64,000 nucleotides of DNA from contig JAHRWA010000033.1 in assembly GCA_019090455.1 (NCBI GenBank), forward strand, positions 1 to 64,000. Direction: 5' to 3'. Shown here piece by piece: positions 1 through 64,000 of the stretch. Source of the stretch: Pseudomonadales bacterium (GTDB lineage Bacteria; Pseudomonadota; Gammaproteobacteria; Pseudomonadales; DC-out160). The translations under genes were made by a program, and so were the position numbers. The stretch's first letter is position 1, and each line of letters starts with the position of its first letter. The notes below the pieces were generated by a model. That model saw nothing but the letters and a program-made list of their open reading frames with translations. It searched no databases and was not told where the DNA came from.

Positions 1-116
1 ACATGACCCTGCTAATCTATACATTCAAACTTACATTCTTATGTAGAAACTCACAGAATCTATATTGCTTCCACAACATATCACCAGCAAGCTCCCACAC
101 GGTTGAGTATCCTAAT

Positions 117-128
117 TGTTAAAGAGCA
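117..128 (-). promoter_or_regulatory. boxA antitermination element of the rrn leader
   Basis: The minus strand reads TGCTCTTTAACA, the classical boxA sequence recognised by NusB/NusE in rRNA antitermination. It lies about 90 nt downstream of the P2 -10 box. The gene for its ligand NusB is also in this window (58866-59399). Confidence 0.85.
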
Positions 129-215
129 TCCACTTTACCTCTGCGGTAAAGTTTCCTCAAATTCGACTTCACTTCTAGACTTTAGATCTAATAGCTGCCG
201 TTCAAGAGTGCGCGT

Positions 216-243
216 ATTCTACTTTGTTTTGCATCCTTGTCAA
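216..243 (-). promoter_or_regulatory. rrn promoter P2 (downstream), near-consensus sigma70
   Basis: On the minus strand TTGACA (238-243) and TAGAAT (216-221) are separated by 16 bp and followed by the GC-rich stretch ACGCGCACTC. Both hexamers and the following CGGCAGCT motif lie exactly 101 bp from their P1 counterparts, so P1 and P2 look like a duplicated promoter unit. Confidence 0.82.
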
Positions 244-316
244 GCCTTTAGTTAATGTTTCTTAAGGCTTTTTTAGCGCTCTTAATTTTTCAGAGCTGCC
301 GTTTCGAGAGGGCGCA

Positions 317-344
317 ATTATAAGGGAGCGCGATTTTTTGTCAA
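317..344 (-). promoter_or_regulatory. rrn promoter P1 (upstream), consensus sigma70
   Basis: On the minus strand the -35 hexamer TTGACA (339-344) and the -10 hexamer TATAAT (317-322) are both perfect and separated by 16 bp. The bases after the -10 are GC-rich (TGCGCCCTC), typical of stringently controlled rRNA promoters. The DNA upstream of the -35 (about 345-370) is A/T-rich and could act as an UP element. Confidence 0.85.
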
Positions 345-465
345 ACTTTTTATTCGTTTATTTCAAACCAAATAATCGGCAGAATAATAAGAGAATTACG
401 CCCCTTAGAGTAACGAAATCACCAGGGCCATCACCCCCAATCAAGATCAAGTCGTGAACCAACCC

Positions 466-1764
466 CTAGCGCCAGACCAACAGATGAAAATGCTTTTTCC
501 CTCTCCTTATAAGATGATACTTCTGATGCATCCCTTCTGATGACGAAAGAATCGCCCCCACATCAACAATCTTCTCACCATTGACGCTAACTGCATTCCC
601 TTTTATGAACTTTCTAGCCTGCCCCATAGTCACCTCGCCTCTAGGTGTTAACGCTAAGCCACTCTCAACCAAGACCTCTATCAATAGTTTTTCTTTCCCC
701 ACAATTTCGGTAATAGGAAGACCATCAAGAGCCAACTGCCCAATTTCATCTTGGGATAGACGCCCCAAATCCTCATCAAACAATGCTTCTGAAATCCGTT
801 TTGCCGCATCAAGCCCCTCCTTACCATGAACCAACTCTGTAACTTGCCCCGCTAAGACGCCTTGAGCCTGTTTTCTACCACTCACTTCAGCATCCGAAGC
901 CTCCAACGTATCTATCCCCTCCACAGACATAAATGTAAAATACCTCAGAAACCGATATACGTCCGCGTCCCCAGTATTCATCCAAAATTGATAGAAACTA
1001 TAAGGAGAGGTTTTATCGGGATCCAGCCAAATCGTACCCGTTTCTGATTTACCAAACTTGGTTCCATCCGCTTTCGTGATTAACGGTAACGTTAATCCAT
1101 GAAGCTCAGCCTGATACATCCTACGTCCCAGGTCGATCCCGCCCGTAATATTACCCCACTGATCACTACCACCAATTTGAACACTACAGTCATTGCGCTT
1201 ATACAATTCCGCGAAGTCATAAGACTGCAAAATCATATAGGTAAATTCAGTGTAGGAGATCCCCTCCCCTTCTCGCTCAATTCGCTGCTTTACAGACTCT
1301 TTCTGTATCATCATATTGACCGAGAAGTGCTTACCAACATCACGCAGAAACCCAACTAAATCTAGCGACCCAATCCAATCATAATTATTCACGACTTCAG
1401 CCGAGTTACTCCCGCAATCGAAATCGATAAAACGGCTAACCTGCTTCTTTAAGCATTCCGCCCACTCACTGACAATACCTGAAGTGTTTAACTGCCGTTC
1501 CTGCGCCTTACCACTCGGATCCCCGATTAACCCTGTTGCTCCGCCTACCAAGGCAATCGGCTTATGACCTGCCATCTGAAACCTTTTTAGCGCAAGCAAT
1601 GGCACCAAGCTCCCTATATGAAGACTGTCTGAGGTGGGGTCAAACCCACAATACACATTACGAGGCTTAGCTAGATGTTCTGCTAACTGGCCGCCTCCTG
1701 TCATTTGCGAAACTAAACCTCGCGCATCTAGATCATCTAATAAATCATTATTTTTTACAGACAT
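466..1764 (-). CDS. tyrS: Tyrosyl-tRNA synthetase
   Basis: Class I aminoacyl-tRNA synthetase that charges tRNA-Tyr in the cytoplasm. The 432-residue product has the Rossmann nucleotide-binding fold with an HIGS signature near residue 49, the tyrosine-pocket region [11 protein letters not shown], the KMSKS-like loop KFGKS near residue 235, and a C-terminal S4-like RNA-binding domain ([16 protein letters not shown]) ending in a conserved GKKHF tail. Length is normal for the longer TyrS type. The gene is transcribed toward the rRNA promoters, with about 120 nt between its stop and the P1 -35 box, and diverges from the M23 peptidase gene across a 268-bp gap. No clear terminator was seen between tyrS and the rrn promoters. 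Confidence 0.97.
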
Positions 1765-2032
1765 GGAGTCTTACCATTTATTTAAGAAAAATATAATTTC
1801 TGAGAAATGCAGCACTTGTAGAAGTGTGCCGCGCTGTATCATAGTTAACGAACACCCTGTATCGGACATTATGAGTCATAAAAAAATTGGCCGAATTATA
1901 TCATTGTTAAGTCGGCGATAAACCTACCGAAAATCAGACTAATCTAATATACTTTTTATAGGGTTACTGTTTAACGCTCGAATTTCGAATATTCACAAGC
2001 GCGTTAGCCTCTTTATTTTTGCCGAGATATAA

Positions 2033-3436
2033 ATGCAAGAAAATAGAATTCCGGAAAAACAACAAGTTAACGCACACTGGATTCATTTCCCAAAAAGCCA
2101 CTTTGTTCTTCTCGGCACAACAGCGATAGCCTTAGGCATCATTCTTAGCATTATGCCTTCACAAGAAGCTGTTGCCATCAGACACCGAATTGACCTTCAG
2201 GTCCCGTTAACAATCGCAGCAGAAGCTGACTTAGATATATTACAGCAGGCTAATTCAGCTAATGCGAAGCCACCATCCTCTGTTAAAAGCACTAAAACTA
2301 ATAGTTCTTACCGACCAGAGTTAAACTGGCACTATGAAGAAATTCGCTCTGGCGACAATCTCGCACGAATTTTTTCAAGAGTAGGCTTAAGTGCGGAGGT
2401 GTTACACGCCCTCATGCATTCCCACAAAAAAAGTAAAGTACTAAAAAGCATCCACCCAGGACAAACATTGGAATTCGGTCTCGATAACAAAGGAGCTTTA
2501 GTCGAATTCATTTACAACCCCAGCCGAACCCAAGTATTCAAAGCAATCGCTGACAGCCAATCAGCAACTCAATTCTCTGTTGAAATAAGCGAAAAGGTCA
2601 TTGAGAAACATCTCGCTTTTGCGGAAGCCAGCATAGATCAATCCCTGTTCTTAAGCGCACAAGCCGCAGGACTATCGGATAACACCACGATGGAGCTCGC
2701 TAATATTTTTGGCTGGGACGTGGATTTTGCCTTAGATATTCGTACGGGTGATTCTTTTTCCGTACTCTACGAAGAGAACTACCTAGAAGGCGAGAAAGTA
2801 GGGTACGGCAAAATATTAGTCGCTAAGTTTTCTAACAATGGCAAAAATCTGACTGCTATTCGATATGAAGACGAGCATGGCAATGCGGACTACTACACTC
2901 CGGAAGGGCTCAGCATGCGAAAAGCCTTCTTGCGCTCGCCGATTCACTTCGCCAGAATAAGTTCTCGCTTTAACCTTCGACGCATGCACCCAGTTCTTCA
3001 TAAAATTCGCGCTCACAAAGGGGTCGATTACGCAGCTTCTAGGGGCACACCGATCAAAGCCACAGGTGATGGCAAAATAATACATGCCGGCAGGAAGGGG
3101 GGCTATGGCAAAGCGGTCGTCATTCAACACGGCCAACGGTACAACACCCTCTACGCACACATGAGCAAATTTGGCAGGGGTATCCGCAAAGGCAAACGCG
3201 TAAAGCAGGGGCAGACCATTGGATACGTCGGAAGTAGCGGATTAGCGACCGGCCCGCATTTACACTATGAATTTAGAGTCAACGGTGTTCACAAGAACCC
3301 TGTCACGGTAAAGCTACCGCACGCACAACCACTCGCGAAAAAGTATCGCAGTGACTTTCAACGCAGCACTAGAGACTTACTATCACAATTAGCCCTGCGC
3401 GCTCAAGCCAGTAAATTCGCACAACTAGATCGTTAA
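2033..3436 (+). CDS. Murein endopeptidase, M23 family (OapA/LysM-like N-terminus, MepM-like)
   Basis: Predicted zinc peptidase that cuts peptide cross-links in periplasmic peptidoglycan. The 467-residue product has one N-terminal membrane segment (about residues 24-42), an OapA/LysM-like binding domain (about 95-185, with the motif SGDNLARIFSRVG), and a C-terminal M23 domain with the zinc ligands of HKGVDYAA (HxxxD) and GPHLHYEF (HxH). This layout matches MepM/NlpD-type enzymes beside anmK in pseudomonads. Its stop codon overlaps the anmK start by one base (TAATG), implying translational coupling of a wall-cutting enzyme with a recycling kinase. A missing catalytic residue was not noticed. 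Confidence 0.93.
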   Translation: MQENRIPEKQQVNAHWIHFPKSHFVLLGTTAIALGIILSIMPSQEAVAIRHRIDLQVPLTIAAEADLDILQQANSANAKPPSSVKSTKTNSSYRPELNWHYEEIRSGDNLARIFSRVGLSAEVLHALMHSHKKSKVLKSIHPGQTLEFGLDNKGALVEFIYNPSRTQVFKAIADSQSATQFSVEISEKVIEKHLAFAEASIDQSLFLSAQAAGLSDNTTMELANIFGWDVDFALDIRTGDSFSVLYEENYLEGEKVGYGKILVAKFSNNGKNLTAIRYEDEHGNADYYTPEGLSMRKAFLRSPIHFARISSRFNLRRMHPVLHKIRAHKGVDYAASRGTPIKATGDGKIIHAGRKGGYGKAVVIQHGQRYNTLYAHMSKFGRGIRKGKRVKQGQTIGYVGSSGLATGPHLHYEFRVNGVHKNPVTVKLPHAQPLAKKYRSDFQRSTRDLLSQLALRAQASKFAQLDR

Positions 3437-4566
3437 TGAACAGCTCAAAACTATTCATTGGCTTAATGTCTGGCACCAGTGTCGACGGTATTGATGCAGC
3501 GCTTGTCGATTTTTCTGGAAACATGCCACAGCTCATCGCTCACAACGAAACATCCTTCCCCGAAGAAATTCGAAACAATATTCTCACATTATGCTCATCC
3601 GGTGATAATGAGATCGACCGATGCGGACAACTTGATATTGAAATCGGCCATCTATTCAGCCAAGCCGTAAACGCCCTATTAATTAAAGCGAAGATAAGCG
3701 CGACTGAAATTTTAGCGATTGGTAGTCACGGACAAACCGTTCGCCACCGCCCGGCATTACCCTCAGCATTCACGTTACAAATTGGTGACCCGAACACCAT
3801 TGCACATCAAACCGGAATCACCACAATCGCGGACTTTCGCCGTAAAGATATCGCTCTCGGTGGGCAGGGCGCACCACTTCTACCCGCCTTTCATCGTGCT
3901 GTTTTCAAGTCATCCTCAAAACACACGGCGATCGTCAATATCGGCGGCTTCGGCAATGTCACTCTCCTGAACCCTCTAAAACAATGGCCTCTCGGTTTCG
4001 ATACTGGCCCAGGGAATACGCTACTCGATTTGTGGATACATCAACATCAAGGCAAGCAATACGATGAAAATGGCAACTGGGCTAGCCAAGGCTTCGTTAA
4101 TAAAAAACTGCTTAGCGAGCTGATGGCAGACCCTTACTTTCAGTTACCGCCACCAAAAAGCACTGGGCGAGAGTATTTCAATTTAGCCTGGCTAAACGCT
4201 TATTTGGAAAAAGTAGGAACTCCAATACAACCTGTCGACATTCAAGCCACGCTGCTGCTGTTAACAGCGCAGAGTATCGTTGACGCCATCAAAATATACG
4301 GTCCCGACACAGAGGAAATTTTAGTGTGTGGTGGTGGAGTCCACAACAAGAGGTTAATGAAGGCAATTTCTACGACGGCACAAAAGCAGTTTACATCGAC
4401 CGTAGAAACTCTCAGCACAGAGATGAGAGGGGTAAATCCCGACTACATGGAATCAATGGGTTTTGCTTGGTTAGCAATGCAAACTTTAGAGAGAAAACCA
4501 GGAAACCTACCTTCAGTCACTGGCGCAAGAAAAGAGGCTGTCTTAGGTGCTGTTTACTACCCCTAA
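3436..4566 (+). CDS. anmK: Anhydro-N-acetylmuramic acid kinase
   Basis: Cytoplasmic kinase that opens the 1,6-anhydro ring of anhMurNAc and phosphorylates it, feeding peptidoglycan fragments back into metabolism. The 376-residue product begins with the family signature IGLMSGTSVDGIDAAL and contains GSHGQTVRH, DFRRKDIALGGQGAPL and the C-terminal VCGGGVHN motif. Length is normal for the family. The ATG overlaps the stop of the upstream M23 peptidase gene, so both are probably made from one transcript. It converges with erpA across 34 bp that hold no recognisable terminator. Confidence 0.97.
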   Translation: MNSSKLFIGLMSGTSVDGIDAALVDFSGNMPQLIAHNETSFPEEIRNNILTLCSSGDNEIDRCGQLDIEIGHLFSQAVNALLIKAKISATEILAIGSHGQTVRHRPALPSAFTLQIGDPNTIAHQTGITTIADFRRKDIALGGQGAPLLPAFHRAVFKSSSKHTAIVNIGGFGNVTLLNPLKQWPLGFDTGPGNTLLDLWIHQHQGKQYDENGNWASQGFVNKKLLSELMADPYFQLPPPKSTGREYFNLAWLNAYLEKVGTPIQPVDIQATLLLLTAQSIVDAIKIYGPDTEEILVCGGGVHNKRLMKAISTTAQKQFTSTVETLSTEMRGVNPDYMESMGFAWLAMQTLERKPGNLPSVTGARKEAVLGAVYYP

Positions 4567-4600
4567 ACACCCAGCCAATATATTGCTCTGAAAAAGAATA

Positions 4601-4951
4601 TCAAACCGAAAAAGAGGAACCGCAGCCGCATGTAGTGGTGGCATTGGGATTATTAATAACAAAACGAGACCCCATTAACCCTTCATCATAATCAACTTCA
4701 GAGCCACTCAAATAAGAATAGCTCATGGGATCAATGACCACGGTAACATCCCCATTTCGAATCACCGTATCATCGTCATTCGCCTTTTCATCAAACCGAA
4801 ACCCGTAGGAAAACCCAGCACAGCCTCCTCCAGTAATATAAACACGCAGATTTAGCTGATCATTACGCTCTTCAGCTCGAAGGTGCCGCACTTTTTCAGC
4901 GGCCTTATCCGTAATAACAAGAAATGTATCGATTTGTTCTGAGCCACTCAT
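4601..4951 (-). CDS. erpA: Iron-sulfur cluster insertion protein ErpA (A-type carrier)
   Basis: A-type carrier that delivers [Fe-S] clusters to apoproteins, including isoprenoid-pathway enzymes. The three cluster-ligand cysteines are in GGGCAGF and the C-terminal CGCGSSFSV, and the segment VDPMSYSYL matches E. coli ErpA closely. I chose the ATG at 4951 (116 residues, MSGSEQ start); an in-frame TTG five codons upstream is possible but the ATG fits the family's N-terminus. The gene stands alone, convergent with anmK and followed upstream by the bactofilin gene in the same direction. Confidence 0.95.
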
Positions 4952-5132
4952 ATTTCGTTTTACCAACCAACTAGGATAATAGGTAGAGATGTAAATTATT
5001 GATTTAACATCAACAAAAAGTATTTACAGATAAGCAAAGAGCCTGTCTCGCACCCTGACCTCTAGAATTATGATAATTCCGAGTAAATTAGTCAACTATA
5101 GTTAAAATACAAGAATTCGAGATACAACACAG

Positions 5133-5155
5133 GAAAAAGCGCCAAGCTAGGCGCT
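5133..5155 (-). terminator. Rho-independent terminator after the bactofilin gene
   Basis: On the minus strand the hairpin AGCGCC-TAGCTT-GGCGCT (5138-5155) is followed by a run of T (A5134-A5138 on the plus strand). It lies about 40 nt past the stop of the bactofilin gene and ends the bactofilin/DUF6776 unit before erpA. Confidence 0.75.
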
Positions 5156-5196
5156 ATAAAACTAGACGTATAGGTATTTGATAGAAAGGTAGAGGT

Positions 5197-5694
5197 TTAC
5201 TGTGTTGCAGAGCCAGACTTGTTAGACCCTTTTTTGTCGGAGGAGCTAGCATTCGCAATCGTCGCCAAATCCACTATCGGTTTTCCTGATTTCTCAGCAT
5301 CGGCTGTATTATCTTTGCCAGCCGGCTTGTTATCACTAACGTGCATCAAACTACCGTTGACCTCAGCTCCCATCACCATTTCTATCAAATTATAATGAAC
5401 ATTACCGGTAACAATGGCTTTTGCAGCAAGCTCTACATGTTCTGTCGAATGCACATCACCAATGACATGGCCATTTATAATCAGGTTTGGGCCTCGAATC
5501 TCCCCTTTAACTCGTCCTTTATCCGTAATTCGCACTAACGCACTCTCATCACCTTCCGCAATTACGTTGCCAATGATCTCGCCATCGATCTGAATACCGC
5601 CACTAAAATGAACATCCCCCTCAATCGTGACATTCGCTGCAATTAAAGTATCAATTTTTTCAACAACCGTTGTACTTTTATCCTTGCTCCACAT
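5197..5694 (-). CDS. Bactofilin (polymer-forming cytoskeletal protein)
   Basis: Bactofilins self-assemble into filaments under the inner membrane and often position wall-modifying enzymes. The 165-residue protein has a central right-handed beta-helix of about 100 residues built from short Gly/Val/Ile strands (IEGDVHFSGGIQIDGEIIGNV, VKGEIRGPNLIINGHVIGDV) flanked by disordered tails; the C-terminal tail is Lys/Ser/Asp-rich. Its start overlaps the end of the upstream DUF6776 gene by 17 bp, so the pair is translationally coupled, and a terminator follows. The M23 peptidase gene nearby (2033) is a plausible but unproven functional partner. Confidence 0.9.
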   Translation of the reverse strand: MWSKDKSTTVVEKIDTLIAANVTIEGDVHFSGGIQIDGEIIGNVIAEGDESALVRITDKGRVKGEIRGPNLIINGHVIGDVHSTEHVELAAKAIVTGNVHYNLIEMVMGAEVNGSLMHVSDNKPAGKDNTADAEKSGKPIVDLATIANASSSDKKGSNKSGSATQ

Positions 5695-6448
5695 CGTAAT
5701 TACTCTCCGTTACTGACCAGTCATATACTTTTCGTAAGCGTACCGTCTTTCTCCCCGAGAACTGTGTCACTATTTCCACTTGTTCCGGGGTAAAGCCGTC
5801 CCTTAATACTAGCTCACCATCGAAAGACTGGAAATTTCTAAATCCAACAGAAAGGCCTTCCCGCTTCATCTTACTTGCAGGCAATTCACTGAGTTTAATC
5901 TGGGATTTGACGCCATTAATGACGCCAAACAAAGTGATATAGACAAGACCCTTTACTCGTTGTCTCCCCGACACTTGCAACAAAGTGAAACTGTAGCGAT
6001 AACGCATATTGTCACTGGTAGACTTGAGGTCCAATTGCCCTATAGCCAACCCCTTTTCGTCCTTATCTGGCGTTAACACCCGATGGTAAAGCACATTCTC
6101 TTTTTCAAGTACGGACAAACGATCTAATAATGACTTGTTTTCCTTGCGAACAATCTCTGCCGCCGCCTTGGCAACATCCGCATCCTGTTGATAAAAAGCA
6201 GATTGCTGCTTAAATTTAGCCAATTCCTGCTCTAGAGATAAAGTATCTCGCAGCAAGCCATCTCGATGCTCCATTGCATTCTCTTGATGCAATAGAGCAA
6301 CATAGTAACCTGCGAAAAAAACCGAGAAGCTTGCACCAAAGATAAACAAAGCCAATATAAAAACCTGGACCCTGGTTCGCGCAGGGTTATGATTGACTAG
6401 CTTGAATTCCGGTTGCTGGCTACCTAAGACCTTAGGTTGATGCTTCAC
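5678..6448 (-). CDS. DUF6776-type membrane protein, cotranscribed with bactofilin
   Basis: The 256-residue product has a short cytoplasmic N-terminus, one membrane segment (about residues 27-49, VFILALFIFGASFSVFFAG), a predicted coiled coil (about 55-120, Glu/Gln/Lys-rich) and a C-terminal beta-rich periplasmic domain. This is the layout of the DUF6776 family found beside bactofilins in pseudomonad-like genomes. The molecular function is not known to me. The 17-bp overlap with the bactofilin gene suggests it may anchor or regulate the bactofilin polymer; this is inference. Confidence 0.75.
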   Translation of the reverse strand: MKHQPKVLGSQQPEFKLVNHNPARTRVQVFILALFIFGASFSVFFAGYYVALLHQENAMEHRDGLLRDTLSLEQELAKFKQQSAFYQQDADVAKAAAEIVRKENKSLLDRLSVLEKENVLYHRVLTPDKDEKGLAIGQLDLKSTSDNMRYRYSFTLLQVSGRQRVKGLVYITLFGVINGVKSQIKLSELPASKMKREGLSVGFRNFQSFDGELVLRDGFTPEQVEIVTQFSGRKTVRLRKVYDWSVTESNYDVEQG

Positions 6449-6643
6449 AGTGTCAATCTCTACAATTATGGAATGGTTTAGATTAAGGCTAGGTCACTGG
6501 AACTCAATACACACAAATAATTAAGTTAAAGAGGTATCCAACAACTCATAGTGCTAACTAGGTCAATTTAAGTGCTAACTGGTTTCATTTTGGCATCATT
6601 GACGGCGCCCTATACGACTCCGCTGACAGCCGGGCGAAATGCT

Positions 6644-7705
6644 CTAAGGTAACAACGCAACTTGCCGCAAACCGCATTGCTCATCTACGCCAAACATCAG
6701 GTTCATGCACTGTACCGCTTGACCCGCTGCGCCTTTCACCAAATTGTCGATGACAGATAACACGACAACCGTATCTTGATCTTGCGGCCTATATACCGCA
6801 ATACGACATTGGTTAGAGCCCCTGACACTTCGCGTTTCGGGCTGGCTACCAGAGGGCATGACATCCACAAACCACTCATCTTTGTAGCGAGCTTCGAATA
6901 AAGACTGCAACTCTTCTGTGCTGATCTCTTTTGTTAAAGTGCCATAGAGTGTCGCGTGTATCCCTCGAATCATGGGCGTGAGATGTGGCACAAAAGTCAA
7001 ACCAATATCACCCCCATCAGCTGCTTTGCGACTTATTCGGGAGAGGCCTTGTTTTATTTCAGGTAGGTGTCGATGTCCCGCCACACCATAGGCCTTAAAA
7101 CTCTCACTGGTTTCACACAACAAATTGGCGACACTCGCCCCCCTGCCTGCACCACTAACACCGGATTTAACATCGGCAATCAACCGCTTCTCATCGATCA
7201 ACCCCGCTTCTAACAAGGGGAAAAAACCCAGCTGAACAGACGTAGGATAACAACCAGGATTGGCAACCAGTCGAGCTGTCTTGATCTGCTCTCTATTCAC
7301 TTCAGGCATTCCATAAACGGCTTCCGCCAGCAAATCCTCACAGTCATGGGGCATGCCATACCATTGCTGCCAAACAGCGGGATCTTTTAACCGAAAATCC
7401 GCCGCGAGATCTATCACTTTGACGCCACCGTCCAGTAGCTCACGTACGTTTTTCATCGCGATACCATTGGGTGTCGCATAGAAAACCAAATCACATTCGC
7501 CTAGCAAATCCAAATTTGGCTCAGAAAACGAAAGATCAAGATGCTGTCGTAAATTCGGGTAAATTTGGCTCACCGGAATACCGGCTTCGGAGCGAGAGGT
7601 AATCACCTTAAGATCCACTTCCGTATGCATAGCCAAGAGCCTGAGCAATTCGGCACCGGTGTAACCCGTTCCCCCCACAATTCCAACCTTAATCACTTTC
7701 TTCAT
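6644..7705 (-). CDS. argC: N-acetyl-gamma-glutamyl-phosphate reductase
   Basis: NADPH-dependent reductase of the third step of arginine biosynthesis. The 353-residue product opens with the Rossmann loop [18 protein letters not shown] and carries the catalytic-cysteine motif [14 protein letters not shown], followed by SGVSGAGR and GHRHLPEI. Length fits the short bacterial type. It is monocistronic, divergent from the ClC gene. The gap contains a palindrome TAACTATAGTTA (7720-7731) 15 bp upstream of the start, but it does not resemble an ArgR box. Confidence 0.96.
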
Positions 7706-7858
7706 CCTCTGTTTATATTTAACTATAGTTATTAATTGAAGCTACTTAATTGACTCGGAATCATTCCCTCATCAGACGTGGGAGTATACTCAATATAGCG
7801 ATCTATTCCTCGCGCAAATCAATCAATCTTTCCTCAAAACAATCAATCTTTCGTAATG

Positions 7859-7888
7859 TTACAAATGCGCGGGGGACTCGCTTATAAT
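7859..7888 (+). promoter_or_regulatory. Probable sigma70 promoter of the ClC gene
   Basis: TTACAA (7859-7864) and a perfect TATAAT (7883-7888) are separated by 18 bp and lie 34 bp upstream of the ClC start codon. Just upstream is a 13-bp direct repeat CAATCAATCTTTC (7820-7832 and 7840-7852, 20-bp period). Assigned by eye from hexamers alone. Confidence 0.45.
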
Positions 7889-7921
7889 AGATGCCAATCA
7901 TCCCAGTTTAATAGCCGCTGA

Positions 7922-9691
7922 ATGAAGACATCAATTCGTAACTTAAGACATTACCTGCGACATCGCATGACCCATGTGGAGACTCTGCCTAGACTCGCCA
8001 TACTGGGAGTAATATCGGGTTTTTTTTCCGGCATGCTTATTGTCAGTTTCAGAAAACTCATCGAATTACCTCAACACTTCCTGCTGCCCGACAATTTACA
8101 AGATAATTTCGAAGCCATGCCCATGTGGCTATACATCGTATTACCGCTTGCAGGCGCATTTCTTTTAGGGCTCGCGTTTGAAGGTCTGCCACCGCATCTT
8201 CGCAAAGTCGGTGTACTGCATGTGATGGACAGGCTTAGCAACCATCAGGGAATAATGAAACCATACAATGCTCTGGTGCAATATCTCGCTGGCGCATGGA
8301 CTGTCCTATTCGGGCTATCTGTGGGACGCGAAGGCCCAGCTGTTCATTTGGGTGCCGCCATAAGCAGCGCGATTGGCCAGTGGATTAAAGTACCCCATCA
8401 AAACATGCGATTACTCGTGGGCTGCGGTACTGCCGCCGCCATATCTGCCTCATTCAACACGCCAATCGCCGGTGTTATTTTTGCCATGGAAGTCGTTATC
8501 ACTGAATACACCGTGACAACATTTACGCCGATCATATTGGCCTCCGTCAGCGCAGCTATTACGTCACGTTTATTTTATGGCAACGAACCCTCCTTTAGCG
8601 TTCCGCCTCTACATTTAAATTCATTACTCGAAGTCCCTTACATCGCGCTAATGGGGCTGGTCATCGGCTGCGCCTCTGCACTGTTTATCTACCTCACTGA
8701 GCGCAGTTTTTTCTACAGTCAAAAGATCGCTCTATGGCAACGGTTCACTCTAGCAGGGGGCATCACGGGTGCTCTGGCCATTATCGCTCCGCAAATTCTC
8801 GGTATAGGCTATGACACGGTCAATGACGTGATGACAGGACAGCTTCCTCTTTATCTCTTAATTACTATTTTATGTTGCAAGATGATCGCCACTAGCGCCT
8901 GCATAGGGGCCGGTATTCCCGGCGGTTTAATCGGACCGACCTTATTTATGGGAGCGACATTGGGCTGTTTGATGGGTATTGCCGGTGAGTTTATTTTACC
9001 GGATTACGCCGCATCAACCGGGTTCTACGCCATGATCGGAATGGCGGCAATGATGGGAGCTGTTTTGCAAGCACCCCTCGCCGCGTTGCTGGCATTACTT
9101 GAAATGACGTCAAACCCAAATATTATATTACCCGGCATGCTAGTCGTGGTTATATCTAGCATGATCGTCACTGAAGTGTTTAAACTCAAATCACTATTTC
9201 TCACACTCCTTCAAGCGCAGGGTCTCGACTTTCGTAACGACCCCCTCAGCCAATGGCTTTACCGAGTGGGCATTCGGGAAGTCATAGACCGACGATTTAT
9301 CCGGCACAATGCCTCCATTAGTTTTCATGAAGCACACGTACTGATGGAAAACTCACCTTATTGGCTGTTAATTGACGGGAAAGAAAACACGCCCCACGCA
9401 CTCATGCCAATGGCGGACATGGCACGCTACGTCAATCAGATGGAAGACAAACCTGCTGACGAACGCCCCCATGAAGAGGATACTTTTAATCTATTGGAGA
9501 TACCTGCCAACAGAAAAGACCTGGCAGAAATTGACTTGCAATCTAACTTGAGAGAAGCGTTGGATTTGATCGATGAAAAAGAGGTGGGTGCGCTATACAT
9601 CAATCGTGTCACAGCGCCCTTGATAAAAAGAGTCTATGGCGTTGTCACCCGAAGAGATATTGAAAGATACTATAGTTCTAAAAAAACCTAG
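7922..9691 (+). CDS. ClC-family chloride channel/transporter with C-terminal CBS-like region
   Basis: Inner-membrane anion pathway of the ClC family. The 589-residue product shows the gating-glutamate motif GREGP (residues 135-139, Glu137), the second conserved stretch IFAMEVV with Glu190-Val191, and GIPGGLIGPTLFMG, the equivalent of GxFxP. About ten hydrophobic segments are followed by a soluble tail of about 150 residues that resembles a CBS pair. The residue at the intracellular proton-glutamate position of E. coli ClcA (Glu203) appears to be Val191, as in ClC channels, and the GSGIP motif is replaced by KVGVL. A 14-bp direct repeat overlaps its stop codon. hemJ follows 81 bp downstream. 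Confidence 0.88.
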   Translation: MKTSIRNLRHYLRHRMTHVETLPRLAILGVISGFFSGMLIVSFRKLIELPQHFLLPDNLQDNFEAMPMWLYIVLPLAGAFLLGLAFEGLPPHLRKVGVLHVMDRLSNHQGIMKPYNALVQYLAGAWTVLFGLSVGREGPAVHLGAAISSAIGQWIKVPHQNMRLLVGCGTAAAISASFNTPIAGVIFAMEVVITEYTVTTFTPIILASVSAAITSRLFYGNEPSFSVPPLHLNSLLEVPYIALMGLVIGCASALFIYLTERSFFYSQKIALWQRFTLAGGITGALAIIAPQILGIGYDTVNDVMTGQLPLYLLITILCCKMIATSACIGAGIPGGLIGPTLFMGATLGCLMGIAGEFILPDYAASTGFYAMIGMAAMMGAVLQAPLAALLALLEMTSNPNIILPGMLVVVISSMIVTEVFKLKSLFLTLLQAQGLDFRNDPLSQWLYRVGIREVIDRRFIRHNASISFHEAHVLMENSPYWLLIDGKENTPHALMPMADMARYVNQMEDKPADERPHEEDTFNLLEIPANRKDLAEIDLQSNLREALDLIDEKEVGALYINRVTAPLIKRVYGVVTRRDIERYYSSKKT

Positions 9692-9731
9692 CTCTCAAAA
9701 AATTAGCGACAGAAAACCCTAGCTCTCAAAA
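9687..9731 (+). repeat. Direct repeat CCTAGCTCTCAAAA, 31-bp period
   Basis: Two identical 14-bp copies lie at 9687-9700 and 9718-9731. The first copy contains the TAG stop codon of the ClC gene, so the gene's end appears to have been duplicated into the following spacer. Confidence 0.85.
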
Positions 9732-9772
9732 GCACAGACCTAAAATCACCACTCACACAAAAGAAGACTCAT

Positions 9773-10198
9773 ATGCTCTGGATTAAAGCGTTCCACATAA
9801 TATCGGTTATCTGCTGGTTTGCCGGTATCTTCTATTTACCACGACTCTTTGTCTATCACGCCATGTCTACGGACACCGTTAGCGTAGAACGTTTCAAAGT
9901 GATGGAACGTAAACTCTATCGTGGCATCATGACACCTGCTGCGATTGCAACAGTGGTATTGGGATTTTGGATGGTCATCCTTGGGTGGGAGCACTATCAA
10001 ACAGCCAACTGGCTATACATCAAACTTGCCCTAGTGGCAGGGCTTATCATCTACCACCTTTATTGCGGCAAACTACTCTCTCTATTCGCAAACGATAAAA
10101 ACCACAGAAGTGATGTTTTTTATCGTTGGTTCAATGAAGTCCCTGTCCTTCTTTTAGTCACAGTGGTCATCTTGGCTATCGTCAAACCCTTTTCCTAA
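9773..10198 (+). CDS. hemJ: Protoporphyrinogen IX oxidase, HemJ type
   Basis: Membrane enzyme that oxidises protoporphyrinogen IX to protoporphyrin IX in haem synthesis. The 141-residue product has four hydrophobic helices, the conserved N-terminal histidine segment KAFHIISVICWFAGIFYLPRLF, the HxM-like YHAMS and the C-terminal FNEVPVLLL motif of the UPF0093/HemJ family. The gene sits in the same direction as thiD, thiE and hemL; hemL works earlier in the same haem pathway. Confidence 0.93.
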   Translation: MLWIKAFHIISVICWFAGIFYLPRLFVYHAMSTDTVSVERFKVMERKLYRGIMTPAAIATVVLGFWMVILGWEHYQTANWLYIKLALVAGLIIYHLYCGKLLSLFANDKNHRSDVFYRWFNEVPVLLLVTVVILAIVKPFS

Positions 10199-10322
10199 AC
10201 CTTTGCCTAAAAAGAATGGCCGCAGTATAAGAGAAGTCTTGTCATTAAAGCATCCGATTTTCAACCTTGTGTTAAACTAAAATAAGCGTTAATCCGACGT
10301 GATTATCTAGGTGCAGACATCA

Positions 10323-11168
10323 ATGAGCTCCCATACCGAACCTGATCAAGAATGGCTTTCTCCCATAGTGCTTTGCTTCTCAGGTCTCGACCCTTCTGGT
10401 GGTGCTGGCATTTCAGCAGACATTGAAGCGATTGCGAGTTTAGGTTGCCACTGTGCACCGATCATCACCACTTTAACCGCCCAAGACAGCTCTGATGTTA
10501 AAGACATTCAGCCCGTCGAATCGACGTTTCTCATTTCTCAAGCCAGAGCTATATTGGAAGACATGCCAGTCAAAGCCATCAAAATTGGTTTACTCGGTAG
10601 TGTCGCTGTTATTGAAGCCATACACACCGTACTCAGGGACTACCCCAATATACCGGTGATACTCGACCCGGTTTTAGTCTCCGGTGGTGGCACCCATATT
10701 TCAAGCCAAGAAATAATCGCAGCCATGGTCAACTTGCTACTGCCTCAGACCACACTCATTACACCCAACACCAACGAAGCCCAAGCCATCGCCGCACAAG
10801 CTGACACCATAGATGCTTGCGCCTATGAGATGATGGAAATGGGTAGCGAGTATGTACTGATTACCGGCACTCACGATGATTCGGATAAAGTGCTTAATCG
10901 TTTATGGGGACATAACCGATCATTGTTAGATTGTGAATGGGAACGCCTGCCAAATGAATATCATGGATCGGGTTGTGTTTTAGCTGCGGGTATTGCAGCG
11001 GGTATCGCCCAAGGCATGAACTTACAGTCGGCAGTTCGAGAGGCCCAAGCCTTTACTTGGCATAGCCTTAAAAACGGGCAACGTTTGGGCATGGGGCAAG
11101 TAATACCCAACCGTCTATTTTGGACAAATACGGAAAAGGCGAATGACTGGCGCCGAAGTACCAATTAA
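10323..11168 (+). CDS. thiD: Hydroxymethylpyrimidine/phosphomethylpyrimidine kinase
   Basis: Phosphorylates HMP and HMP-phosphate to HMP-PP, the pyrimidine half of thiamine. The product has the ribokinase-like signature GLDPSGGAGISADIEAIASLG, the pocket motif KIGLLGS, DPVLVSGGG, TPNTNEAQ and the C-terminal GSGCVLAAGIAAGIAQG (anion hole and catalytic region). I prefer the ATG at 10323 (281 residues) because AGGTG sits 9 bases upstream; a GTG at 10311 is the alternative. It is 68 bp upstream of thiE. No TPP riboswitch pattern was seen in the 120 bp upstream. Confidence 0.94.
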   Translation: MSSHTEPDQEWLSPIVLCFSGLDPSGGAGISADIEAIASLGCHCAPIITTLTAQDSSDVKDIQPVESTFLISQARAILEDMPVKAIKIGLLGSVAVIEAIHTVLRDYPNIPVILDPVLVSGGGTHISSQEIIAAMVNLLLPQTTLITPNTNEAQAIAAQADTIDACAYEMMEMGSEYVLITGTHDDSDKVLNRLWGHNRSLLDCEWERLPNEYHGSGCVLAAGIAAGIAQGMNLQSAVREAQAFTWHSLKNGQRLGMGQVIPNRLFWTNTEKANDWRRSTN

Positions 11169-11236
11169 ACTTCTGACCCTAAAAACTAAAGCCACCTCCC
11201 TTGTAAAGACCAGCCAACGGAAACTCCATCGCATTT

Positions 11237-11884
11237 ATGATCACCACCTTTACGCCTAAGGGGCTGTACGCCATTACAGATTCTCAGCCCAAGGCCAACG
11301 ATACTCACCACTACCTAAGCCAATTACTCAGCAAGATAGAATCATCGCTTAAGGGCGGCACTCGCATTATTCAATTTCGCGACAAACACTCGTCGCCGAA
11401 AGAAAAGTTAAAATATGCGACGGCGATCGCAGCACGATGCCAGCAATACAACGCCACTCTCATCATCAATGATGACTTAACCATTGCGGCGAAATTAGGT
11501 GTGGGCCTACACCTTGGCCAAGATGATGACTGCATTAAAACAGCACGAAAAACGCTGGGCGACGATGCGGTAATTGGCGCGACTTGCCACGCCTCTCTCA
11601 ACGCCGCAGAACAAGCCGCTCAACAAGGCGCAACTTATTTGGCCTTCGGGCGATTTTTTCCTTCTACCACCAAGCCCGATGCAAGCCCGGCGCCACTCGA
11701 CATTTTAGCCGCAGCCAAGACACGCTTCGAACTACCGGTAGTGGCCATCGGCGGCATAAACCTGGATAATGCGCCGCAAGTTATCAGTGCGGGTGCCGAT
11801 ATGATTGCTGCTGTGGATGCGGTTTATAACGTCCCGAATATTCAGCAAATTTGCCAACAATTTCAGGCACTGTTTAGCGTTTAA
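11237..11884 (+). CDS. thiE: Thiamine-phosphate synthase
   Basis: Joins HMP-PP and thiazole phosphate to thiamine monophosphate. The 215-residue TIM-barrel protein contains the family motifs GLYAITD, GGTRIIQFRDK, LIINDDLTIAAKLGVGLHLGQ, IGATCH, YLAFGRFFPSTTK and VVAIGGI. The next enzyme in the pathway, ThiL, is encoded elsewhere in the window (57703). The gene lies between thiD and hemL in the same orientation. Confidence 0.95.
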   Translation: MITTFTPKGLYAITDSQPKANDTHHYLSQLLSKIESSLKGGTRIIQFRDKHSSPKEKLKYATAIAARCQQYNATLIINDDLTIAAKLGVGLHLGQDDDCIKTARKTLGDDAVIGATCHASLNAAEQAAQQGATYLAFGRFFPSTTKPDASPAPLDILAAAKTRFELPVVAIGGINLDNAPQVISAGADMIAAVDAVYNVPNIQQICQQFQALFSV

Positions 11885-11933
11885 CACATAATTTCCAATG
11901 CACTCTGAAACAACTCTCCCTCGAGGCTTCCCT

Positions 11934-13217
11934 ATGACACGTAGCGAAACATTATTTAAAAAAGCACAAATCCATATTCCCGGCGGCGTCAATTCTCCTG
12001 TTCGTGCTTTTCGAGGTGTGGGAGGTGACCCCATTTTTTTCAGCAAGGGTGAAGGGGCATATCTTACGGATGTGGACGACAATCAATATATCGATTACGT
12101 AGGATCTTGGGGACCCATGATTCTCGGACACTCCCACCCCGCCGTGATCGATGCCGTTAAATCAGCGATGGATAATGGCCTCGGTTTTGGCGCTCCCACA
12201 GAAATCGAGATCACCATGGCCGATAAAGTCTGCGGACTGATGAACTCCATCGAATCCGTTCGCATGGTTAACTCCGGCACCGAGGCAACGATGACCGCCA
12301 TTCGACTCGCCAGAGGTTATACCGGGCGAGACAAAATTGTTAAGTTCGAAGGTTGCTACCATGGCCATGCCGATTCATTGCTAGTCAAGGCCGGCAGTGG
12401 TGCGTTAACGCTTGGCATCCCTAGCTCGCCGGGAGTCCCCGCTGATCTGGCGGAACACACGCTCACTTTAGAATTCAATAATATTGATTCGGTCAAAGAA
12501 ACATTTTCAAAAATAGGCAAAGAGATTGCTGCCATCATTGTAGAACCCGTTGCCGGAAATATGAATTGCATCCCGCCTGTTCCAGGTTTTTTAAGGGGCT
12601 TACGCGCAGTGTGTGACGAGTACGGAACGGTGCTCATTCTCGATGAAGTGATGACGGGATTTCGCGTTGCCTTAGGCGGAGCACAATCGGTTTATAACAT
12701 TACACCGGATCTCACCACGCTCGGAAAAGTGATCGGCGGCGGCATGCCTGTGGGCGCATTTGGCGGCAAAAAAGAAATCATGGATCACATCGCCCCCGTT
12801 GGCCCGGTCTACCAAGCTGGCACTCTATCGGGAAACCCCATTGCCATGGCTGCTGGACTGACAATGTTAGACCACGTATCACAACCCGGATTTTATCAAC
12901 CCTTAAGCCAGCAAACGGAAAAACTCTGTACCGGTTTAAAAGACGTAGCCAGATCAAATAGCATCCCGCTAACAACGAACCATGTGGGCGCCATGTTTGG
13001 TTTTTTCTTTACGGAAGAGGAAAACATCACAAGCTTCAAACAAGTCATGCAATGCAATGAAGAGCGCTTCAAACAGTTTTATCACGGCATGTTAGCTGAA
13101 GGCGTTTACCTCGCTCCTTCCGCGTTTGAAACTGGGTTTATATCCGCAGCTCACGGTGATGAAGAAATAGAAAAAACTCTATCCGCAGCGGATAGAGTCA
13201 TGAAGAAGCTCCGCTAG
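11934..13217 (+). CDS. hemL: Glutamate-1-semialdehyde 2,1-aminomutase
   Basis: PLP enzyme forming 5-aminolevulinate in the C5 haem pathway. The protein has [12 protein letters not shown] at the N-terminus, [43 protein letters not shown] and the PLP-lysine segment [18 protein letters not shown] chose the ATG at 11934 (MTRSETLF, 427 residues), which has GAGG about 8 bases upstream; an in-frame ATG at 11898 would add twelve residues that do not fit the family. Followed by an unusual fourfold short repeat and convergent with a small membrane-protein gene. Confidence 0.96.
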
Positions 13218-13292
13218 TTCTTTTGAAAAACATCGGTACTTTTGAAAAATATTGAAGCCTTTGAAAAACACAAATACTTCTGAAAAAAGATC
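13218..13292 (+). repeat. Four imperfect tandem copies of an 18-20-bp unit
   Basis: Units start at 13218, 13237, 13257 and 13275 and share a core CTTTTGAAAAA (with variants CCTTTGAAAAA and CTTCTGAAAAA). The array begins directly at the hemL stop codon and fills most of the spacer to the convergent gene. No ORF or hairpin explains it. Confidence 0.8.
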
Positions 13293-13340
13293 AACCGGGC
13301 CCTTGATTAGCCGTCTCAGTTTTAAGTTCTAGATTCAAGA

Positions 13341-13556
13341 TCAAGGGTCAGTGCGGGCAGACGCGATGGCATCTCCCATAACAGAGCTACCGTATTTCAC
13401 TACATTCTTCCAGCTAGTCGTCAACCGCATTTTGATTAACTGAGTTTCGAAAGGATTACTCGCCAGCGGTCGCCCTTGGCTAAAGTTCACTCCCAGACCT
13501 GCGCCAACAATACAACCTATCATTACGCCAAGCACCAACCCTTTAAAAAACTTCAT
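13341..13556 (-). CDS. Small single-pass membrane protein, unknown function
   Basis: I take the ATG at 13556 as the start (71 residues, MKFFKGLVLGV); the longer reading frame to 13586 would begin with a poor cysteine-rich stretch. A Gly-rich hydrophobic segment (about residues 4-24, with GxxxG spacing) is followed by a polar tail of about 45 residues. The start lies 19 bp past the stop of the TPR lipoprotein gene, so the two are likely one operon. No family recognised. Confidence 0.6.
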   Translation of the reverse strand: MKFFKGLVLGVMIGCIVGAGLGVNFSQGRPLASNPFETQLIKMRLTTSWKNVVKYGSSVMGDAIASARTDP

Positions 13557-13575
13557 TACGATTATCCCTCTTCCT

Positions 13576-14106
13576 TTACAGCACACGCTGCTCTAATTGA
13601 TGGGCCTTTATCAGTGCACTCTCCGCACCCGATTTATTATCACTCTGCGTTCTCGCTTCTGAAATCAAATGCCACAACTTTGCCTTAAACTGATTATTTC
13701 TCATATTGCTACCAAAATTAACGTAAGACATCGCCTTCTTAGCCAACTGCTCCGCCTCACCAAAACGCGCCTGCTGCATCCTAACTTCAGCCAAATGATA
13801 ATACGCCTCAGTTGATTTCGGTTGAATCCGTAGTGCTCTTTCAATACTCGCAGCGGCAGCAGCATAATCCCCAGATTGCTGTTGGTTTTTCGCTATCTCC
13901 AGCAAGCTATTCATTGCCACATTATAATGACTTCGGCGCACGCGTGAAACGTTGGCCTTCGCAACAGATGAGGCAATGCTCTTTTCTACTCGTGCTTTTT
14001 TTTCTGCGGGCTCAGAAGCGTATTTTGCATTTGTTGCGCAGCCTGGCATCAAACAGACAACGACAATGCCTAAAAAAGTAGAACGTTGACTACCAACGAA
14101 ACTCAT
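13576..14106 (-). CDS. TPR-repeat lipoprotein
   Basis: The 176-residue product starts with a hydrophobic signal and a cysteine at about residue 23 (CLMPGC, a weak lipobox), suggesting outer-membrane or periplasmic attachment. Residues about 65-135 form two tetratricopeptide repeats (SLLEIAKNQQQSGDYAAAAASI, YYHLAEVRMQQARFGEAEQL). AAGG lies about 8 bases before the ATG. Such small TPR lipoproteins usually scaffold envelope complexes; no specific partner can be named except the small membrane protein encoded 19 bp downstream. Confidence 0.75.
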   Translation of the reverse strand: MSFVGSQRSTFLGIVVVCLMPGCATNAKYASEPAEKKARVEKSIASSVAKANVSRVRRSHYNVAMNSLLEIAKNQQQSGDYAAAAASIERALRIQPKSTEAYYHLAEVRMQQARFGEAEQLAKKAMSYVNFGSNMRNNQFKAKLWHLISEARTQSDNKSGAESALIKAHQLEQRVL

Positions 14107-14488
14107 AAGATATACCTTATATTATATTTAAATGCCGTGAGGCTCCGTGTATATAGAGCAGCACCCGCTAGCACGCAGAAGGCCAATCTATTTACGGATT
14201 AAAGTTATCATGCACCACCAATAATATCAGCTCAGCCCGCAACTTCTTCCGGTCGCAAATCAATTAACATTTTGACTTTCCTCCTGATACCGAAAATCTA
14301 TGGCCATCTGGTCTTAGAATAAAAAACCACTAAATCACTGAAGTTATTAAATATTATTTGCATATTATGACTCAGCCACTCTGATCATATAATAATCTTT
14401 TCTATGCAATCTATAAGTATTCTGCTTTGAGTGTTAGAATCCGGCCGGCGAAATATTAAGCAGCAATAAACGGTAGGGACTATCAACA
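14107..14488. promoter_or_regulatory. Intergenic region with the upstream control segment of cassette copy A
   Basis: This 382-bp gap separates the divergent TPR gene and the first exported-protein gene. Its right part (about 14325-14470) resembles the segment before the second cassette (about 17485-17610): both contain a TAAATCACTG block, an ATAATAATC block and a GCTTTGAGTG(T/A)TAGAATC block in the same order. This conserved block is the best candidate for the cassette promoter, with TAGAAT as a possible -10. The left part shows nothing recognisable. Confidence 0.55.
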
Positions 14489-15130
14489 GTGACACTAAGA
14501 TTGATAACTATATTCTCGGGGTACATGAGGGCGCTCTGTCCACTCGCATTGCTTATCCCTCTTAGTTTACAGGCAGCCGATCTGGCACTGCCCCCCGATG
14601 ACGTCAGTGCTCCAGAGGTACAGCACAGCCCTTTACTGGAAAAGGTAGCGAATAATGAAAGTCAAATTATCTCTGCCACGGTCACCGATGATGTAGCGGT
14701 ACAATCGGTTATCCTCTTTTTCCGTCCATCAGGGATCCCCACATTCAATCAGCGTCGGATGAACCGAGTCGGCGATAGCGACATTTATTCCGCCACATTA
14801 AGAGCAGAAGAGCTCATCTCTTCAGGGTTAGAATATTATATTCAAGCAAAAGATCTCGCCGGCAATAAAATCCTTCGAGGTCATAGTTTTACGCCACTCA
14901 CTATCGATATCAAACACAAGATCGCCGACGAACCAAGAAGCTCCACCACCGAACGATTTGCGAGTACCCCGGCCCCCGATCCGCAGAAAAAGAGCATTCT
15001 AAAAAACAAATGGTTTTGGATTGCAGGCGCTGTGATTTTGGGCGCTGCGGCAGGAAGTGGCGGAGGTGGTAGCGGAGAAGAAGAGGCCTCAAACACCGGC
15101 AGCCTAGCTGTCTCGGTTCCAGCACCCTAA
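14489..15130 (+). CDS. Exported Ig-like protein with C-terminal membrane anchor (cassette copy A)
   Basis: Unknown function. The 213-residue product has a signal peptide (about residues 1-29, cleavage after LSLQA), an Ig/fibronectin-like domain (about 45-140) with TDDVAVQSVILFF and the YYIQAKDLAGN motif, a polar linker, and a C-terminal hydrophobic segment (WFWIAGAVILGAAAG, about 171-185) followed by a Gly/Glu tail. The GTG start at 14489 is supported by colinear alignment with the paralogue's ATG start (17649) and a GGTAGGGA site upstream. The Ig-like domain is nearly identical in the two copies. It is followed 88 bp later by a DUF285 lipoprotein gene. Confidence 0.8.
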   Translation: MTLRLITIFSGYMRALCPLALLIPLSLQAADLALPPDDVSAPEVQHSPLLEKVANNESQIISATVTDDVAVQSVILFFRPSGIPTFNQRRMNRVGDSDIYSATLRAEELISSGLEYYIQAKDLAGNKILRGHSFTPLTIDIKHKIADEPRSSTTERFASTPAPDPQKKSILKNKWFWIAGAVILGAAAGSGGGGSGEEEASNTGSLAVSVPAP

Positions 15131-15151
15131 ACCCGATAGACGTGACATCCC

Positions 15152-15183
15152 TCACTCACTAGTTCTATCACTCACTAGTTCTA
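15152..15183 (+). repeat. Perfect 16-bp tandem duplication
   Basis: TCACTCACTAGTTCTA occurs twice back to back (15152-15167, 15168-15183). The matching spacer of cassette copy B holds a diverged version at 18306-18337, so this small duplication predates the cassette duplication. Confidence 0.9.
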
Positions 15184-15218
15184 TAAAAACACTTTCCCTG
15201 CTTTAGTTGGTCATCAAC

Positions 15219-17393
15219 ATGAAAAAATACAGCTCTCTTAATGGATCATTACACACGAGCCTCACCTTAATTTTAGTGTTCTGTGCCAGCATCTTTTTAT
15301 CCGCCTGCGGCGGCTCTGATAACAACCCAAGCCTCGAACCCTCCTCGAAAGGCGTTGCTGTGTCGGTGCCCCCTAGCCTTTTCCCTATGGCGATGGATGA
15401 TCTCAGCGGCATGATTCAAGCAACTATCCGTGTTGATAACGATACACCAACAGACATGAGACGCAATGGCGACAACTTTGAATTTGACACCCTGGAACTC
15501 GACCTGGGTGAGCACACGATTGTCATCACGTTTTATTTCACAGACACCGACAATGGCATCGAGAAAGCAATAGTTGCGACCTACACAAAAACAGTCACCA
15601 TTGTATCCGGCCAAACAACCAGCCTAGGGATAACCGATATTGATCCAGTCACTGATTATGAGACAGCCTCTTTTGACGACGACAGCGATGGATTGAGTAA
15701 CTTTGTCGAATTGCAACAAGGCAGCAACCTCACGGTTGCCAATTGGAGTATCGGGGGAAGCGTAGCGGGGCTTAATGGTGGGACCATCGGATTGCAACTT
15801 AACGGCGGTGCGATATCTGTATTTACTGAAGCAGATTTTACCTTTGCAGAGCCGGTACTTCACAACAACACCTACCGTATTGCTATCGCCTCCCAACCCA
15901 GTGGCTTTCAATGTAATTTTGTAGTCAATGATAGTGTGTTGCTGGAAGGGACAGTGGAAACGCATATTACGGATTCCGATATAGCCTGCGCTGTTATTGA
16001 TGTGGACAGTTCACCAGACACCACCGCACCGGTAATCACTCTCAATGGTAACAACGCTATTACCCTACTCCGTGGCGATGTCTATACCGAGCAAGGGGCT
16101 AATGCCAACGATGATACCGATGGCACCCTTAGTGTTAGCGTAAGCGGCCAAGTTAATACAGACGCAGCCGCCATTTACATCATCACCTACACTGCGCAAG
16201 ATAGTGCCGGCAATATCGGTAGCCTGGAACGTGTCGTTACCGTGAAACTACCCGTTCCATTCATCACTCGATGGAAAACGGATAATTCTGGGTCTAGCGA
16301 TAATAATCAAATAAAAATAGGGACTTCTGGCACGGGCTATAATTATAACGTTAATTGGGGTGATGGAACCGTCAACACCAGTATCACCGGAGATATAACA
16401 CATACTTATGATTTAGCAGGTGCCTACACCATCACTATCTCCGGCAATTTTCCTCGAATCTATTTCAATCTCTTAGGCTTTGATAATGCTAAATTACTGT
16501 CGGTGGAGCAGTGGGGAGATCAGCGATGGAGATCAATGGGCAATGCTTTTTTTAGGTGTAATTCCCTAGTCATTAATGCCACGGATCAGCCTGACTTGTC
16601 TCTAGTGACCGACATGAGATATATGTTTTTTGGCGCCTCTGCCTTTGATCAAGATATCAATAGCTGGGACGTCTCTTCTGTAACAGATATGAACTCTATG
16701 TTTTTTGGGAGCACCTTCAATCAAGATCTCAGCAACTGGGATGTCTCTTCTGTCACGGATATGACCTCTATGTTTTTTGAAAGCGCCTTCAATCAGGATA
16801 TCAGCAACTGGAATGTCTCTTCTGTGACGGATATGAGTTATATGTTTCGTGGAAGCGTCTTCAATCAGAATCTAAGCAACTGGGATACCTCTGCTGTAAC
16901 AACTATGCGCTCTATGTTTTATGGAACCCCTTTCAATCAAGATCTGAGCAACTGGGACGTCTCTTCTGTCACAACGATGAGCTCTATGTTTAATGATACC
17001 TCTGCTTTCAATCAGGACCTCAGCAATTGGGATGTCTCTTCTGTCACGGATATGAGTTATATGTTTCTTGGAAGCCCCTTCAATCAGGACCTGAGTAACT
17101 GGGATGTCTCTTCAGTAACCACTATGCGCTCTCTATTTAATCTAAGCGCCTTCAATCAAGACCTCAGTAACTGGGATGTCTCTGCTGTGACGAATATGTA
17201 TCAAATGTTTTTTGGCGCCACGCTTTCAACCCCTAACTACGATGCGCTACTGATAGGCTGGAGCGAGCGAACCTTGCAAGACAGCGTCAGCTTCAGCGCA
17301 GGAAACAGCACCTATTCCAGTGCTGTACTCAGCGCGAGAGAGGTGTTAACCAATAGCTTTAATTGGACGGTGACTGATGGCGGAAGCGAATAG
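15219..17393 (+). CDS. BspA-like DUF285 repeat lipoprotein (cassette copy A)
   Basis: Predicted surface lipoprotein of 724 residues from the ATG at 15219 (a TTG four codons earlier is possible). It has a signal peptide with lipobox LSAC, a beta-rich N-terminal region, a DUF5011/Ig-like domain (about 265-345, opening [12 protein letters not shown]), a PKD-like stretch with NWGDGT (about 360-415) and eight DUF285 repeats of about 24 residues of the pattern [23 protein letters not shown]285 repeats are typical of bacterial surface proteins. Partner gene 14489 lies just upstream. The protein ends in a conserved DGGSE tail shared with copy B. No binding partner can be named. Confidence 0.88.
16644..17222 (+). 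repeat. Eight in-frame DUF285 repeats (69-75 bp)
   Basis: Coding repeats with period 23-25 residues. Each carries F(N/D)Q(D/N)(L/I)(S/N), then W(D/N)(V/T)S(S/A)VT and M..(M/L)F. Unit-to-unit differences fall mostly in the variable stretch after MF. Repeat number differs between the paralogues (eight here, six in copy B), so unit gain or loss has occurred. Confidence 0.9.
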
Positions 17394-17648
17394 TGTGGGA
17401 GGCTCGCGATCTGAGCGATTTTTATACAACTGTTTGCACCCAGCTCCGTGGCCTACTGACTATAATTTATATTTGATAGCATCCAATCACTAAATCACTG
17501 CTTTCATTACCAATTATTCACACATCTTCACCTACTAAAATTGACCACATAATAATCGCTCCTTTGCAATCTACTAGTACTCAGCTTTGAGTGATAGAAT
17601 CTTCTCCGCGAGAAATGAGTCAATGATGAAAAGGCGGGGATTGCAACA
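17394..17648 (+). other. Inter-cassette spacer: possible relic of the kinase start plus copied control segment
   Basis: An in-frame reading from ATG 17377 (MAEANS) mirrors the start of the kinase gene at 20386 (also MAEANS). After the lipoprotein stop the DNA still matches the kinase 5' end in part (GAG.CTCGC.A.C) for about 20 bp, then diverges and stops at 17491. The rest repeats the control segment seen before copy A. The first 17 bp of the match are also lipoprotein coding sequence, so only the part beyond the stop is independent evidence. Confidence 0.45.
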
Positions 17649-18284
17649 ATGGCACCAAAGTTGAGAACTATTTTATTGCAGTACACAAGAGTACTCTGCC
17701 AGCTCTCTCTGCTCATCCCGTTGAGCCTACAGGCAGCCGATTTAGCCCTGCCCCCAGACGATGTGATTGCACCAGAGATTCAACACCTCCCCTTGCTGGA
17801 AAAAATAGCGAACAATGACAGTCAAATCATCTCTGCCACGGTCACCGATGATGTGGCGGTACAATCGGTTATCCTCTTTTTTCGTTCATCAGGAACCCTT
17901 ACATTCAATCAGCGTAGGATGAACCGAGTCGGCGATACCGATATTTATTCCGCCACATTAAGGACTGAAGAGCTCATCTCTTCGGGCTTAGAATATTATA
18001 TTCAAGCCAAAGATCTCGCCGGCAATAAAATCCTTCGAGGCCATAGTTTTACGCCACTCACTATCAAGATCAAACGCAAGATCACCGACGATCCAAGCAG
18101 CTCCACCACCGAACGACTGGTCAACACTTCGACCCAAGATCCTCAGAAAAAGAGCCTCTTAAAAAACAAATGGTTTTGGATAGCTGGCGCTGTGATTTTG
18201 GGCGCTGCGGCAGGGGGTGGTGACGGTGACGGAGAAAAGCCTTCAGAGACCGGCAACTTAGCCATCACGGTTCCAGCACCCTAA
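17649..18284 (+). CDS. Exported Ig-like protein with C-terminal membrane anchor (cassette copy B)
   Basis: Paralogue of the product of 14489 with the same plan: signal peptide ending LSLQA, Ig-like domain with YYIQAKDLAGN, polar linker and the C-terminal hydrophobic segment WFWIAGAVILGAAAG. The central domain is almost unchanged from copy A, while the signal peptide and the tail after the anchor have drifted. GGCGGGGA upstream of the ATG is the ribosome site. 211 residues. The function is unknown; the strong conservation of the Ig-like domain relative to the neighbouring lipoproteins suggests purifying selection or gene conversion. Confidence 0.8.
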   Translation: MAPKLRTILLQYTRVLCQLSLLIPLSLQAADLALPPDDVIAPEIQHLPLLEKIANNDSQIISATVTDDVAVQSVILFFRSSGTLTFNQRRMNRVGDTDIYSATLRTEELISSGLEYYIQAKDLAGNKILRGHSFTPLTIKIKRKITDDPSSSTTERLVNTSTQDPQKKSLLKNKWFWIAGAVILGAAAGGGDGDGEKPSETGNLAITVPAP

Positions 18285-18371
18285 ATCCAATATTTGTGAT
18301 TTTCCTCAATCACTAGCTCCATCATTCACTAGTTCTATAAAAACACTTTTGCTACTTAGTTGGTCGTCACC

Positions 18372-20402
18372 ATGAAAAAATACAGCTCTCTGAACAGATC
18401 ACTACACACTAGCCTCTCCTTGATTCTATTATTCTGCACCAGCACCTTCTTAGTCTCATGTGGCGGATCCGATAGCACACCAAGCTCCAAACCCTCCACG
18501 AAAGGCGTTGCCGTGTCGGTGCCACATAATCTATTCCCGCTGGCGGTTGACGATACCAGCGGGATTATTGAAGCCTCCATCCGTGTTGACGAAAATGCGT
18601 CAATAGACATGAGGCGTAATGGTGATAACTTTGAATTAGACACTTTAGAGCTAGACCCTGGTGAACACACGGTAGTGATTACGTTTTATTTCACTGATCC
18701 CGACAATGGCGTCGAAAAAGCAACGATTGCGACTTACACAAAAACAGTCATTATCGCAAAGGGCGAAACGACCAGCCTAGGGATAGCCGATATTGATTCC
18801 GACACGGATTATGAGACGGTCTCTTTTGACGAGGACAACGATGGGTTGAGTAATTTTATCGAACTGCAACAGGGAAGCAATCTCATAGTAGCCAACTGGA
18901 GCATCGGGGGAAGCATAAGAGGACTGAGTAACGAGATATTTGGACTGCAACTTAATGAGGGTGTGATTACTGAGTTTACAAGACCTAACTTTAGCTTTGC
19001 AGAGTCCCTACTCCACAACACAAACTACCGTGTTGCCATCGCCTCTCAGCCTAATGGCTTTAATTGTACTTTTGTAACAAATAATGGTCTGTCACTGGAA
19101 GGAACAGCGACAGACCATGTTGGTGACATTGATATTAGGTGCGCTCAAATAATACCAGACACGACGCCGCCGGTAATCACTCTCAATGGTGACAACGCGA
19201 TTACCCTCCTAGTTGGTGATGTCTATACAGAGCAAGGGGCTAATGCCAACGATGATCAAGATGGCATGCTGAGTGTTACCGAAAATGGAAATGTGAATAC
19301 AGACTCAGCCGCCGTTTACATCATTACCTATTCTGCGGCGGATAGTGCTGGAAATGCCAGCAGTATGGAACGAACCGTTACCGTAAAGCTACCTGCGCCG
19401 TTCATTACAAAATGGAAAACTGACAACCTAGGAGCGAGTAATGACAATCAAATTCAAATTGGAACTTTTGGTACGGGTTATAACTATAGAGTTGACTGGG
19501 GTGATGGAACGGCCGACACCAATATCACGGGAGACATAACGCATAGTTATGCTGCAGTAGGAATATATACCGTCGCCATCTCCGGCGACTTTCCTCGAAT
19601 TTATTTCAGTTTCCCAGGTTATGATGAGGGTAAATTGCTATCGGTCGAACAGTGGGGAGATCAACGATGGCAATCAATGGGCAATGCTTTTTATAATTGT
19701 AGAAACCTCCTCATTAATGCCACGGACGTTCCAGATTTATCGCAGGTCACTGATATGAGTGCGATGTTTTACGGTGCCTGGTTTTTCAATCACGACCTGA
19801 GCAGCTGGAATGTCTCTTCTGTGACCAATATGCACAGTATGTTTCAGGATGCCCACGCCTTCAATCAAGACCTTTCCAGCTGGGATGTCTCTTCTGTGAT
19901 TAATATGAGTGCGATGTTTGCCCGTGCCTTAGAGTTCAATCAAGACCTAAACAGCTGGGATGTCTCTTCTGTAACCAATATGGAATACATGTTTATCCAA
20001 GCTACTGCGTTCAATCAAAACCTGAGTCACTGGGATGTCTCTTCTGTAATCGATATGGAAAACATGTTTTTCCAAGCTACTGCATTCAATCAAAACCTGA
20101 GTAACTGGGATGTCTCCTCTGTAACTGATATGGAATACATGTTTTTCCAAGCTACTGCATTCAATCAAGACCTGAGTAACTGGGAAGTCTCTTCAGTGAT
20201 TAATATGGTTTCGATGTTTGGATTTGTCACACTTTCAACCTCTAACTACGACGCATTACTGGTAGGTTGGAGTCAACGAAGCTTACAAAACAATGTAGTA
20301 TTCGACGCTGGAAACAGTATCTATTCCAACGCTGCACTCAACGCAAGAGAGGTGCTAACTAATAGTTTTAATTGGACGGTGACGGATGGCGGAAGCGAAT
20401 AG
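18372..20402 (+). CDS. BspA-like DUF285 repeat lipoprotein (cassette copy B)
   Basis: Paralogue of 15219-17393, 676 residues from the ATG at 18372. Lipobox LVSC, DUF5011-like domain (about 262-342), PKD-like stretch with DWGDGT, then six DUF285 repeats of 25 residues (19785-20230) and the shared C-terminal part ending DGGSE. The copies agree well in the signal peptide, the DUF5011 domain and the C-terminus but differ in repeat number and in the surface-variable positions. Its last 17 bp overlap the start of the Ser/Thr kinase gene, coupling the two. Confidence 0.88.
   Translation: MKKYSSLNRSLHTSLSLILLFCTSTFLVSCGGSDSTPSSKPSTKGVAVSVPHNLFPLAVDDTSGIIEASIRVDENASIDMRRNGDNFELDTLELDPGEHTVVITFYFTDPDNGVEKATIATYTKTVIIAKGETTSLGIADIDSDTDYETVSFDEDNDGLSNFIELQQGSNLIVANWSIGGSIRGLSNEIFGLQLNEGVITEFTRPNFSFAESLLHNTNYRVAIASQPNGFNCTFVTNNGLSLEGTATDHVGDIDIRCAQIIPDTTPPVITLNGDNAITLLVGDVYTEQGANANDDQDGMLSVTENGNVNTDSAAVYIITYSAADSAGNASSMERTVTVKLPAPFITKWKTDNLGASNDNQIQIGTFGTGYNYRVDWGDGTADTNITGDITHSYAAVGIYTVAISGDFPRIYFSFPGYDEGKLLSVEQWGDQRWQSMGNAFYNCRNLLINATDVPDLSQVTDMSAMFYGAWFFNHDLSSWNVSSVTNMHSMFQDAHAFNQDLSSWDVSSVINMSAMFARALEFNQDLNSWDVSSVTNMEYMFIQATAFNQNLSHWDVSSVIDMENMFFQATAFNQNLSNWDVSSVTDMEYMFFQATAFNQDLSNWEVSSVINMVSMFGFVTLSTSNYDALLVGWSQRSLQNNVVFDAGNSIYSNAALNAREVLTNSFNWTVTDGGSE
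19785..20230 (+). repeat. Six in-frame DUF285 repeats (75 bp)
   Basis: Six units of 25 residues with pattern [13 protein letters not shown] and M..MF. Units three to five share the spacer (I/F)QATA almost exactly, pointing to recent unit duplication within the array. Confidence 0.9.
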
Positions 20403-22254
20403 TATAAGAGACTCGCTACCCAGCAACTTTTCGCTCCTCTGGTACGAGATACAACATGTATTAGGCCGTGGTGGATTTGGGATCACCTATCTTGCAAAGG
20501 ATACCAATCTTGATATTGAGGTGGCGATTAAAGAATACCTTCCTGCCGATTTTGCCAGCCGAAGCGAGGAAGACTCTTTGGTAAGGCCCCACACCAGTGG
20601 ACAACAAAAAGTCTACGATTGGGGCTTAAACAGTTTTATTGACGAGGCCAAAACTCTCACTAAATTTAAACACCCCAACATTGTGCGGGTGTTGAGTGTC
20701 TTTAATCGTTTTAATACGGCATACATGGTGATGGAGTATGAGCAAGGCATCGAATTCGCCAAGCTCATTAAGCAAAAAAAACCATTCGACGAGGCGTTTT
20801 TGCTCAGTATTATGATTCCACTTCTCGACGGATTGAGCGTTATCCATGAGAGTGGATTTGTTCATCGAGACATTAAGCCTAGTAACATCTTGATTCGCCA
20901 AAACGGATCTCCCGTATTGTTGGATTTCGGTTCAGCGCGACAAACTATCGGAGAGTATACGCGCACCTTAACCAGCATGATGACTTACGGTTATGCGCCT
21001 TTAGAGCAATATAATCAAAAAAGTGATATGCAGGGACCTTGGACTGACGTGTATGCCCTAGCTGCCACCACCTATCACGCAATAACCGGCAAGGTACCCG
21101 CTGAATCACAATATAGAGCCTCTATATTGGCCAATGATGGAATAGATCCGGTTGAACCTTTATCCCAATGGGTCGCAGGACAGTATTCACCCCATTTTCT
21201 CAATGCCATTGATGCTGCACTCAGCTTCAAAATTAGTGCTCGACCCCAAACAGCCTTAGAGTGGCGTGAAATGCTGTTAGGTAACGCCGTTACAGACGGC
21301 ACTGATGATAGCGACGAGAAAACGAGAATTCTACCGAAAGGGAATACACTTCGGTATCCCGCAGACGATATCTGTCAGACAGAAACAGCAAGAGAGCCTA
21401 GCGCCTACAGCAACTCAATACTCCAGGAAAAAACAACTACGATACATTCAAAAGAAAGCAGCCGCTTTTTTATGAATGCAGGAATACTCACTCTTGTGAC
21501 TATTATCGTAATGGGAGGGACATGGCTTTTCATTCAATGGGATCAACAAACTCCTGCAATACTCAGCTCCCAAGAATCGAAGCCCGATAGTTCGCCGGTA
21601 GAATTTGATACTGATGCTATGGTAAAGGAACTTACCAATAAGTCAGTACGTGAAGCAACTCAGCCCGTCAGTATAAAAGCGTCAATTCCTGAATCCGTAA
21701 TTACCAATCAAGTCATATCCGAACCACTAATTTCAACACCAAACACGATTGAGCTTGATAGCTCTGAATTTAAGAACATTGAACCTAATAAGACTGCACC
21801 AGTAATTAAAACCATTGAAATCCCTACAATCATCGAAACCCCTATAACTATCGCTCCCCCTGTCGACATTAAACCGGTAAAAACCCAACCCATTAAAAAG
21901 AAGGTTGTGGTACCTAAACCCATCCCAGACATCGAACAAGCTGCACCTGAGTTGCTGCAACATTTTCTAACTGCTTTTAGCACGGCTAACATGCGATCCT
22001 TGTTAGCCGTGGCACATCTCTCCGCGCGCAAACGTCAGTTGGTCCATATTCTTTTCAGAGAATATCAAACGATAAATGTGTCAGTGGGTAGCATGAAAGA
22101 ATTTAAAAAAACCAACACCGCCAGTGTTGAGTTATTGATAGGCTCCTTGATTGATAACAATGGCGATTCGGTAGAACCTGGCGGCGGCTGGAAACAGATT
22201 AAACTGATCATTAAACTCGATTCCGCTGGGGATATGCGAATATTTTGGGAGTGA
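20386..22254 (+). CDS. Membrane Ser/Thr protein kinase with extracytoplasmic C-terminal domain
   Basis: Hanks-type kinase of 622 residues. Motifs: glycine loop GRGGFG (27-32), VAIK with catalytic Lys49, HRDIKPSN with Asp162, DFG (180-182), GYAPLEQY in place of the APE motif, and a second catalytic-lobe aspartate in TDVYALAATTY. One membrane segment (about 361-384) puts a Pro/Ile/Thr-rich linker and an NTF2-like domain (about 520-622) outside the inner membrane. The ATG lies inside the end of the DUF285 lipoprotein gene (17-bp overlap), so the kinase is probably translated with cassette copy B. Substrates are unknown; sensing of the envelope by the outer domain is inference. Confidence 0.9.
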   Translation: MAEANSIRDSLPSNFSLLWYEIQHVLGRGGFGITYLAKDTNLDIEVAIKEYLPADFASRSEEDSLVRPHTSGQQKVYDWGLNSFIDEAKTLTKFKHPNIVRVLSVFNRFNTAYMVMEYEQGIEFAKLIKQKKPFDEAFLLSIMIPLLDGLSVIHESGFVHRDIKPSNILIRQNGSPVLLDFGSARQTIGEYTRTLTSMMTYGYAPLEQYNQKSDMQGPWTDVYALAATTYHAITGKVPAESQYRASILANDGIDPVEPLSQWVAGQYSPHFLNAIDAALSFKISARPQTALEWREMLLGNAVTDGTDDSDEKTRILPKGNTLRYPADDICQTETAREPSAYSNSILQEKTTTIHSKESSRFFMNAGILTLVTIIVMGGTWLFIQWDQQTPAILSSQESKPDSSPVEFDTDAMVKELTNKSVREATQPVSIKASIPESVITNQVISEPLISTPNTIELDSSEFKNIEPNKTAPVIKTIEIPTIIETPITIAPPVDIKPVKTQPIKKKVVVPKPIPDIEQAAPELLQHFLTAFSTANMRSLLAVAHLSARKRQLVHILFREYQTINVSVGSMKEFKKTNTASVELLIGSLIDNNGDSVEPGGGWKQIKLIIKLDSAGDMRIFWE

Positions 22255-22275
22255 TTGAGTATAATCCCACTATCA

Positions 22276-24837
22276 TCAAGAACGATTAAACCATCGCTTC
22301 CAACTTCCCCGCTTGGCACAGGCTGATTTTTCTGTGGGTATGTCCGAAATACGCAGCGGCACCAAAACAGATTCTTTGCATTTTTCAGCACTCAACTTTC
22401 CTGAAATAGGTGAGATCCAAACGTCCAATACGTTCTCTGGCTGCAAGGGAGTTAGTGGCTCCGGTTGAATTTTTGTCATCAATTCAGTCCACGCTGCCAT
22501 GGCACCCGTGGAGCCCGTTAACCGAGTGGGTCCATTGTCGTCGCGCCCCACCCAAGCAACGCCTAGGTAATTCCCCGTAATCCCCACAAACCAGCTGTCT
22601 CTTAGGTTATTCGTGGTTCCGGTCTTTCCTGCTGCTTTTAATTCTGTGCTTAAGCGTTGGTAAATACGTTTCGCCGTCCCTCTTTCCGCCACCATTTGCA
22701 TGGCCCTAGTTATGATATAAACATCAGCACTATCGAAGGACTGCTGAACAGCCAACGGGTAACGCACCAAAGGCTCCCCGTCTGAAGTGGTAATCTCTCG
22801 AATGGTTCGTAAGGGTGTGGTAAAACCGTTGGCGGCGATGGTTTGATAAAACGCCGTCACATCTAAGGGAGACAATTCGGCGGCGCCCAAGAATAAGGAA
22901 GGCACTTTCGGCAACGCACGCTTTATGCCACCCCGCTCTAGCACATCGATAACCGACTCGATGCCCACCTTTAATCCGATTTTCGTCGTCGCTAAGTTGT
23001 AGGAATTGATCAAGCCTTCTTGCATTAGGATTTGTCCGTGGCCTTTTTTACCAAAGTTTTTCGGTTGCCATATTTCCCCATTTTCAGTTGTCACTTTGAT
23101 GCTCTCATCTTCGACGAATTGAGCAAAGTGGAGCCCTTTTTCCAACGCAGCTAAATAGACTGCGGGTTTGATAACAGACCCCACTGGCCTCACTGCATCC
23201 AGCGCTCTATTGAATCCGGCAAACCTGGGCTTCTTCCCGCCCACTATGGCGAGGATCTCACCGTTCTCTGGCTCTGTGATGACCATGGCTCCTTCCAACT
23301 CCCCGCCCATGCCGTAGTCTCTTTTTTGCAATCCCTTTATAGTCTGACTTAGCGCTAATTCTGATTGATGCTGAATCATGGGATCGAGGGTGGTAAATAT
23401 TCGCAAGCCTTCTGAATTTAAATCCTCGTCTCGATAATCACGCCTTAATTGACGCTTCAAAAGATCCATAAACGCGGGATAGGTTTTACTGTGAGCCGCT
23501 GCAGTACCTACCACACCTAATGGCGCTTGTTTCACGGTCTTAGCATGAGCCGATGTAATTTGATTTAATTCAAGGAGAACATCTACCACTTGATTTCGGC
23601 GTTTGATGGCACGCTTTGGATGGCGCCGAGGATCATAGTAAGAGGGCCCTTTTATCAAACCGATTAACAGCGCTGATTGGTGTAATTTTAATTCTTGTAT
23701 CGGCTGACCAAAATAAAACTGACTTGCCAAGCCGAAGCCGTGTATCGCTTTAGCACCGGATTGCCCGACATACACTTCGTTGAGGTAGGCTTCAAGAATC
23801 TCGCCTTTGCTGTAGTGCAATTCCAGCAGTAAGGCCATCAATGCCTCCATAGCCTTGCGGGATATTGATCTTTTGCTCGTGAGATAAAAGTTTTTCACTA
23901 GCTGCTGCGTTAGTGTACTGCCGCCTTGTTTTATTTTTCCGCTACTCACATTGACCAATAGGGCTCGCGCGATGCCTTTTATTGACACGCCGTTATGACG
24001 TGCATATTCCCGGTCTTCCACGGCAATCAGTGTATTGATCAATTCCTCCGGAACTTGATCTAAACGGATCAATTCTCGATCTTCATTATGACGCGGGTAA
24101 ATTCCACCGATCAAAACGGGCTCTAGCCGTACCAACGGTAAAGAGCGGTAGTCACCTTGGAGGTCCTCTACGATGCGTTCAACTCGGCCCTCATGAAAAC
24201 GAACTGACATCCTCTTGGCTTTTTCCATGCCATCCCAAAACTGAAACCCGCGCGTGCTAATTTGTACATGCCTCTCATTTTGAACGGTAAAACTTCCTAC
24301 TCTTTCCGAGGTGCTCACTGATTCCGAGTCACTCACTGATAGGCGAACTTTCTGATATTTCAAGCGTGCTAACTCGGACACTAATTGTGCTTGAGTGAGA
24401 GACTTCCCTGGATAGAGTTCCAACGGCTGGGCATAGACTTTTGCAGGAATAGACCAACGCTTACCTTCAAATTTTGATCGAACGTTAGCATCGGTATAAA
24501 TAACACCCACTAGTGCAATCACCAACAACACAACCAATACTTTGAATATTCGCGATAGACTAAAAAAACGAGGATTCGCCTTTTTTGCAGAACCTCCTTT
24601 AGACGACTTCTTTCTTTTGGCGGGTGTCTTCTTTTTCGGTTTCGGCGACTTGCTAGCACTACCAGTACTAGCGCGCTTGCTCTGTGGTTTTTTGGTCGTG
24701 GGTTTCTTGGTTGCCGATTTCTTAGTTGTCGCTTTTTTAACTGTGGACTTCTTAGCTGTGGGTTTCTTGATCGTGGATTTGTTAGAGCCCTTTTTCTTTG
24801 TGACTGCTTTGTTTTTGGGTTTATCTGGAGATGACAT
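22276..24837 (-). CDS. mrcB: Penicillin-binding protein 1B (bifunctional glycosyltransferase/transpeptidase)
   Basis: Class A PBP that polymerises and cross-links peptidoglycan. The 853-residue product has a cytoplasmic Lys/Thr/Ser-rich tail of about 88 residues built from KKPT/KKST-like repeats, a membrane segment (about 96-113), a UB2H domain (about 130-215), the GT51 domain with catalytic EDREY (Glu274) and GGSTLTQQLVKN, and the transpeptidase with SVIK (Ser554), SYN and KTG (Lys738). UB2H marks the PBP1b class activated by LpoB-type lipoproteins. It converges with the kinase gene across only 21 bp. The basic repeat tail is longer than in E. coli PBP1b. Confidence 0.95.
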   Translation of the reverse strand: MSSPDKPKNKAVTKKKGSNKSTIKKPTAKKSTVKKATTKKSATKKPTTKKPQSKRASTGSASKSPKPKKKTPAKRKKSSKGGSAKKANPRFFSLSRIFKVLVVLLVIALVGVIYTDANVRSKFEGKRWSIPAKVYAQPLELYPGKSLTQAQLVSELARLKYQKVRLSVSDSESVSTSERVGSFTVQNERHVQISTRGFQFWDGMEKAKRMSVRFHEGRVERIVEDLQGDYRSLPLVRLEPVLIGGIYPRHNEDRELIRLDQVPEELINTLIAVEDREYARHNGVSIKGIARALLVNVSSGKIKQGGSTLTQQLVKNFYLTSKRSISRKAMEALMALLLELHYSKGEILEAYLNEVYVGQSGAKAIHGFGLASQFYFGQPIQELKLHQSALLIGLIKGPSYYDPRRHPKRAIKRRNQVVDVLLELNQITSAHAKTVKQAPLGVVGTAAAHSKTYPAFMDLLKRQLRRDYRDEDLNSEGLRIFTTLDPMIQHQSELALSQTIKGLQKRDYGMGGELEGAMVITEPENGEILAIVGGKKPRFAGFNRALDAVRPVGSVIKPAVYLAALEKGLHFAQFVEDESIKVTTENGEIWQPKNFGKKGHGQILMQEGLINSYNLATTKIGLKVGIESVIDVLERGGIKRALPKVPSLFLGAAELSPLDVTAFYQTIAANGFTTPLRTIREITTSDGEPLVRYPLAVQQSFDSADVYIITRAMQMVAERGTAKRIYQRLSTELKAAGKTGTTNNLRDSWFVGITGNYLGVAWVGRDDNGPTRLTGSTGAMAAWTELMTKIQPEPLTPLQPENVLDVWISPISGKLSAEKCKESVLVPLRISDIPTEKSACAKRGSWKRWFNRS

Positions 24838-25025
24838 CTTTATTACTCGATGATTTTTTCTTATTCATAACGTTATAATACTTCAAGCGCGACGACGGAT
24901 ATTCTTCATTTAAAAGCTGGCAGCACCATCGCACAGTAACGACAAAGACAATATTAATTGAGTACCAATATAGATTAAACGCCGGAGTCTAATTGAAAAC
25001 AAACCACAGGAATACAGGCAACGAC

Positions 25026-26024
25026 ATGAGTAAATACAACGTATATGGAATAGGTAATGCACTGGTAGATATGGAGTTTGCCGTAGACGAAGAATTTTTG
25101 AAAAAGAACGGCATAGAAAAAGGCCTAATGACATTGATCGACGAGAATCAGCACCAGGAATTATTCCTCAAGTTAGAGGCTTTTCATGGCAAGAAAGCCT
25201 GTGGTGGTTCCGCGGCCAATACCATTATTGCCGTGACACAATTTGGCGGAAACTCTTACTACTCCTGCAAAGTGGCAGATGATGAGACGGGGTCTTTTTT
25301 CCTCGGGGATTTAAAAAAATGCGGGGTCTCTACCAACCTGGGAGACGAACGTGAAACTGGCGTCACAGGGAAATGTTTGGTTATGGTCACACCTGATGCG
25401 GATCGAACCATGAATACCTTTCTCGGTATCACGGAAGAGGTTTCACCTAGCGAGCTGGATGAAAATGCCATTATCAATTCCGAATATGTTTACTTGGAAG
25501 GCTATCTTGTAACCTCACCCTCAGGCCGTGCAGCCGCTGTCAAAGCCAGAGAGATTGCGGAGAAAGCAGGCGTGAAGACAGCTCTCACATTCTCAGATCC
25601 CAATATGGTCGAGTTTTTCAAAGAGGGTCTTATGGAAATGTTGGGCGACAGAGTCAATCTGTTATTTTGCAATGAAGACGAAGCCATGAAATGGACGGGC
25701 AGTAGCGACCTCAATAAGGCCGTGGAATCAATTCAAGGCGTGGCAGACACCTTTGCAATCACTCTCGGAGATAAGGGTGCCTTGGTCTTCGACGGTGAGA
25801 AACTTCACAACATTGCACCTACTGCTGCAACAGCAGTAGATTCCAATGGTGCTGGCGATATGTTTGCAGGTGCGTTCCTTTATGCCATCACTCATGGCTA
25901 CACTTATCCTGAAGCGGGCAAACTTGCCAGCATCGCCGCTGCAAAAGTGGTTTCCCAATTTGGTCCAAGATTAGCGAAGGAAGGGCATGAGGAATCTCTA
26001 GCAGAATTTGGTTCTACTCAGTAG
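25026..26024 (+). CDS. PfkB-family carbohydrate/adenosine kinase
   Basis: Ribokinase-fold kinase of 332 residues from the ATG at 25026; eleven upstream in-frame codons are unlikely to be used. Signatures are IGNALVDMEF at the N-terminus, GGSAANTIIAVTQFGG, and the C-terminal catalytic signature DSNGAGDMFAGAFLY with its aspartate base. Orthologues in gammaproteobacteria are usually annotated adenosine kinase or sugar kinase; the sequence does not settle the substrate. The gene is alone, divergent from mrcB. Confidence 0.88.
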   Translation: MSKYNVYGIGNALVDMEFAVDEEFLKKNGIEKGLMTLIDENQHQELFLKLEAFHGKKACGGSAANTIIAVTQFGGNSYYSCKVADDETGSFFLGDLKKCGVSTNLGDERETGVTGKCLVMVTPDADRTMNTFLGITEEVSPSELDENAIINSEYVYLEGYLVTSPSGRAAAVKAREIAEKAGVKTALTFSDPNMVEFFKEGLMEMLGDRVNLLFCNEDEAMKWTGSSDLNKAVESIQGVADTFAITLGDKGALVFDGEKLHNIAPTAATAVDSNGAGDMFAGAFLYAITHGYTYPEAGKLASIAAAKVVSQFGPRLAKEGHEESLAEFGSTQ

Positions 26025-26103
26025 CGACAAGACAAGTACGGGTTCCCCATCAGCATTTTCTCTGCTGATTTAGTGTTGATGGGCACGCAAGGGGCAGATA
26101 CGT

Positions 26104-26133
26104 AATGGGTAGGTACTCAATGGATAGGTACAT
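26104..26133 (+). repeat. 15-bp imperfect tandem duplication
   Basis: AATGGGTAGGTACTC (26104-26118) is followed directly by AATGGATAGGTACAT (26119-26133). It lies between the PfkB gene and the NlpC/P60 gene, about 35 bp before the next start codon. Confidence 0.8.
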
Positions 26134-26166
26134 AAACGAGAATCGAGAGAATGGATTAATGCATAA

Positions 26167-26682
26167 ATGAACCGACAATATCATCAACTCATATCACTAC
26201 TTGTCTTGTTACTATGTACTGTCCTACCTTCCTGCAGCATGATACATAACGCCCCATCTCAACCCAGCAGTACTACAAAAAATGTCGCAAAAAACCAAAT
26301 TAACCTAGCCAACACCTCTCAGGTAAAACGACTTCTGTACCAACAACACAACCACTGGAAAGGCACCCGATATCAACTAGGTGGACTGAGTAAGAAAGGC
26401 ATCGATTGTTCTGGCTTCACTCACCTAACGTACAAATCGAAATTGGGAATCGATATTCCTCGCTCTACTACTAGCCTGTCAAAGGTGGGTTTTAAGATAG
26501 CAAAACGCAATCTCCGACCAGGTGATCTCGTTTTATTTAAAACAGGAATTCACGTTAAACATGTGGGAATGTATCTAGAAAATGGAAAGTTCTTACACGC
26601 CTCAAAATCAAAGGGGGTCATGATTTCCAGCTTGGACAATGTTTATTGGAAGAAGAAATTCTGGCATGCTAGAAGAATTTAG
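26167..26682 (+). CDS. NlpC/P60 peptidoglycan endopeptidase, lipoprotein
   Basis: Cysteine peptidase expected to cut D-Glu-diaminopimelate bonds in murein stems. The 171-residue product has a signal peptide with lipobox VLPSC and an NlpC/P60 domain with the catalytic cysteine in KGIDCSGFT, the histidine in KHVGMYL and the third polar residue in FLHASKSKGV. This is the compact Spr/MepS-like form. A polysaccharide deacetylase gene follows 35 bp downstream, so the pair may form an envelope operon. Confidence 0.92.
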   Translation: MNRQYHQLISLLVLLLCTVLPSCSMIHNAPSQPSSTTKNVAKNQINLANTSQVKRLLYQQHNHWKGTRYQLGGLSKKGIDCSGFTHLTYKSKLGIDIPRSTTSLSKVGFKIAKRNLRPGDLVLFKTGIHVKHVGMYLENGKFLHASKSKGVMISSLDNVYWKKKFWHARRI

Positions 26683-26717
26683 GTCTAGAATATAATTGGA
26701 ACTGACAAGGTTAAGCG

Positions 26718-27767
26718 ATGCTGAGCACTATAATAAAAAAACTCATTATTCATTCTGGTCTATTTGGCATCATTAGGAATCTACTCAATATATTTTCTGG
26801 ACCGGGAATCACTTTTATGTACGGTCATCGCGTACTAACAGATGAGATAATGGCCAATCCTGACGACCCGAGACGCATTGCGGGACAATCCTCCGTTTCG
26901 GAAATCACCGAGTTAATAAAAAGTCTCTCAAAGCACTACCATTTTATTTCTATCGACGAGGCATTAGACCAGATAAACAATAATTCGATAAAGCGAGAGA
27001 GCATCGTTCTTACTTTTGATGATGGGTTTCAGGATAATTACTTAAATCTATTGCCTATATTAAAGGAGTTTAGCGTACCCGCCGTGTTCTACGTTAATTC
27101 GTCGGTCATTAGCACGGAAAAGAATTTGTGGTTCCAAGAGATAATTAATTTCTTTTTCGCGGTGCCCGATGACGAAATCCATGTCGTAATCAATGATAAG
27201 ACCTATGATCTGTCCAGCCCGCAAAAGCGATTCGATGCCTCTTTTAACCTTATGCGATACTTGCAAGCAAATAAGCATCCCACTCAATTCGACGAAATTA
27301 TCCGTACCATTGCTGGCGATCTCGCTAAACCTTCAGCATTAGATAGGCACTTAACTTGGGAAGATCTAAAGAATTTAAGCAAGGAAAACCTGATTACTCT
27401 TGGTGCCCATACCGTTCACCACTATCCTCTCGCTCTTTGTAATAGTGAATTATCAAATATTGAAATCACGAATTCAATAACACATCTCGAAAATAAGCTC
27501 GCCATTAAAATCAAACATTTTAGTTTCCCCAGAGGAAATGAAGGCGATTTTAATGACACTCATATAAATCAAATAAAAAATGCAGGGCTTATTTCGGCCG
27601 TCTCGACTGTGCGTGGGGTAACTCGTAGCGGCGCGGACAATTTCCAAATAAAACGAGTGGGCTTACCAAAAGAAATCATTGGCAAAACGGATGATCTCTT
27701 GTGGCACGTAGCGGGGTTTCCTCAGTTAATTGCTTCTGTGAAAAGCGCAATAGGGTTATCCCAGTAA
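26718..27767 (+). CDS. Polysaccharide deacetylase (CE4) family protein
   Basis: NodB-like metal-dependent deacetylase of 349 residues. The metal-ligand motifs are TFDDGFQDNY (catalytic and metal aspartates) and the HxxxxH-like HTVHHYPLA; SFPRGNEGDF provides the later motif. There is no clear cleavable signal, only a hydrophobic stretch near the N-terminus, so it may be cytoplasmic or membrane-associated as in polymer export loci. AAGG lies about 9 bases before the ATG. The substrate is not determined. It converges with the membrane gene at 27777 across 9 bp. Confidence 0.85.
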   Translation: MLSTIIKKLIIHSGLFGIIRNLLNIFSGPGITFMYGHRVLTDEIMANPDDPRRIAGQSSVSEITELIKSLSKHYHFISIDEALDQINNNSIKRESIVLTFDDGFQDNYLNLLPILKEFSVPAVFYVNSSVISTEKNLWFQEIINFFFAVPDDEIHVVINDKTYDLSSPQKRFDASFNLMRYLQANKHPTQFDEIIRTIAGDLAKPSALDRHLTWEDLKNLSKENLITLGAHTVHHYPLALCNSELSNIEITNSITHLENKLAIKIKHFSFPRGNEGDFNDTHINQIKNAGLISAVSTVRGVTRSGADNFQIKRVGLPKEIIGKTDDLLWHVAGFPQLIASVKSAIGLSQ

Positions 27768-27776
27768 AAAATCGTT

Positions 27777-28199
27777 TCATTCCTCAACGGCCTGATTAAA
27801 ATTATGTAAAGATCTCAAGAATAACCCAATCCCCCCAACCAACAAGACCAATATTACAATGAGATCGAAGGCGCTCATGCTCGCCATTCGAAATTGTATC
27901 GATGAGATGACACCAAAGACCAGCGCTGCTAACGAACCCACTGAGAGCAACCAACCAATAACATTACGAGAATTATAAAAAATCATCCCAACGCCGAACA
28001 TAAAGGGGATCATTATCATACCTGAGGAAATAGAAAACCCACCACCAAACCGATACAGTGAATACCCCATACCAAAATTAGTCGTCACTCTGATGGCGTT
28101 AAACAGCATATAGCCGCCTCCGCACATCATCAGAAACCCCATCATGAATTGTCCTACACCACCTTCAGTACCACCTGCGCCCTTTACTTTTACTTTCAC
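27777..28199 (-). CDS. Four-helix inner-membrane protein at the end of the PspA-like operon
   Basis: The 140-residue product has a short basic Gly-rich N-terminus (VKVKGAGGTEGG) and about four hydrophobic segments (about 16-36, 52-75, 79-100, 110-132), with a glycine-rich core (CGGGYMLF, FGGGFSISSGM). I do not recognise the family. It lies 27 bp downstream of the YjfC-like gene in the same direction, making it the last gene of the eight-gene unit, so a role in the same envelope process is likely. Confidence 0.65.
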   Translation of the reverse strand: MKVKVKGAGGTEGGVGQFMMGFLMMCGGGYMLFNAIRVTTNFGMGYSLYRFGGGFSISSGMIMIPFMFGVGMIFYNSRNVIGWLLSVGSLAALVFGVISSIQFRMASMSAFDLIVILVLLVGGIGLFLRSLHNFNQAVEE

Positions 28200-28226
28200 A
28201 ATGGTGTTCCCCGAATAGTTAGTTCT

Positions 28227-29393
28227 TTAGTATTGGATGATATGAGGTAGATATCGAGACATATCTTGCGTCACTAGGCTTTTGTCTTCTCGCATGGAAA
28301 TACCCGCCGGCTTGTCATTCACAAGCCAAGATCCGATTAAGGTGTAGTTATCACCAAACTGAGGTAGCGGGTGATAAGCTTGAATAATATAACCTTCCTT
28401 ACCATAAGGCCCCGGTACTTCTCGGGTACATTTGCCATTTCTAAAGACGGAGATATTTGCCCCTTCTCTCGAAAAAATAGGTTTCTTCACATAGTCTTTT
28501 AAATCATTAACCCGCGCATCACCTTCAAAATAAGCGGGCAATAAATTAGGGTGATTCGGAAACAGCTCCCACAACAACGGTAATAATGCTTTATTGGAGA
28601 GAATAGACTTCCAAAGGGGTTCTAGCCAACAGGTTTCATTCTTTCCGATAAGAGGGCCGAACTCCTCGTGCATCATAAACTCCCAGGGATATAGCTTAAA
28701 TATCCACGTGACAATGACATCATCCTTATCCGTGAACTCGCCAGACTGGGTACGCCCAATATCTTCTATATAAACAAATTTACAGGTAATCCCGGCTTGC
28801 ACCGCACAATCTTTCAAATACTCAACGGTACCAAAATCTTCTTCGGTATCTTTGCAGCAGGCAAAATGCAGTGTTTCATTGAAATGTGTTTGTGCGAGAA
28901 AGTGAAACCTCTCCACTAATTTATCCTGAAGGGAATTAAATTGGTCGGCATTACGACTGATATGGCCGCTTCTTGCATTATCGGCTAACCACAGCCATTG
29001 CCAAAAGCCCGTCTCATAGACGCTCGTTGGGGTATCAGCATTATTTTCATATAACTTCGCAGGACCTTGGCCATCGTAGGCAAGGTCAATTCGAGAATAT
29101 AAACTAGGATCTTTTCGCCCCCAGGAATCTGAAATACTTTGCCAATAGGAGGGGGGGATTTGAAATTTCCTTAATAGCTCATCGTTGCCAACAACTCTAT
29201 CCACAACGGCTAAACACATCTGATGAATTTCTTCAGTCGGGTCTTCAATATCCTCTTCAATTTGCTTTAAGGTAAACTGGTAGTAAGCTGATTCATCCCA
29301 GTAAGGTTCACCGTACATAGTGTGAAAATTGAAACCGTATTCCGATGCTTGTTGTCGCCAGTGAGATCTTTCAGGAATAGGCATTCGTAACAT
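28227..29393 (-). CDS. yjfC: YjfC/YgiC-type glutathionylspermidine synthase-like ATP-grasp enzyme
   Basis: The 388-residue product matches the synthetase half of glutathionylspermidine synthase/amidase: EYGFNFHTMYGEPYW near the N-terminus, ENNADTPTSVYETGFWQW, NKALLPLLWELFPNHPNLLPA, and the C-terminal KPIFSREGANISV and SWLVNDKPAGISMRED, an ATP-grasp fold for peptide-amine ligation. The amidase half is absent, as in YjfC and YgiC. Its true substrate is unknown. It lies 3 bp after the YgiB-like gene; the same pair occurs in E. coli ygiBC. Confidence 0.88.
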   Translation of the reverse strand: MLRMPIPERSHWRQQASEYGFNFHTMYGEPYWDESAYYQFTLKQIEEDIEDPTEEIHQMCLAVVDRVVGNDELLRKFQIPPSYWQSISDSWGRKDPSLYSRIDLAYDGQGPAKLYENNADTPTSVYETGFWQWLWLADNARSGHISRNADQFNSLQDKLVERFHFLAQTHFNETLHFACCKDTEEDFGTVEYLKDCAVQAGITCKFVYIEDIGRTQSGEFTDKDDVIVTWIFKLYPWEFMMHEEFGPLIGKNETCWLEPLWKSILSNKALLPLLWELFPNHPNLLPAYFEGDARVNDLKDYVKKPIFSREGANISVFRNGKCTREVPGPYGKEGYIIQAYHPLPQFGDNYTLIGSWLVNDKPAGISMREDKSLVTQDMSRYLPHIIQY

Positions 29394-29396
29394 GAA

Positions 29397-30074
29397 CTAA
29401 CCGCCCCAACCTGATGACCTGCTACCAGACCAAGAAGATGCCGCCGCTGCGCGACTACCAAAACCGCCTCTAGACATGGTTTTAGTCACCGTTGGTTTTT
29501 TCTGGAAATCTCCGCTTCTCGCTCGGACGCTAGAGTTATAGCGACTGCCGTAATCTCGGCCACCAGCACCTACCCAATTTCCGTAATAAGGGCTATGACG
29601 CGAATAGGAGGTGAACATGGGGTTATAGCTATAGCGACCGCCATTCAACATGCTACCTATCATGTAGCCGGCCATCATCGGCATAAACACACCCGATGAA
29701 GAATGGCGACGGCAACGATCATAACCAAACTCATCCTCACAGTCTCTCTGTGAGTTGTACTTTGGAGCGGTACGTTCAGCTTCTTTCTCTGCATTCTCAT
29801 AGGCAATTTGACAAGCTTCTGCTTGTCCTGGATTGCTATCCTTACAATCCTCAACCGACCGATAGACAGCTGCCTCTTCGCTATCACTACTACAACCCGC
29901 CATTGAAAAGGTTGCAACAACAGCGACACTCAATGAACTGCGTGTAGCTGAAACTTTCTTGTGGCTCTCTACTTTGTCATGATTCTCAACATTCCGACAC
30001 GTATCTAAATTTGTATCACAAAGCGCATCTGACTTACGCATTGTCTCTAAATTAATGGACTTTGAACGTTTCAT
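29397..30074 (-). CDS. ygiB: DUF1190 (YgiB/YjfM-like) lipoprotein
   Basis: The 225-residue product has the family's characteristic opening MKRSKSINL, a long polar insert, then a hydrophobic stretch with lipobox FSMAGC (about residue 60), the YRSVEDCKDSNPG segment, APKYNSQRDCEDEFG, a hydrophobic FMPMMAGYMIGSMLNGG and a Ser/Gly/Arg-rich C-terminus with the SRGGFGSR motif. This fits DUF1190 (YgiB). The role is unknown, but it is coupled to the ATP-grasp gene 3 bp downstream and belongs to a PspA-like operon. The signal sequence sits unusually far from the start. Confidence 0.82.
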   Translation of the reverse strand: MKRSKSINLETMRKSDALCDTNLDTCRNVENHDKVESHKKVSATRSSLSVAVVATFSMAGCSSDSEEAAVYRSVEDCKDSNPGQAEACQIAYENAEKEAERTAPKYNSQRDCEDEFGYDRCRRHSSSGVFMPMMAGYMIGSMLNGGRYSYNPMFTSYSRHSPYYGNWVGAGGRDYGSRYNSSVRARSGDFQKKPTVTKTMSRGGFGSRAAAASSWSGSRSSGWGG

Positions 30075-30090
30075 CTATACAGTGCCTCCA

Positions 30091-30504
30091 TTAATAAGTC
30101 ATGCACGCAGCATTGAGAATACCCACAGCAACGGAAATGCCGCCTAACATAATACCCGCAGAAATTTCATCGTCATTAATTCTCGCGGAGATTTTTGGCA
30201 TGATGCCCCGCACGATTAAGAATGCAATAACCTGAGCCACTAGAGCGATAACACCCCAAATACCGAAATCGACGAAATCTACCGAATTGGCAGCAGCACC
30301 TCCCAAAGCCAAACAGAATCCGACGATAGCACCCACAAAAGCACAGGCCGCAGCGATACTTTTATTTTCCTTGATTAAGGTAAATTCATTATGGGGAGTT
30401 ATAGCAGAGTAAACGAACTTAAAGATAACTAACAAAATTAAAGACAGGCCGAAATAAATGGCGAAGTCGCCTAGACCTTCGAGTGAATCCTGCAGGCTTT
30501 CCAT
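30091..30504 (-). CDS. yjfL: DUF350 inner-membrane protein (YjfL-like)
   Basis: The 137-residue product has about four hydrophobic helices: FAIYFGLSLILLVIFKFVYS, a helix with AACAFVGAIVGFCLAL, VDFGIWGVIALVAQVIAFLIVRG, and a C-terminal GISVAVGILNAAC segment. The pattern matches DUF350 proteins of YjfL type. These neighbour PspA homologues in many bacteria; their action is unknown. It lies 78 bp after the YjfK-like gene and 17 bp before the YgiB-like gene. Confidence 0.8.
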   Translation of the reverse strand: MESLQDSLEGLGDFAIYFGLSLILLVIFKFVYSAITPHNEFTLIKENKSIAAACAFVGAIVGFCLALGGAAANSVDFVDFGIWGVIALVAQVIAFLIVRGIMPKISARINDDEISAGIMLGGISVAVGILNAACMTY

Positions 30505-30581
30505 TGATTGCTCCTTTTTTACTTTTAGATGGGTATATAAATAGAATTAGGAAAATGATTCAGGTGGTATTTAAGGTTTAA

Positions 30582-31226
30582 CTATCCACGCACAGAAATA
30601 TCACTATGCCTCAAAGGTATGCCGGTGCTAATAACCAAGCAACGCTCAAGACGATTATCCACAACAATCTCCTCACCGGACACTAACAGTAATTCCTTCA
30701 AATCATCATTAATGACTCGCTCATAAAGCATCATAAATTGATCCGTATTCGTGGTTTCACCTTCATCATCATAGGTCTTTTCCGTCATCGCAACTGGAGG
30801 GCAACTGCCCGACACATCATTCCAGACTCGCAGGTATTGATTACCCTCAATCTCATAGCTGGGCTGTGAAATTAATTGACTGATCTGTTCATCCCAAGCG
30901 GCATCAGTACTGATACCTTTTGTGTCGTAATAATGCCATAGGCTGACATCGTCAATATTAGATTCTTCCTGACCGCCTGAAAGATTCAGTTGTACGAAGC
31001 CCTCATCATCAGTATAAAAACGAAATAGTGTTGTGTTGTGATCTAGCTTTACTTCCCCTGACGCTTCAATAAATTGGGTCCGAGCAATCTTATCTACAAT
31101 AAGATCCGATTCAATCAACTTTAATCTGAGATCATCTAGTTCGAACGCACTGCCCACCCGCAAGCCTATAATATCGGGACCTATATCTGTAGGATCTTCA
31201 TTTTTCCCAAACCATTTTTTAAACAC
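30582..31226 (-). CDS. yjfK: DUF2491 protein (YjfK-like)
   Basis: I place the start at the GTG at 31226 (214 residues, VFKKWFGKNED) because GGGAGG lies about 6 bases upstream and the family starts this way; the longer frame to 31268 runs back into the channel gene. Start and channel stop overlap by 8 bp (GTGTTTAA). The sequence has DIIGLRVGSAFELDDLRLKL and the C-terminal ERCLVISTGIPLR typical of DUF2491. It is soluble, without membrane segments. Function unknown; a steady partner of YjfJ/PspA. Confidence 0.78.
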   Translation of the reverse strand: MFKKWFGKNEDPTDIGPDIIGLRVGSAFELDDLRLKLIESDLIVDKIARTQFIEASGEVKLDHNTTLFRFYTDDEGFVQLNLSGGQEESNIDDVSLWHYYDTKGISTDAAWDEQISQLISQPSYEIEGNQYLRVWNDVSGSCPPVAMTEKTYDDEGETTNTDQFMMLYERVINDDLKELLLVSGEEIVVDNRLERCLVISTGIPLRHSDISVRG

Positions 31227-32268
31227 CGAACGCCTCCCAATCAATATGATGAATACGATTCTTCGCAATATAATAAATAGTTGAACCTTCCCTCACCATG
31301 CTATCAAGTGATGGATTGAGTTTAAGAGTATCCGCACCCTCTTCCGTCGCGGTGGCGATTAGCGTCGCATCATAGCGTTGTTTGAAATCAACAAACATAG
31401 ATTTTATAGAAATGGGTTTACAGTTGCTAGGTAGGACCGCGGAGAACTGGGTCATGCCGTCAGAGGCATTTAATAACCGCTGATGAAGCACGCTAGATCC
31501 TCTATCCACAGCAGCTTTCGCCATCATTTCAACAGAAACCGACGGTGTAACTTCGATACTAGGACAATGCTTTTTTAAGATAGAGGTGAGCTTTTCGTTA
31601 TCAAAATAGACAATGGTGTGTGCGAGGTGATTAACGCCGTTACAATATAATGCGGAAGTCATGCTTTCTTCGTCAGTTGCATTGTCGATAACAATACAGG
31701 CTGCCTTGACGACACAGGCATGGTTCATCCCCTCATCGTCGCTAAAGCTATCCACTTTTACGAATTGTATCTCCTGCGGAAAAGGGTTTTCCATTTCATC
31801 AGCCACACACAAGACAATGGGCCTCTGTATCGTATGTAAGGACTCTTCCTTTAGCAGTAACCTCACCAATCTAATGGTCCGCTTATCGTTACAGCCTAAC
31901 ACCAGAATGTGCCCTTCAATATCGAGCGGCTTCAAACCCATTATCCCTTTTCTCCAAATAAAAGCAGCATAAGCGGCAATTCTCCCCACCGCAACCGCAA
32001 ACAAGCTTAACCCGAAAGGGATAACAAATAGTGTAGTAACATATTTCCCCGCTAATGTACTGGGTGACAAATCACCATATCCCACTGTAGACGCAGTAAC
32101 AATTAGCCAATAGGGAAAACTTGAACCAATCAGTTCAGTTTCATTACTTAAATAGAGGGCTAACCACGAAGTGGCCATATAAAAAAATAGCACCAGTACC
32201 AAAGTGGACCAGTGCATATCGACGAAATACTTTAATAGTATTTTTTTAAGCAGAACCGTTACATGCAT
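31219..32268 (-). CDS. Two-helix potassium channel with RCK/TrkA-N domain
   Basis: Kch-like channel of 349 residues: a membrane helix (about 22-40), a pore helix with selectivity filter TVGYGD (about 60-66), a second helix (about 77-98), then two cytoplasmic RCK-like parts (about 118-349) beginning GHILVLGCNDKRTIRLV, a Rossmann-type nucleotide-binding loop. Ligand gating by the RCK ring is the family rule. Its stop overlaps the YjfK start, and it lies 11 bp after the PspA-like gene, so ion flux through it is tied to a membrane-stress operon. E. coli yjfIJKL has no such gene between yjfJ and yjfK. Confidence 0.9.
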   Translation of the reverse strand: MHVTVLLKKILLKYFVDMHWSTLVLVLFFYMATSWLALYLSNETELIGSSFPYWLIVTASTVGYGDLSPSTLAGKYVTTLFVIPFGLSLFAVAVGRIAAYAAFIWRKGIMGLKPLDIEGHILVLGCNDKRTIRLVRLLLKEESLHTIQRPIVLCVADEMENPFPQEIQFVKVDSFSDDEGMNHACVVKAACIVIDNATDEESMTSALYCNGVNHLAHTIVYFDNEKLTSILKKHCPSIEVTPSVSVEMMAKAAVDRGSSVLHQRLLNASDGMTQFSAVLPSNCKPISIKSMFVDFKQRYDATLIATATEEGADTLKLNPSLDSMVREGSTIYYIAKNRIHHIDWEAFGV

Positions 32269-32279
32269 GCTTATATCAT

Positions 32280-32969
32280 CTATTTCTTACCTAGAATTCG
32301 GGCAAGTTCATCTTCCGCTGATGAAGTGCCACCAGAAACAATGCCTGCTGACTTAAGCTTTTCATCCAAGTCTGAGCCTGACTCTGCATTAGCCAACTCT
32401 TCTGCAGCCTCGAAAGTGGCTTGCTGCTCTACTTGCCTCTTTTCAATTCGCTCCATGGATTCTAATGCTGTTTTCATTTTTGAATTAGCACCCGTATGAC
32501 GACTTGAACAAGCTGCTTGGGCTTTATTGACCGCTTCAGTCGCCTTGATATGGTCCACTTTCTGCTTCATTTGCTTCAGGCTTTTCTTAGCCTTGTCAAT
32601 ATTCGCCTTGAGAGTAGATTCTGATTGTTTAAAAGTCGCCAAATACTGCTGCTCGGCATCGAGATCTGCCCGCAATTGACCCACTTTCGTAGCACACTCT
32701 AATGCCAAATCAGAATCACCCTTCTCCGCCGAGGAGCGAGCATGATTCTCATATTCAGTCGCTGATTTTTCTAGTTCAGCCACTTTGCTGGCTGACATTT
32801 TACGCTTAGCCATCACGGAAGTTAACGACTGTTCCGCTTTCTTTAATTCTTCACCAGCATCACGAATTTCCTGATCCAGAATTCTTAACGCTTGATTGTC
32901 GACTATGGCTTCACCAACTTCAGTAGCGCCACCACGCATTGCTGTTACAATTTTGCTCCAAACACTCAT
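32280..32969 (-). CDS. yjfJ: PspA/IM30-family protein (YjfJ-like)
   Basis: The 229-residue protein is almost wholly helical and coiled-coil-forming, rich in Ala, Glu and Lys (LDQEIRDAGEELKKAEQSLTSVMAKRK near the start, a KKSLKQMKQKVDHIK helix later). This matches the ESCRT-III-like PspA/IM30 fold that coats damaged inner membrane. It lies 12 bp after the YjfI-like gene. The neighbours and the Ser/Glu-rich C-terminus point to the YjfJ branch rather than classical PspA; no pspBC or pspF is nearby. Confidence 0.9.
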   Translation of the reverse strand: MSVWSKIVTAMRGGATEVGEAIVDNQALRILDQEIRDAGEELKKAEQSLTSVMAKRKMSASKVAELEKSATEYENHARSSAEKGDSDLALECATKVGQLRADLDAEQQYLATFKQSESTLKANIDKAKKSLKQMKQKVDHIKATEAVNKAQAACSSRHTGANSKMKTALESMERIEKRQVEQQATFEAAEELANAESGSDLDEKLKSAGIVSGGTSSAEDELARILGKK

Positions 32970-32981
32970 AATAATTTCCTC

Positions 32982-33371
32982 TTACTTAAGATGATCCCTA
33001 TAGGCTTCCAGAAAATCTGGAACATTTTGAAATAAGGTTTCAACTTCAATATTAATTGTCTCTGCTTTGGATTCCGACGATAAAGCCCCGAAAGCAAGAT
33101 AATAATCCGTACCATCGATTTCACTTACGCAAATTGATGATAGAGGCAGTAGTTGATGGGTTTTTAAAATTTCAGCGTTTAGCACATTGACGTCACTTAC
33201 ACTTGACGCTGCAAATAATGAAACTTCCATTACTATCTGTGATCCACACACTGAAACAAAAGCATCAACACCGTCTTCATTTGTAACGATTAAACACTCC
33301 CCCTCTTTACTAACCACAAATGTATTATCTTCGCCAAACACGCCTGACAGTGAGTTAATATCCCATGCCAT
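32982..33371 (-). CDS. yjfI: DUF2170 protein (YjfI-like), first gene of the PspA-like operon
   Basis: The 129-residue soluble protein opens MAWDINSLSGVF and contains CSQ-like strands and the DGTDYYLAFGALSS stretch typical of DUF2170 (YjfI). Its function is unknown. It is the promoter-proximal gene of the operon; a 17-bp perfect palindrome lies 26 bp upstream of its start codon, and a divergent DUF6471 gene shares the control region. Confidence 0.8.
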   Translation of the reverse strand: MAWDINSLSGVFGEDNTFVVSKEGECLIVTNEDGVDAFVSVCGSQIVMEVSLFAASSVSDVNVLNAEILKTHQLLPLSSICVSEIDGTDYYLAFGALSSESKAETINIEVETLFQNVPDFLEAYRDHLK

Positions 33372-33677
33372 GGAATCTCTCCTTAATTGAAATGATATAA
33401 AGCATTGCTTTATGTGTTAATAATATTCGCATGATTGATTATCGTCAAGTATTATTGATTATATTCAGTCAATAGTGACCATTAAAAATGTAGCCGTATG
33501 TAATTGGTGTCTTTTTTGGAAACACTTTTACAATCGGAAATTATATCAACTGATTGAGTTAGACTTGTCACTACTCTTTCAAAATCTATAGTTCTTGAAA
33601 TAGACTACAGAATATAGCTGATCAACTAAAACTAATCGCCATTTTTAATATTTAAGCGATCCTAGGAACCACTCACT
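33372..33677. promoter_or_regulatory. Divergent control region of the PspA-like operon, with operator-like sites
   Basis: This 306-bp gap lies between the YjfI-like and DUF6471 genes. It has a perfect palindrome ATAAAGCA-T-TGCTTTAT at 33397-33413, close to the YjfI start, and two exact ATTGATTAT direct repeats at 33434-33442 and 33454-33462, spaced 20 bp (two helical turns). Both are operator-like. No clear sigma54 -24/-12 pair of the classical psp type was found. The right half shows nothing else recognisable. Confidence 0.5.
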
Positions 33678-33974
33678 ATGAGCCAACATCCAGAAAACCA
33701 ACAGACATGGGATCAGCAAACTTGGAGAAAGCTAGCAAAAAGGCTGATCAGTACGCAAATGAAGAAGCGTGACGTAAAATATGAGATGCTAAGTCAACGA
33801 CTAGCAACGTTAGGGATAAAACAATCGGCAAGCAATCTAAGCACCAAAGTCAGTACAGGTGTACTCGGCGCAGACTTACTGCTTGCCATTTTGTTTGCAC
33901 TCGATTTTAAGCAGCTCACCGCAAACGATATTGAAGACGTCCTCCAAGACATCGGAGTTGATACGAACACTTAG
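33678..33974 (+). CDS. DUF6471 (HTH-like) protein, divergent from the PspA-like operon
   Basis: The 98-residue product is a small helical protein with the pattern W-K-LAKRLISTQMKKRDVKYEMLSQRL, then NLSTKVSTGVLGADLLLAILFALD, typical of DUF6471. That domain looks like a Cro/XRE-type helix-turn-helix with a recognition segment around NLSTKVSTG. It may regulate the divergent operon through the repeats in the shared spacer; that is inference. The def gene follows 73 bp downstream in the same direction. Confidence 0.65.
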   Translation: MSQHPENQQTWDQQTWRKLAKRLISTQMKKRDVKYEMLSQRLATLGIKQSASNLSTKVSTGVLGADLLLAILFALDFKQLTANDIEDVLQDIGVDTNT

Positions 33975-34047
33975 AAAAGGCCGGGCAATTTACGGCAACA
34001 CCGTAGAGCTGAATTAACAGCGAAGAACTAAAATAAAGAAAATCATT

Positions 34048-34596
34048 ATGAATAATGTCACCGATTTAAAACCCAAAATTCGCCCGATCGTACAACTTGG
34101 CAATCCTATTCTCAGACAACAAGCTCAGCCAATTTCTGACATCACATCTAACGCTATTCAGCAATTGGTGATGGACTTAATTGCTACCGCCAAAGATGCA
34201 GGCGGTGTCGGCATTGCTGCACCACAGATTGGTGAGTCCTTGCAATTATTTATCATGGCATCTAGCCCCAACAAACGCTACCCAAACGCACCGGAGATGG
34301 AACCCACTGCAATTTTTAATCCTAAAATAATTGAAACTGATGACGAAATATCAAAAGATTGGGAGGGTTGCTTAAGCGTACCCAGTATTCGCGGATTGGT
34401 ACCCAGAGCATCACGCATCATTGCAACATTCGAAACCATAGACGGTCAGAAACATCGCAAACAATATGACGGGTTTCTAGCCCGCGTCTTTCAACATGAA
34501 TACGACCATTTAATAGGACTCACTTTTCTCGACCAAGTCACAGACAACAAAGATCTCTTTTCCGAGCATGAGTTCTATCAACTCACCACTGACTAA
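34048..34596 (+). CDS. def: Peptide deformylase
   Basis: Metal-dependent enzyme that removes the formyl group from new proteins. The 182-residue protein has all three family motifs: GGVGIAAPQ (motif 1), EGCLSVP with the metal-ligand cysteine (motif 2), and QHEYDHL with two histidines and the catalytic Glu (motif 3). No fmt gene is adjacent, so this is probably a second, unlinked deformylase beside a usual def-fmt pair. The C-terminus is slightly shorter than in E. coli Def. Confidence 0.94.
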   Translation: MNNVTDLKPKIRPIVQLGNPILRQQAQPISDITSNAIQQLVMDLIATAKDAGGVGIAAPQIGESLQLFIMASSPNKRYPNAPEMEPTAIFNPKIIETDDEISKDWEGCLSVPSIRGLVPRASRIIATFETIDGQKHRKQYDGFLARVFQHEYDHLIGLTFLDQVTDNKDLFSEHEFYQLTTD

Positions 34597-34850
34597 CACC
34601 TCATCAAAACCGTGTTTTGGCTACTAAAAACTCCTGCCCACTCTCCCACCAGAGCATTTATCAGCCTTTAGGCTATAATCTTAAGGATTCGTCCATACTA
34701 CAGAAGTGACAGTAGAGGTATAAAACACTTACCCTCACTTTCACCAAACGACTTGAGTCATGACACGGGCTATCAAAAAAACAGGAATGAAGCATTATTT
34801 GCGCAAGCTTTTGTGACAAAACAAAAGGGCGCAGTTGACGGGAGCACACC

Positions 34851-35201
34851 ATGGAACAGGTACTAAAAAACTTACTCAACAAATTGGATATTATCTCTGA
34901 GGAAAATGCGGAAATACTCGATTCAGATGTGAGAGTACAACTCAGTGACGCGTTGTTTAACTGCTATTTCGACCCCATCGATGACTATGACCTACCTGAT
35001 GACTTCGGCTTATTCTCCGATGAAGGAAACCAAAGCCTACGAGCTGCTCTAAAATCGTTTGTGAACGATGCTATTGCCATAGCTATCCATCTCAATCTTA
35101 AAACACCAGAAGAAAAGCTCGGTGAATTTCAAAATGACAATGTGGAATCTAACCTCGGCTCAGTGTACGACGACTATTTTGGATATATTGAAGTTTGCTG
35201 A
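34851..35201 (+). CDS. Acidic small protein, unknown
   Basis: The 116-residue product is strongly acidic (SEENAEILDSDVR, DPIDDYDLPDDFGLF) and mostly helical, with no signal or membrane segment. GGGAG lies about 9 bases upstream of the ATG, a good ribosome site. A 254-bp gap precedes it and a 271-bp gap follows, so it looks monocistronic. I do not recognise the family. The coding reality rests on the ribosome site and normal codon pattern. Confidence 0.55.
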   Translation: MEQVLKNLLNKLDIISEENAEILDSDVRVQLSDALFNCYFDPIDDYDLPDDFGLFSDEGNQSLRAALKSFVNDAIAIAIHLNLKTPEEKLGEFQNDNVESNLGSVYDDYFGYIEVC

Positions 35202-35472
35202 CTTAAAACCGGTAAATACTTACTTCACATTAACAACTAAAACCAAAGTCACCGTGCAGAACATTTAATACACCGTACCCTACTCTTCCCCAAAAAAGTA
35301 TTACATCTATTCACTTTTTTTTGTAATGTTCCTATGGGCGAAGAACCCCTACCTACGCCGTCGCAGATCATTAGCGTACTCGCACTCTTAGTTGAGTCAA
35401 AACAACCTTATTTTATCATCAACTCTAAATCAACTTAGCCCATAGAGTGATTTAATTGGAGAATACCGCATC

Positions 35473-36750
35473 ATGAATTCAGCAGTTGACACTAGCCTGA
35501 AACAACCCGAGCTCTATATTCAAAAACCTTTTGCTCTCAGAAACGGCACCATCATTAAAAACCGCTTGATAAAATCAGCCATGAGCGAAGCCCTGGGTAC
35601 CATAGACAATATACCCACTCCGAAACTAGCAACGCTCTACAGACAATGGGCTAATGGCGGCATTGGCTTGAACATTACTGGAAACGTAATGGTAGACGCA
35701 CGAGCCCTCGGCGAGCCAGGTAACGTTGTTTTAGAAAATGACAAACATATGTCTATTCTCAAGCAATGGGCTCACGCAGGAACTGCCAATAACACTCACT
35801 TATGGATGCAAATAAATCATCCTGGAAAACAAGTTCCGAAGGGTTTAAATAGAGGTTCCGTCGCCCCGTCAGCAATTGGGTTCGGCCCAGACATGGCTCG
35901 TTTTTTTGAGATACCACGAGCACTAACAGAAACCGAAATTTTGGACATCATTCAACGGTTTGCAACAACCTCTGCCATCGCTAAACAAGCTGGATTTACG
36001 GGGGTACAAATACACGGCGCTCACGGGTATCTTGTCAGTCAATTTCTATCGCCAAACCACAATAAACGCACCGACCAATGGGGCGGCACGTTAAATAACA
36101 GAATGCGATTTGTGCGAGAAGTTTATAAATCCATTCGAGCGAATGTAGGAGAAGACTTCCCCGTCAGCATAAAACTAAATTCTGCCGACTTTCAAAAAGG
36201 AGGCTTCACTGAAGAGGAGTCCATTGAAGTCATCAGAACACTCACTGACGACGGCATGGATCTAATCGAAATTTCAGGTGGCACTTACGAATCTCCAGTA
36301 ATGGCAAACGTAAAACAAAGCACTTATGATCGCGAAGCCTATTTTCTAAAATTCGCCGAAACCATTCGCCAAGAAAAAACACCAGCGGGACACAACATTC
36401 CGCTTGCCGTTACCGGTGGATTTCGAACAACAACCGGCATGGCAGATGCCTTAGCGTTAGATAATTTAGATATGATCGGAATTGCAAGACCTCTAGTTGT
36501 TGACCCTAACTATCCAAAAAAGATTTTAGCAGGACAGGCGAAGAGCAACCCTATCCAGGCAAGATCTACAGGCATCAAATTTATTGATAATCTGGGTTTA
36601 ATGGAAGTTGCTTGGTATACGCGACAATTACACCGAATGGGCCAAGGAAAAGCCCCTAAACCAAATGAAGGCACTCTGGGTTCGTTAGTGAAGGTTCTAC
36701 TGACATCGAGCTTTAAAACATTCAAAACCCGGCGACTGCGCGCTTCATAG
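35473..36750 (+). CDS. NADH:flavin oxidoreductase / old yellow enzyme family
   Basis: FMN-dependent ene-reductase of 425 residues. Visible signatures: LRNGTIIKNRLIKSAMSEALG at the FMN-binding N-terminus, the substrate-pocket GVQIHGAHGYLVSQFLSPNHNKRTDQWGG, and the phosphate-binding VTGGFRTTTGMADAL and MIGIARPLVVDP. It lacks the C-terminal Fe-S and FAD domains of 2,4-dienoyl-CoA reductases. The physiological substrate is not clear. Convergent with a beta-barrel protein gene; a hairpin lies between them. Confidence 0.92.
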   Translation: MNSAVDTSLKQPELYIQKPFALRNGTIIKNRLIKSAMSEALGTIDNIPTPKLATLYRQWANGGIGLNITGNVMVDARALGEPGNVVLENDKHMSILKQWAHAGTANNTHLWMQINHPGKQVPKGLNRGSVAPSAIGFGPDMARFFEIPRALTETEILDIIQRFATTSAIAKQAGFTGVQIHGAHGYLVSQFLSPNHNKRTDQWGGTLNNRMRFVREVYKSIRANVGEDFPVSIKLNSADFQKGGFTEEESIEVIRTLTDDGMDLIEISGGTYESPVMANVKQSTYDREAYFLKFAETIRQEKTPAGHNIPLAVTGGFRTTTGMADALALDNLDMIGIARPLVVDPNYPKKILAGQAKSNPIQARSTGIKFIDNLGLMEVAWYTRQLHRMGQGKAPKPNEGTLGSLVKVLLTSSFKTFKTRRLRAS

Positions 36751-36771
36751 GAAGGGAATAAAATTCTAAAT

Positions 36772-36803
36772 TGCTGAGCGGCAAATCAATTCACCGCTCA
36801 GCA
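36772..36803 (-). terminator. Strong hairpin between convergent genes (terminator)
   Basis: TGCTGAGCGG (36772-36781) and CCGCTCAGCA (36794-36803) form a perfect 10-bp stem with a 12-nt loop. On the minus strand it is followed by a T-rich stretch (AATTTAGAATTTTATT), so it most likely ends the beta-barrel transcript; it may also serve the plus-strand gene. Confidence 0.75.
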
Positions 36804-36823
36804 CAACTAAATGATCGAGTGAT

Positions 36824-38548
36824 CTAAAACTCCATGCGTCCCCCTAAATTGAACTGACTCTGAGTAACATCCTCATAGCCCACCGTACTCTGATAATAAG
36901 CATAGAAACTCTTACCACCCGTCAATATTGCAGAAACACCCACACCAACGTTGGCATAACTAGAATCTACTTCGTCAGTTTCCACACTAAAAGCAACCCT
37001 ATCCCCTATATCGCCAACAAACCGACCTGTCACTAATCGAGGATCATCGTCCAACTCAGAGACAAATTCGATCCGAGCGAGAGGTGTAACGATACCCCAC
37101 GACTGATCAAATACGTAGTTGACCTGACCACCCAGGTGTAACGTCAAGGATGTTAATTCTTGACCGTCCAATGCTAACGCCCAACCTGCACCCGCCGCCC
37201 CTTGGTTCGACATAATTTCTTCATAGGAATTCACTTTCGCTGTGAGCCCAATTAGCTGAGCAAACCCATCAACAGACAATGCGTTTCGCTGCCATAAATA
37301 TCCACTACCAATACTGTAAGTCGTCAGGCTCCCAGTATATGTAGCAGAAGCCGTTTGATTCACCCCCGTGTAAACAATATCCCGCGACTGATCATAGTCA
37401 TTACCTGCATAGGAAATCGTGTAATCGATATAGATAGAATCTGTGGGATAGTAGCTACCATAAAATGTCATGGTATAACCCTCTACTTCAAAAAGACCAT
37501 TATTGGAGTTTATTTCCGCCTCACTTGAAGTGAAACCTAAGGCAAGCCCCAAAACATAATCAGTACTCAGCTGATAATCCACTCCCGCAGTAAAGGCAAC
37601 GGTGTCGGTATCCGAACCTAACTCAAAATCCGTTGGGTCTTTTTCCGCACTTAATATTGTCGCATTCACAAAACCACCCACTTTGGAATAGGAGTCAGCC
37701 ATATTCGAATCCTCACCGGCAGCTCCACCAGTAGCAGGCGGTAAATCATGGGTAGAAGAAGAACCAGCAGCAAAGTGATTTACGGCTAAAAGGCCAGCCA
37801 AGTTACTCACCATAACCGCATCATCAGTTCCGCCATTTTTTCCTCTTAGCTTCTGCAATCGACTCTGCACATTTTGATCTTGAGCATTGGCTCCACCAAT
37901 GGCTAGATCAAATGAAACACTAGCAAAGGTAGGGGATATTTGCTCTAGGATTCGAAGCGCGATCGCATTGTCCTCAGCAGCACTGCTATTGATAAGCCCG
38001 ATTAAGGTATCGCAATCACCCTGCAAATCCGAATCAGATCTTCGTGAAGGACAGATATCAGATAACACTCTAGCCATCTCAGCAGAGGGCAATAGATCAG
38101 AACCCAATACTGTTTCAAATGTCGTTAGCAAATTAGCATCGGGCTCAATACTACAAGTTACAGTACCTCCTTCGTCCTCGGAGCAACTGACTTCAGTGCT
38201 GTCAGGAAAGGTGCAGACACTGTCGCCCTGCGCATCGGTGGTACACGACAAGGACACATTACCCTCGCTTAGGCATACAACCGACCCCTCACCCTGAACA
38301 CAGTCGTCAACGGCCAAAACAATATCGAGCAGCGGTTGCACTCCAAATCGATTTTCTGGCGATAGCGTACATTGATTCTGAAAGTCCTCAATGGATTCTA
38401 TCCCATCAACGTTTTCACACTCTAATTCAATGGGTACGGCCGCTTGTACAGCCTCACTACTAAATAGGGCTACCGATGACAGGACCAAAAGGCTAACCAT
38501 CATTGTTAAAGTTCTTGTATACGCAAAAATGGATGTCGTTATATTCAT
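36824..38548 (-). CDS. Outer-membrane beta-barrel (autotransporter-domain) protein
   Basis: The 574-residue product has a signal peptide (about 1-36, ending AVQA), a cysteine-rich passenger (about 40-175, with repeated SCTTDAQGDSVC-like segments), a helical segment, and a C-terminal autotransporter-type beta-barrel (about 290-574) with alternating strands ending in a terminal Phe (GGRMEF), the usual BAM signal. AAGGAGGA sits just before its ATG and overlaps the stop of the upstream barrel gene. It may be a surface adhesin or a porin-like barrel; no ligand is evident. Confidence 0.82.
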   Translation of the reverse strand: MNITTSIFAYTRTLTMMVSLLVLSSVALFSSEAVQAAVPIELECENVDGIESIEDFQNQCTLSPENRFGVQPLLDIVLAVDDCVQGEGSVVCLSEGNVSLSCTTDAQGDSVCTFPDSTEVSCSEDEGGTVTCSIEPDANLLTTFETVLGSDLLPSAEMARVLSDICPSRRSDSDLQGDCDTLIGLINSSAAEDNAIALRILEQISPTFASVSFDLAIGGANAQDQNVQSRLQKLRGKNGGTDDAVMVSNLAGLLAVNHFAAGSSSTHDLPPATGGAAGEDSNMADSYSKVGGFVNATILSAEKDPTDFELGSDTDTVAFTAGVDYQLSTDYVLGLALGFTSSEAEINSNNGLFEVEGYTMTFYGSYYPTDSIYIDYTISYAGNDYDQSRDIVYTGVNQTASATYTGSLTTYSIGSGYLWQRNALSVDGFAQLIGLTAKVNSYEEIMSNQGAAGAGWALALDGQELTSLTLHLGGQVNYVFDQSWGIVTPLARIEFVSELDDDPRLVTGRFVGDIGDRVAFSVETDEVDSSYANVGVGVSAILTGGKSFYAYYQSTVGYEDVTQSQFNLGGRMEF

Positions 38549-38560
38549 AATGATTCCTCC

Positions 38561-39319
38561 TTAAAATTGGTAATGTAATCCGAAAGTAATAACAGGGTAA
38601 AATTCAAAACCATCGAGCGCTTCCTGCAGTGCAATCTCTTCCGTTTTCAATTCATTTTGAAAATCGCTATTCGTCAGAACATCAAAAGTGCTGCTACCAT
38701 CGCTGATCTGAGCACCTGTTGCCGTTAATTTCACTACCGGCTCGCCTTGCAAAATAACGCCAATTTCTGTGCTCCATGCTAAGCCGCTTCTACCGGTCGC
38801 TGCATTATTCCAACCCAATCCAACATAAGGACTAACTCTGCGAAAATTGACGGTGGCCTCTATACTCAACTCACCAGAATAGGTTTCATCCCCAATCTCA
38901 TAGGTACCCGTTTGTTGTGCCCCCATATTAAAATGGTTGCCATTATTCACAAGGCCCGCACTCACATGAAGCCCGCCGTGCCACGGATGCCAATCGATAA
39001 TGGCAGCGAAGTTAGAAAAACCGAGATCGGCGGTGTAATCAATACCTTCCTCTTCTATATCTACTTCAAAGGTATATCCGCTCAAAGAAAAGCGAGTCAC
39101 AATGGAAGGCGACAATCCCTTACTAATTTCGACTCCTAAACCAGTCGTCCCTGCATTGATGCCGAGCGATGTATCACCACCATAACTCAACATGGAGCAT
39201 GAAACAGCAGCTATGCCTATTGCCGTTGAAAAGATGTTTTTCGAGCTGATTCCGATATTGAATTTATGGCTGTCAGTGCCAAATCTGGCATAGCCATTAT
39301 TACTAGGTCGTAAAGGCAT
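38561..39319 (-). CDS. Predicted outer-membrane beta-barrel protein
   Basis: The 252-residue product has a long polar N-terminus before a hydrophobic stretch (about residues 28-48, FSTAIGIAAVSCSMLSYG), then glycine- and aromatic-rich alternating strands (GINAGTTGLGVEISKG, ISPYVGLGWNNAA) and a terminal Phe (FGLHYQF), typical of an eight-strand barrel. Function unknown. It is cotranscribed with the autotransporter-like gene 12 bp downstream. The signal may start at an internal codon, since the N-terminal ~25 residues look atypical. Confidence 0.7.
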   Translation of the reverse strand: MPLRPSNNGYARFGTDSHKFNIGISSKNIFSTAIGIAAVSCSMLSYGGDTSLGINAGTTGLGVEISKGLSPSIVTRFSLSGYTFEVDIEEEGIDYTADLGFSNFAAIIDWHPWHGGLHVSAGLVNNGNHFNMGAQQTGTYEIGDETYSGELSIEATVNFRRVSPYVGLGWNNAATGRSGLAWSTEIGVILQGEPVVKLTATGAQISDGSSTFDVLTNSDFQNELKTEEIALQEALDGFEFYPVITFGLHYQF

Positions 39320-39586
39320 GATGCTCTCCTTTGTATTTGATCCGTTTAACGCTTGAATTGTTCAAGATATGGGACGCAGAGATTCTGCAATTAAATTACC
39401 AATGATTATCTGATGACATTATCGATAAATCACCGACCACGCGATTAATTGCCAATAAAGCAGAATGGGTAAAATATCGATATGTCGGAAGCGGGAAGAA
39501 TATCACGCATTGCTATGCATCGTTAATGAATTAACACACACTTCAGGCAAGTAATAAGTCTCGAGAATGCGCGACAGAACCTGGTT

Positions 39587-42500
39587 TTATTGCAACACCC
39601 GCATCAGCGCAGATTGCCTTACCCTGATAAGTAGCACTAAAAACAGACTCATCCAAATTGAAAAACTACCGCCATTAGAATCTCCACCCACCGATTCCCC
39701 AAATGTAGCGATATTCCCGGAGACATCGCTATTATTAGTCTCATCACTCTCTTCCGAGTCGCTACTCACAACGACAGATAGCGTTAAAAACTCATTGGAT
39801 AAAGTCATTAGTGACACATTAAGATCAAGGCTATCAGAAGAGCCTGCGGGTAGATCACCTAGACTGCAATCAATGGTTTCCTCACCAAAAGCACAATTTT
39901 CCGGCGAGATATCTACTTGAATATTCGCAGGTAAAGCCACTGAAAAAATAACGTTCTCTGCGCCACCTAAACCCGAATTTGTTACTTCAACAGTAAACGT
40001 CTCTGATGACCCCACATTCAAACTATTTGGCAAACCAGATAGAACTACAGATAAATCCGCAGAATCTGATACCACGGCCACAGGCTGAATAACAAAATCC
40101 TTGATCGACACCACATTATTACCATCACTACGATCCAAAGAAGCGCTATCAACAACCAGGTTAAACAAATCTAATGTCGTTGCTACCAATTGATTTGCTG
40201 CCGATAATTCAACAACAATACTTAAATCCTGAACGGATTCATCCGCAGCCAAGGTGCTAGCCACAACGCACAAAACTCTCTGATCAGTGGCGGTACATCC
40301 ATCGCCGCTGACAAATATAAACTCATCAGGCAAATCCACTCCCAATTCCACTCCCGTGGCTGACTCCGGCCCTCGATTAGTGATGGTATAACTCAACGTT
40401 AGTTGATCACCATGCTGCCCAAAACTATTGCTAATTTGGGCATCCAAGGTCAAATCCGCATTCGCTGCACCGGCAACCCCATCAACCCCAAACAGAACTG
40501 AGTTATTAGAAAAATCCCAATCAATTTCGGCACCATCCACTGTCATCTCCAACAAGATTCCGCTCTCTCCTATGACCCGAGCATCCAACGTCAAAACCTT
40601 AAGGTCTTGAGTGGCGCCATCGACCTTAGCGATAGTGCCTATCTCGCAAGTCAAAGAACGATTATCATCCCCACCTAAATTACACCCTGCAGGCAATCTA
40701 TCTAGCTCTATTTTTAAAGCACCAGAAAGACGAGAAGTTAAAACCACATCGGTGGCATCGACGTCATCACTCTCATTAGTAATTTCAAGAATATATTGCA
40801 CATAATCGCCAACCTGCACGGCTGAATTTTCGGCAATCGCACTACCGTTAGAGCGGACTTCTCGAATAGCAATACTGACATCATCATAAACGCTTTCGAG
40901 CAAACCCATTTGGTACACAGACACTCGACTCTTACTCAAAGTAGTAACAGCATCCGGATCAGGCCTTTCTTCTGAAAAGTAATCGTCCACCCTGACACTA
41001 TCCCTACCTTGAAAACCGGGCTCACTGCGCGCGACATACAATCGGTCGAAGTTTGCAGACAAATGAACATTGCCGGTAATCGCAGCGCCGTTAATATCCA
41101 AAAAAGTATGACTTATACGTGCAGCAGAGGACATTTGTTGCAAACTTAAATCAATGGCATAAACATTAACTGTGTTTTCCAGATTAACTGGATCAGCTGT
41201 TTTCACTATCGCGTGAGTGTTTGTAATAATAAATGGCGGCACCACCACCTCATTAACTAACGGTGTCCACACCCAAGGGTCGCCCACGCTATCCTTTACA
41301 GAAGAGCCGTTAGCTTCTAAATAAAACGCCTCTAGACCTCCATTAGCAACAGCATAAGCAATAGCGCCATTCGCACTATCTTCTGTATTTGGGCTAATAG
41401 AAACTTGTCCGTCAAATCCCGTTCCCGTTAACTTTTCAATTTCGAACTCAAATCCATTCCTTCGCGTATCCTCATCTAGCTTACTGAGATCAATCGCTAT
41501 TAATCTACCCTTAGCAACTCCTTGTACCGTTTTGTGGCCTACCACTACGGCATAATTTTCGAAAAGAGATGGCGCCCTATTCATGTGAAAAGGCCTAACA
41601 CTATCGGCAGGTACATAATCGAGATCTTCTACAATATAACGTTGTGCTCCCGTATCCCGATCAAACACCCAAAATCGACCACCAGGCAACGAATAAGAAA
41701 CTTCATCGGGGTGTTTTTTTGCGGTATACGTTAAAACAAATTCTTCATTTACTGCTGGCGTCCATAAATCATTTGCCGCCACAGGTGCAAACTCTGAATT
41801 ACCCGCCCAAAGGTTTGTCGCTATATCTTTATCCGCACTAAAAGCATAGATACCACTGGTTTTCCGTTCCTTCGCTTCCCCCCCGCCCATGCTGTAAATG
41901 CTGTGGGTACTCTCTTCGCTATTTTCATCTGTACTACTGTAGGGTGCTGGTGCCAAAAATATATCAAACTCATTGGCTTCAATGGGATGCATCAAAGAAT
42001 CGATAATCGGCCCGCCCGAGGCTTCATGCCCGTCCTCTAATTTCGTCCAGATAAAAGGGAACTGCCGAAGATGGGCAAACCGAAAAATAGTGCCTCCGTG
42101 ACCACCGCATAACAATGGCGACTCGTACTGCCAAGCATTGGTATTGATAAAGATACCGTCATTAAAAACAGTAGGCTGACTTTGTGAGTTAGGGCAAACC
42201 GGCGGTACATAATCCGGTGCATCAGGAGGCAAATTAGTCGCAGGCCAATAAGTTCTATCATTAAAACGCAAATGTGCGTCAAACCGATAATCATAAAAAG
42301 ACTCGAGGACTTGCTTCTCTTCATCCACAACCCAAAACATATGCGGCAATTTAAAACCCCGATTGGAAACGAATAGCTTCCCCTTCACTACTGAAACTTG
42401 ATTCAATGCAGGTTCAAAAAAGTATCGAGTCTCATCCAGATCCGTTAAGGCATTGTCGTGCCACAAGGTAATGGCGTTATCACCCGGCAAAGGCCCCACA

Positions 42501-42697
42501 AAAAAACCTTTATCCCAGTCCACGGCCGAACCGGCAGCAAAATCCAAAGACACTGGCACATGACCCGTATGCCCGCTATCGCCCTGATAGGTACCCCAAG
42601 GGTTATCAATACGCGCTTGCTCAAGACTCTTAGAAAATGCAGATGAAGCCAAACAAAGCAACAAAGGAATGAATAGCCAATAACGAGAAAACAACAT
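39587..42697 (-). CDS. Large exported protein with DUF11 domains and GlyGly-CTERM tail
   Basis: The 1036-residue product has a signal peptide (about 1-24), a large N-terminal region (to about 600) with PQQ/quinoprotein-propeller-like features (GHVPVSLDFAA, NNAITLWHD, YSLPGGRFWVFDRDTG), and at least three DUF11 Ig-like domains (about 640-990, each with TNxG/ExxDA and a Cys-Cys pair). The end, GGSFSIWMSLFLVLLIRVR, is a GlyGly-CTERM sorting signal: Gly-rich, one membrane helix, then basic residues. It is expected to be cleaved by rhombosortase and exported with type II secretion. No rhombosortase gene is in the window. Confidence 0.8.
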   Translation of the reverse strand: MLFSRYWLFIPLLLCLASSAFSKSLEQARIDNPWGTYQGDSGHTGHVPVSLDFAAGSAVDWDKGFFVGPLPGDNAITLWHDNALTDLDETRYFFEPALNQVSVVKGKLFVSNRGFKLPHMFWVVDEEKQVLESFYDYRFDAHLRFNDRTYWPATNLPPDAPDYVPPVCPNSQSQPTVFNDGIFINTNAWQYESPLLCGGHGGTIFRFAHLRQFPFIWTKLEDGHEASGGPIIDSLMHPIEANEFDIFLAPAPYSSTDENSEESTHSIYSMGGGEAKERKTSGIYAFSADKDIATNLWAGNSEFAPVAANDLWTPAVNEEFVLTYTAKKHPDEVSYSLPGGRFWVFDRDTGAQRYIVEDLDYVPADSVRPFHMNRAPSLFENYAVVVGHKTVQGVAKGRLIAIDLSKLDEDTRRNGFEFEIEKLTGTGFDGQVSISPNTEDSANGAIAYAVANGGLEAFYLEANGSSVKDSVGDPWVWTPLVNEVVVPPFIITNTHAIVKTADPVNLENTVNVYAIDLSLQQMSSAARISHTFLDINGAAITGNVHLSANFDRLYVARSEPGFQGRDSVRVDDYFSEERPDPDAVTTLSKSRVSVYQMGLLESVYDDVSIAIREVRSNGSAIAENSAVQVGDYVQYILEITNESDDVDATDVVLTSRLSGALKIELDRLPAGCNLGGDDNRSLTCEIGTIAKVDGATQDLKVLTLDARVIGESGILLEMTVDGAEIDWDFSNNSVLFGVDGVAGAANADLTLDAQISNSFGQHGDQLTLSYTITNRGPESATGVELGVDLPDEFIFVSGDGCTATDQRVLCVVASTLAADESVQDLSIVVELSAANQLVATTLDLFNLVVDSASLDRSDGNNVVSIKDFVIQPVAVVSDSADLSVVLSGLPNSLNVGSSETFTVEVTNSGLGGAENVIFSVALPANIQVDISPENCAFGEETIDCSLGDLPAGSSDSLDLNVSLMTLSNEFLTLSVVVSSDSEESDETNNSDVSGNIATFGESVGGDSNGGSFSIWMSLFLVLLIRVRQSALMRVLQ

Positions 42698-43059
42698 AGG
42701 AACCCTGCTAATGTTTTGTTTTTATTTATTAATATCTATTATTTTTTCAGCTAACGGTAGAACAGATGTCCACCAATTACGCGGGAAGTCAGTTATACCA
42801 CCGACAAAGGGTCTTTCCAACTATTTTATCCACTGCACTGCTAACCGCGCCTGTCGGCATACCGCAACAGCTCGAGCCAGTTTTAGCGTGCCCACCTTAC
42901 CCTGCAAAACTGCTGGTAAAGTCACCTCATTTCTTATTAAAATGGCCAACTATTTTACTCAATCAAACCCGCTTTTCTTCTTTGGGTTGAACCTGGCACC
43001 AAGAATTAACGAAGAACACGTCAGAAATAATAACAAATTTAAACTCGGAGTTTCAGAAT
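42698..43059. other. Intergenic region between divergent surface-protein genes
   Basis: This 362-bp gap holds the 5' regions of the GlyGly-CTERM gene (minus) and the beta-barrel gene (plus). Two short open frames on the plus strand (from 42711 and 42766) have no good ribosome site and no recognisable product. No convincing promoter, palindrome or repeat was found. Confidence 0.5.
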
Positions 43060-43701
43060 ATGCCTAAGGCAACCCCCCCAAATAATCCTTCCATACTTAT
43101 CGTTATCTTAGTCCCCATTCTACTCCTGATCTCCAATTTTGGTTTTGCCTTTGAACTCGATTTAGCGGACCGATATGTAGAAGTCTCCTTCGGCAACATT
43201 CAGTACAATACACCGCAAGATTTTTTCTTTACCGGTGACAGCTACGACAATCCCACCAATATTCAAATTTTAGTAGGCACTCATTTCAAACGCAGCGACA
43301 AAAAAATCATTAGCGTTGAAGGTTTCTACAATATTATGGGGGAAAGTGATTCCAATCATCGCATCAACAGCACCACTCGCAACGCCAGCATAGAGGCTTC
43401 CACTTTCGGCGCTGGACTGCGACTCGGTAAACCCATCGGTGAATCATTTATTCTGTCCACGAGATTTGGCCTGCACTTATGGCAGATAGAAGGTACCAGC
43501 AACCAAGCAAACACAGAAGATTCCATTACTGGAGAAGGCGCTGACGAAAACGGTATCGGTGCCTACATCGGCGTAAATCTTAGCTACACACTCAGCAAGC
43601 AATTATTTATCAGCGCGGGAGGACAGGCATTCCCAATGGATATCGAAGGAAACAATATTCACGTTACCAACTATTACCTTGGCGCTGGCTATTATTTTTA
43701 A
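43060..43701 (+). CDS. Outer-membrane beta-barrel protein (OmpA/OmpX-like size)
   Basis: The 213-residue product has a signal peptide (about 1-31, ending FGFA) and an eight-strand-type barrel with alternating hydrophobic and polar residues, glycine-rich turns (ASTFGAGLRLGKPIG, GIGAYIGVNLSY) and a C-terminal aromatic ending YLGAGYYF. GGAG lies about 9 bases before the ATG. Possibly a sensor- or porin-like small barrel; no family assigned. A weak hairpin with a T-run (43710-43741) follows and may be its terminator. Confidence 0.78.
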   Translation: MPKATPPNNPSILIVILVPILLLISNFGFAFELDLADRYVEVSFGNIQYNTPQDFFFTGDSYDNPTNIQILVGTHFKRSDKKIISVEGFYNIMGESDSNHRINSTTRNASIEASTFGAGLRLGKPIGESFILSTRFGLHLWQIEGTSNQANTEDSITGEGADENGIGAYIGVNLSYTLSKQLFISAGGQAFPMDIEGNNIHVTNYYLGAGYYF

Positions 43702-43811
43702 GAACCAAAGAGCCTTTAAAGATAGCCAAAGGGCCTCGTTTTAATAACACTCATTGTTAATTACTCCCATTGCTAATCACTTTTGTATTTGAAAATAGGC
43801 GTCATTAAAAA

Positions 43812-45173
43812 CTAAAGGATTTCGTCGGCTTCATAAAAACTATCGGAAACGGTTTCCAATATTGCCTTATTTTCTTCGAGCTGAGTCGTTAAGGTCCAAG
43901 CGAATATTTGATAAAATTGATACTCGCCTTCGATTATGGAAATAACGTAGGTAATCTCAACGCCATCAATCACTCCTTCCACCCAATAGCGAGTGGCATT
44001 CTTTCCATCAACTCTCAATTGAGACGGGCCGGAAATAATTTTCGGTCGCGATATATTGGTGAAAACCTTTTCTACTACTTTCTCACCATAGGCAATCACT
44101 GACATATTGCGTTCCAGCGATTTATCTTGCACAGCCACCATCACATAATTTTCTTCCTCTAGACTAGCCGCTTGCAATAAGGTTTTTTCAGACAACTGGA
44201 CCAAACTGGTCCAATGAATTGGCACCACCATCCTCGCCCTACCTTCGCCGCTCACCAATGGCTTGAATTGCAACACGATAGGTGTGTCGTGTTGCAATTC
44301 AAGCCGACAACCCAACGGCCGAAGTTCATTATTGAGATTGCCGCCTTCACAACGCCACATCACTTCATGATCATAACTTTTAGGAACATAGTGTAAGACT
44401 CTATTTTTACCGACGATTTCTTCTTTGAATAAGACAGTAAGAATAGAATTCTGCCCCAATTGAATAGCTTCAACGCTCTCACTATTGAGCGTTTCAGACA
44501 AACCCATTTGTGCGTTGCTCTCCGGCCAAGTACCCGACTGGTGAATATAAGCCGTTACCTGGGCACAGACCTGATCAATAAAATCAAAGTCATCGGCAAG
44601 CCGTTCCTTGGCTCTATATTGTTGAACTCCTGGCCAACCTAAACTCACCACTAACCAGACCGTCAAAAGAATAAAAACACTCCCCACAAAGATCTTCTTT
44701 AAACACTGACTTCTCGCTTCACTAGCGGAACTTTCGCTAATATTGATCTTCTGATTCTGAGGAACAAAATCCTTGTCCTCACCGGGGTCAATCTCTGCGT
44801 AGATATCCGCAGCCGTAGCCCTATGCTTAGCACTGTCACTCTCATCTACATTCGGTTTTTCTACCGCATCAATTCCTTGAGATCGCAATCCACCTTTTTC
44901 ATCAGCGACTTCATCCTCATTGACCGCAATAGCGACTAACGCATCTTCGTTAACTTTGCAGTTTGCGCCACAGGCGCTAATCGCTTTCTGGTATTTCAGA
45001 GCAATATCGCCGGTAATCGATTTTTTAATTATCGTCGAATCACATCGTAGCAACAGAGCAATCTTTTCTTCTGTGGTTTTGACTAACTTAGCAAGCTGCT
45101 TTACCACCACATCAAAATCATGCCCCTCCTGCACTCCCGCTAGCAAGATAACATTATATTTGGCGTTACTCAT
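43812..45173 (-). CDS. Membrane protein joining a small N-terminal domain to pilin-like and PsbP-like domains
   Basis: The 453-residue product begins with a small alpha/beta domain (about 1-75, VILLAGVQEGHDFDVVVKQLAKL, ALKYQKAISACGANCKV) seen at the N-terminus of several membrane proteins, then a polar linker, a membrane helix (about 161-182) and an outer part that resembles a type IV pilin tail, with a cysteine pair (MWRCEGGNL, RPLGC, about 270-290). A C-terminal domain (about 315-450) resembles PsbP/DUF1795. No pilin cleavage site is seen. It carries a striking perfect inverted repeat (44260-44305) in its coding sequence. Function unknown. Confidence 0.65.
   Translation of the reverse strand: MSNAKYNVILLAGVQEGHDFDVVVKQLAKLVKTTEEKIALLLRCDSTIIKKSITGDIALKYQKAISACGANCKVNEDALVAIAVNEDEVADEKGGLRSQGIDAVEKPNVDESDSAKHRATAADIYAEIDPGEDKDFVPQNQKINISESSASEARSQCLKKIFVGSVFILLTVWLVVSLGWPGVQQYRAKERLADDFDFIDQVCAQVTAYIHQSGTWPESNAQMGLSETLNSESVEAIQLGQNSILTVLFKEEIVGKNRVLHYVPKSYDHEVMWRCEGGNLNNELRPLGCRLELQHDTPIVLQFKPLVSGEGRARMVVPIHWTSLVQLSEKTLLQAASLEEENYVMVAVQDKSLERNMSVIAYGEKVVEKVFTNISRPKIISGPSQLRVDGKNATRYWVEGVIDGVEITYVISIIEGEYQFYQIFAWTLTTQLEENKAILETVSDSFYEADEIL
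44260..44305 (-). repeat. Perfect 19-bp inverted repeat with 8-nt loop inside a coding sequence
   Basis: Left arm GGCTTGAATTGCAACACGA (44260-44278) and right arm TCGTGTTGCAATTCAAGCC (44287-44305) are exact reverse complements around TAGGTGTG. It encodes about residues 290-305 of the minus-strand protein, directly after the pilin-like cysteine motif, where the C-terminal domain begins. In mRNA it would form a very stable hairpin. Confidence 0.95.
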
Positions 45174-45237
45174 GACCCAAGAGCTCTATTCTTTCTTTCA
45201 TTTTTTTGCATAATCAACACCACAACAGGATAAGCAT

Positions 45238-46443
45238 TTATGGCTGAAAATAGCGGACCTTATAAATAGCACCCGCATAGTCATCGGATATATAGATTGT
45301 TCCATCATGCCCTTCTACCACATCTACTGGTCTAGCCAATATGGTATCGCCATCGTGAAATCCTGCCACAAAATCCTTTTCAACAATACTGCCATCTTTT
45401 TTCCAATGCAACGAAACCACCTTATAACCATCCCTCTCTCGACGATTCCAAGATCCATGTAGCGCAACTAAAGCCGCACCTTGATAATTTTTAGGGAGTG
45501 TTTTTCCCGCAATAAAGGCCATTCCTAAGGGCGCATTATGGGCTCGGAACTCATGTACTGGTGCGATAGATCCTTGCACCAGAATATCTTTACCTTCGCC
45601 CAAATCAGGATCTAATATTTTCGCGCCATTCGCGTACGGCCAACCGTAGAAATTACCTTTTTCAATTTGGTTTAACTCACAAGGCGGAAAATCATCACCT
45701 AAAAGATCCCGCCCATTATCGGTAGCGTAAAGACGAGAGTCTTGCAGAGACCAATCAAATCCGACGCTATTGCGCAACCCCGAAGCAAATACTTCCTCGC
45801 CGCTGCCGTCTGCGTTGTATCGCATTATTGTCGCCCGCCGCTTATCCTCTTCGACACAGACATTGCATGAAGAGCCAACACTCAAATAGAGAAATCCATC
45901 AGGCCCAAACTTAATCGTTTTAGTACGGTGGTTTCCGCCCTCAGGTAACCCATTAATGATAGGCTTAACCTCCCCTATGACGCTGCGCCGCTGGGCATCG
46001 AATTTAATCCGACTCACACCGCCTGATTCAGCGACATATAACCAACCCTCATGGATATCCAGGCCATGAGGGTAATTGAGGGAACGTAATAAAGGCTTCA
46101 CCAGGACTTCACCTAAATCATCTTTATACACAATAAAAACTTTCCCCTCCCTTGGAGAGCTAACGATTAAATCACCTCTCTCTGTCACCGCCATCATACG
46201 CGCACCCGGTACTAACCCTGCATGCACCTCTATGCCAAAATCTAGCGGAACTGACACATGATCAGCCAGCCCTCGTTGAGTTGCCTTCGGAGCGGGAATT
46301 CCCATTGCCGTTTTCAACAAACTACGGTCAAACTTAACACCCAAGGCTGAAAGGTAAAAAAAGCTCGCCGCCACACTAAAAAGTAGCAACAAAGCACTCC
46401 CTATAAAGAGTCTCAACCTGCGTTTACGATTAGGCTTTATCAT
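45238..46443 (-). CDS. PQQ-dependent sugar dehydrogenase family protein (membrane-anchored)
   Basis: Six-bladed propeller of the soluble aldose/sorbosone dehydrogenase family, expected to oxidise sugars outside the cytoplasm using PQQ. The 401-residue product has an N-terminal signal-anchor (about 9-30) and the blade motifs GLVPGARMMAV, GNHRTKTIKFGPDGFLYLSVGSSCN, RNSVGFDW, ELNQIEKGNFYGWPYANG and HGSWNRRERDGYKVV. The cysteine pair in GSSCNVC is unusual for the family. Function assigned by fold; a PQQ synthesis locus is not in the window. Confidence 0.85.
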   Translation of the reverse strand: MIKPNRKRRLRLFIGSALLLLFSVAASFFYLSALGVKFDRSLLKTAMGIPAPKATQRGLADHVSVPLDFGIEVHAGLVPGARMMAVTERGDLIVSSPREGKVFIVYKDDLGEVLVKPLLRSLNYPHGLDIHEGWLYVAESGGVSRIKFDAQRRSVIGEVKPIINGLPEGGNHRTKTIKFGPDGFLYLSVGSSCNVCVEEDKRRATIMRYNADGSGEEVFASGLRNSVGFDWSLQDSRLYATDNGRDLLGDDFPPCELNQIEKGNFYGWPYANGAKILDPDLGEGKDILVQGSIAPVHEFRAHNAPLGMAFIAGKTLPKNYQGAALVALHGSWNRRERDGYKVVSLHWKKDGSIVEKDFVAGFHDGDTILARPVDVVEGHDGTIYISDDYAGAIYKVRYFQP

Positions 46444-46817
46444 TATATATTTCTATTTCCAGTCTACTTAAATCCATATTTTCAATAGTTCCTATTCAGC
46501 AACAGCGGGACATTTAAATTCTTAATCGCTACCGATTGTTATAGGTATCCAATCAACAAAACCATGACATTAATACTAGCGCAGTTATTGATACAAGAGA
46601 CTAATACAAGCCACTTGTATTCGCAGACACTCACATAAAACCAATGTCCACCCCCACCACTGGATGATGACAACATTTCACAAGCGTAATTGAATAATTA
46701 CGCTATGATTGTGGGGGCGAGATTATGTTCTAACACCATCACTAGCATCAGGCCATCCGCAATAATGTGTCTACCTAATTTTGGGTTCCGCTTACCGCTG
46801 TTCAGGGGCATTAAGTC
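46444..46817. other. Intergenic region with a 9-bp-arm inverted repeat
   Basis: This 374-bp gap separates the sugar dehydrogenase and an unknown small gene. At 46683-46704 an exact inverted repeat AGCGTAATT-GAAT-AATTACGCT occurs, 114 bp upstream of the next start codon; it could be an operator or hairpin. Elsewhere the gap shows no ORF or promoter I would defend. Confidence 0.5.
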
Positions 46818-47258
46818 ATGATCAATTACGAACTTACCGATCAACTAATAGAGCTGGAGAACATACAGCGAGACCAATTTCTCAGTCGAGCTCGGGGTCG
46901 TCAGGCATCAGAGATCATCAATCATTACCACCTTTCGCCAAACTATTATTCACTCACTAAGGAATCTGACAATGCTCGGCAAACGGGTAAAGGCCGAAGA
47001 ACCATTGTTTTATTTAATTTTGGCGAGATTAAAAACGAAGATAAAGAAAAAGTCATTGAATGCCTTTTTTTTCTCGGGCATTCGCCCGACTTTATCTCAG
47101 AAGCCATGGGACTGGATCTCAAATTTGTCGCTCAATCATTGATTGATGTCATTGAAGAAAGCAGAGCACAAAGGGCATCCGATTTAAGAGCAAACCCCCA
47201 ACGCTTTAGGCTAGTCGGCGACGAAGAGTCAGAAGGCGAAGACAACATTGACCCATAA
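46818..47258 (+). CDS. Small soluble protein, unknown
   Basis: The 146-residue product begins MINYELTDQLIELENIQRDQF, followed by a basic stretch (TGKGRRTIVLFNFG) and a helical C-terminal half (KEKVIECLFFLGHSPDFISEAMGLDLKFVAQSLIDVI) that resembles a helix-turn-helix, ending in an acidic tail. I do not recognise the family. No membrane segment. It converges with the PilZ gene across 74 bp. Confidence 0.5.
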   Translation: MINYELTDQLIELENIQRDQFLSRARGRQASEIINHYHLSPNYYSLTKESDNARQTGKGRRTIVLFNFGEIKNEDKEKVIECLFFLGHSPDFISEAMGLDLKFVAQSLIDVIEESRAQRASDLRANPQRFRLVGDEESEGEDNIDP

Positions 47259-47332
47259 AAGATGCGTGGACTCTCAGACACAGACTCTTGGGCATAGACC
47301 CCTTAGACATAGTCCCTGAAATCTAGAACCAG

Positions 47333-47923
47333 TCAATCCGCCGACGGCGAACCACCGTCATTCGCTTCCCGGCGTTGGCGCTGCTCTTTTAACAGCTGAG
47401 ACTCCCGCCTAATAACATGCTGTATCAAGCTCTCCTGGTCTTCAGCGCTCACTCCGACAAGGTCCGTTCGAATAAAATAGGGGAGATCCTCACCATCATC
47501 CAGAGGGTCGCAACCAACGACTCGGCCCGTAGTTACGATACGCAAATGAATAGGGCGCAATACCAATTCGAGCCCTATATGATCTCCCAGATTCATTTTC
47601 TCTTCCGCAGGAAAGCCGACACCGCAAGCACTTAAACTCACTTCTCGAGCAAGAACAGTATCCTTTTCAGATTCATCAGACAAGTGTTCAGATAGAACCA
47701 TGATTTTTTGATTCAATAATTCTAAGGCCTCCCCTACATTGGCATTCCAATCATTCAACCTCTGCAAAACCACTTGAAACTGATTATCTAACTGAAGTAG
47801 TTGCGACCCAAAATGAGGGCTCACTGTTTTTTTTTCATCTGCCAGCTCTTGCTCGTCCATTTTGCGGTATCGCAGTGAGACTATGTCACTGACTCGAACA
47901 AACCGGCGCCTCTCAGCTCCCAT
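47333..47923 (-). CDS. PilZ-domain protein downstream of the stator genes
   Basis: The 196-residue product carries the PilZ RxxxR motif near the N-terminus (RRRFVR, residues 5-10) and the SxxG motif in VSLSACGVGF (about 95-104). Where the family usually has Asp/Asn two residues before the Ser, Ser is found, so the motif is partly degenerate. Between the two motifs lies an insert of about 75 residues, helical and coiled-coil-like. It follows pomB by 64 bp in the same direction. c-di-GMP binding is likely but not certain. Confidence 0.75.
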   Translation of the reverse strand: MGAERRRFVRVSDIVSLRYRKMDEQELADEKKTVSPHFGSQLLQLDNQFQVVLQRLNDWNANVGEALELLNQKIMVLSEHLSDESEKDTVLAREVSLSACGVGFPAEEKMNLGDHIGLELVLRPIHLRIVTTGRVVGCDPLDDGEDLPYFIRTDLVGVSAEDQESLIQHVIRRESQLLKEQRQRREANDGGSPSAD

Positions 47924-47987
47924 ACTTTACCCCTGATATCATCACCCCAGCTTCAGTCACCCTCAATGTCTCCATTAATTTTTTCCG

Positions 47988-49079
47988 TTAAAAAATCTCA
48001 TCTGGTGCAAATTCGAATAAAGCAGGTGCTTCTCGCTGCTCTATTTCTTCAACGACCTTATCGACTTCACCCGGTTCAAACACCGGCAGCTCATCATCTT
48101 TCTCATCGCCCGACTGTCGAATAATAATTTCAACTCGTCTATTCCGTGAACGCCCTTGTTTCGAAAGGTTCGGTGCCAGCGGTCTGGTATCGCCGTATCC
48201 CACCACGGTGAATTTACGTGGATCAATTTGCTCCTCTGCCATTAATTCATGAGCTACCGTTACTGCTCGCGCTGCTGACAACTCCCAATTGGATCGAAAC
48301 TGTGACGTTTTAATAGGAATATTATCAGTGTGCCCTTCCACGGTGAACACCCCTGGCATTTGACTTAGAATTTCGCGCATGCGCTTCATAATGGGTTCAA
48401 ATGCTTTATGCATTCTTGCGGTTCCGGAGGAAAAAGAGCCGTGCTCTTTAATCCTAATCACAATTTTATTTCCGTCTGTCTCTATTTCAACTTGGCCGCT
48501 ATTGATTTCATTATTTAAAGCAGAGGCCACTTCCATTGCATTTTGCTGTGTTTGCAATTCGAGTTGCCCCATCGCAGCCAACATGGCCATCGCTTCGGCA
48601 TCAGCCGCTTCCGAAGCAGCCTCCGCTGCCGCAGCAGCAGCTGCGGAGTCAGTATCCTTTCCATCCGAGCCTCCCGGCGTACCTTCCTTGGCCTCCGCCG
48701 CTTCACTACCCAAATCGCCTTCTTTATCGGATTCTGGCTGACTCCCTTCTGGGCAATTAGTATCTAACGATTGCTGAGTCACACTCGTTGTACTTTGCTT
48801 CACTTCATTTAACGGTGTGGGTTTGGGTCGTCCAGGACTAAATTCTTGTGCAATGATACTGGTCCCTTTGGGAATATCTTTTACATTGATTTGATTTTGG
48901 ACACCAAAGGCTTCACTCATAGAACCCGCAAGCCGCTTATATTTTTGCAAATCCATTTCGGAAAATGAAAGCAGCAAAACAAAAAAGCACATCAATAAGG
49001 ACATAAGATCCGCAAAGGTCATTACCCAGGCGGGAATACCATCGGGACATGCCGGACACTCTTCCTCTTCCTCAGCCAT
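47988..49079 (-). CDS. pomB: Sodium-type flagellar stator protein PomB (MotB family)
   Basis: The 363-residue product has a short acidic cysteine-containing N-terminus, one membrane helix with the ion-binding Asp in TFADLMSLLMCFFVLLLSF, the plug/linker region, a Glu/Ala-rich stretch (about 120-175) with seven consecutive Ala, and a C-terminal OmpA-like peptidoglycan domain (EGHTDNIPIKTSQFRSNWELS, GRSRNRRVEI). The N-terminal motif and linker (VKDIPKGTSIIAQEF) match Vibrio PomB rather than proton-type MotB. It lies 23 bp after pomA. Confidence 0.93.
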   Translation of the reverse strand: MAEEEEECPACPDGIPAWVMTFADLMSLLMCFFVLLLSFSEMDLQKYKRLAGSMSEAFGVQNQINVKDIPKGTSIIAQEFSPGRPKPTPLNEVKQSTTSVTQQSLDTNCPEGSQPESDKEGDLGSEAAEAKEGTPGGSDGKDTDSAAAAAAAEAASEAADAEAMAMLAAMGQLELQTQQNAMEVASALNNEINSGQVEIETDGNKIVIRIKEHGSFSSGTARMHKAFEPIMKRMREILSQMPGVFTVEGHTDNIPIKTSQFRSNWELSAARAVTVAHELMAEEQIDPRKFTVVGYGDTRPLAPNLSKQGRSRNRRVEIIIRQSGDEKDDELPVFEPGEVDKVVEEIEQREAPALFEFAPDEIF

Positions 49080-49102
49080 GGATTAACTACTCATCCCCAT
49101 CA

Positions 49103-49867
49103 CTACTCGTCACCATCACTACTGGGCCGCTTAGACTCAGGAATATAAGTTTGCAGCATACTTTGTATCACTCGTGGGTTTTGTCCTGCTTGAATAGCGG
49201 TAATCGCATCGATTATCATAGATTTGATTCGACTTTCTTCCTCCGCCCTGAGAGTCAACTTGTCAGCAATCGGTAGCGCAATCATTGTCGCCATCATAGC
49301 GCCATACAAAGTCGTCAATAGTGCTACCGCCATGGCCGGACCGATAGATTTTGGATCATCCATCGCTGAGAGCATTTGCACTAACCCAATGAGTGTACCT
49401 ATCATTCCCATAGCGGGCCCTACATCACCAATGGCGCTAAATATTTTCGCCCCCCATTCATGCCTATTAACGGCTTGCTTCATATCTTTATTCAATACGG
49501 CTCTAACTACTTCCGGATCATGACCATCAACCAGCAACGAAATTCCTTTCTGCAAAAAATCATTCCCTACCTCTTTTCCCTCCAAAGACAGTAGGCCTCC
49601 TTTGCGTGCAGCGTCTGCCAGCTCAGTGACTAGTTCAATTAATTCCAGGGGTTCATCAGATTTAAACTTAAACGACTTACCAGCGATTGACAGGGCACCG
49701 AGGAATTGACCCAAGGTAAATTTCATTAGAACAACAAAAGCACTACCCCCAATAACAATTAGCATCGACGGCACGTTGACAAAAATTAACGCGCTGCCAC
49801 CGAGAATCATGGCAGAGAGCACAATACCAAACGCACCGAGCATTCCGATGAGTGTTGCTAAATCCAC
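49103..49867 (-). CDS. pomA: Sodium-type flagellar stator protein PomA (MotA family)
   Basis: The 254-residue product has four membrane segments, the cytoplasmic loop with basic and acidic residues (NKDMKQAVNRHEWGAKIF), and the conserved helix 3-4 motif GPAMGMIGTLIGLVQML followed by KSIGPAMAVALLTTLYG, typical of PomA. It begins MDLATLIGMLGAF like the Vibrio protein. It pairs with pomB downstream and sits in the same neighbourhood as xseB-ispA-dxs, as in vibrios. Sodium drive is inferred from similarity. Confidence 0.94.
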   Translation of the reverse strand: MDLATLIGMLGAFGIVLSAMILGGSALIFVNVPSMLIVIGGSAFVVLMKFTLGQFLGALSIAGKSFKFKSDEPLELIELVTELADAARKGGLLSLEGKEVGNDFLQKGISLLVDGHDPEVVRAVLNKDMKQAVNRHEWGAKIFSAIGDVGPAMGMIGTLIGLVQMLSAMDDPKSIGPAMAVALLTTLYGAMMATMIALPIADKLTLRAEEESRIKSMIIDAITAIQAGQNPRVIQSMLQTYIPESKRPSSDGDE

Positions 49868-50083
49868 TATCTAATCTCCTTACTTCACTGACTTAATAAC
49901 CTGGCTTCCAAATATCGACTCAATCGAAATAACAAGATTCCCCTTGGCCCCTTCCCAAATTCTGAGGAAATTTGGTCTCATATTTTTCGCCTCAACATTT
50001 AGTCTAGACCGATTTTTTAACATCGTAATAGGGGAAGGCAATAACCTAACAGGTCACTATAAAACTAGGTTGTTATTTGCTCG

Positions 50084-50112
50084 TTGACCCCACACTATCG
50101 CTACGGTAATGT
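50084..50112 (+). promoter_or_regulatory. Possible promoter of xseB-ispA
   Basis: TTGACC (50084-50089) and TAATGT (50107-50112) are 17 bp apart, ending about 29 bp before the xseB start codon. Both hexamers deviate from consensus; assigned by eye. Confidence 0.4.
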
Positions 50113-50140
50113 GGCCGTCTCCACCCGTTAGGACAGACTC

Positions 50141-50386
50141 ATGGCGACGAAAAATTCTGAAAAGACCATTCATTTTGAAAAAGCGATCGAAGAACTGGAA
50201 AACCTGGTTGAGCAAATGGAAGAGGGAGAACTAAGCCTCGAAGCTTCACTTAAAACTTTTGAGGCAGGCATTAAATTAACCCGCGAATGTCAAAGTGCTT
50301 TGCACAATGCTGAGCAAAAGGTGCAAATATTAATCCAGGAAAATGGCAACGATGAACTGGCCGAATTCCATGAGGATGAAGAATGA
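50141..50386 (+). CDS. xseB: Exodeoxyribonuclease VII small subunit
   Basis: Small subunit of ExoVII, which trims single-stranded DNA. The 81-residue product has the family pattern FEKAIEELENLVEQMEEGELSLEASLKTFEAGIKL followed by CQSALHNAEQKVQIL. The stop codon overlaps the ispA ATG by 4 bp (ATGA), so the two are translationally coupled. AGGA lies about 9 bases before the ATG. Confidence 0.95.
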   Translation: MATKNSEKTIHFEKAIEELENLVEQMEEGELSLEASLKTFEAGIKLTRECQSALHNAEQKVQILIQENGNDELAEFHEDEE

Positions 50387-51291
50387 GTACCGAATTAGAA
50401 TTGAAGCAATACTTTGAAACTTGCGTGGACAGAGTTGACACTGTCATCGATTATTTCTTACCCCCCGCTTCAACGGAATCACGACTTCAAGAAGGTATGC
50501 GCTATGCGACCCTCAACGGCGGAAAACGCTTTCGCCCGGTACTCGTTTACGCCACCGCCGAGGCACTCGGTGCCGACCCATTAAAAGCAAATCATGCTGC
50601 CTGTGCGGTGGAACTCGTCCACTCATACTCTCTTGTGCACGACGACCTACCTGCTATGGACGACGACGAATTACGCCGTGGTAAGCCTACGTGTCACGTG
50701 GCCTTTGATGAAGCCACCGCAATACTAGTAGGCGACGCCTTACAAAGCCTCGCTTACGAGGTTCTAGCGACTGAATCAAGCAACCCAGCACATCACCTAG
50801 ATGCGGTTTGTCGACTAAACATGATCACCACTTTAGCTGAAGCTAGCGGCACAATGGGGATGGCAGCGGGCCAAGCCATCGATTTGGCGTCAGAAGGTCT
50901 TTCGATCGACCTTCAGCAGCTCCAAAACTTGCATTCAATGAAGACGGGAAAGCTAATACGTGCCAGCGTTCGTTTAGGCGCCTTATCGGCCGGCTGCAAA
51001 GACCCTTCACTCTTACTCCAACTTGATGATTTTGCAACCAATATTGGCATTGCCTTTCAAGTTCAGGATGATATTCTAGATGTCACTGGCGACACAAAAA
51101 TTATAGGTAAAAAATCGGGGGCCGATGCGGCGCTAAATAAAGCAACCTACCCTTCATTGCTAGGACTGCAAGGCGCGCAAGAGAAAGCCAGCGAATTACA
51201 TCAGAAAGCCTTAATGGCTCTAGAATCACTTGATCACAAGGCTGCTCCTTTACGATCGCTCTCGAACTACGTGGTGACTCGCACCTATTAA
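50383..51291 (+). CDS. ispA: Farnesyl/geranyl diphosphate synthase
   Basis: Polyprenyl synthase of 302 residues that condenses isopentenyl units for quinones and undecaprenyl precursors. The first Asp-rich motif is in HDDLPAMDDDELRRGKPT, the second in QVQDDILDVTGDT, and the KLxRxS-type motif KLIRASVRLG is present. Length and motif spacing fit FPPS. It is coupled to xseB and lies 219 bp upstream of dxs, matching the xseB-ispA-dxs order of gammaproteobacteria. Confidence 0.95.
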   Translation: MSTELELKQYFETCVDRVDTVIDYFLPPASTESRLQEGMRYATLNGGKRFRPVLVYATAEALGADPLKANHAACAVELVHSYSLVHDDLPAMDDDELRRGKPTCHVAFDEATAILVGDALQSLAYEVLATESSNPAHHLDAVCRLNMITTLAEASGTMGMAAGQAIDLASEGLSIDLQQLQNLHSMKTGKLIRASVRLGALSAGCKDPSLLLQLDDFATNIGIAFQVQDDILDVTGDTKIIGKKSGADAALNKATYPSLLGLQGAQEKASELHQKALMALESLDHKAAPLRSLSNYVVTRTY

Positions 51292-51363
51292 TTTCAGCAC
51301 AACAATCCATACTAGATAGAGAAGGCATTATTTTGAGGTGATATCAAAAGACCCACACATATT

Positions 51364-51393
51364 CGACTCGATCATGTACGACCCAATCATGTA
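51364..51393 (+). repeat. 15-bp tandem duplication before dxs
   Basis: CGACTCGATCATGTA (51364-51378) is followed directly by CGACCCAATCATGTA (51379-51393), 13 of 15 bases identical. It lies in the ispA-dxs spacer. Confidence 0.85.
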
Positions 51394-51510
51394 CAATGCT
51401 CTTTATTGAAGCTGAACACCGACATGTACTACCTACGCTAGTCGCAGAGCATATTTGCCAACTAACAAAAGATAGATTCAACCAGCAAGAAAAGACCAGG
51501 CTTAGCACCT

Positions 51511-53502
51511 ATGTTCACCGAGACCACCAACACACCACCGTTCACTGAAATCCCCAATACACGACCTGTCACACCGCTATTAGACCAAGCCAAGAACCCT
51601 CAAGGGTTACGTCAAATCCCTGAAAGTGATCTACCGAAACTAGCCAATGAACTCAGGGAATACCTGCTTTACACCGTAGGAAAAACTGGCGGACATTTCG
51701 GCGCGGGACTGGGAGTGGTTGAACTCACTGTTGCGCTACATCACGTTTTTAACACCCCTTCTGATCGACTCGTTTGGGATGTGGGCCATCAAGCATACCC
51801 TCACAAAATTTTAACGGAACGTCGCGATCTCATGCACACACTTCGCCAGCGTGAAGGTATCGGTGCTTTCCCGAATCGCGAGGAGAGTCATTATGACACC
51901 TTTGGTGTCGGCCACAGCAGCACCTCGATAAGTGCCGCCATGGGCATGGCATTAGGCAGCAAAATGGATCACTCCGACAGAGAAGTCGTGGCGATTATTG
52001 GCGATGGCGCAATGACAGCGGGCATGGCTTTTGAAGCGTTAAACCACGCGGGGCACGAGAAATCCAATATGCTGGTGGTGCTCAATGATAACCGAATGTC
52101 CATATCGGAAAATGTTGGAGGTTTGTCTAACTATTTCGCCCGTATTTGGGCTAGCCGCCGTTATAATGCACTAAAAGAAAAAGGCAAAAAAGTACTGGAA
52201 AATATGCCCCATGCGCTCGATATCGCGAGTCGCACCGAGGAGCATATGAAAGGTATGGTCGCACCAGGTACTCTCTTCGAAGAACTGGGCTTTAACTACA
52301 TTGGCCCACTCAACGGCCACGACCTACCCACGCTGCTACTTTATTTGAAAAAGCTAAAGGATATTAAAGGCCCGCGCCTTTTGCATATTATTACACAAAA
52401 AGGGAAAGGGTTTGCGCCTGCCGAAGCGGACCCTATTGGCTATCATGCTCTCAATAAAATTGACCCCACTCCCAGCGTAACGTCCGCGCCTTCACCCCAA
52501 AAACGGAAGCCATCAGAACAAGAACTTTCGAAACCCGTATTATCGAAATCCCCAGTACCAACACTCAAATACTCCGCCGTTTTTGGTCAATGGCTCTGTG
52601 ATATGGCAGAACGCGATCCTCGCCTAGTGGGAATTACACCCGCCATGAGTGAAGGATCAGGGATGGTAGATTTTTCTCTGCAGTACCCTGACCAGTATTA
52701 CGATGTCGCCATTGCCGAGCAACACGCTGTCACGCTTGCCGCTGGACTCGCTTGCGAAAACCAAAAACCCATAGTCGCGATCTACTCTACATTTTTACAG
52801 CGCGCGTACGACCAACTGATACACGATGTAGCCCTACAAAACTTAGACGTCTTATTTGCAATCGACAGAGCAGGCCTGGTAGGTGAAGACGGCCCATCAC
52901 ACGCCGGAAGCTTCGATCTATCCTTTTTACGCTGCGTACCTAACATGGTGATAATGGCCCCCTCTGATGAAAATGAATGTCGCCAAATGCTCTATACCGG
53001 CTACACACACGAAGGCCCTGCATGCGTCCGATACCCAAGAGGCAAGGGACCTGGAACTGAAATCCAAAAAGTCATGGAATGCTTCCCCATAGGAAAAGCC
53101 CTAACGCGCCGCAAAGGGTCGAGGGTAGCCATTTTAGCCTTTGGCTCTATGGTTTACCCTTCATTGGAAGTTGGCAACAATTTCGACTTCACTGTTATCG
53201 ATATGCGCTTTGTGAAGCCCTTAGATGAAGAACTTATTATCAATATTACTCGCGAACACGATTTGATTGTCACTGTAGAGGAAAACACCATTAGCGGTGG
53301 TGCCGGAGCGGCAGTCAACGAATTCTTAGCCAAATCGGCCATCACAAGACCACTACTCAACTTGGGCTTGCCCGACTACTTCGTGGGCCACGGTAAGCCT
53401 TCTGAATTATTGGAAGAATGCGGATTGAATGCCAAAGGTATCGAAGCCGCTATTCTTGAGCGACTCGAAAAAGTGCATCTAGTTAAGCAGGCCTTGAGTT
53501 AA
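51511..53502 (+). CDS. dxs: 1-deoxy-D-xylulose-5-phosphate synthase
   Basis: Thiamine-diphosphate enzyme making DXP from pyruvate and glyceraldehyde 3-phosphate, the entry step of the MEP pathway. The 663-residue product contains [30 protein letters not shown], the ThDP motif [15 protein letters not shown], and [23 protein letters not shown] and [10 protein letters not shown] in the C-terminal half. It is longer than usual: the linker at about 325-355 is expanded and contains a duplicated 15-bp unit (52528-52557, coding [10 protein letters not shown]). The N-terminus also carries an extra Thr/Pro-rich segment. Confidence 0.95.
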
Positions 53503-53558
53503 GCTGGCATAGTAGAGGCAGAGCTAAGCAGACTTGACTCTACTTAGCGCCAAAGAAT

Positions 53559-54170
53559 TCAGTTCTTTTCTTGTTCATCCTGCTCGTCAAACAAATGCCC
53601 CAGCTTACCGACCTTCGTTGCCAAATAACGTTCGTTATGGGGGTTTTTACCTTGATGAAGGGGGACTCTTTCTACGATCTTATATCCCAAACTCTCCAAC
53701 GCTTTGACTTTAACGGGGTTATTTGTCATTAAACGTAATTGCTTAATACCTAAGTGATCCAGCATATCTTTACAAATAGCATAATCGCGTTGATCCGCAT
53801 GGAAACCCAATTTAACGTTCGCCTCCACAGTATCAGCACCTTGATCCTGCAAATGATACGCTCGAATCTTGTTCATCAAACCGATTCCACGACCTTCTTG
53901 TCGCAAGTACATCAATAATCCTCGGCCTTCCTGTGTGATCCGCTCCAGCGCTGCCTTTAACTGTGAACCGCAGTCACAACGAAGGCTAAACAATGCGTCC
54001 CCGGTCAAACACTCGGAATGGATACGGGCCAATACGGGTTCATCACCACTCAGATCACCATAACTCACCAATAGATGTTCCTTACCAGACACTGAGTCCT
54101 CGAAACCATGAATATCTAATTCACCCCACTCTGTTGGTAGGTGAGAGGACGCCACGTAACGAATTGACAA
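53559..54170 (-). CDS. ribA: GTP cyclohydrolase II (stand-alone)
   Basis: First step of riboflavin synthesis: GTP to diaminohydroxypyrimidine. I place the start at the TTG at 54170 (203 residues, [15 protein letters not shown]) because GGAGG lies about 9 bases upstream; the longer frame to 54239 would add a stretch unlike the family. The zinc cysteines are in [20 protein letters not shown] and the catalytic region in [15 protein letters not shown]. It complements the degenerate cyclohydrolase domain in the ribBA gene (59941). The start choice is an inference from the ribosome site. Confidence 0.88.
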
Positions 54171-54409
54171 TTTTTTCGACCTCCACGCATTGACGCCACC
54201 CCCTGACAAAAATGTAGGGAGGAACCAATAACGAAACAAAAAATGTTACTAAAGAAAAACGCAGCAATTCTATCAGGTATGGACTGTTGAACACAGCAAA
54301 CAAACATCCCAGGCGGCATAAACCCACTACACACCTAAGAAATCATTATCAGTTAGCACTTACTAACAAATACATTTATTAACACAGGCATCTATTAGCA
54401 TAGAACCGG

Positions 54410-55072
54410 TTAGTACTTTTTCCTCAGCTTTAGAACCCCAGAACTGTCCGACATTTCCACCCTCTCCAAGAACGTCATCCCCAGTAAAACCGTCTTCGGG
54501 AAATCGCCATCAATAACGACGGCATCCACTTGCCTAAGTTCAAGGCTTCCCACCTTCACCGTCGCCAAACGAATGCTAAACGAACGCGCCACACCACTGG
54601 CAGTCACGACCTGCCCCTCTTTTCCCTCGACGCGAAAATCGATACCCAGCTCTTTAGCCTGATGTCGATTCATTGCAATACTAGAGGCTCCAGTGTCTAT
54701 CAAAAATCCGACCACCCGACCATTAATGCTACCAGTGGTGTAATAACGGCGAGACGCGTCCATGGCAATCACTGCCTTTCCATATTTAGGTCTCGCATAA
54801 CCGGTACCGATAGCAGTTTGCAAATATACCCGCTTTGTTACACCTTGATAGTCAATCAGAGCACTCGCTGCGTCTGCTGATTTTAGAAGTAAGCCTGAGT
54901 CTGTTCGAACGCCCTTTTTTAACAACACTCTTCCCTTTGTCGTTTCAATCACAACCGTATTTTTAAAAAGACCCACCACGGAAAATTGATCAGCGAAAAC
55001 CGTTAGCGGCCACACCGTTATAGTAAGAGATATAGCGAGAGTTGGAACAAGAGGCGAATACCACGAAAACAT
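54410..55072 (-). CDS. Clan AA retropepsin-like aspartic protease, membrane-anchored
   Basis: I use the ATG at 55072 (220 residues, MFSWYSPLVP) which begins 2 bp after the stop of the upstream antitoxin-like gene; an upstream ATG at 55102 is also open. The product has a signal/anchor (about 5-27) and one retropepsin-type aspartate motif, VGFLIDTGASSIAMN, with the flap region and a second conserved DGDFPKTVLLGMTFLERV. Such single-domain clan AA proteases work as dimers. Substrate unknown. Confidence 0.8.
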   Translation of the reverse strand: MFSWYSPLVPTLAISLTITVWPLTVFADQFSVVGLFKNTVVIETTKGRVLLKKGVRTDSGLLLKSADAASALIDYQGVTKRVYLQTAIGTGYARPKYGKAVIAMDASRRYYTTGSINGRVVGFLIDTGASSIAMNRHQAKELGIDFRVEGKEGQVVTASGVARSFSIRLATVKVGSLELRQVDAVVIDGDFPKTVLLGMTFLERVEMSDSSGVLKLRKKY

Positions 55073-55074
55073 TT

Positions 55075-55479
55075 CTAAATGCTGTCCACCGACAACAGCC
55101 AAGAGGCAACACGTTTTAGATCCGAAACACTGTCACCACTCATAATCTCCAAAGGAGGCTTATTGGCGAACACAAAAGAAGGATTGGATTCTCGTAACCA
55201 TTCGGTAACATCACCAGAGGATTCGCAATGATTATCTAATAACTGGCAAATAGATAAAATATAGGATAGTCGTTCTGCTTGATATTCTGTTAGAAACACA
55301 TCATCAGGTTTTGCAGCCCAATGCGCGATGGAATGCAACCCCGATAACCCGATCATGAGATTCGCTTCTCGCCGGCTCAAGTTCCATTGGTCCGTCAATG
55401 TCAGATATGACTGGAGATTAGCCCTGACAATGGTTTGCTCACTCTGCTCTATATTTACTTTTTTCATACGACACTCCAC
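55075..55479 (-). CDS. MbcA/ParS/Xre-type antitoxin-like protein (DUF2384), no toxin beside it
   Basis: The 134-residue product has a helical N-terminal part (NLQSYLTLTDQWNLSRREANLMIGLSG), a helical middle, and the C-terminal DUF2384 toxin-binding region PLEIMSGDSVSDLKRVASWLLS. Such proteins normally pair with a RES-domain toxin. The next gene downstream is an aspartic protease rather than RES, and no RES-like gene occurs in the window. It may be an orphan regulator. The first five residues (MECRM) may be extra; the second Met also fits. Confidence 0.7.
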   Translation of the reverse strand: MECRMKKVNIEQSEQTIVRANLQSYLTLTDQWNLSRREANLMIGLSGLHSIAHWAAKPDDVFLTEYQAERLSYILSICQLLDNHCESSGDVTEWLRESNPSFVFANKPPLEIMSGDSVSDLKRVASWLLSVDSI

Positions 55480-55540
55480 TCTCCGACATTTGCAACTACA
55501 TTTTCAATCGGTACTCTGTAATCTGTATCGTTCCTTCGCT

Positions 55541-56482
55541 CTAGTTAATCGTTTGTGCAACGGTCTGCACAACTCGGTTTCTACCTTGCTCTTTCGCCTG
55601 ATATAAAGCTCTATCTGCTCTTTGGTATAAATCTTTAGTCTGAGTATCTTCCGGGGCCAATTCTGTCACGCCTATACTGACTGTCACCGAAATAAAATTA
55701 CCTTCAAAATTAATCCGCAGCGCAGCAACCGCATTCCGTAAACGTTCCGCCAATACAATCACCTCATTAGCAGAAGATTTCGGGCAACAAACGGCGAACT
55801 CTTCCCCTCCTATCCGTCCCACGACATCCACTGTTCGAACCGCCTTTAAAAAGCTCTTCGCTACACTCTCTAAAACTTTATCACCACAAAGATGACCATA
55901 CTGATCATTGACCGCTTTAAAAAAATCAATGTCTATCATCAAAAAACTCAAAGCCGTTTTATCACGCCAAGCTCGCGCCAACTCCACTGAAAATCTCTCC
56001 AAAAAGTAACGTCGATTTCCAAGTGACGTCAGCGGATCAACTGTTGCCATGGTATTCAAAATTTCATTCGCTTTTTGCAGCTGAGCGTACGCGACAACTA
56101 ATTCGTCTTGAGCTTGCTTTAAGCGGAGCGCCGATCTGACTCGCGCCATTAACACTTCAAGTTGATACGGCTTTACAATGTAATCATGCGCACCACAATC
56201 AAGACCACACGCTACGTCATCATTCAAGGAGTTAGCCGACACCAATATAATCGGAATATTTTTAGTCGCCTCATCAGCCTTCATGATTTCGCAAACTTCC
56301 AATCCACTGAGCCCAGGCATGTTGACATCCAACAACATCAGATCAGGCGGCTCTTGTCTCACTAAGGCCAAAGCTTCTTCACCATCATAGGCAGCCAAGA
56401 CTTCATACCCTTCATCTTCCAGGTCAGTCTGAAGAATAAAAACGTTCTCTGGAACATCATCAACAGCGAGTATTCGTACCAT
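55541..56482 (-). CDS. Response regulator with diguanylate cyclase (REC-GGDEF) output
   Basis: The 313-residue product has an N-terminal REC domain (about 4-118) with the phospho-Asp in LLDVNMPG and the conserved Lys in IVKPYQ, a short coiled coil, and a GGDEF domain (about 150-310) with active-site RIGGEEF. An RxxD inhibitory site (RTVD) lies five residues before it, so product feedback is possible. It would make c-di-GMP on phosphorylation. A PilZ protein is encoded at 47333. Cognate kinase unknown; no neighbour gives one. Confidence 0.93.
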   Translation of the reverse strand: MVRILAVDDVPENVFILQTDLEDEGYEVLAAYDGEEALALVRQEPPDLMLLDVNMPGLSGLEVCEIMKADEATKNIPIILVSANSLNDDVACGLDCGAHDYIVKPYQLEVLMARVRSALRLKQAQDELVVAYAQLQKANEILNTMATVDPLTSLGNRRYFLERFSVELARAWRDKTALSFLMIDIDFFKAVNDQYGHLCGDKVLESVAKSFLKAVRTVDVVGRIGGEEFAVCCPKSSANEVIVLAERLRNAVAALRINFEGNFISVTVSIGVTELAPEDTQTKDLYQRADRALYQAKEQGRNRVVQTVAQTIN

Positions 56483-56632
56483 ATCGCCAGCTATTGCCTC
56501 ACCCTATCTATCACTCAAGTCATACTGTGTTCTATCTATATTACTTAAGCTTAGCTCCCTTTTCGGTTCGGGCATGACTATCTATTTTTATCCTCAAATT
56601 TCTATATTTATAAAAAAATAAGATATAAAAAA

Positions 56633-56674
56633 ACGCACCAGAATAAGGTTATATAACCTGTCATTCTAGTGCGT
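56633..56674. terminator. Two-storey hairpin with flanking T/A runs (bidirectional terminator)
   Basis: An outer stem ACGCAC-(C)-AGAAT / ATTCT-(A)-GTGCGT (56633-56645 with 56662-56674) encloses a second hairpin AGGTTATATAACCT (56646-56659). The plus strand continues ATTTTTTATT and the minus strand reads TTTTTTTATATC, so it could end transcription both ways: the Phd-type gene on the minus strand and anything reading right. Confidence 0.7.
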
Positions 56675-56733
56675 CCATTTTTTATTAATTTGAGATTTAA
56701 TTCAGGCCCTACTGCTAGCCCAACGTGGTTGAT

Positions 56734-56916
56734 TCACATTAACTGATCAACAGGTTTTGACTCGGTTTGCTGAGACTTTACCAATTGTTGATAATGCGAA
56801 TATGACATTAGAACCGCCTTTTCTCGACCCGACTTCTGGATACGAACAGGTTCCTGTTCGGCTGCATCAAGATAACGACCTAAACGATTTTTTAACTCAG
56901 TTGCTGTGATTTGCAT
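56734..56916 (-). CDS. Phd/YefM-type antitoxin-like protein, no toxin beside it
   Basis: The 60-residue product (start ATG at 56916) begins MQITATELKNRLGRYL and has the Phd/YefM pattern LDAAEQEPVRIQKSGREKAVLMSY. GGGAGGGAG upstream is a strong ribosome site, which favours this start over the ATG at 56970. The family folds as a dimeric DNA-binding antitoxin. No toxin gene of the Doc, YoeB or VapC type was found on either side, so it may be solitary or work with an unlinked toxin. Confidence 0.8.
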   Translation of the reverse strand: MQITATELKNRLGRYLDAAEQEPVRIQKSGREKAVLMSYSHYQQLVKSQQTESKPVDQLM

Positions 56917-57154
56917 AGACTCCCTCCCTTTAGCTGTAATTATCAGAATAGCTAAACTCACCATCCTCACAATGTATTTTCGAATTTATTTTCTCAATAC
57001 TTAGATTTTTTCGGCAGGGTTTTCGTTTTCTTTATTATTAGAAAATAAAACTTGAATAAGATCAGTGGCGAGGGATTTATTTTTACAATATTTCAAACGA
57101 CAATTATTATACAGAGCTGGCCTGAGACGACACAATTCAAAATACCATGACACC

Positions 57155-57634
57155 TCACAGTTGAAAACACACGTTAACAATAGCCATCACACCCATTGCA
57201 TAAACGCCTGCCAACACATCATCAATCATTATCCCGAAACCACCATGGACTTTTTTGTCTAACAACGATATTGGCCATGGCTTCCAAATATCAAAGATGC
57301 GGAACAGAACAAACCCTAGGACAATCCAAGGCCAACCCGTGGGCGCAAAGATCATCGTAATGAGATAACCCACAATCTCATCCCAAACAATGGATCCGTG
57401 ATCATGCACACCAAAATCTTTTGCTGTCCTACCACAAATATAAATTCCAGCGACAAACAAAAAACCGACCAAGACTAGATAATGGGCATGACTTAGATAA
57501 GTCATGGGAAAATAAAACAAAACTCCAATTAACGTACCAAAAGTACCAGGGGCTTTTGGTACAGCACCGCTACCAAAACCCAGAGCCAACAGATGTATTG
57601 GATTACTCCATTTAAAATGTGGTAATGATTTCAT
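57155..57634 (-). CDS. pgpA: Phosphatidylglycerophosphatase A
   Basis: Inner-membrane enzyme that converts PG-phosphate to phosphatidylglycerol. The 159-residue product has the family start GSGAVPKAPGTFGTLIGV, several membrane helices, the WDEIVGYLITMIF active-site motif and the C-terminal MIDDVLAGVYAMGVM. It follows thiL by 68 bp in the same direction, the usual thiL-pgpA order in gammaproteobacteria. Confidence 0.94.
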   Translation of the reverse strand: MKSLPHFKWSNPIHLLALGFGSGAVPKAPGTFGTLIGVLFYFPMTYLSHAHYLVLVGFLFVAGIYICGRTAKDFGVHDHGSIVWDEIVGYLITMIFAPTGWPWIVLGFVLFRIFDIWKPWPISLLDKKVHGGFGIMIDDVLAGVYAMGVMAIVNVCFQL

Positions 57635-57702
57635 GTTCTTTTAAAATCCATTTGTTATTCGCAATAACACCCAACCATCTTAGATGTACATGAATTGAGT
57701 AT

Positions 57703-58743
57703 TCAGAAATGTCTAAAGCCCAAGTGCTGCAAATCGAGCATTTCGCCATTAGCATCTATGCATCTAATAGATCCCGCCTCAGTGAACTTTCCGATTAATG
57801 TGACGGGAACACCGGCCTTACTAGCGGCTGCCGCCACTTCCTCTCTACGCTCCTCTGGCGCAGAGAAACATAGCTCATAGTCATCGCCACTAGCTAAAAC
57901 TAATTTTGCTTTTTCCAATTCGCTTAACTGACTATCTTCAAAATAAGCTCTTAACTCAGCAGATAAGGGGAGTTGTTCGAAATAGATTTCGGTCCCCAAT
58001 GAACCTTTGCAACCCAACGAACTTCTGTCACTCAACGATCCTCTGCCACAAAGATGCGACAAATCTGCCAATAATCCGTCAGAGACATCAATACAACTCG
58101 ACGCAACATTTATTAGTTCAAGTCCCAAAGAAACTCTGGGCGAAGGGCGATCTAGACGTGCTTTCAAATATTTTAGATTATCTCGATGTCGATATGATGG
58201 CGCAGAAAATTCTGGGGCACTGCCGTTCAGCAAGGTCAATCCCACCGCCGCATCACCCAAAGCCCCAGAGACAAATATTTTATCACCCTCTTTGGCTCCG
58301 TCGCGCCTTAATGCTAGAGAGCTTTCAACCACTCCCGCTATTTGAATTGTGATACTCAACGGACCTTTCGTAATATCCCCCCCGATCAGTGGCAACTCAT
58401 ATTGTTCCGCCAAGGAATACAATCCAGAACTAAAAAGCGCTAACCAATCAGCATCGACATCCGGCAGCGTTAACGCTAACGAAAACCAAATAGGTTTAGC
58501 ACCCATCGCTGCTAGATCACTTAAATTAACAGCGAGGCTTTTGTAGCCCACATCAGCGGGATTGGTATCAACAGGGAAATGCACGCCAGCGACTAAAGTG
58601 TCCATCGAAAGGGCTTGGCATTGCCCTTCTTTAAAGGGTGTTTTCACTAGCGCACAATCATCGCCAGGACCAAGAATAACCGAGTCACCCTTAAAGTCCC
58701 GTTGAAAATATTGCTTAATGATTGCAAATTCGCTTAATGGCAT
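57703..58743 (-). CDS. thiL: Thiamine-monophosphate kinase with a repeat-built insertion
   Basis: Phosphorylates thiamine monophosphate to the active cofactor ThDP. The 346-residue product contains VILGPGDDCALV, the MDTLVAGVHFP ATP/Mg region, AVNLSDLAAMGAKP, GGDITKGP and ISVSGALGDA-type loop FVSGALGDAAVG, plus a VSDGLLADLSH motif. Right after that motif is an unusual stretch made of three 18-bp tandem units (57995-58048; about RGSLSD, RSSLGC, KGSLGT) where relatives have a short loop. All catalytic motifs are intact, so function is expected. It lies between nusB and pgpA. Confidence 0.93.
   Translation of the reverse strand: MPLSEFAIIKQYFQRDFKGDSVILGPGDDCALVKTPFKEGQCQALSMDTLVAGVHFPVDTNPADVGYKSLAVNLSDLAAMGAKPIWFSLALTLPDVDADWLALFSSGLYSLAEQYELPLIGGDITKGPLSITIQIAGVVESSLALRRDGAKEGDKIFVSGALGDAAVGLTLLNGSAPEFSAPSYRHRDNLKYLKARLDRPSPRVSLGLELINVASSCIDVSDGLLADLSHLCGRGSLSDRSSLGCKGSLGTEIYFEQLPLSAELRAYFEDSQLSELEKAKLVLASGDDYELCFSAPEERREEVAAAASKAGVPVTLIGKFTEAGSIRCIDANGEMLDLQHLGFRHF
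57995..58048 (-). repeat. Three in-frame 18-bp tandem repeats inside thiL
   Basis: Units at 57995-58012, 58013-58030 and 58031-58048 follow the pattern C(C/T)CAA(T/C)GA(A/T)C(C/T)T(T/C)TG(C/T)(C/A)A. Each adds six residues of RGSLSD type to the loop after the VSDGLLADL motif. Confidence 0.9.
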
Positions 58744-58865
58744 TAATAGACAAACCGTATCGGTAAATCACCTTTATCTATCAATCGATTTAGATGTAAT
58801 AGGAAAGACTATGAGGGTGAGCCTTATTGCAGAACGCTTATGTTAATTATATATATTAACGGTTC

Positions 58866-59399
58866 TTATTTAGAAGGCTCTTGTTTGGGCGACTCTTCCT
58901 TTGACAATAGGGTCTCAGACGAACCCTTACCTTTTTGCTTAAATTCCATCACTCGTAGTTTTTGCGCCAACTTATCCAAAACACCATTCACATATTTATG
59001 ACTGTCAGTCGCGCCGAATAATTTAGCTAGCTCTATCGCTTCATTAATAACGACCTTGTATGGCACATCCACTCTTTGAGTCAGCTCATAGACGGCAATT
59101 CGAAAAACACTCAACTCAATAGGATCAAGCTCATCGACCCGCCGCTCTAAATAGGGTTCAATGTACTTATCAAGTTCACTAACATGCTTCGGAATACCGT
59201 GAAGGACATCATGAAAATATTCGATATCCGCCTTCTTCATATCAAAATCAGTTCGGAACTGTTTTTCCAACTCATTGATGGGCGTCTTCGTTATATGCCA
59301 TTGATACATAGCTTGTAGAAGAAACTTACGCGCTTTTTTTCTTGCCGCAGGTTTCCCTACATTGCTCGGTTTCGGTTTATTTATTTTTGAGTCACCCAT
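58866..59399 (-). CDS. nusB: Transcription antitermination factor NusB
   Basis: RNA-binding factor that acts with NusE at boxA, such as the rrn boxA at 117-128. The 177-residue product is helical with the family start RKKARKFLLQAMYQWHITKTPINELEKQF, the IELSVFRIAVYELTQRVDVPYKVVINEAIELAKLFGA block and SHKYVNGVLDKLAQKL. The C-terminus extends into a Lys/Ser/Glu-rich tail. It sits between ribH and thiL, the standard ribH-nusB-thiL order. Confidence 0.95.
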   Translation of the reverse strand: MGDSKINKPKPSNVGKPAARKKARKFLLQAMYQWHITKTPINELEKQFRTDFDMKKADIEYFHDVLHGIPKHVSELDKYIEPYLERRVDELDPIELSVFRIAVYELTQRVDVPYKVVINEAIELAKLFGATDSHKYVNGVLDKLAQKLRVMEFKQKGKGSSETLLSKEESPKQEPSK

Positions 59400-59414
59400 T
59401 ATCTAATCGTCTTC

Positions 59415-59885
59415 TTATATGTTCTTGAGTAGGCTTACCATTTCCATCGCGGACAATGCAGCCTCTGCCCCTTTATTTCCCGCTTTTGTACCTGATCGTT
59501 CAATCGCTTGTTCAATGGTATCAACAGTTAACACTCCGAAAGAAACAGGGATATCGCAATCAAGAGATACGGTTGCTATCCCTTTTACACATTCTCCAGC
59601 GACATATTCAAAATGAGGAGTTCCGCCACGAATGACCGCACCTAAAGCAATGATCGCATCCGGCTTTCTTTTTTGAGCAACTCGTTTTACCGCTACGGGC
59701 ATTTCAAATGCACCGGGCACTCGAATGATTTCAATATCAGATTCATCAATACCATGACGACGCATCACATCAATTGCCCCACTCAGTAAACTCTCCACAA
59801 CAAAACTATTAAAACGCGCAACGACAATCGCGTACTTGCCTTTAACGCTCTGGAAATCACCTTCGATTGTGTTTATTTGACTCAT
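59415..59885 (-). CDS. ribH: 6,7-dimethyl-8-ribityllumazine synthase
   Basis: Penultimate enzyme of riboflavin synthesis. I take the ATG at 59885 (156 residues, MSQINTIEG), preceded by AAGG; five upstream codons from a GTG are possible. Motifs include [17 protein letters not shown], the substrate loop [15 protein letters not shown], and [18 protein letters not shown] with the catalytic histidine. It lies 15 bp upstream of nusB and 41 bp after ribBA. Confidence 0.95.
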
Positions 59886-59940
59886 GCTATACCTTTCCAC
59901 ACTTTAATTAAAAAACGCCACTTTAGTTTAAAAGCCAAGC

Positions 59941-61059
59941 CTAGGATTCAGATTCAATATACTCAACGATCTCTAAATCAAACCCTGACAATGCATTAAA
60001 TTTCAATCGAGAGCTCATCAGCTTCATTTTCTTGATGCCTAGCTCTCTTAATATCTGCGATCCAGTACCAATGGTCCGATAGACGCTGGTCCCATCCGTC
60101 GTGGTAGGCAATGTCTCTGTCTTGTTAGAATAAAACTGATCAACTCGCTGTAGCATCTCGTCCGAATCGAACTTCTGGCCCAACACGATCACAACACCGG
60201 CATCTTGCTCGGCAAGAAAAGCTAGCGAATTATCCAGGCTCCAACCTTGTCGGCCGTTCAACGTCGCCCCCAACAAATCTCTGAATGGGTCCGCCATGTG
60301 GACACGTACAGTAGGGGCCTCAACCTTTTTCAAATCCCCAGTAGAAACCGCTAAATGCACGCCACCATCAACAACACTTCTGAACACTTCCAATTGAAAA
60401 ACACCATGCTTCGTTTCAAGCTCATGCTTGCTAATACTCTCAACGGTTTTTTCATTTACGGTTCGATAATGTATTAGATCTGCAATCGTACCAATTTTTA
60501 AATCATGCTCTTTCGCAAATATTTCTAAATCGGGTCGCCGCGCCATGGTCCCGTCTTCATTCATAATTTCAACGATTACGGCGGCCGCTTCCATTCCAGC
60601 CAAACGTGCAAAATCACAACCCGCCTCTGTATGTCCCGCTCGATGCAACACACCACCCGGCCGCGCCATTAACGGAAAAATGTGTCCCGGCTGCACGATA
60701 TCTTCCGGCTTTGCATCTCGCTCCACTGCAGTACGCGCTGTCAATGCGCGGTCTGCTGCTGAAATCCCCGTGGTAACACCCGTTGCCGCCTCAATAGAAA
60801 GAGTGAAATTAGTGCCGTGCTGGCAACCGTTATCATCCACCATCAAAGGCAATTGGAGTTGCTCACAACGCTCCCGCGTCAATGTCAAACAGATTAGTCC
60901 ACGAGCATTGGTAGCCATAAAATTGATGTCGGAATCTCGCACTAACGAAGCCGCCATAATTAGGTCGCCTTCATTTTCTCGATCTTCATCGTCCATCAGA
61001 ATAATCATTTTCCCACGACGAATCTCGTCGATGAGTTCTTCAATACTATTTAACTCCAT
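59941..61059 (-). CDS. ribBA: 3,4-dihydroxy-2-butanone-4-phosphate synthase fused to a cyclohydrolase-II-like domain
   Basis: The N-terminal half (about 1-200) is a normal RibB with IRRGKMIILMDDEDRENEGDLI, the RAGHTEAGCDFARLAG motif and DHEFD-like KEHDLKI. The C-terminal half (about 205-372) has the GTP cyclohydrolase II fold but lacks the zinc cysteines: where RibA has a CxxC-type cluster (SECLTG, RCDC) this protein reads HMADPFRDLLGATL. It is therefore probably inactive as RibA, and the stand-alone ribA (53559) supplies that step. Length 372, typical of this hybrid type. Confidence 0.93.
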   Translation of the reverse strand: MELNSIEELIDEIRRGKMIILMDDEDRENEGDLIMAASLVRDSDINFMATNARGLICLTLTRERCEQLQLPLMVDDNGCQHGTNFTLSIEAATGVTTGISAADRALTARTAVERDAKPEDIVQPGHIFPLMARPGGVLHRAGHTEAGCDFARLAGMEAAAVIVEIMNEDGTMARRPDLEIFAKEHDLKIGTIADLIHYRTVNEKTVESISKHELETKHGVFQLEVFRSVVDGGVHLAVSTGDLKKVEAPTVRVHMADPFRDLLGATLNGRQGWSLDNSLAFLAEQDAGVVIVLGQKFDSDEMLQRVDQFYSNKTETLPTTTDGTSVYRTIGTGSQILRELGIKKMKLMSSRLKFNALSGFDLEIVEYIESES

Positions 61060-61241
61060 TGAGAGCCAACCTCTTTGTCTTTTATACTGTTAAACGGCCA
61101 CTGCATGTCTTACAACATTAGCCTCTAGATAAACAACACTCTCTAGATAAACATTGTTTTCCACAAAACCTTTTAGCACGTGTTTAAGTCTAGACTGCAT
61201 CAAATTCTGGCCATAATTTACTATTCAAACATTCGGTTTTC

Positions 61242-61901
61242 TCAAAAAAAACCATTCTTAGCTAACATTTCTTTCGTTACGCTATCACTTTTTCCGGCGG
61301 AGCCAGTTTGTCCACCCAGAATCAAACGTTCCAAATAGCGAGCAATGACATCTACTTCAACATTAACGCTAGTGCCTATTTTCCAATGATCAATAATCGT
61401 TTCCTGAGCCGTATGAGGAACAATATTTAAATGAAATATATCTTTTTCTAACCGATTGATCGTTAAGCTCACACCATCAACGCAAACCGATCCTTTCTCT
61501 GCCAAGTATTTCATTAACGATTGCGGCAACCGAACACCAACATGTACCGATCGTGCGTCGGCAAGGTACTCAACTACCTCTCCCACACCATCAACATGAC
61601 CGCTAACCATATGCCCACCCAGTCGCGTTGATAAGGTTAACGCTTTCTCTAAATTAACAAAGCTCCCCACAGCCATCTGCTGAAAAGTACTGTGGCTTAA
61701 TGTTTCTAACGATACATCTGCACTAAAACTTTTCGACTGCATTGAAATAACAGTAAGGCAGATACCATTAACCGCAATGCTATCTCCCAATTTCACATCC
61801 GCTAAGTCCAAATCCCCAGTTGCAATTTGCAGACGAATATCACCGCCTTTGACTTGCTTCGCCGAGACTTTTCCAATGGCTTCAATAATCCCAGTAAACA
61901 T
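61242..61901 (-). CDS. ribE: Riboflavin synthase, alpha subunit
   Basis: Final step: two lumazines give riboflavin. The 219-residue product shows the two repeated lumazine-binding halves, starting MFTGIIEAIGKV and again at SVHVGVRLPQSL, with the conserved LEKALTLSTRLGGHMVSGHVDGVG and SLTINRLE motifs. Two barrel halves of similar length are present, so the enzyme is complete. It lies 182 bp upstream of ribBA; that gap has a duplicated CTCTAGATAAACA motif (61123, 61141) but no FMN riboswitch. Confidence 0.95.
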   Translation of the reverse strand: MFTGIIEAIGKVSAKQVKGGDIRLQIATGDLDLADVKLGDSIAVNGICLTVISMQSKSFSADVSLETLSHSTFQQMAVGSFVNLEKALTLSTRLGGHMVSGHVDGVGEVVEYLADARSVHVGVRLPQSLMKYLAEKGSVCVDGVSLTINRLEKDIFHLNIVPHTAQETIIDHWKIGTSVNVEVDVIARYLERLILGGQTGSAGKSDSVTKEMLAKNGFF

Positions 61902-61949
61902 ATTCTATTGTTATTCGCCTATCGTATTATTAGATTAAGTAGCAATCAA

Positions 61950-63125
61950 TTAGGGTTTAACCGATTGAGAATTGAGTGCCGTCATTCGAATGTCTGGGCC
62001 AATCTGAACCACATCGTGCCACTCAAAACTTTCGACTTGAGACATAGTATCAAGCGGTAGCACCAATAATGGTCTCGCTAAATTTCCCATTAATTTTGGC
62101 GCTACGTACACCACAAACTCATCCCACAAATTATGTTGAAAAAACTGTCCTGCCAATGTGGGACCGGCCTCGACCAACACCTCATTACATTCATCTTCTG
62201 CTAGAGCCAATAACACACTTTTTAAATCGACTTTACCTTCGTCGCCAGCGCTCAGCTGCACCTCGACCCCTAGCTCTTCAAGCACCGCCTTTTTTTCTAC
62301 CAACAAGGCATTACTCAACACAGCTTCTTCATTCGCGATGATAAGGGTTCGTCCCAGCTGTTTCACTATGCTAGCAGCCACCGGCGTTCGTAATGTCGAA
62401 TCAAGAACAACCCGCTTGGGTTGGCGAACCTGGTTGAGAGTCGCTCCTTCAGCAAAATACGGCTCAGTCCAATTATCGATTCGAACCGTTAACGCGGCGT
62501 CGTCATCTATAACCGTATTGACTCCGGTAATGATTGCTGAGCTTCTGGCCCGCAGGGACTGAACATCAAGTCGCGCCTGCGGTCCCGTTATCCATTGGCT
62601 TTCGCCATTATCCATCGCAGTGCGACCGTCTAAGCTCATAGCCAGTTTGACTCTGACCCAAGGCAGCCGGTGATTCATTCGTCGTATAAAACCGGGGTTC
62701 AATTGACGAGCTTCATCTTCCAATAAACCAACAAGACACTCAATACCCGCCTGACGCAATGCTTCTATCCCTTTACCCCCAACTTGAGGATTAGGGTCTT
62801 CCATCGCAACAATCACTTTGCTAACGCCCGCGTTAATCAACGCATCCTTACAAGGAGGCGTGCGCCCATGATGACTACAAGGTTCCAAGGTGACATAAGC
62901 TGTTGCTCCTCGCACCTCACCGCGAACATTTTTTAACGCGACGATTTCGGCATGCCCTAGTCCTGCAGCCTCGTGCCAACCTTCACCAACAATCGAGCCA
63001 CTTTCATTATCAGAGCTTCTTACGATGACACAGCCCACTCGAGGATTAGGGTCTGAAGTATATTCTCCTCGTTTCGCCAATTGGATAGCGCGATTCATAT
63101 AGTGACTATCTTGAGCGGTAAACAT
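61950..63125 (-). CDS. ribD: Bifunctional riboflavin deaminase-reductase
   Basis: Two-domain enzyme of riboflavin synthesis: N-terminal zinc deaminase (RAIQLAKRGEYTSDPNPRVGCVIV, HAEIVAL, TLEPCSHHGRTPPCKDALI) and C-terminal reductase (about 150-391, with VRVKLAMSLDGRTAMDNGESQWITG). I use the ATG at 63125; a TTG one codon upstream is adjacent to the nrdR stop. It is 391 residues. It starts 3 bases after the end of nrdR, so nrdR and ribD are likely cotranslated. Confidence 0.95.
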   Translation of the reverse strand: MFTAQDSHYMNRAIQLAKRGEYTSDPNPRVGCVIVRSSDNESGSIVGEGWHEAAGLGHAEIVALKNVRGEVRGATAYVTLEPCSHHGRTPPCKDALINAGVSKVIVAMEDPNPQVGGKGIEALRQAGIECLVGLLEDEARQLNPGFIRRMNHRLPWVRVKLAMSLDGRTAMDNGESQWITGPQARLDVQSLRARSSAIITGVNTVIDDDAALTVRIDNWTEPYFAEGATLNQVRQPKRVVLDSTLRTPVAASIVKQLGRTLIIANEEAVLSNALLVEKKAVLEELGVEVQLSAGDEGKVDLKSVLLALAEDECNEVLVEAGPTLAGQFFQHNLWDEFVVYVAPKLMGNLARPLLVLPLDTMSQVESFEWHDVVQIGPDIRMTALNSQSVKP

Positions 63126-63128
63126 CAA

Positions 63129-63653
63129 TCAGTCTCGTGCCTTGGCTTTTTCTACTAGAGTCTTATCTACTACTACCTTTTCTACTACAGTCTCATCAAC
63201 CGTAGCCCGCTCCATTCGATCAATCTCGTCTCTAAATTCGCTGATATCCTGAAAGCTGCGATAGACTGATGCAAAGCGCACATAGGCAACCTCATCCAAT
63301 CCTCGCAACTGCGTCATGACCTGTTCACCAATAATTCGACTATCCACTTCACGCTCACCAGTGGATCTCAATGCATGCTTAATCCGATTCGCCGCAGCCA
63401 CCATCTGCTCAACACTCACCGGTCTCTTTTCCAGCGCTTTCGCCAAGCCATTACCCAACTTAACTTCATCAAACGGTTCACGTTTACCGTCTTGCTTTAC
63501 CACTCGCGGCATCAACAACTCCGCTGACTCATAGGTAGTAACCCGCTCACCACAAGCCTGGCATTCTCGCCGCCGTCTCACCTGATTCCCTTCTGTCACC
63601 AATCGGGAATCGATCACTTTCGTGTCTGTCGCGTTGCAATATGGGCAATGCAT
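63129..63653 (-). CDS. nrdR: Transcriptional repressor NrdR with repeated C-terminal extension
   Basis: Zinc-ribbon and ATP-cone repressor of ribonucleotide reductase genes. The 174-residue product has the zinc-ribbon [15 protein letters not shown] and [17 protein letters not shown], then the ATP-cone with [18 protein letters not shown]. The C-terminus continues beyond the usual family end (near EFRDEIDRM) with about 25 residues built from two 10-residue repeats ([20 protein letters not shown]; 30-bp period at 63146-63205). ribD follows 3 bases later. Binding targets are not in this window. Confidence 0.94.
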
Positions 63654-63682
63654 AGCGCTTCTCTAAATAGTTTTTTGCAGTT

Positions 63683-63717
63683 AAATAAAAGCCCACTAAA
63701 TAGGTGGGCTTTTATTT
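63683..63717 (-). terminator. Terminator after glyA
   Basis: A perfect 14-bp stem AAATAAAAGCCCAC / GTGGGCTTTTATTT encloses a 7-nt loop and ends in a T-rich stretch on the minus strand. It lies 15 bp past the glyA stop. The symmetric A/T-rich arms would let it act in both directions. Confidence 0.85.
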
Positions 63718-63731
63718 AACTCTTTAGGGTG

Positions 63732-64000
63732 TTAGCGACGATAGACAGGTAGCCTCGCGCAAACTTCGGATACTTTATTTCTAGTGGAATCGATAATTGC
63801 TTCATCTGGACCATCCGCTCCAAAGCTATCCAAGATATCACACATCCAGCCGACCAGCTCTTTTACCTCAGCCTCTCCAAAACCCCGTCGCGTGACGGCA
63901 GGAGATCCGATACGAAGTCCACTGGTCACAAATGGCGATCGTGGATCATTAGGCACCGCATTTTTATTCACTGTAATATGAGCTCTGCCCAACGCAGCAT
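63732..64000 (-). CDS. glyA: Serine hydroxymethyltransferase, C-terminal part (cut at right edge)
   Basis: The visible segment is the C-terminal end of [51 protein letters not shown] with the conserved region around SGLRIG. It continues past the right edge in frame, so only the last ~89 residues are seen. It is followed by the nrdR-ribD unit, the classical glyA-nrdR-ribD order. The enzyme makes glycine and methylene-THF from serine. Confidence 0.95.

What the first reader, a model, noticed from the sequence alone, without database searches (positions are those of the whole stretch)
27777..33974. PspA-like envelope operon with an embedded K+ channel and an unknown membrane protein
Seen: minus-strand order YjfI, YjfJ(PspA), two-helix K+ channel with RCK domain, YjfK, YjfL, YgiB, YjfC ATP-grasp, then a four-helix protein I do not recognise; tight spacing and one 8-bp overlap. 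Established: E. coli yjfIJKLMC encodes similar parts but lacks the channel. Inference: the channel's nucleotide-gated K+ flux may report or relieve membrane stress, with the ATP-grasp enzyme modifying a polyamine-like partner. DUF6471 divergent gene may be the regulator.
Basis: partly seen in the sequence, partly recalled or inferred. Interest (0 to 1): 0.58.

Follow-up and report, generated by a model that had tools for sequence, protein, structure and literature searches.

The report
Polyamine-linked membrane-repair operon with potassium channel
The stretch is a real eight-gene operon that joins a membrane-repair protein, a potassium channel and a spermidine-attaching enzyme; the gene set was already described in 2024, but a few E. 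coli strains turn out to keep the channel that K-12 lacks, and one operon protein ends in a tail that looks like the place where spermidine is attached.

Summary
In detail: minus-strand yjfI–yjfJ(PspA)–2TM/RCK K+ channel–yjfK–yjfL–ygiB–yjfC–4TM gene, an exact 8-bp channel/yjfK overlap, and a divergent DUF6471 gene. Without the last gene the set is the third CesT/Tir–PspA operon group of Ravi et al. 2024, so it is not a new system. Added here: (1) the channel lies directly upstream of yjfK in 24 of 35 DUF2491 loci drawn without regard to the channel. (2) "E. coli lacks the channel" holds for K-12, not for the species: 13 of 5,426 complete genomes carry it between yjfJ and yjfK. (3) The DUF1190 protein ends in Gly-Gly in 64 of 75 loci with an ATP-grasp gene nearby (shuffled tails: mean 3.6, maximum 10); E. 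coli YgiB and YjfM do too. I predict that YjfC/YgiC attach spermidine to this C-terminus. That is inference; lipoprotein topology argues against it unless it happens before export. (4) DUF6471 is single-copy and divergently adjacent in 11 of 13 positive genomes, hence the likely regulator. (5) The 4TM gene appears to be a genus-level addition, not a core part. The proposed nucleotide gating has no specific support.

The parts
32982..33371 (-). yjfI (DUF2170, CesT/Tir-like chaperone family)
   Evidence: PF09938 1.7e-35; NCBIfam BacA 3.5e-23, below its cut-off
32280..32969 (-). yjfJ (PspA/IM30 family), the only PF04012 match in the genome as held
   Evidence: PF04012 8.5e-38; one match in the own genome, 98% complete
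31219..32268 (-). 2TM potassium channel (filter TVGYGD) with RCK-like cytoplasmic domain
   Evidence: PF07885 9.2e-12; aligns to MthK over residues 52-336; alignment A2 of 19
30582..31226 (-). yjfK (DUF2491), GTG start, overlaps the channel gene by 8 bp
   Evidence: PF10679 1.5e-74; sequence
30091..30504 (-). yjfL (DUF350, membrane protein)
   Evidence: PF03994 1.4e-37
29397..30074 (-). ygiB/yjfM (DUF1190) with lipobox-like motif MAGC and C-terminus GWGG; proposed spermidine acceptor
   Evidence: PF06693 1.2e-50; C-terminus survey
28227..29393 (-). yjfC/ygiC (ATP-grasp, peptide-spermidine ligase homologue)
   Evidence: PF03738 6e-157; 58% identical to E. coli YgiC, 52% to YjfC; PDB YgiC 1.6e-162
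27777..28199 (-). four-helix membrane protein without a family; genus-level addition to the operon
   Evidence: no family over cut-off; same place after yjfC in the second genome of the genus (L011); no operon gene in the short flanks of five other genomes
33678..33974 (+). DUF6471 protein, divergent; probable regulator
   Evidence: PF20075 1.3e-20; divergent neighbour of yjfI in 11 of 13 positive genomes
33420..33448 (-). sigma-70-like promoter TTGACG-17-TATTAT upstream of yjfI
   Evidence: the scan of the whole region found 15 such sites against 15.0 in shuffles, so one site alone means little; the same kind of element upstream of yjfI in 10 of 34 loci against 0.55 expected

Best explanation
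This is a membrane-maintenance operon in which a PspA/ESCRT-III-like coat protein (YjfJ) with its CesT/Tir-like partner (YjfI) works with a gated K+ channel, a DUF350 membrane protein, a DUF2491 protein and a polyamine arm. Shown by sequence: the genes, their order, their repeated linkage in distant genomes, the intact K+ filter, and a conserved Gly-Gly C-terminus on DUF1190. Inferred: YjfC, like E. coli YgiC/YjfC, joins spermidine to a peptide C-terminus, and its natural acceptor is the Gly-Gly end of the DUF1190 protein made just upstream. The basic, Ser/Gly/Arg-rich, spermidine-capped tail would bind anionic membrane or cell-wall surfaces. The channel would let K+ move when its RCK-like domain binds an unknown ligand, offsetting charge or turgor when the membrane is disturbed or polyamine levels shift. 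DUF6471 probably controls a sigma-70 promoter in the divergent region. My confidence by step: operon identity 0.95; channel a working member 0.85; DUF6471 the regulator 0.6; spermidine on DUF1190 0.4; the K+/polyamine coupling 0.25.
For: Operon and order. Channel directly upstream of DUF2491 and on the same strand in 24 of 35 loci found with DUF2491 alone. In all 9 loci of other classes that have the yjfI-yjfJ pair (L065-L073) the pair is divergent from yjfK-yjfL-ygiB, and the channel stays with yjfK in 6 of those 9. Co-occurrence in 369 genomes p = 2e-10. Pairwise distances of the channel correlate with those of five other operon genes at 0.62-0.77 over 25 loci (species relatedness not removed). 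Same site in 13 of 5,426 E. coli (three opened). DUF1190 ends in GG in 64 of 75 loci with an ATP-grasp gene in the fetched stretch; tail shuffles mean 3.6, maximum 10 in 2,000 runs. By context: 30 of 35 DUF2491 operons, 10 of 15 with DUF350 but no DUF2491, 24 of 25 bare DUF1190+ATP-grasp pairs, 2 of 9 without an ATP-grasp in the stretch. None of the six other core families (YjfI, J, K, L, C, channel) has a GG end in any of 28-75 members. E. coli YgiB ends SMGG and YjfM ends HWGG. YjfC is 58% identical to E. coli YgiC. Precedent: spermidine joined to the Gly-Gly end of SUMO (PMC12270671, passages). The own genome has Spermine_synth matches (best 1.3e-51) and one partial AdoMet_dc match (7e-7).
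Against: 11 of 75 linked DUF1190 proteins end otherwise (GS, SS, AT, GT), and all three members of one family (f4: G349, G639, G720) end GS. DUF1190 has a lipobox or N-terminal anchor in most rows, so its C-terminus should lie outside the cytosol where YjfC is expected. YjfK ends in a single Gly in 19 of 41 and could be an acceptor. Of the 9 loci without a linked ATP-grasp, 7 are very divergent DUF1190 relatives, so that contrast is confounded. 7 of 31 operons with the yjfIJ pair lack the channel there; only one of those 7 genomes (G639) has a close full-length channel elsewhere. The channel also occurs alone (L006-L008; Salinivibrio; G059). Nothing measured links K+ to the other parts.
Confidence: 0.5

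Rival explanations
1. The ATP-grasp enzyme makes a free peptide-polyamine metabolite, as glutathionylspermidine and trypanothione synthetases do, and the DUF1190 protein is only its binder or partner; the GG end is a structural feature.
For: Outside YgiC/YjfC the solved homologues are trypanothione synthetase and glutathionylspermidine synthetase. DUF1190 topology puts its C-terminus outside the cytosol. Ravi et al. call DUF1190 a metal-chelating lipoprotein.
Against: The GG is fixed at the very C-terminus, not spread along the Gly-rich tail, and is kept in 24 of 25 bare DUF1190+ATP-grasp pairs, where neither DUF2491 nor DUF350 is in the fetched stretch.
Confidence: 0.35
2. The channel is a passenger: a generic K+ channel that settled beside yjfK and is freely lost and gained, with no role in the Psp-like system.
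For: It occurs alone (L006-L008; Salinivibrio; G059), is missing from 7 of 31 yjfIJ-containing operons, and 5,114 of 5,426 E. coli have the channel-less junction.
Against: 24 of 35 loci keep it directly upstream of yjfK on the same strand, often overlapping. It stays with yjfK-yjfL-ygiB in 6 of 9 loci where yjfIJ is on the other strand. Co-occurrence p = 2e-10.
Confidence: 0.15
3. YjfK (DUF2491), whose C-terminus is often a single Gly, is the spermidine acceptor instead of DUF1190.
For: 19 of 41 YjfK proteins end in G, including the window (VRG) and E. coli K-12 (IIG); no signal peptide is apparent to the eye in the aligned starts, so it may be in the cytosol with YjfC.
Against: 22 of 41 do not end in Gly, and no DUF2491 gene was found in the fetched stretch of 40 of 75 ATP-grasp-linked loci (25 bare, 15 with DUF350), so it is unlikely to be the general acceptor.
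Confidence: 0.1

Closest known systems
Third group of CesT/Tir-PspA operons, Ravi et al. 2024 (PMC11237479, section 19)
   Same: CesT/Tir(DUF2170)-PspA pair, GspS-like ATP-grasp, K+ channel with intracellular ligand sensing, DUF350, DUF1190, DUF2491: all present here
   Different: That section names no 4TM gene at the end, no DUF6471 gene, no GG end of DUF1190 and no E. coli strains that keep the channel (its tables and figures were not seen)
E. coli K-12 yjfIJKLMC
   Same: Same genes in the same order
   Different: K-12 has a 50-bp junction with a hairpin where the channel lies; 13 of 5,426 E. coli have the channel there
E. coli ygiBC
   Same: DUF1190 with GG end plus ATP-grasp peptide-spermidine ligase; the window YjfC is nearer to YgiC (58%) than to YjfC (52%)
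   Different: Two genes, next to tolC; no PspA, channel or DUF2491 in the stretch fetched
P. aeruginosa bacABCDEF (PMC10948618, passages)
   Same: DUF2170 protein followed by a PspA homologue at the head of a six-gene operon
   Different: A sigma-54 site is proposed there; here a sigma-70-like promoter and no match to my sigma-54 pattern. That paper finds no spermidine synthase homologue in or around it; I did not check its other genes
MthK channel
   Same: 2TM pore plus RCK domain, aligned over residues 52-336
   Different: The Ca2+ ligand residues of MthK (recalled) are not kept as a set

Membership tests
Ravi 2024 third-group CesT/Tir-PspA operon | CesT/Tir (DUF2170) gene next to a PspA gene | tested here: met
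   PF09938 and PF04012, adjacent
Ravi 2024 third-group CesT/Tir-PspA operon | GspS-like ATP-grasp ligase | tested here: met
   PF03738 6e-157; PDB YgiC/YjfC
Ravi 2024 third-group CesT/Tir-PspA operon | K+ channel with intracellular ligand sensing | tested here: met
   PF07885 over cut-off; RCK part by alignment to MthK; Pfam TrkA_N itself below its cut-off; ligand binding not testable
Ravi 2024 third-group CesT/Tir-PspA operon | DUF350, DUF1190 and DUF2491 genes | tested here: met
   all three far over cut-off
Canonical Psp response (PspA with sigma-54 control) | PspA equivalog score | tested here: not met
   TIGR02977 19.1 bits against a cut-off of 242.95; PF04012 is met
Canonical Psp response (PspA with sigma-54 control) | sigma-54 promoter upstream | tested here: not met
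   no match to one typed pattern in 300 bp upstream of yjfI in 34 loci; sigma-70 type in 10 of 34. In several loci the yjfI start was set too far upstream, so sites there may be missed
Canonical Psp response (PspA with sigma-54 control) | pspB, pspC, pspF in the genome | not tested
Peptide-spermidine ligase (YgiC/YjfC) | full-length homology to YgiC/YjfC | tested here: met
   58% and 52% identity end to end
Peptide-spermidine ligase (YgiC/YjfC) | ATP-dependent joining of spermidine to a peptide | not testable with these tools
   needs an enzyme assay; the paper that reports it for E. coli is not held
MthK-type Ca2+-gated channel | 2TM K+ pore with TVGYGD plus RCK domain | tested here: met
MthK-type Ca2+-gated channel | Ca2+ ligands D184, E210, E212 (residue numbers recalled) | tested here: not met
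   read by eye off the alignment: D184 aligns with Asp, E210 with Tyr, E212 with Asp; the Asp at the D184 position is not kept in all relatives
NAD-binding RCK/KTN domain | GxGxxG Rossmann motif (recalled) | tested here: not met
   window has GCNDKRT, many relatives GWxxxRT

The most novel reading that the evidence does not exclude
Bacteria make a spermidine-capped lipoprotein: the ATP-grasp enzymes YjfC and YgiC attach spermidine to the C-terminal Gly-Gly of DUF1190 proteins before export, a bacterial parallel to spermidine on the Gly-Gly end of SUMO, and in the full operon this modification works together with a PspA coat and a K+ channel that E. coli K-12 does not have but some E. coli strains do.
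Probability: 0.38. Interest if true: 0.78.

Novelty: new member of a known kind. Interest (0 to 1): 0.5.

Why it matters
YgiC/YjfC are annotated as peptide-spermidine ligases, but in the listings and passages I could see none names their natural acceptor. A tail that ends in Gly-Gly in 64 of 75 linked loci gives a named candidate that a mass-spectrometry run on a K-12 laboratory strain could test. The presence/absence of the channel within E. coli gives a ready-made comparison for what the channel adds to a Psp-like system.

Tried and rejected
Fold of YjfK: predicted from 5 sequences, mean pLDDT 57.9; Foldseek in PDB gave nothing at E <= 0.001, listed hits at TM-score near 0.2; no conclusion. 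A public AlphaFold model of E. coli YjfK is described as a small barrel, a 'primitive outer membrane porin', which membrane predictors did not confirm (PMC12492005, passages); I do not follow that reading, but have no test of it.

Fold of the 4TM protein: one sequence, pLDDT 63, four helices of 15 or more residues; not searched further. As a core part of the operon it was rejected: 6 of 369 class genomes have it, and apart from the window the short flanks (about 1.5 kb a side) of the other five hold none of the operon genes by my profiles; in G351 the operon lies on another contig. In L079 (G619) it lies about 1.6 kb from a weak DUF2491 relative, unexplained.

Sigma-54 control as in P. aeruginosa bac: no match to the pattern used in 34 upstream regions. 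MthK-like Ca2+ gating: ligand residues not kept as a set. A second polyamine-PspA operon in the own genome: the 574-aa spermine-synthase gene on contig C28 has no operon partners beside it by my profiles. Operator search: a palindrome-like TTGTGA...TTACAA element in several intergenic regions was seen by eye only and is not claimed.

Literature limits: Pederick et al. 2023 and Iyer et al. 2009 (the latter known to me by recall) are not held, so I cannot say whether either already names DUF1190 as acceptor. Paper searches made; two searches listed only 30 of 165 and 30 of 9,139 papers.
Full report
What is there. The minus strand from 33371 to 27777 carries eight tightly spaced genes: yjfI, yjfJ (PspA family), a 2TM K+ channel with an RCK-like domain, yjfK, yjfL, ygiB/yjfM, yjfC/ygiC and a 140-aa four-helix membrane protein; a DUF6471 gene is divergent at 33678-33974. 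The channel stop and the yjfK GTG start overlap by exactly 8 bp. YjfJ is the only PF04012 match in this 5.55-Mb, 98% complete genome.

Is the channel a real member? I searched for DUF2491 alone, without regard to the channel: 8 of 369 class genomes and 31 of 397 phylum genomes (four genomes shared, so 35), plus one same-genus genome whose contig begins inside yjfK, left out as not assessable. In 24 of 35 loci the channel lies directly upstream of yjfK on the same strand. Of the 11 without it, 7 have the yjfI-yjfJ pair and 4 do not; one of those 7 genomes (G639) has a close full-length channel elsewhere, the others only weak or partial matches or none. Nine loci from other classes of the phylum have the yjfI-yjfJ pair (L065-L073); in all nine the pair is divergent from yjfK-yjfL-ygiB, and in six the channel stays with yjfK. 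In the reverse direction, 8 of 369 class genomes have the channel at E <= 1e-30, 6 of them beside DUF2491; one more (G248) has DUF6471, yjfI, yjfJ and the channel before its contig ends, and one (G059) has none of the other genes in the 13 kb fetched. The profile used there holds rows from the window and the other five of the six. Solo channels also occur in Neptuniibacter, Enterovibrio and Salinivibrio.

E. coli. K-12 has yjfJ and yjfK separated by 50 bp; a 66-nt stretch around it folds as a hairpin (-18.6 kcal/mol, z -2.4). With the channel gene of the unnamed class genome G695 as query, 13 of 5,426 complete E. coli genomes match, and all 13 places lie on annotations of channel, yjfJ and yjfK; I opened three. 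There yjfJ and the channel share 1 bp and the channel and yjfK 4 bp. The channel-less junction is covered to at least 80% in 5,114 of 5,426; the other 299 genomes were not sorted. Identity of the three opened loci to K-12: yjfJ 91-92%, yjfK 94%, yjfM 94%, yjfC 94-95%, aidB 94-96%, rlmB 95-96%, yjfL 96-97%, rnr and yjfI 96-97%. The dip around the junction fits an old polymorphism or an import by recombination; I cannot tell which. The filter reads STLGFGD in the one E. coli channel I translated (L190). K-12 therefore lacks one part of the complete system.

The polyamine arm. The window YjfC is 58% identical to E. coli YgiC and 52% to YjfC, both annotated as peptide-spermidine ligases and both with solved structures. 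The related glutathionylspermidine synthetase acts on glutathione, which ends in Gly (recalled). I therefore looked at C-termini. All 73 DUF1190 places were taken, with 11 more: 84 loci, best DUF1190 frame per locus. Two further DUF1190-like frames in L133, neither ending GG, were dropped at this step; with them the count is 64 of 77. Of 75 loci with an ATP-grasp gene in the fetched stretch, 64 end in GG; position -2 is Gly in 70, and position -3 is most often W, F or M. Shuffling the last 30 residues gives 3.6 on average and at most 10 in 2,000 runs. The split is 30 of 35 in DUF2491 operons, 10 of 15 with DUF350 but no DUF2491, 24 of 25 in bare DUF1190+ATP-grasp pairs and 2 of 9 where no ATP-grasp was in the stretch. 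Of those two, L024 stops at a contig end and its genome has the enzyme on another contig; L005 could not be checked. The seven others are very divergent; three of their genomes (G444, G694, G740) have no ATP-grasp of this family, while G527 and G707 have one elsewhere. None of the six other core operon families has a GG end in any member counted. By a hand tally of the family labels, 20 of 21 families with linked pairs have at least one GG end; the exception (f4) ends GS. The loci are related to each other, many from one family (f183), so these counts are not independent events.

Against this reading: DUF1190 starts in most rows with a basic stretch and a lipobox or anchor, which should place its tail outside the cytosol, so modification would have to come before export. 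Eleven of 75 do not end GG. YjfK ends in a single Gly in 19 of 41 and is a weaker candidate.

Channel chemistry. In 19 aligned channels T61, G63, G65 and D66 of the filter are invariant and Y64 nearly so. The domain aligns with MthK, but of the recalled Ca2+ ligands only D184 is identical in the window, and that position varies among relatives. The NAD-type GxGxxG is absent.

Control. DUF6471 is over its cut-off in 13 of 36 genomes searched, once in each, and is the divergent neighbour of yjfI in 11; in G001 it lies near a contig end without yjfI on that contig, and in G618 it lies elsewhere. The class genome G248 and two named loci (L004, L009) show the same arrangement. A TTGACN - 16 to 18 bases - TANNNT element lies upstream of yjfI in 10 of 34 loci against 0.55 expected, and no sigma-54 pattern was found; all 10 loci also have DUF6471. 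Within the window alone promoter-like sites are no more frequent than in shuffles, and several yjfI starts were set too far upstream.

What is known. Ravi et al. 2024 (PMC11237479; section 19 read whole, passages) describe this gene set as the third group of CesT/Tir-PspA operons and propose that such systems monitor polyamine levels or aminopropylation to alter membranes. BacA work in P. aeruginosa (PMC10948618, passages) and heat-evolved E. coli with yjfIJKL up-regulated (PMC12492005, passages) touch the same families. E. coli YgiC is listed among proteins whose inner-membrane abundance changed in a Min mutant, with a cytoplasmic assignment (PMC4858940, passages), and ygiBC is listed with tolC as one operon (PMC2731931, passage). 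Spermidine on the GG end of SUMO is reported in PMC12270671 (passages). YgiC and YjfC are called peptidylpolyamine synthetases in PMC12568646 (passages). In the listings of my eight paper searches I saw no title or abstract start on spermidine attached to YgiB, YjfM or DUF1190; two relevant papers are not held.

Verdict. The operon is real and conserved but already described as a kind. The added value lies in the E. coli channel polymorphism, the acceptor prediction and the DUF6471 link. Interest 0.5.

Noticed in passing
L190:4976-6046 (E. coli 2020CK-00188) against L080:8253-8302 (K-12): Within-species presence/absence of the channel in E. coli: 13 of 5,426 genomes have it, 5,114 have a short hairpin junction instead, 299 not sorted.
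   Followed up: partly
   Followed up: partly
L077:6022-7608 and L078:5787-7676: DUF2491 in much longer open frames followed by DUF350, without PspA or channel in the stretch; possibly fused or only upstream-extended frames.
   Followed up: no
DUF1190 tails listed: A second motif like SRGG[FY]G lies some 15-20 residues before the C-terminus and is kept in many tails that do not end in GG (by eye).
   Followed up: no
intergenic regions of L020, L053, L054, L055, L057-L059 printed: A palindrome-like TTGTGA...TTACAA element near the DUF6471 start, a possible operator; seen by eye.
   Followed up: no
L176:7111-8835: The own genome has a 574-aa gene with a spermine-synthase domain, perhaps the membrane-fused kind, with no operon partner in the 16 kb fetched.
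   Followed up: partly
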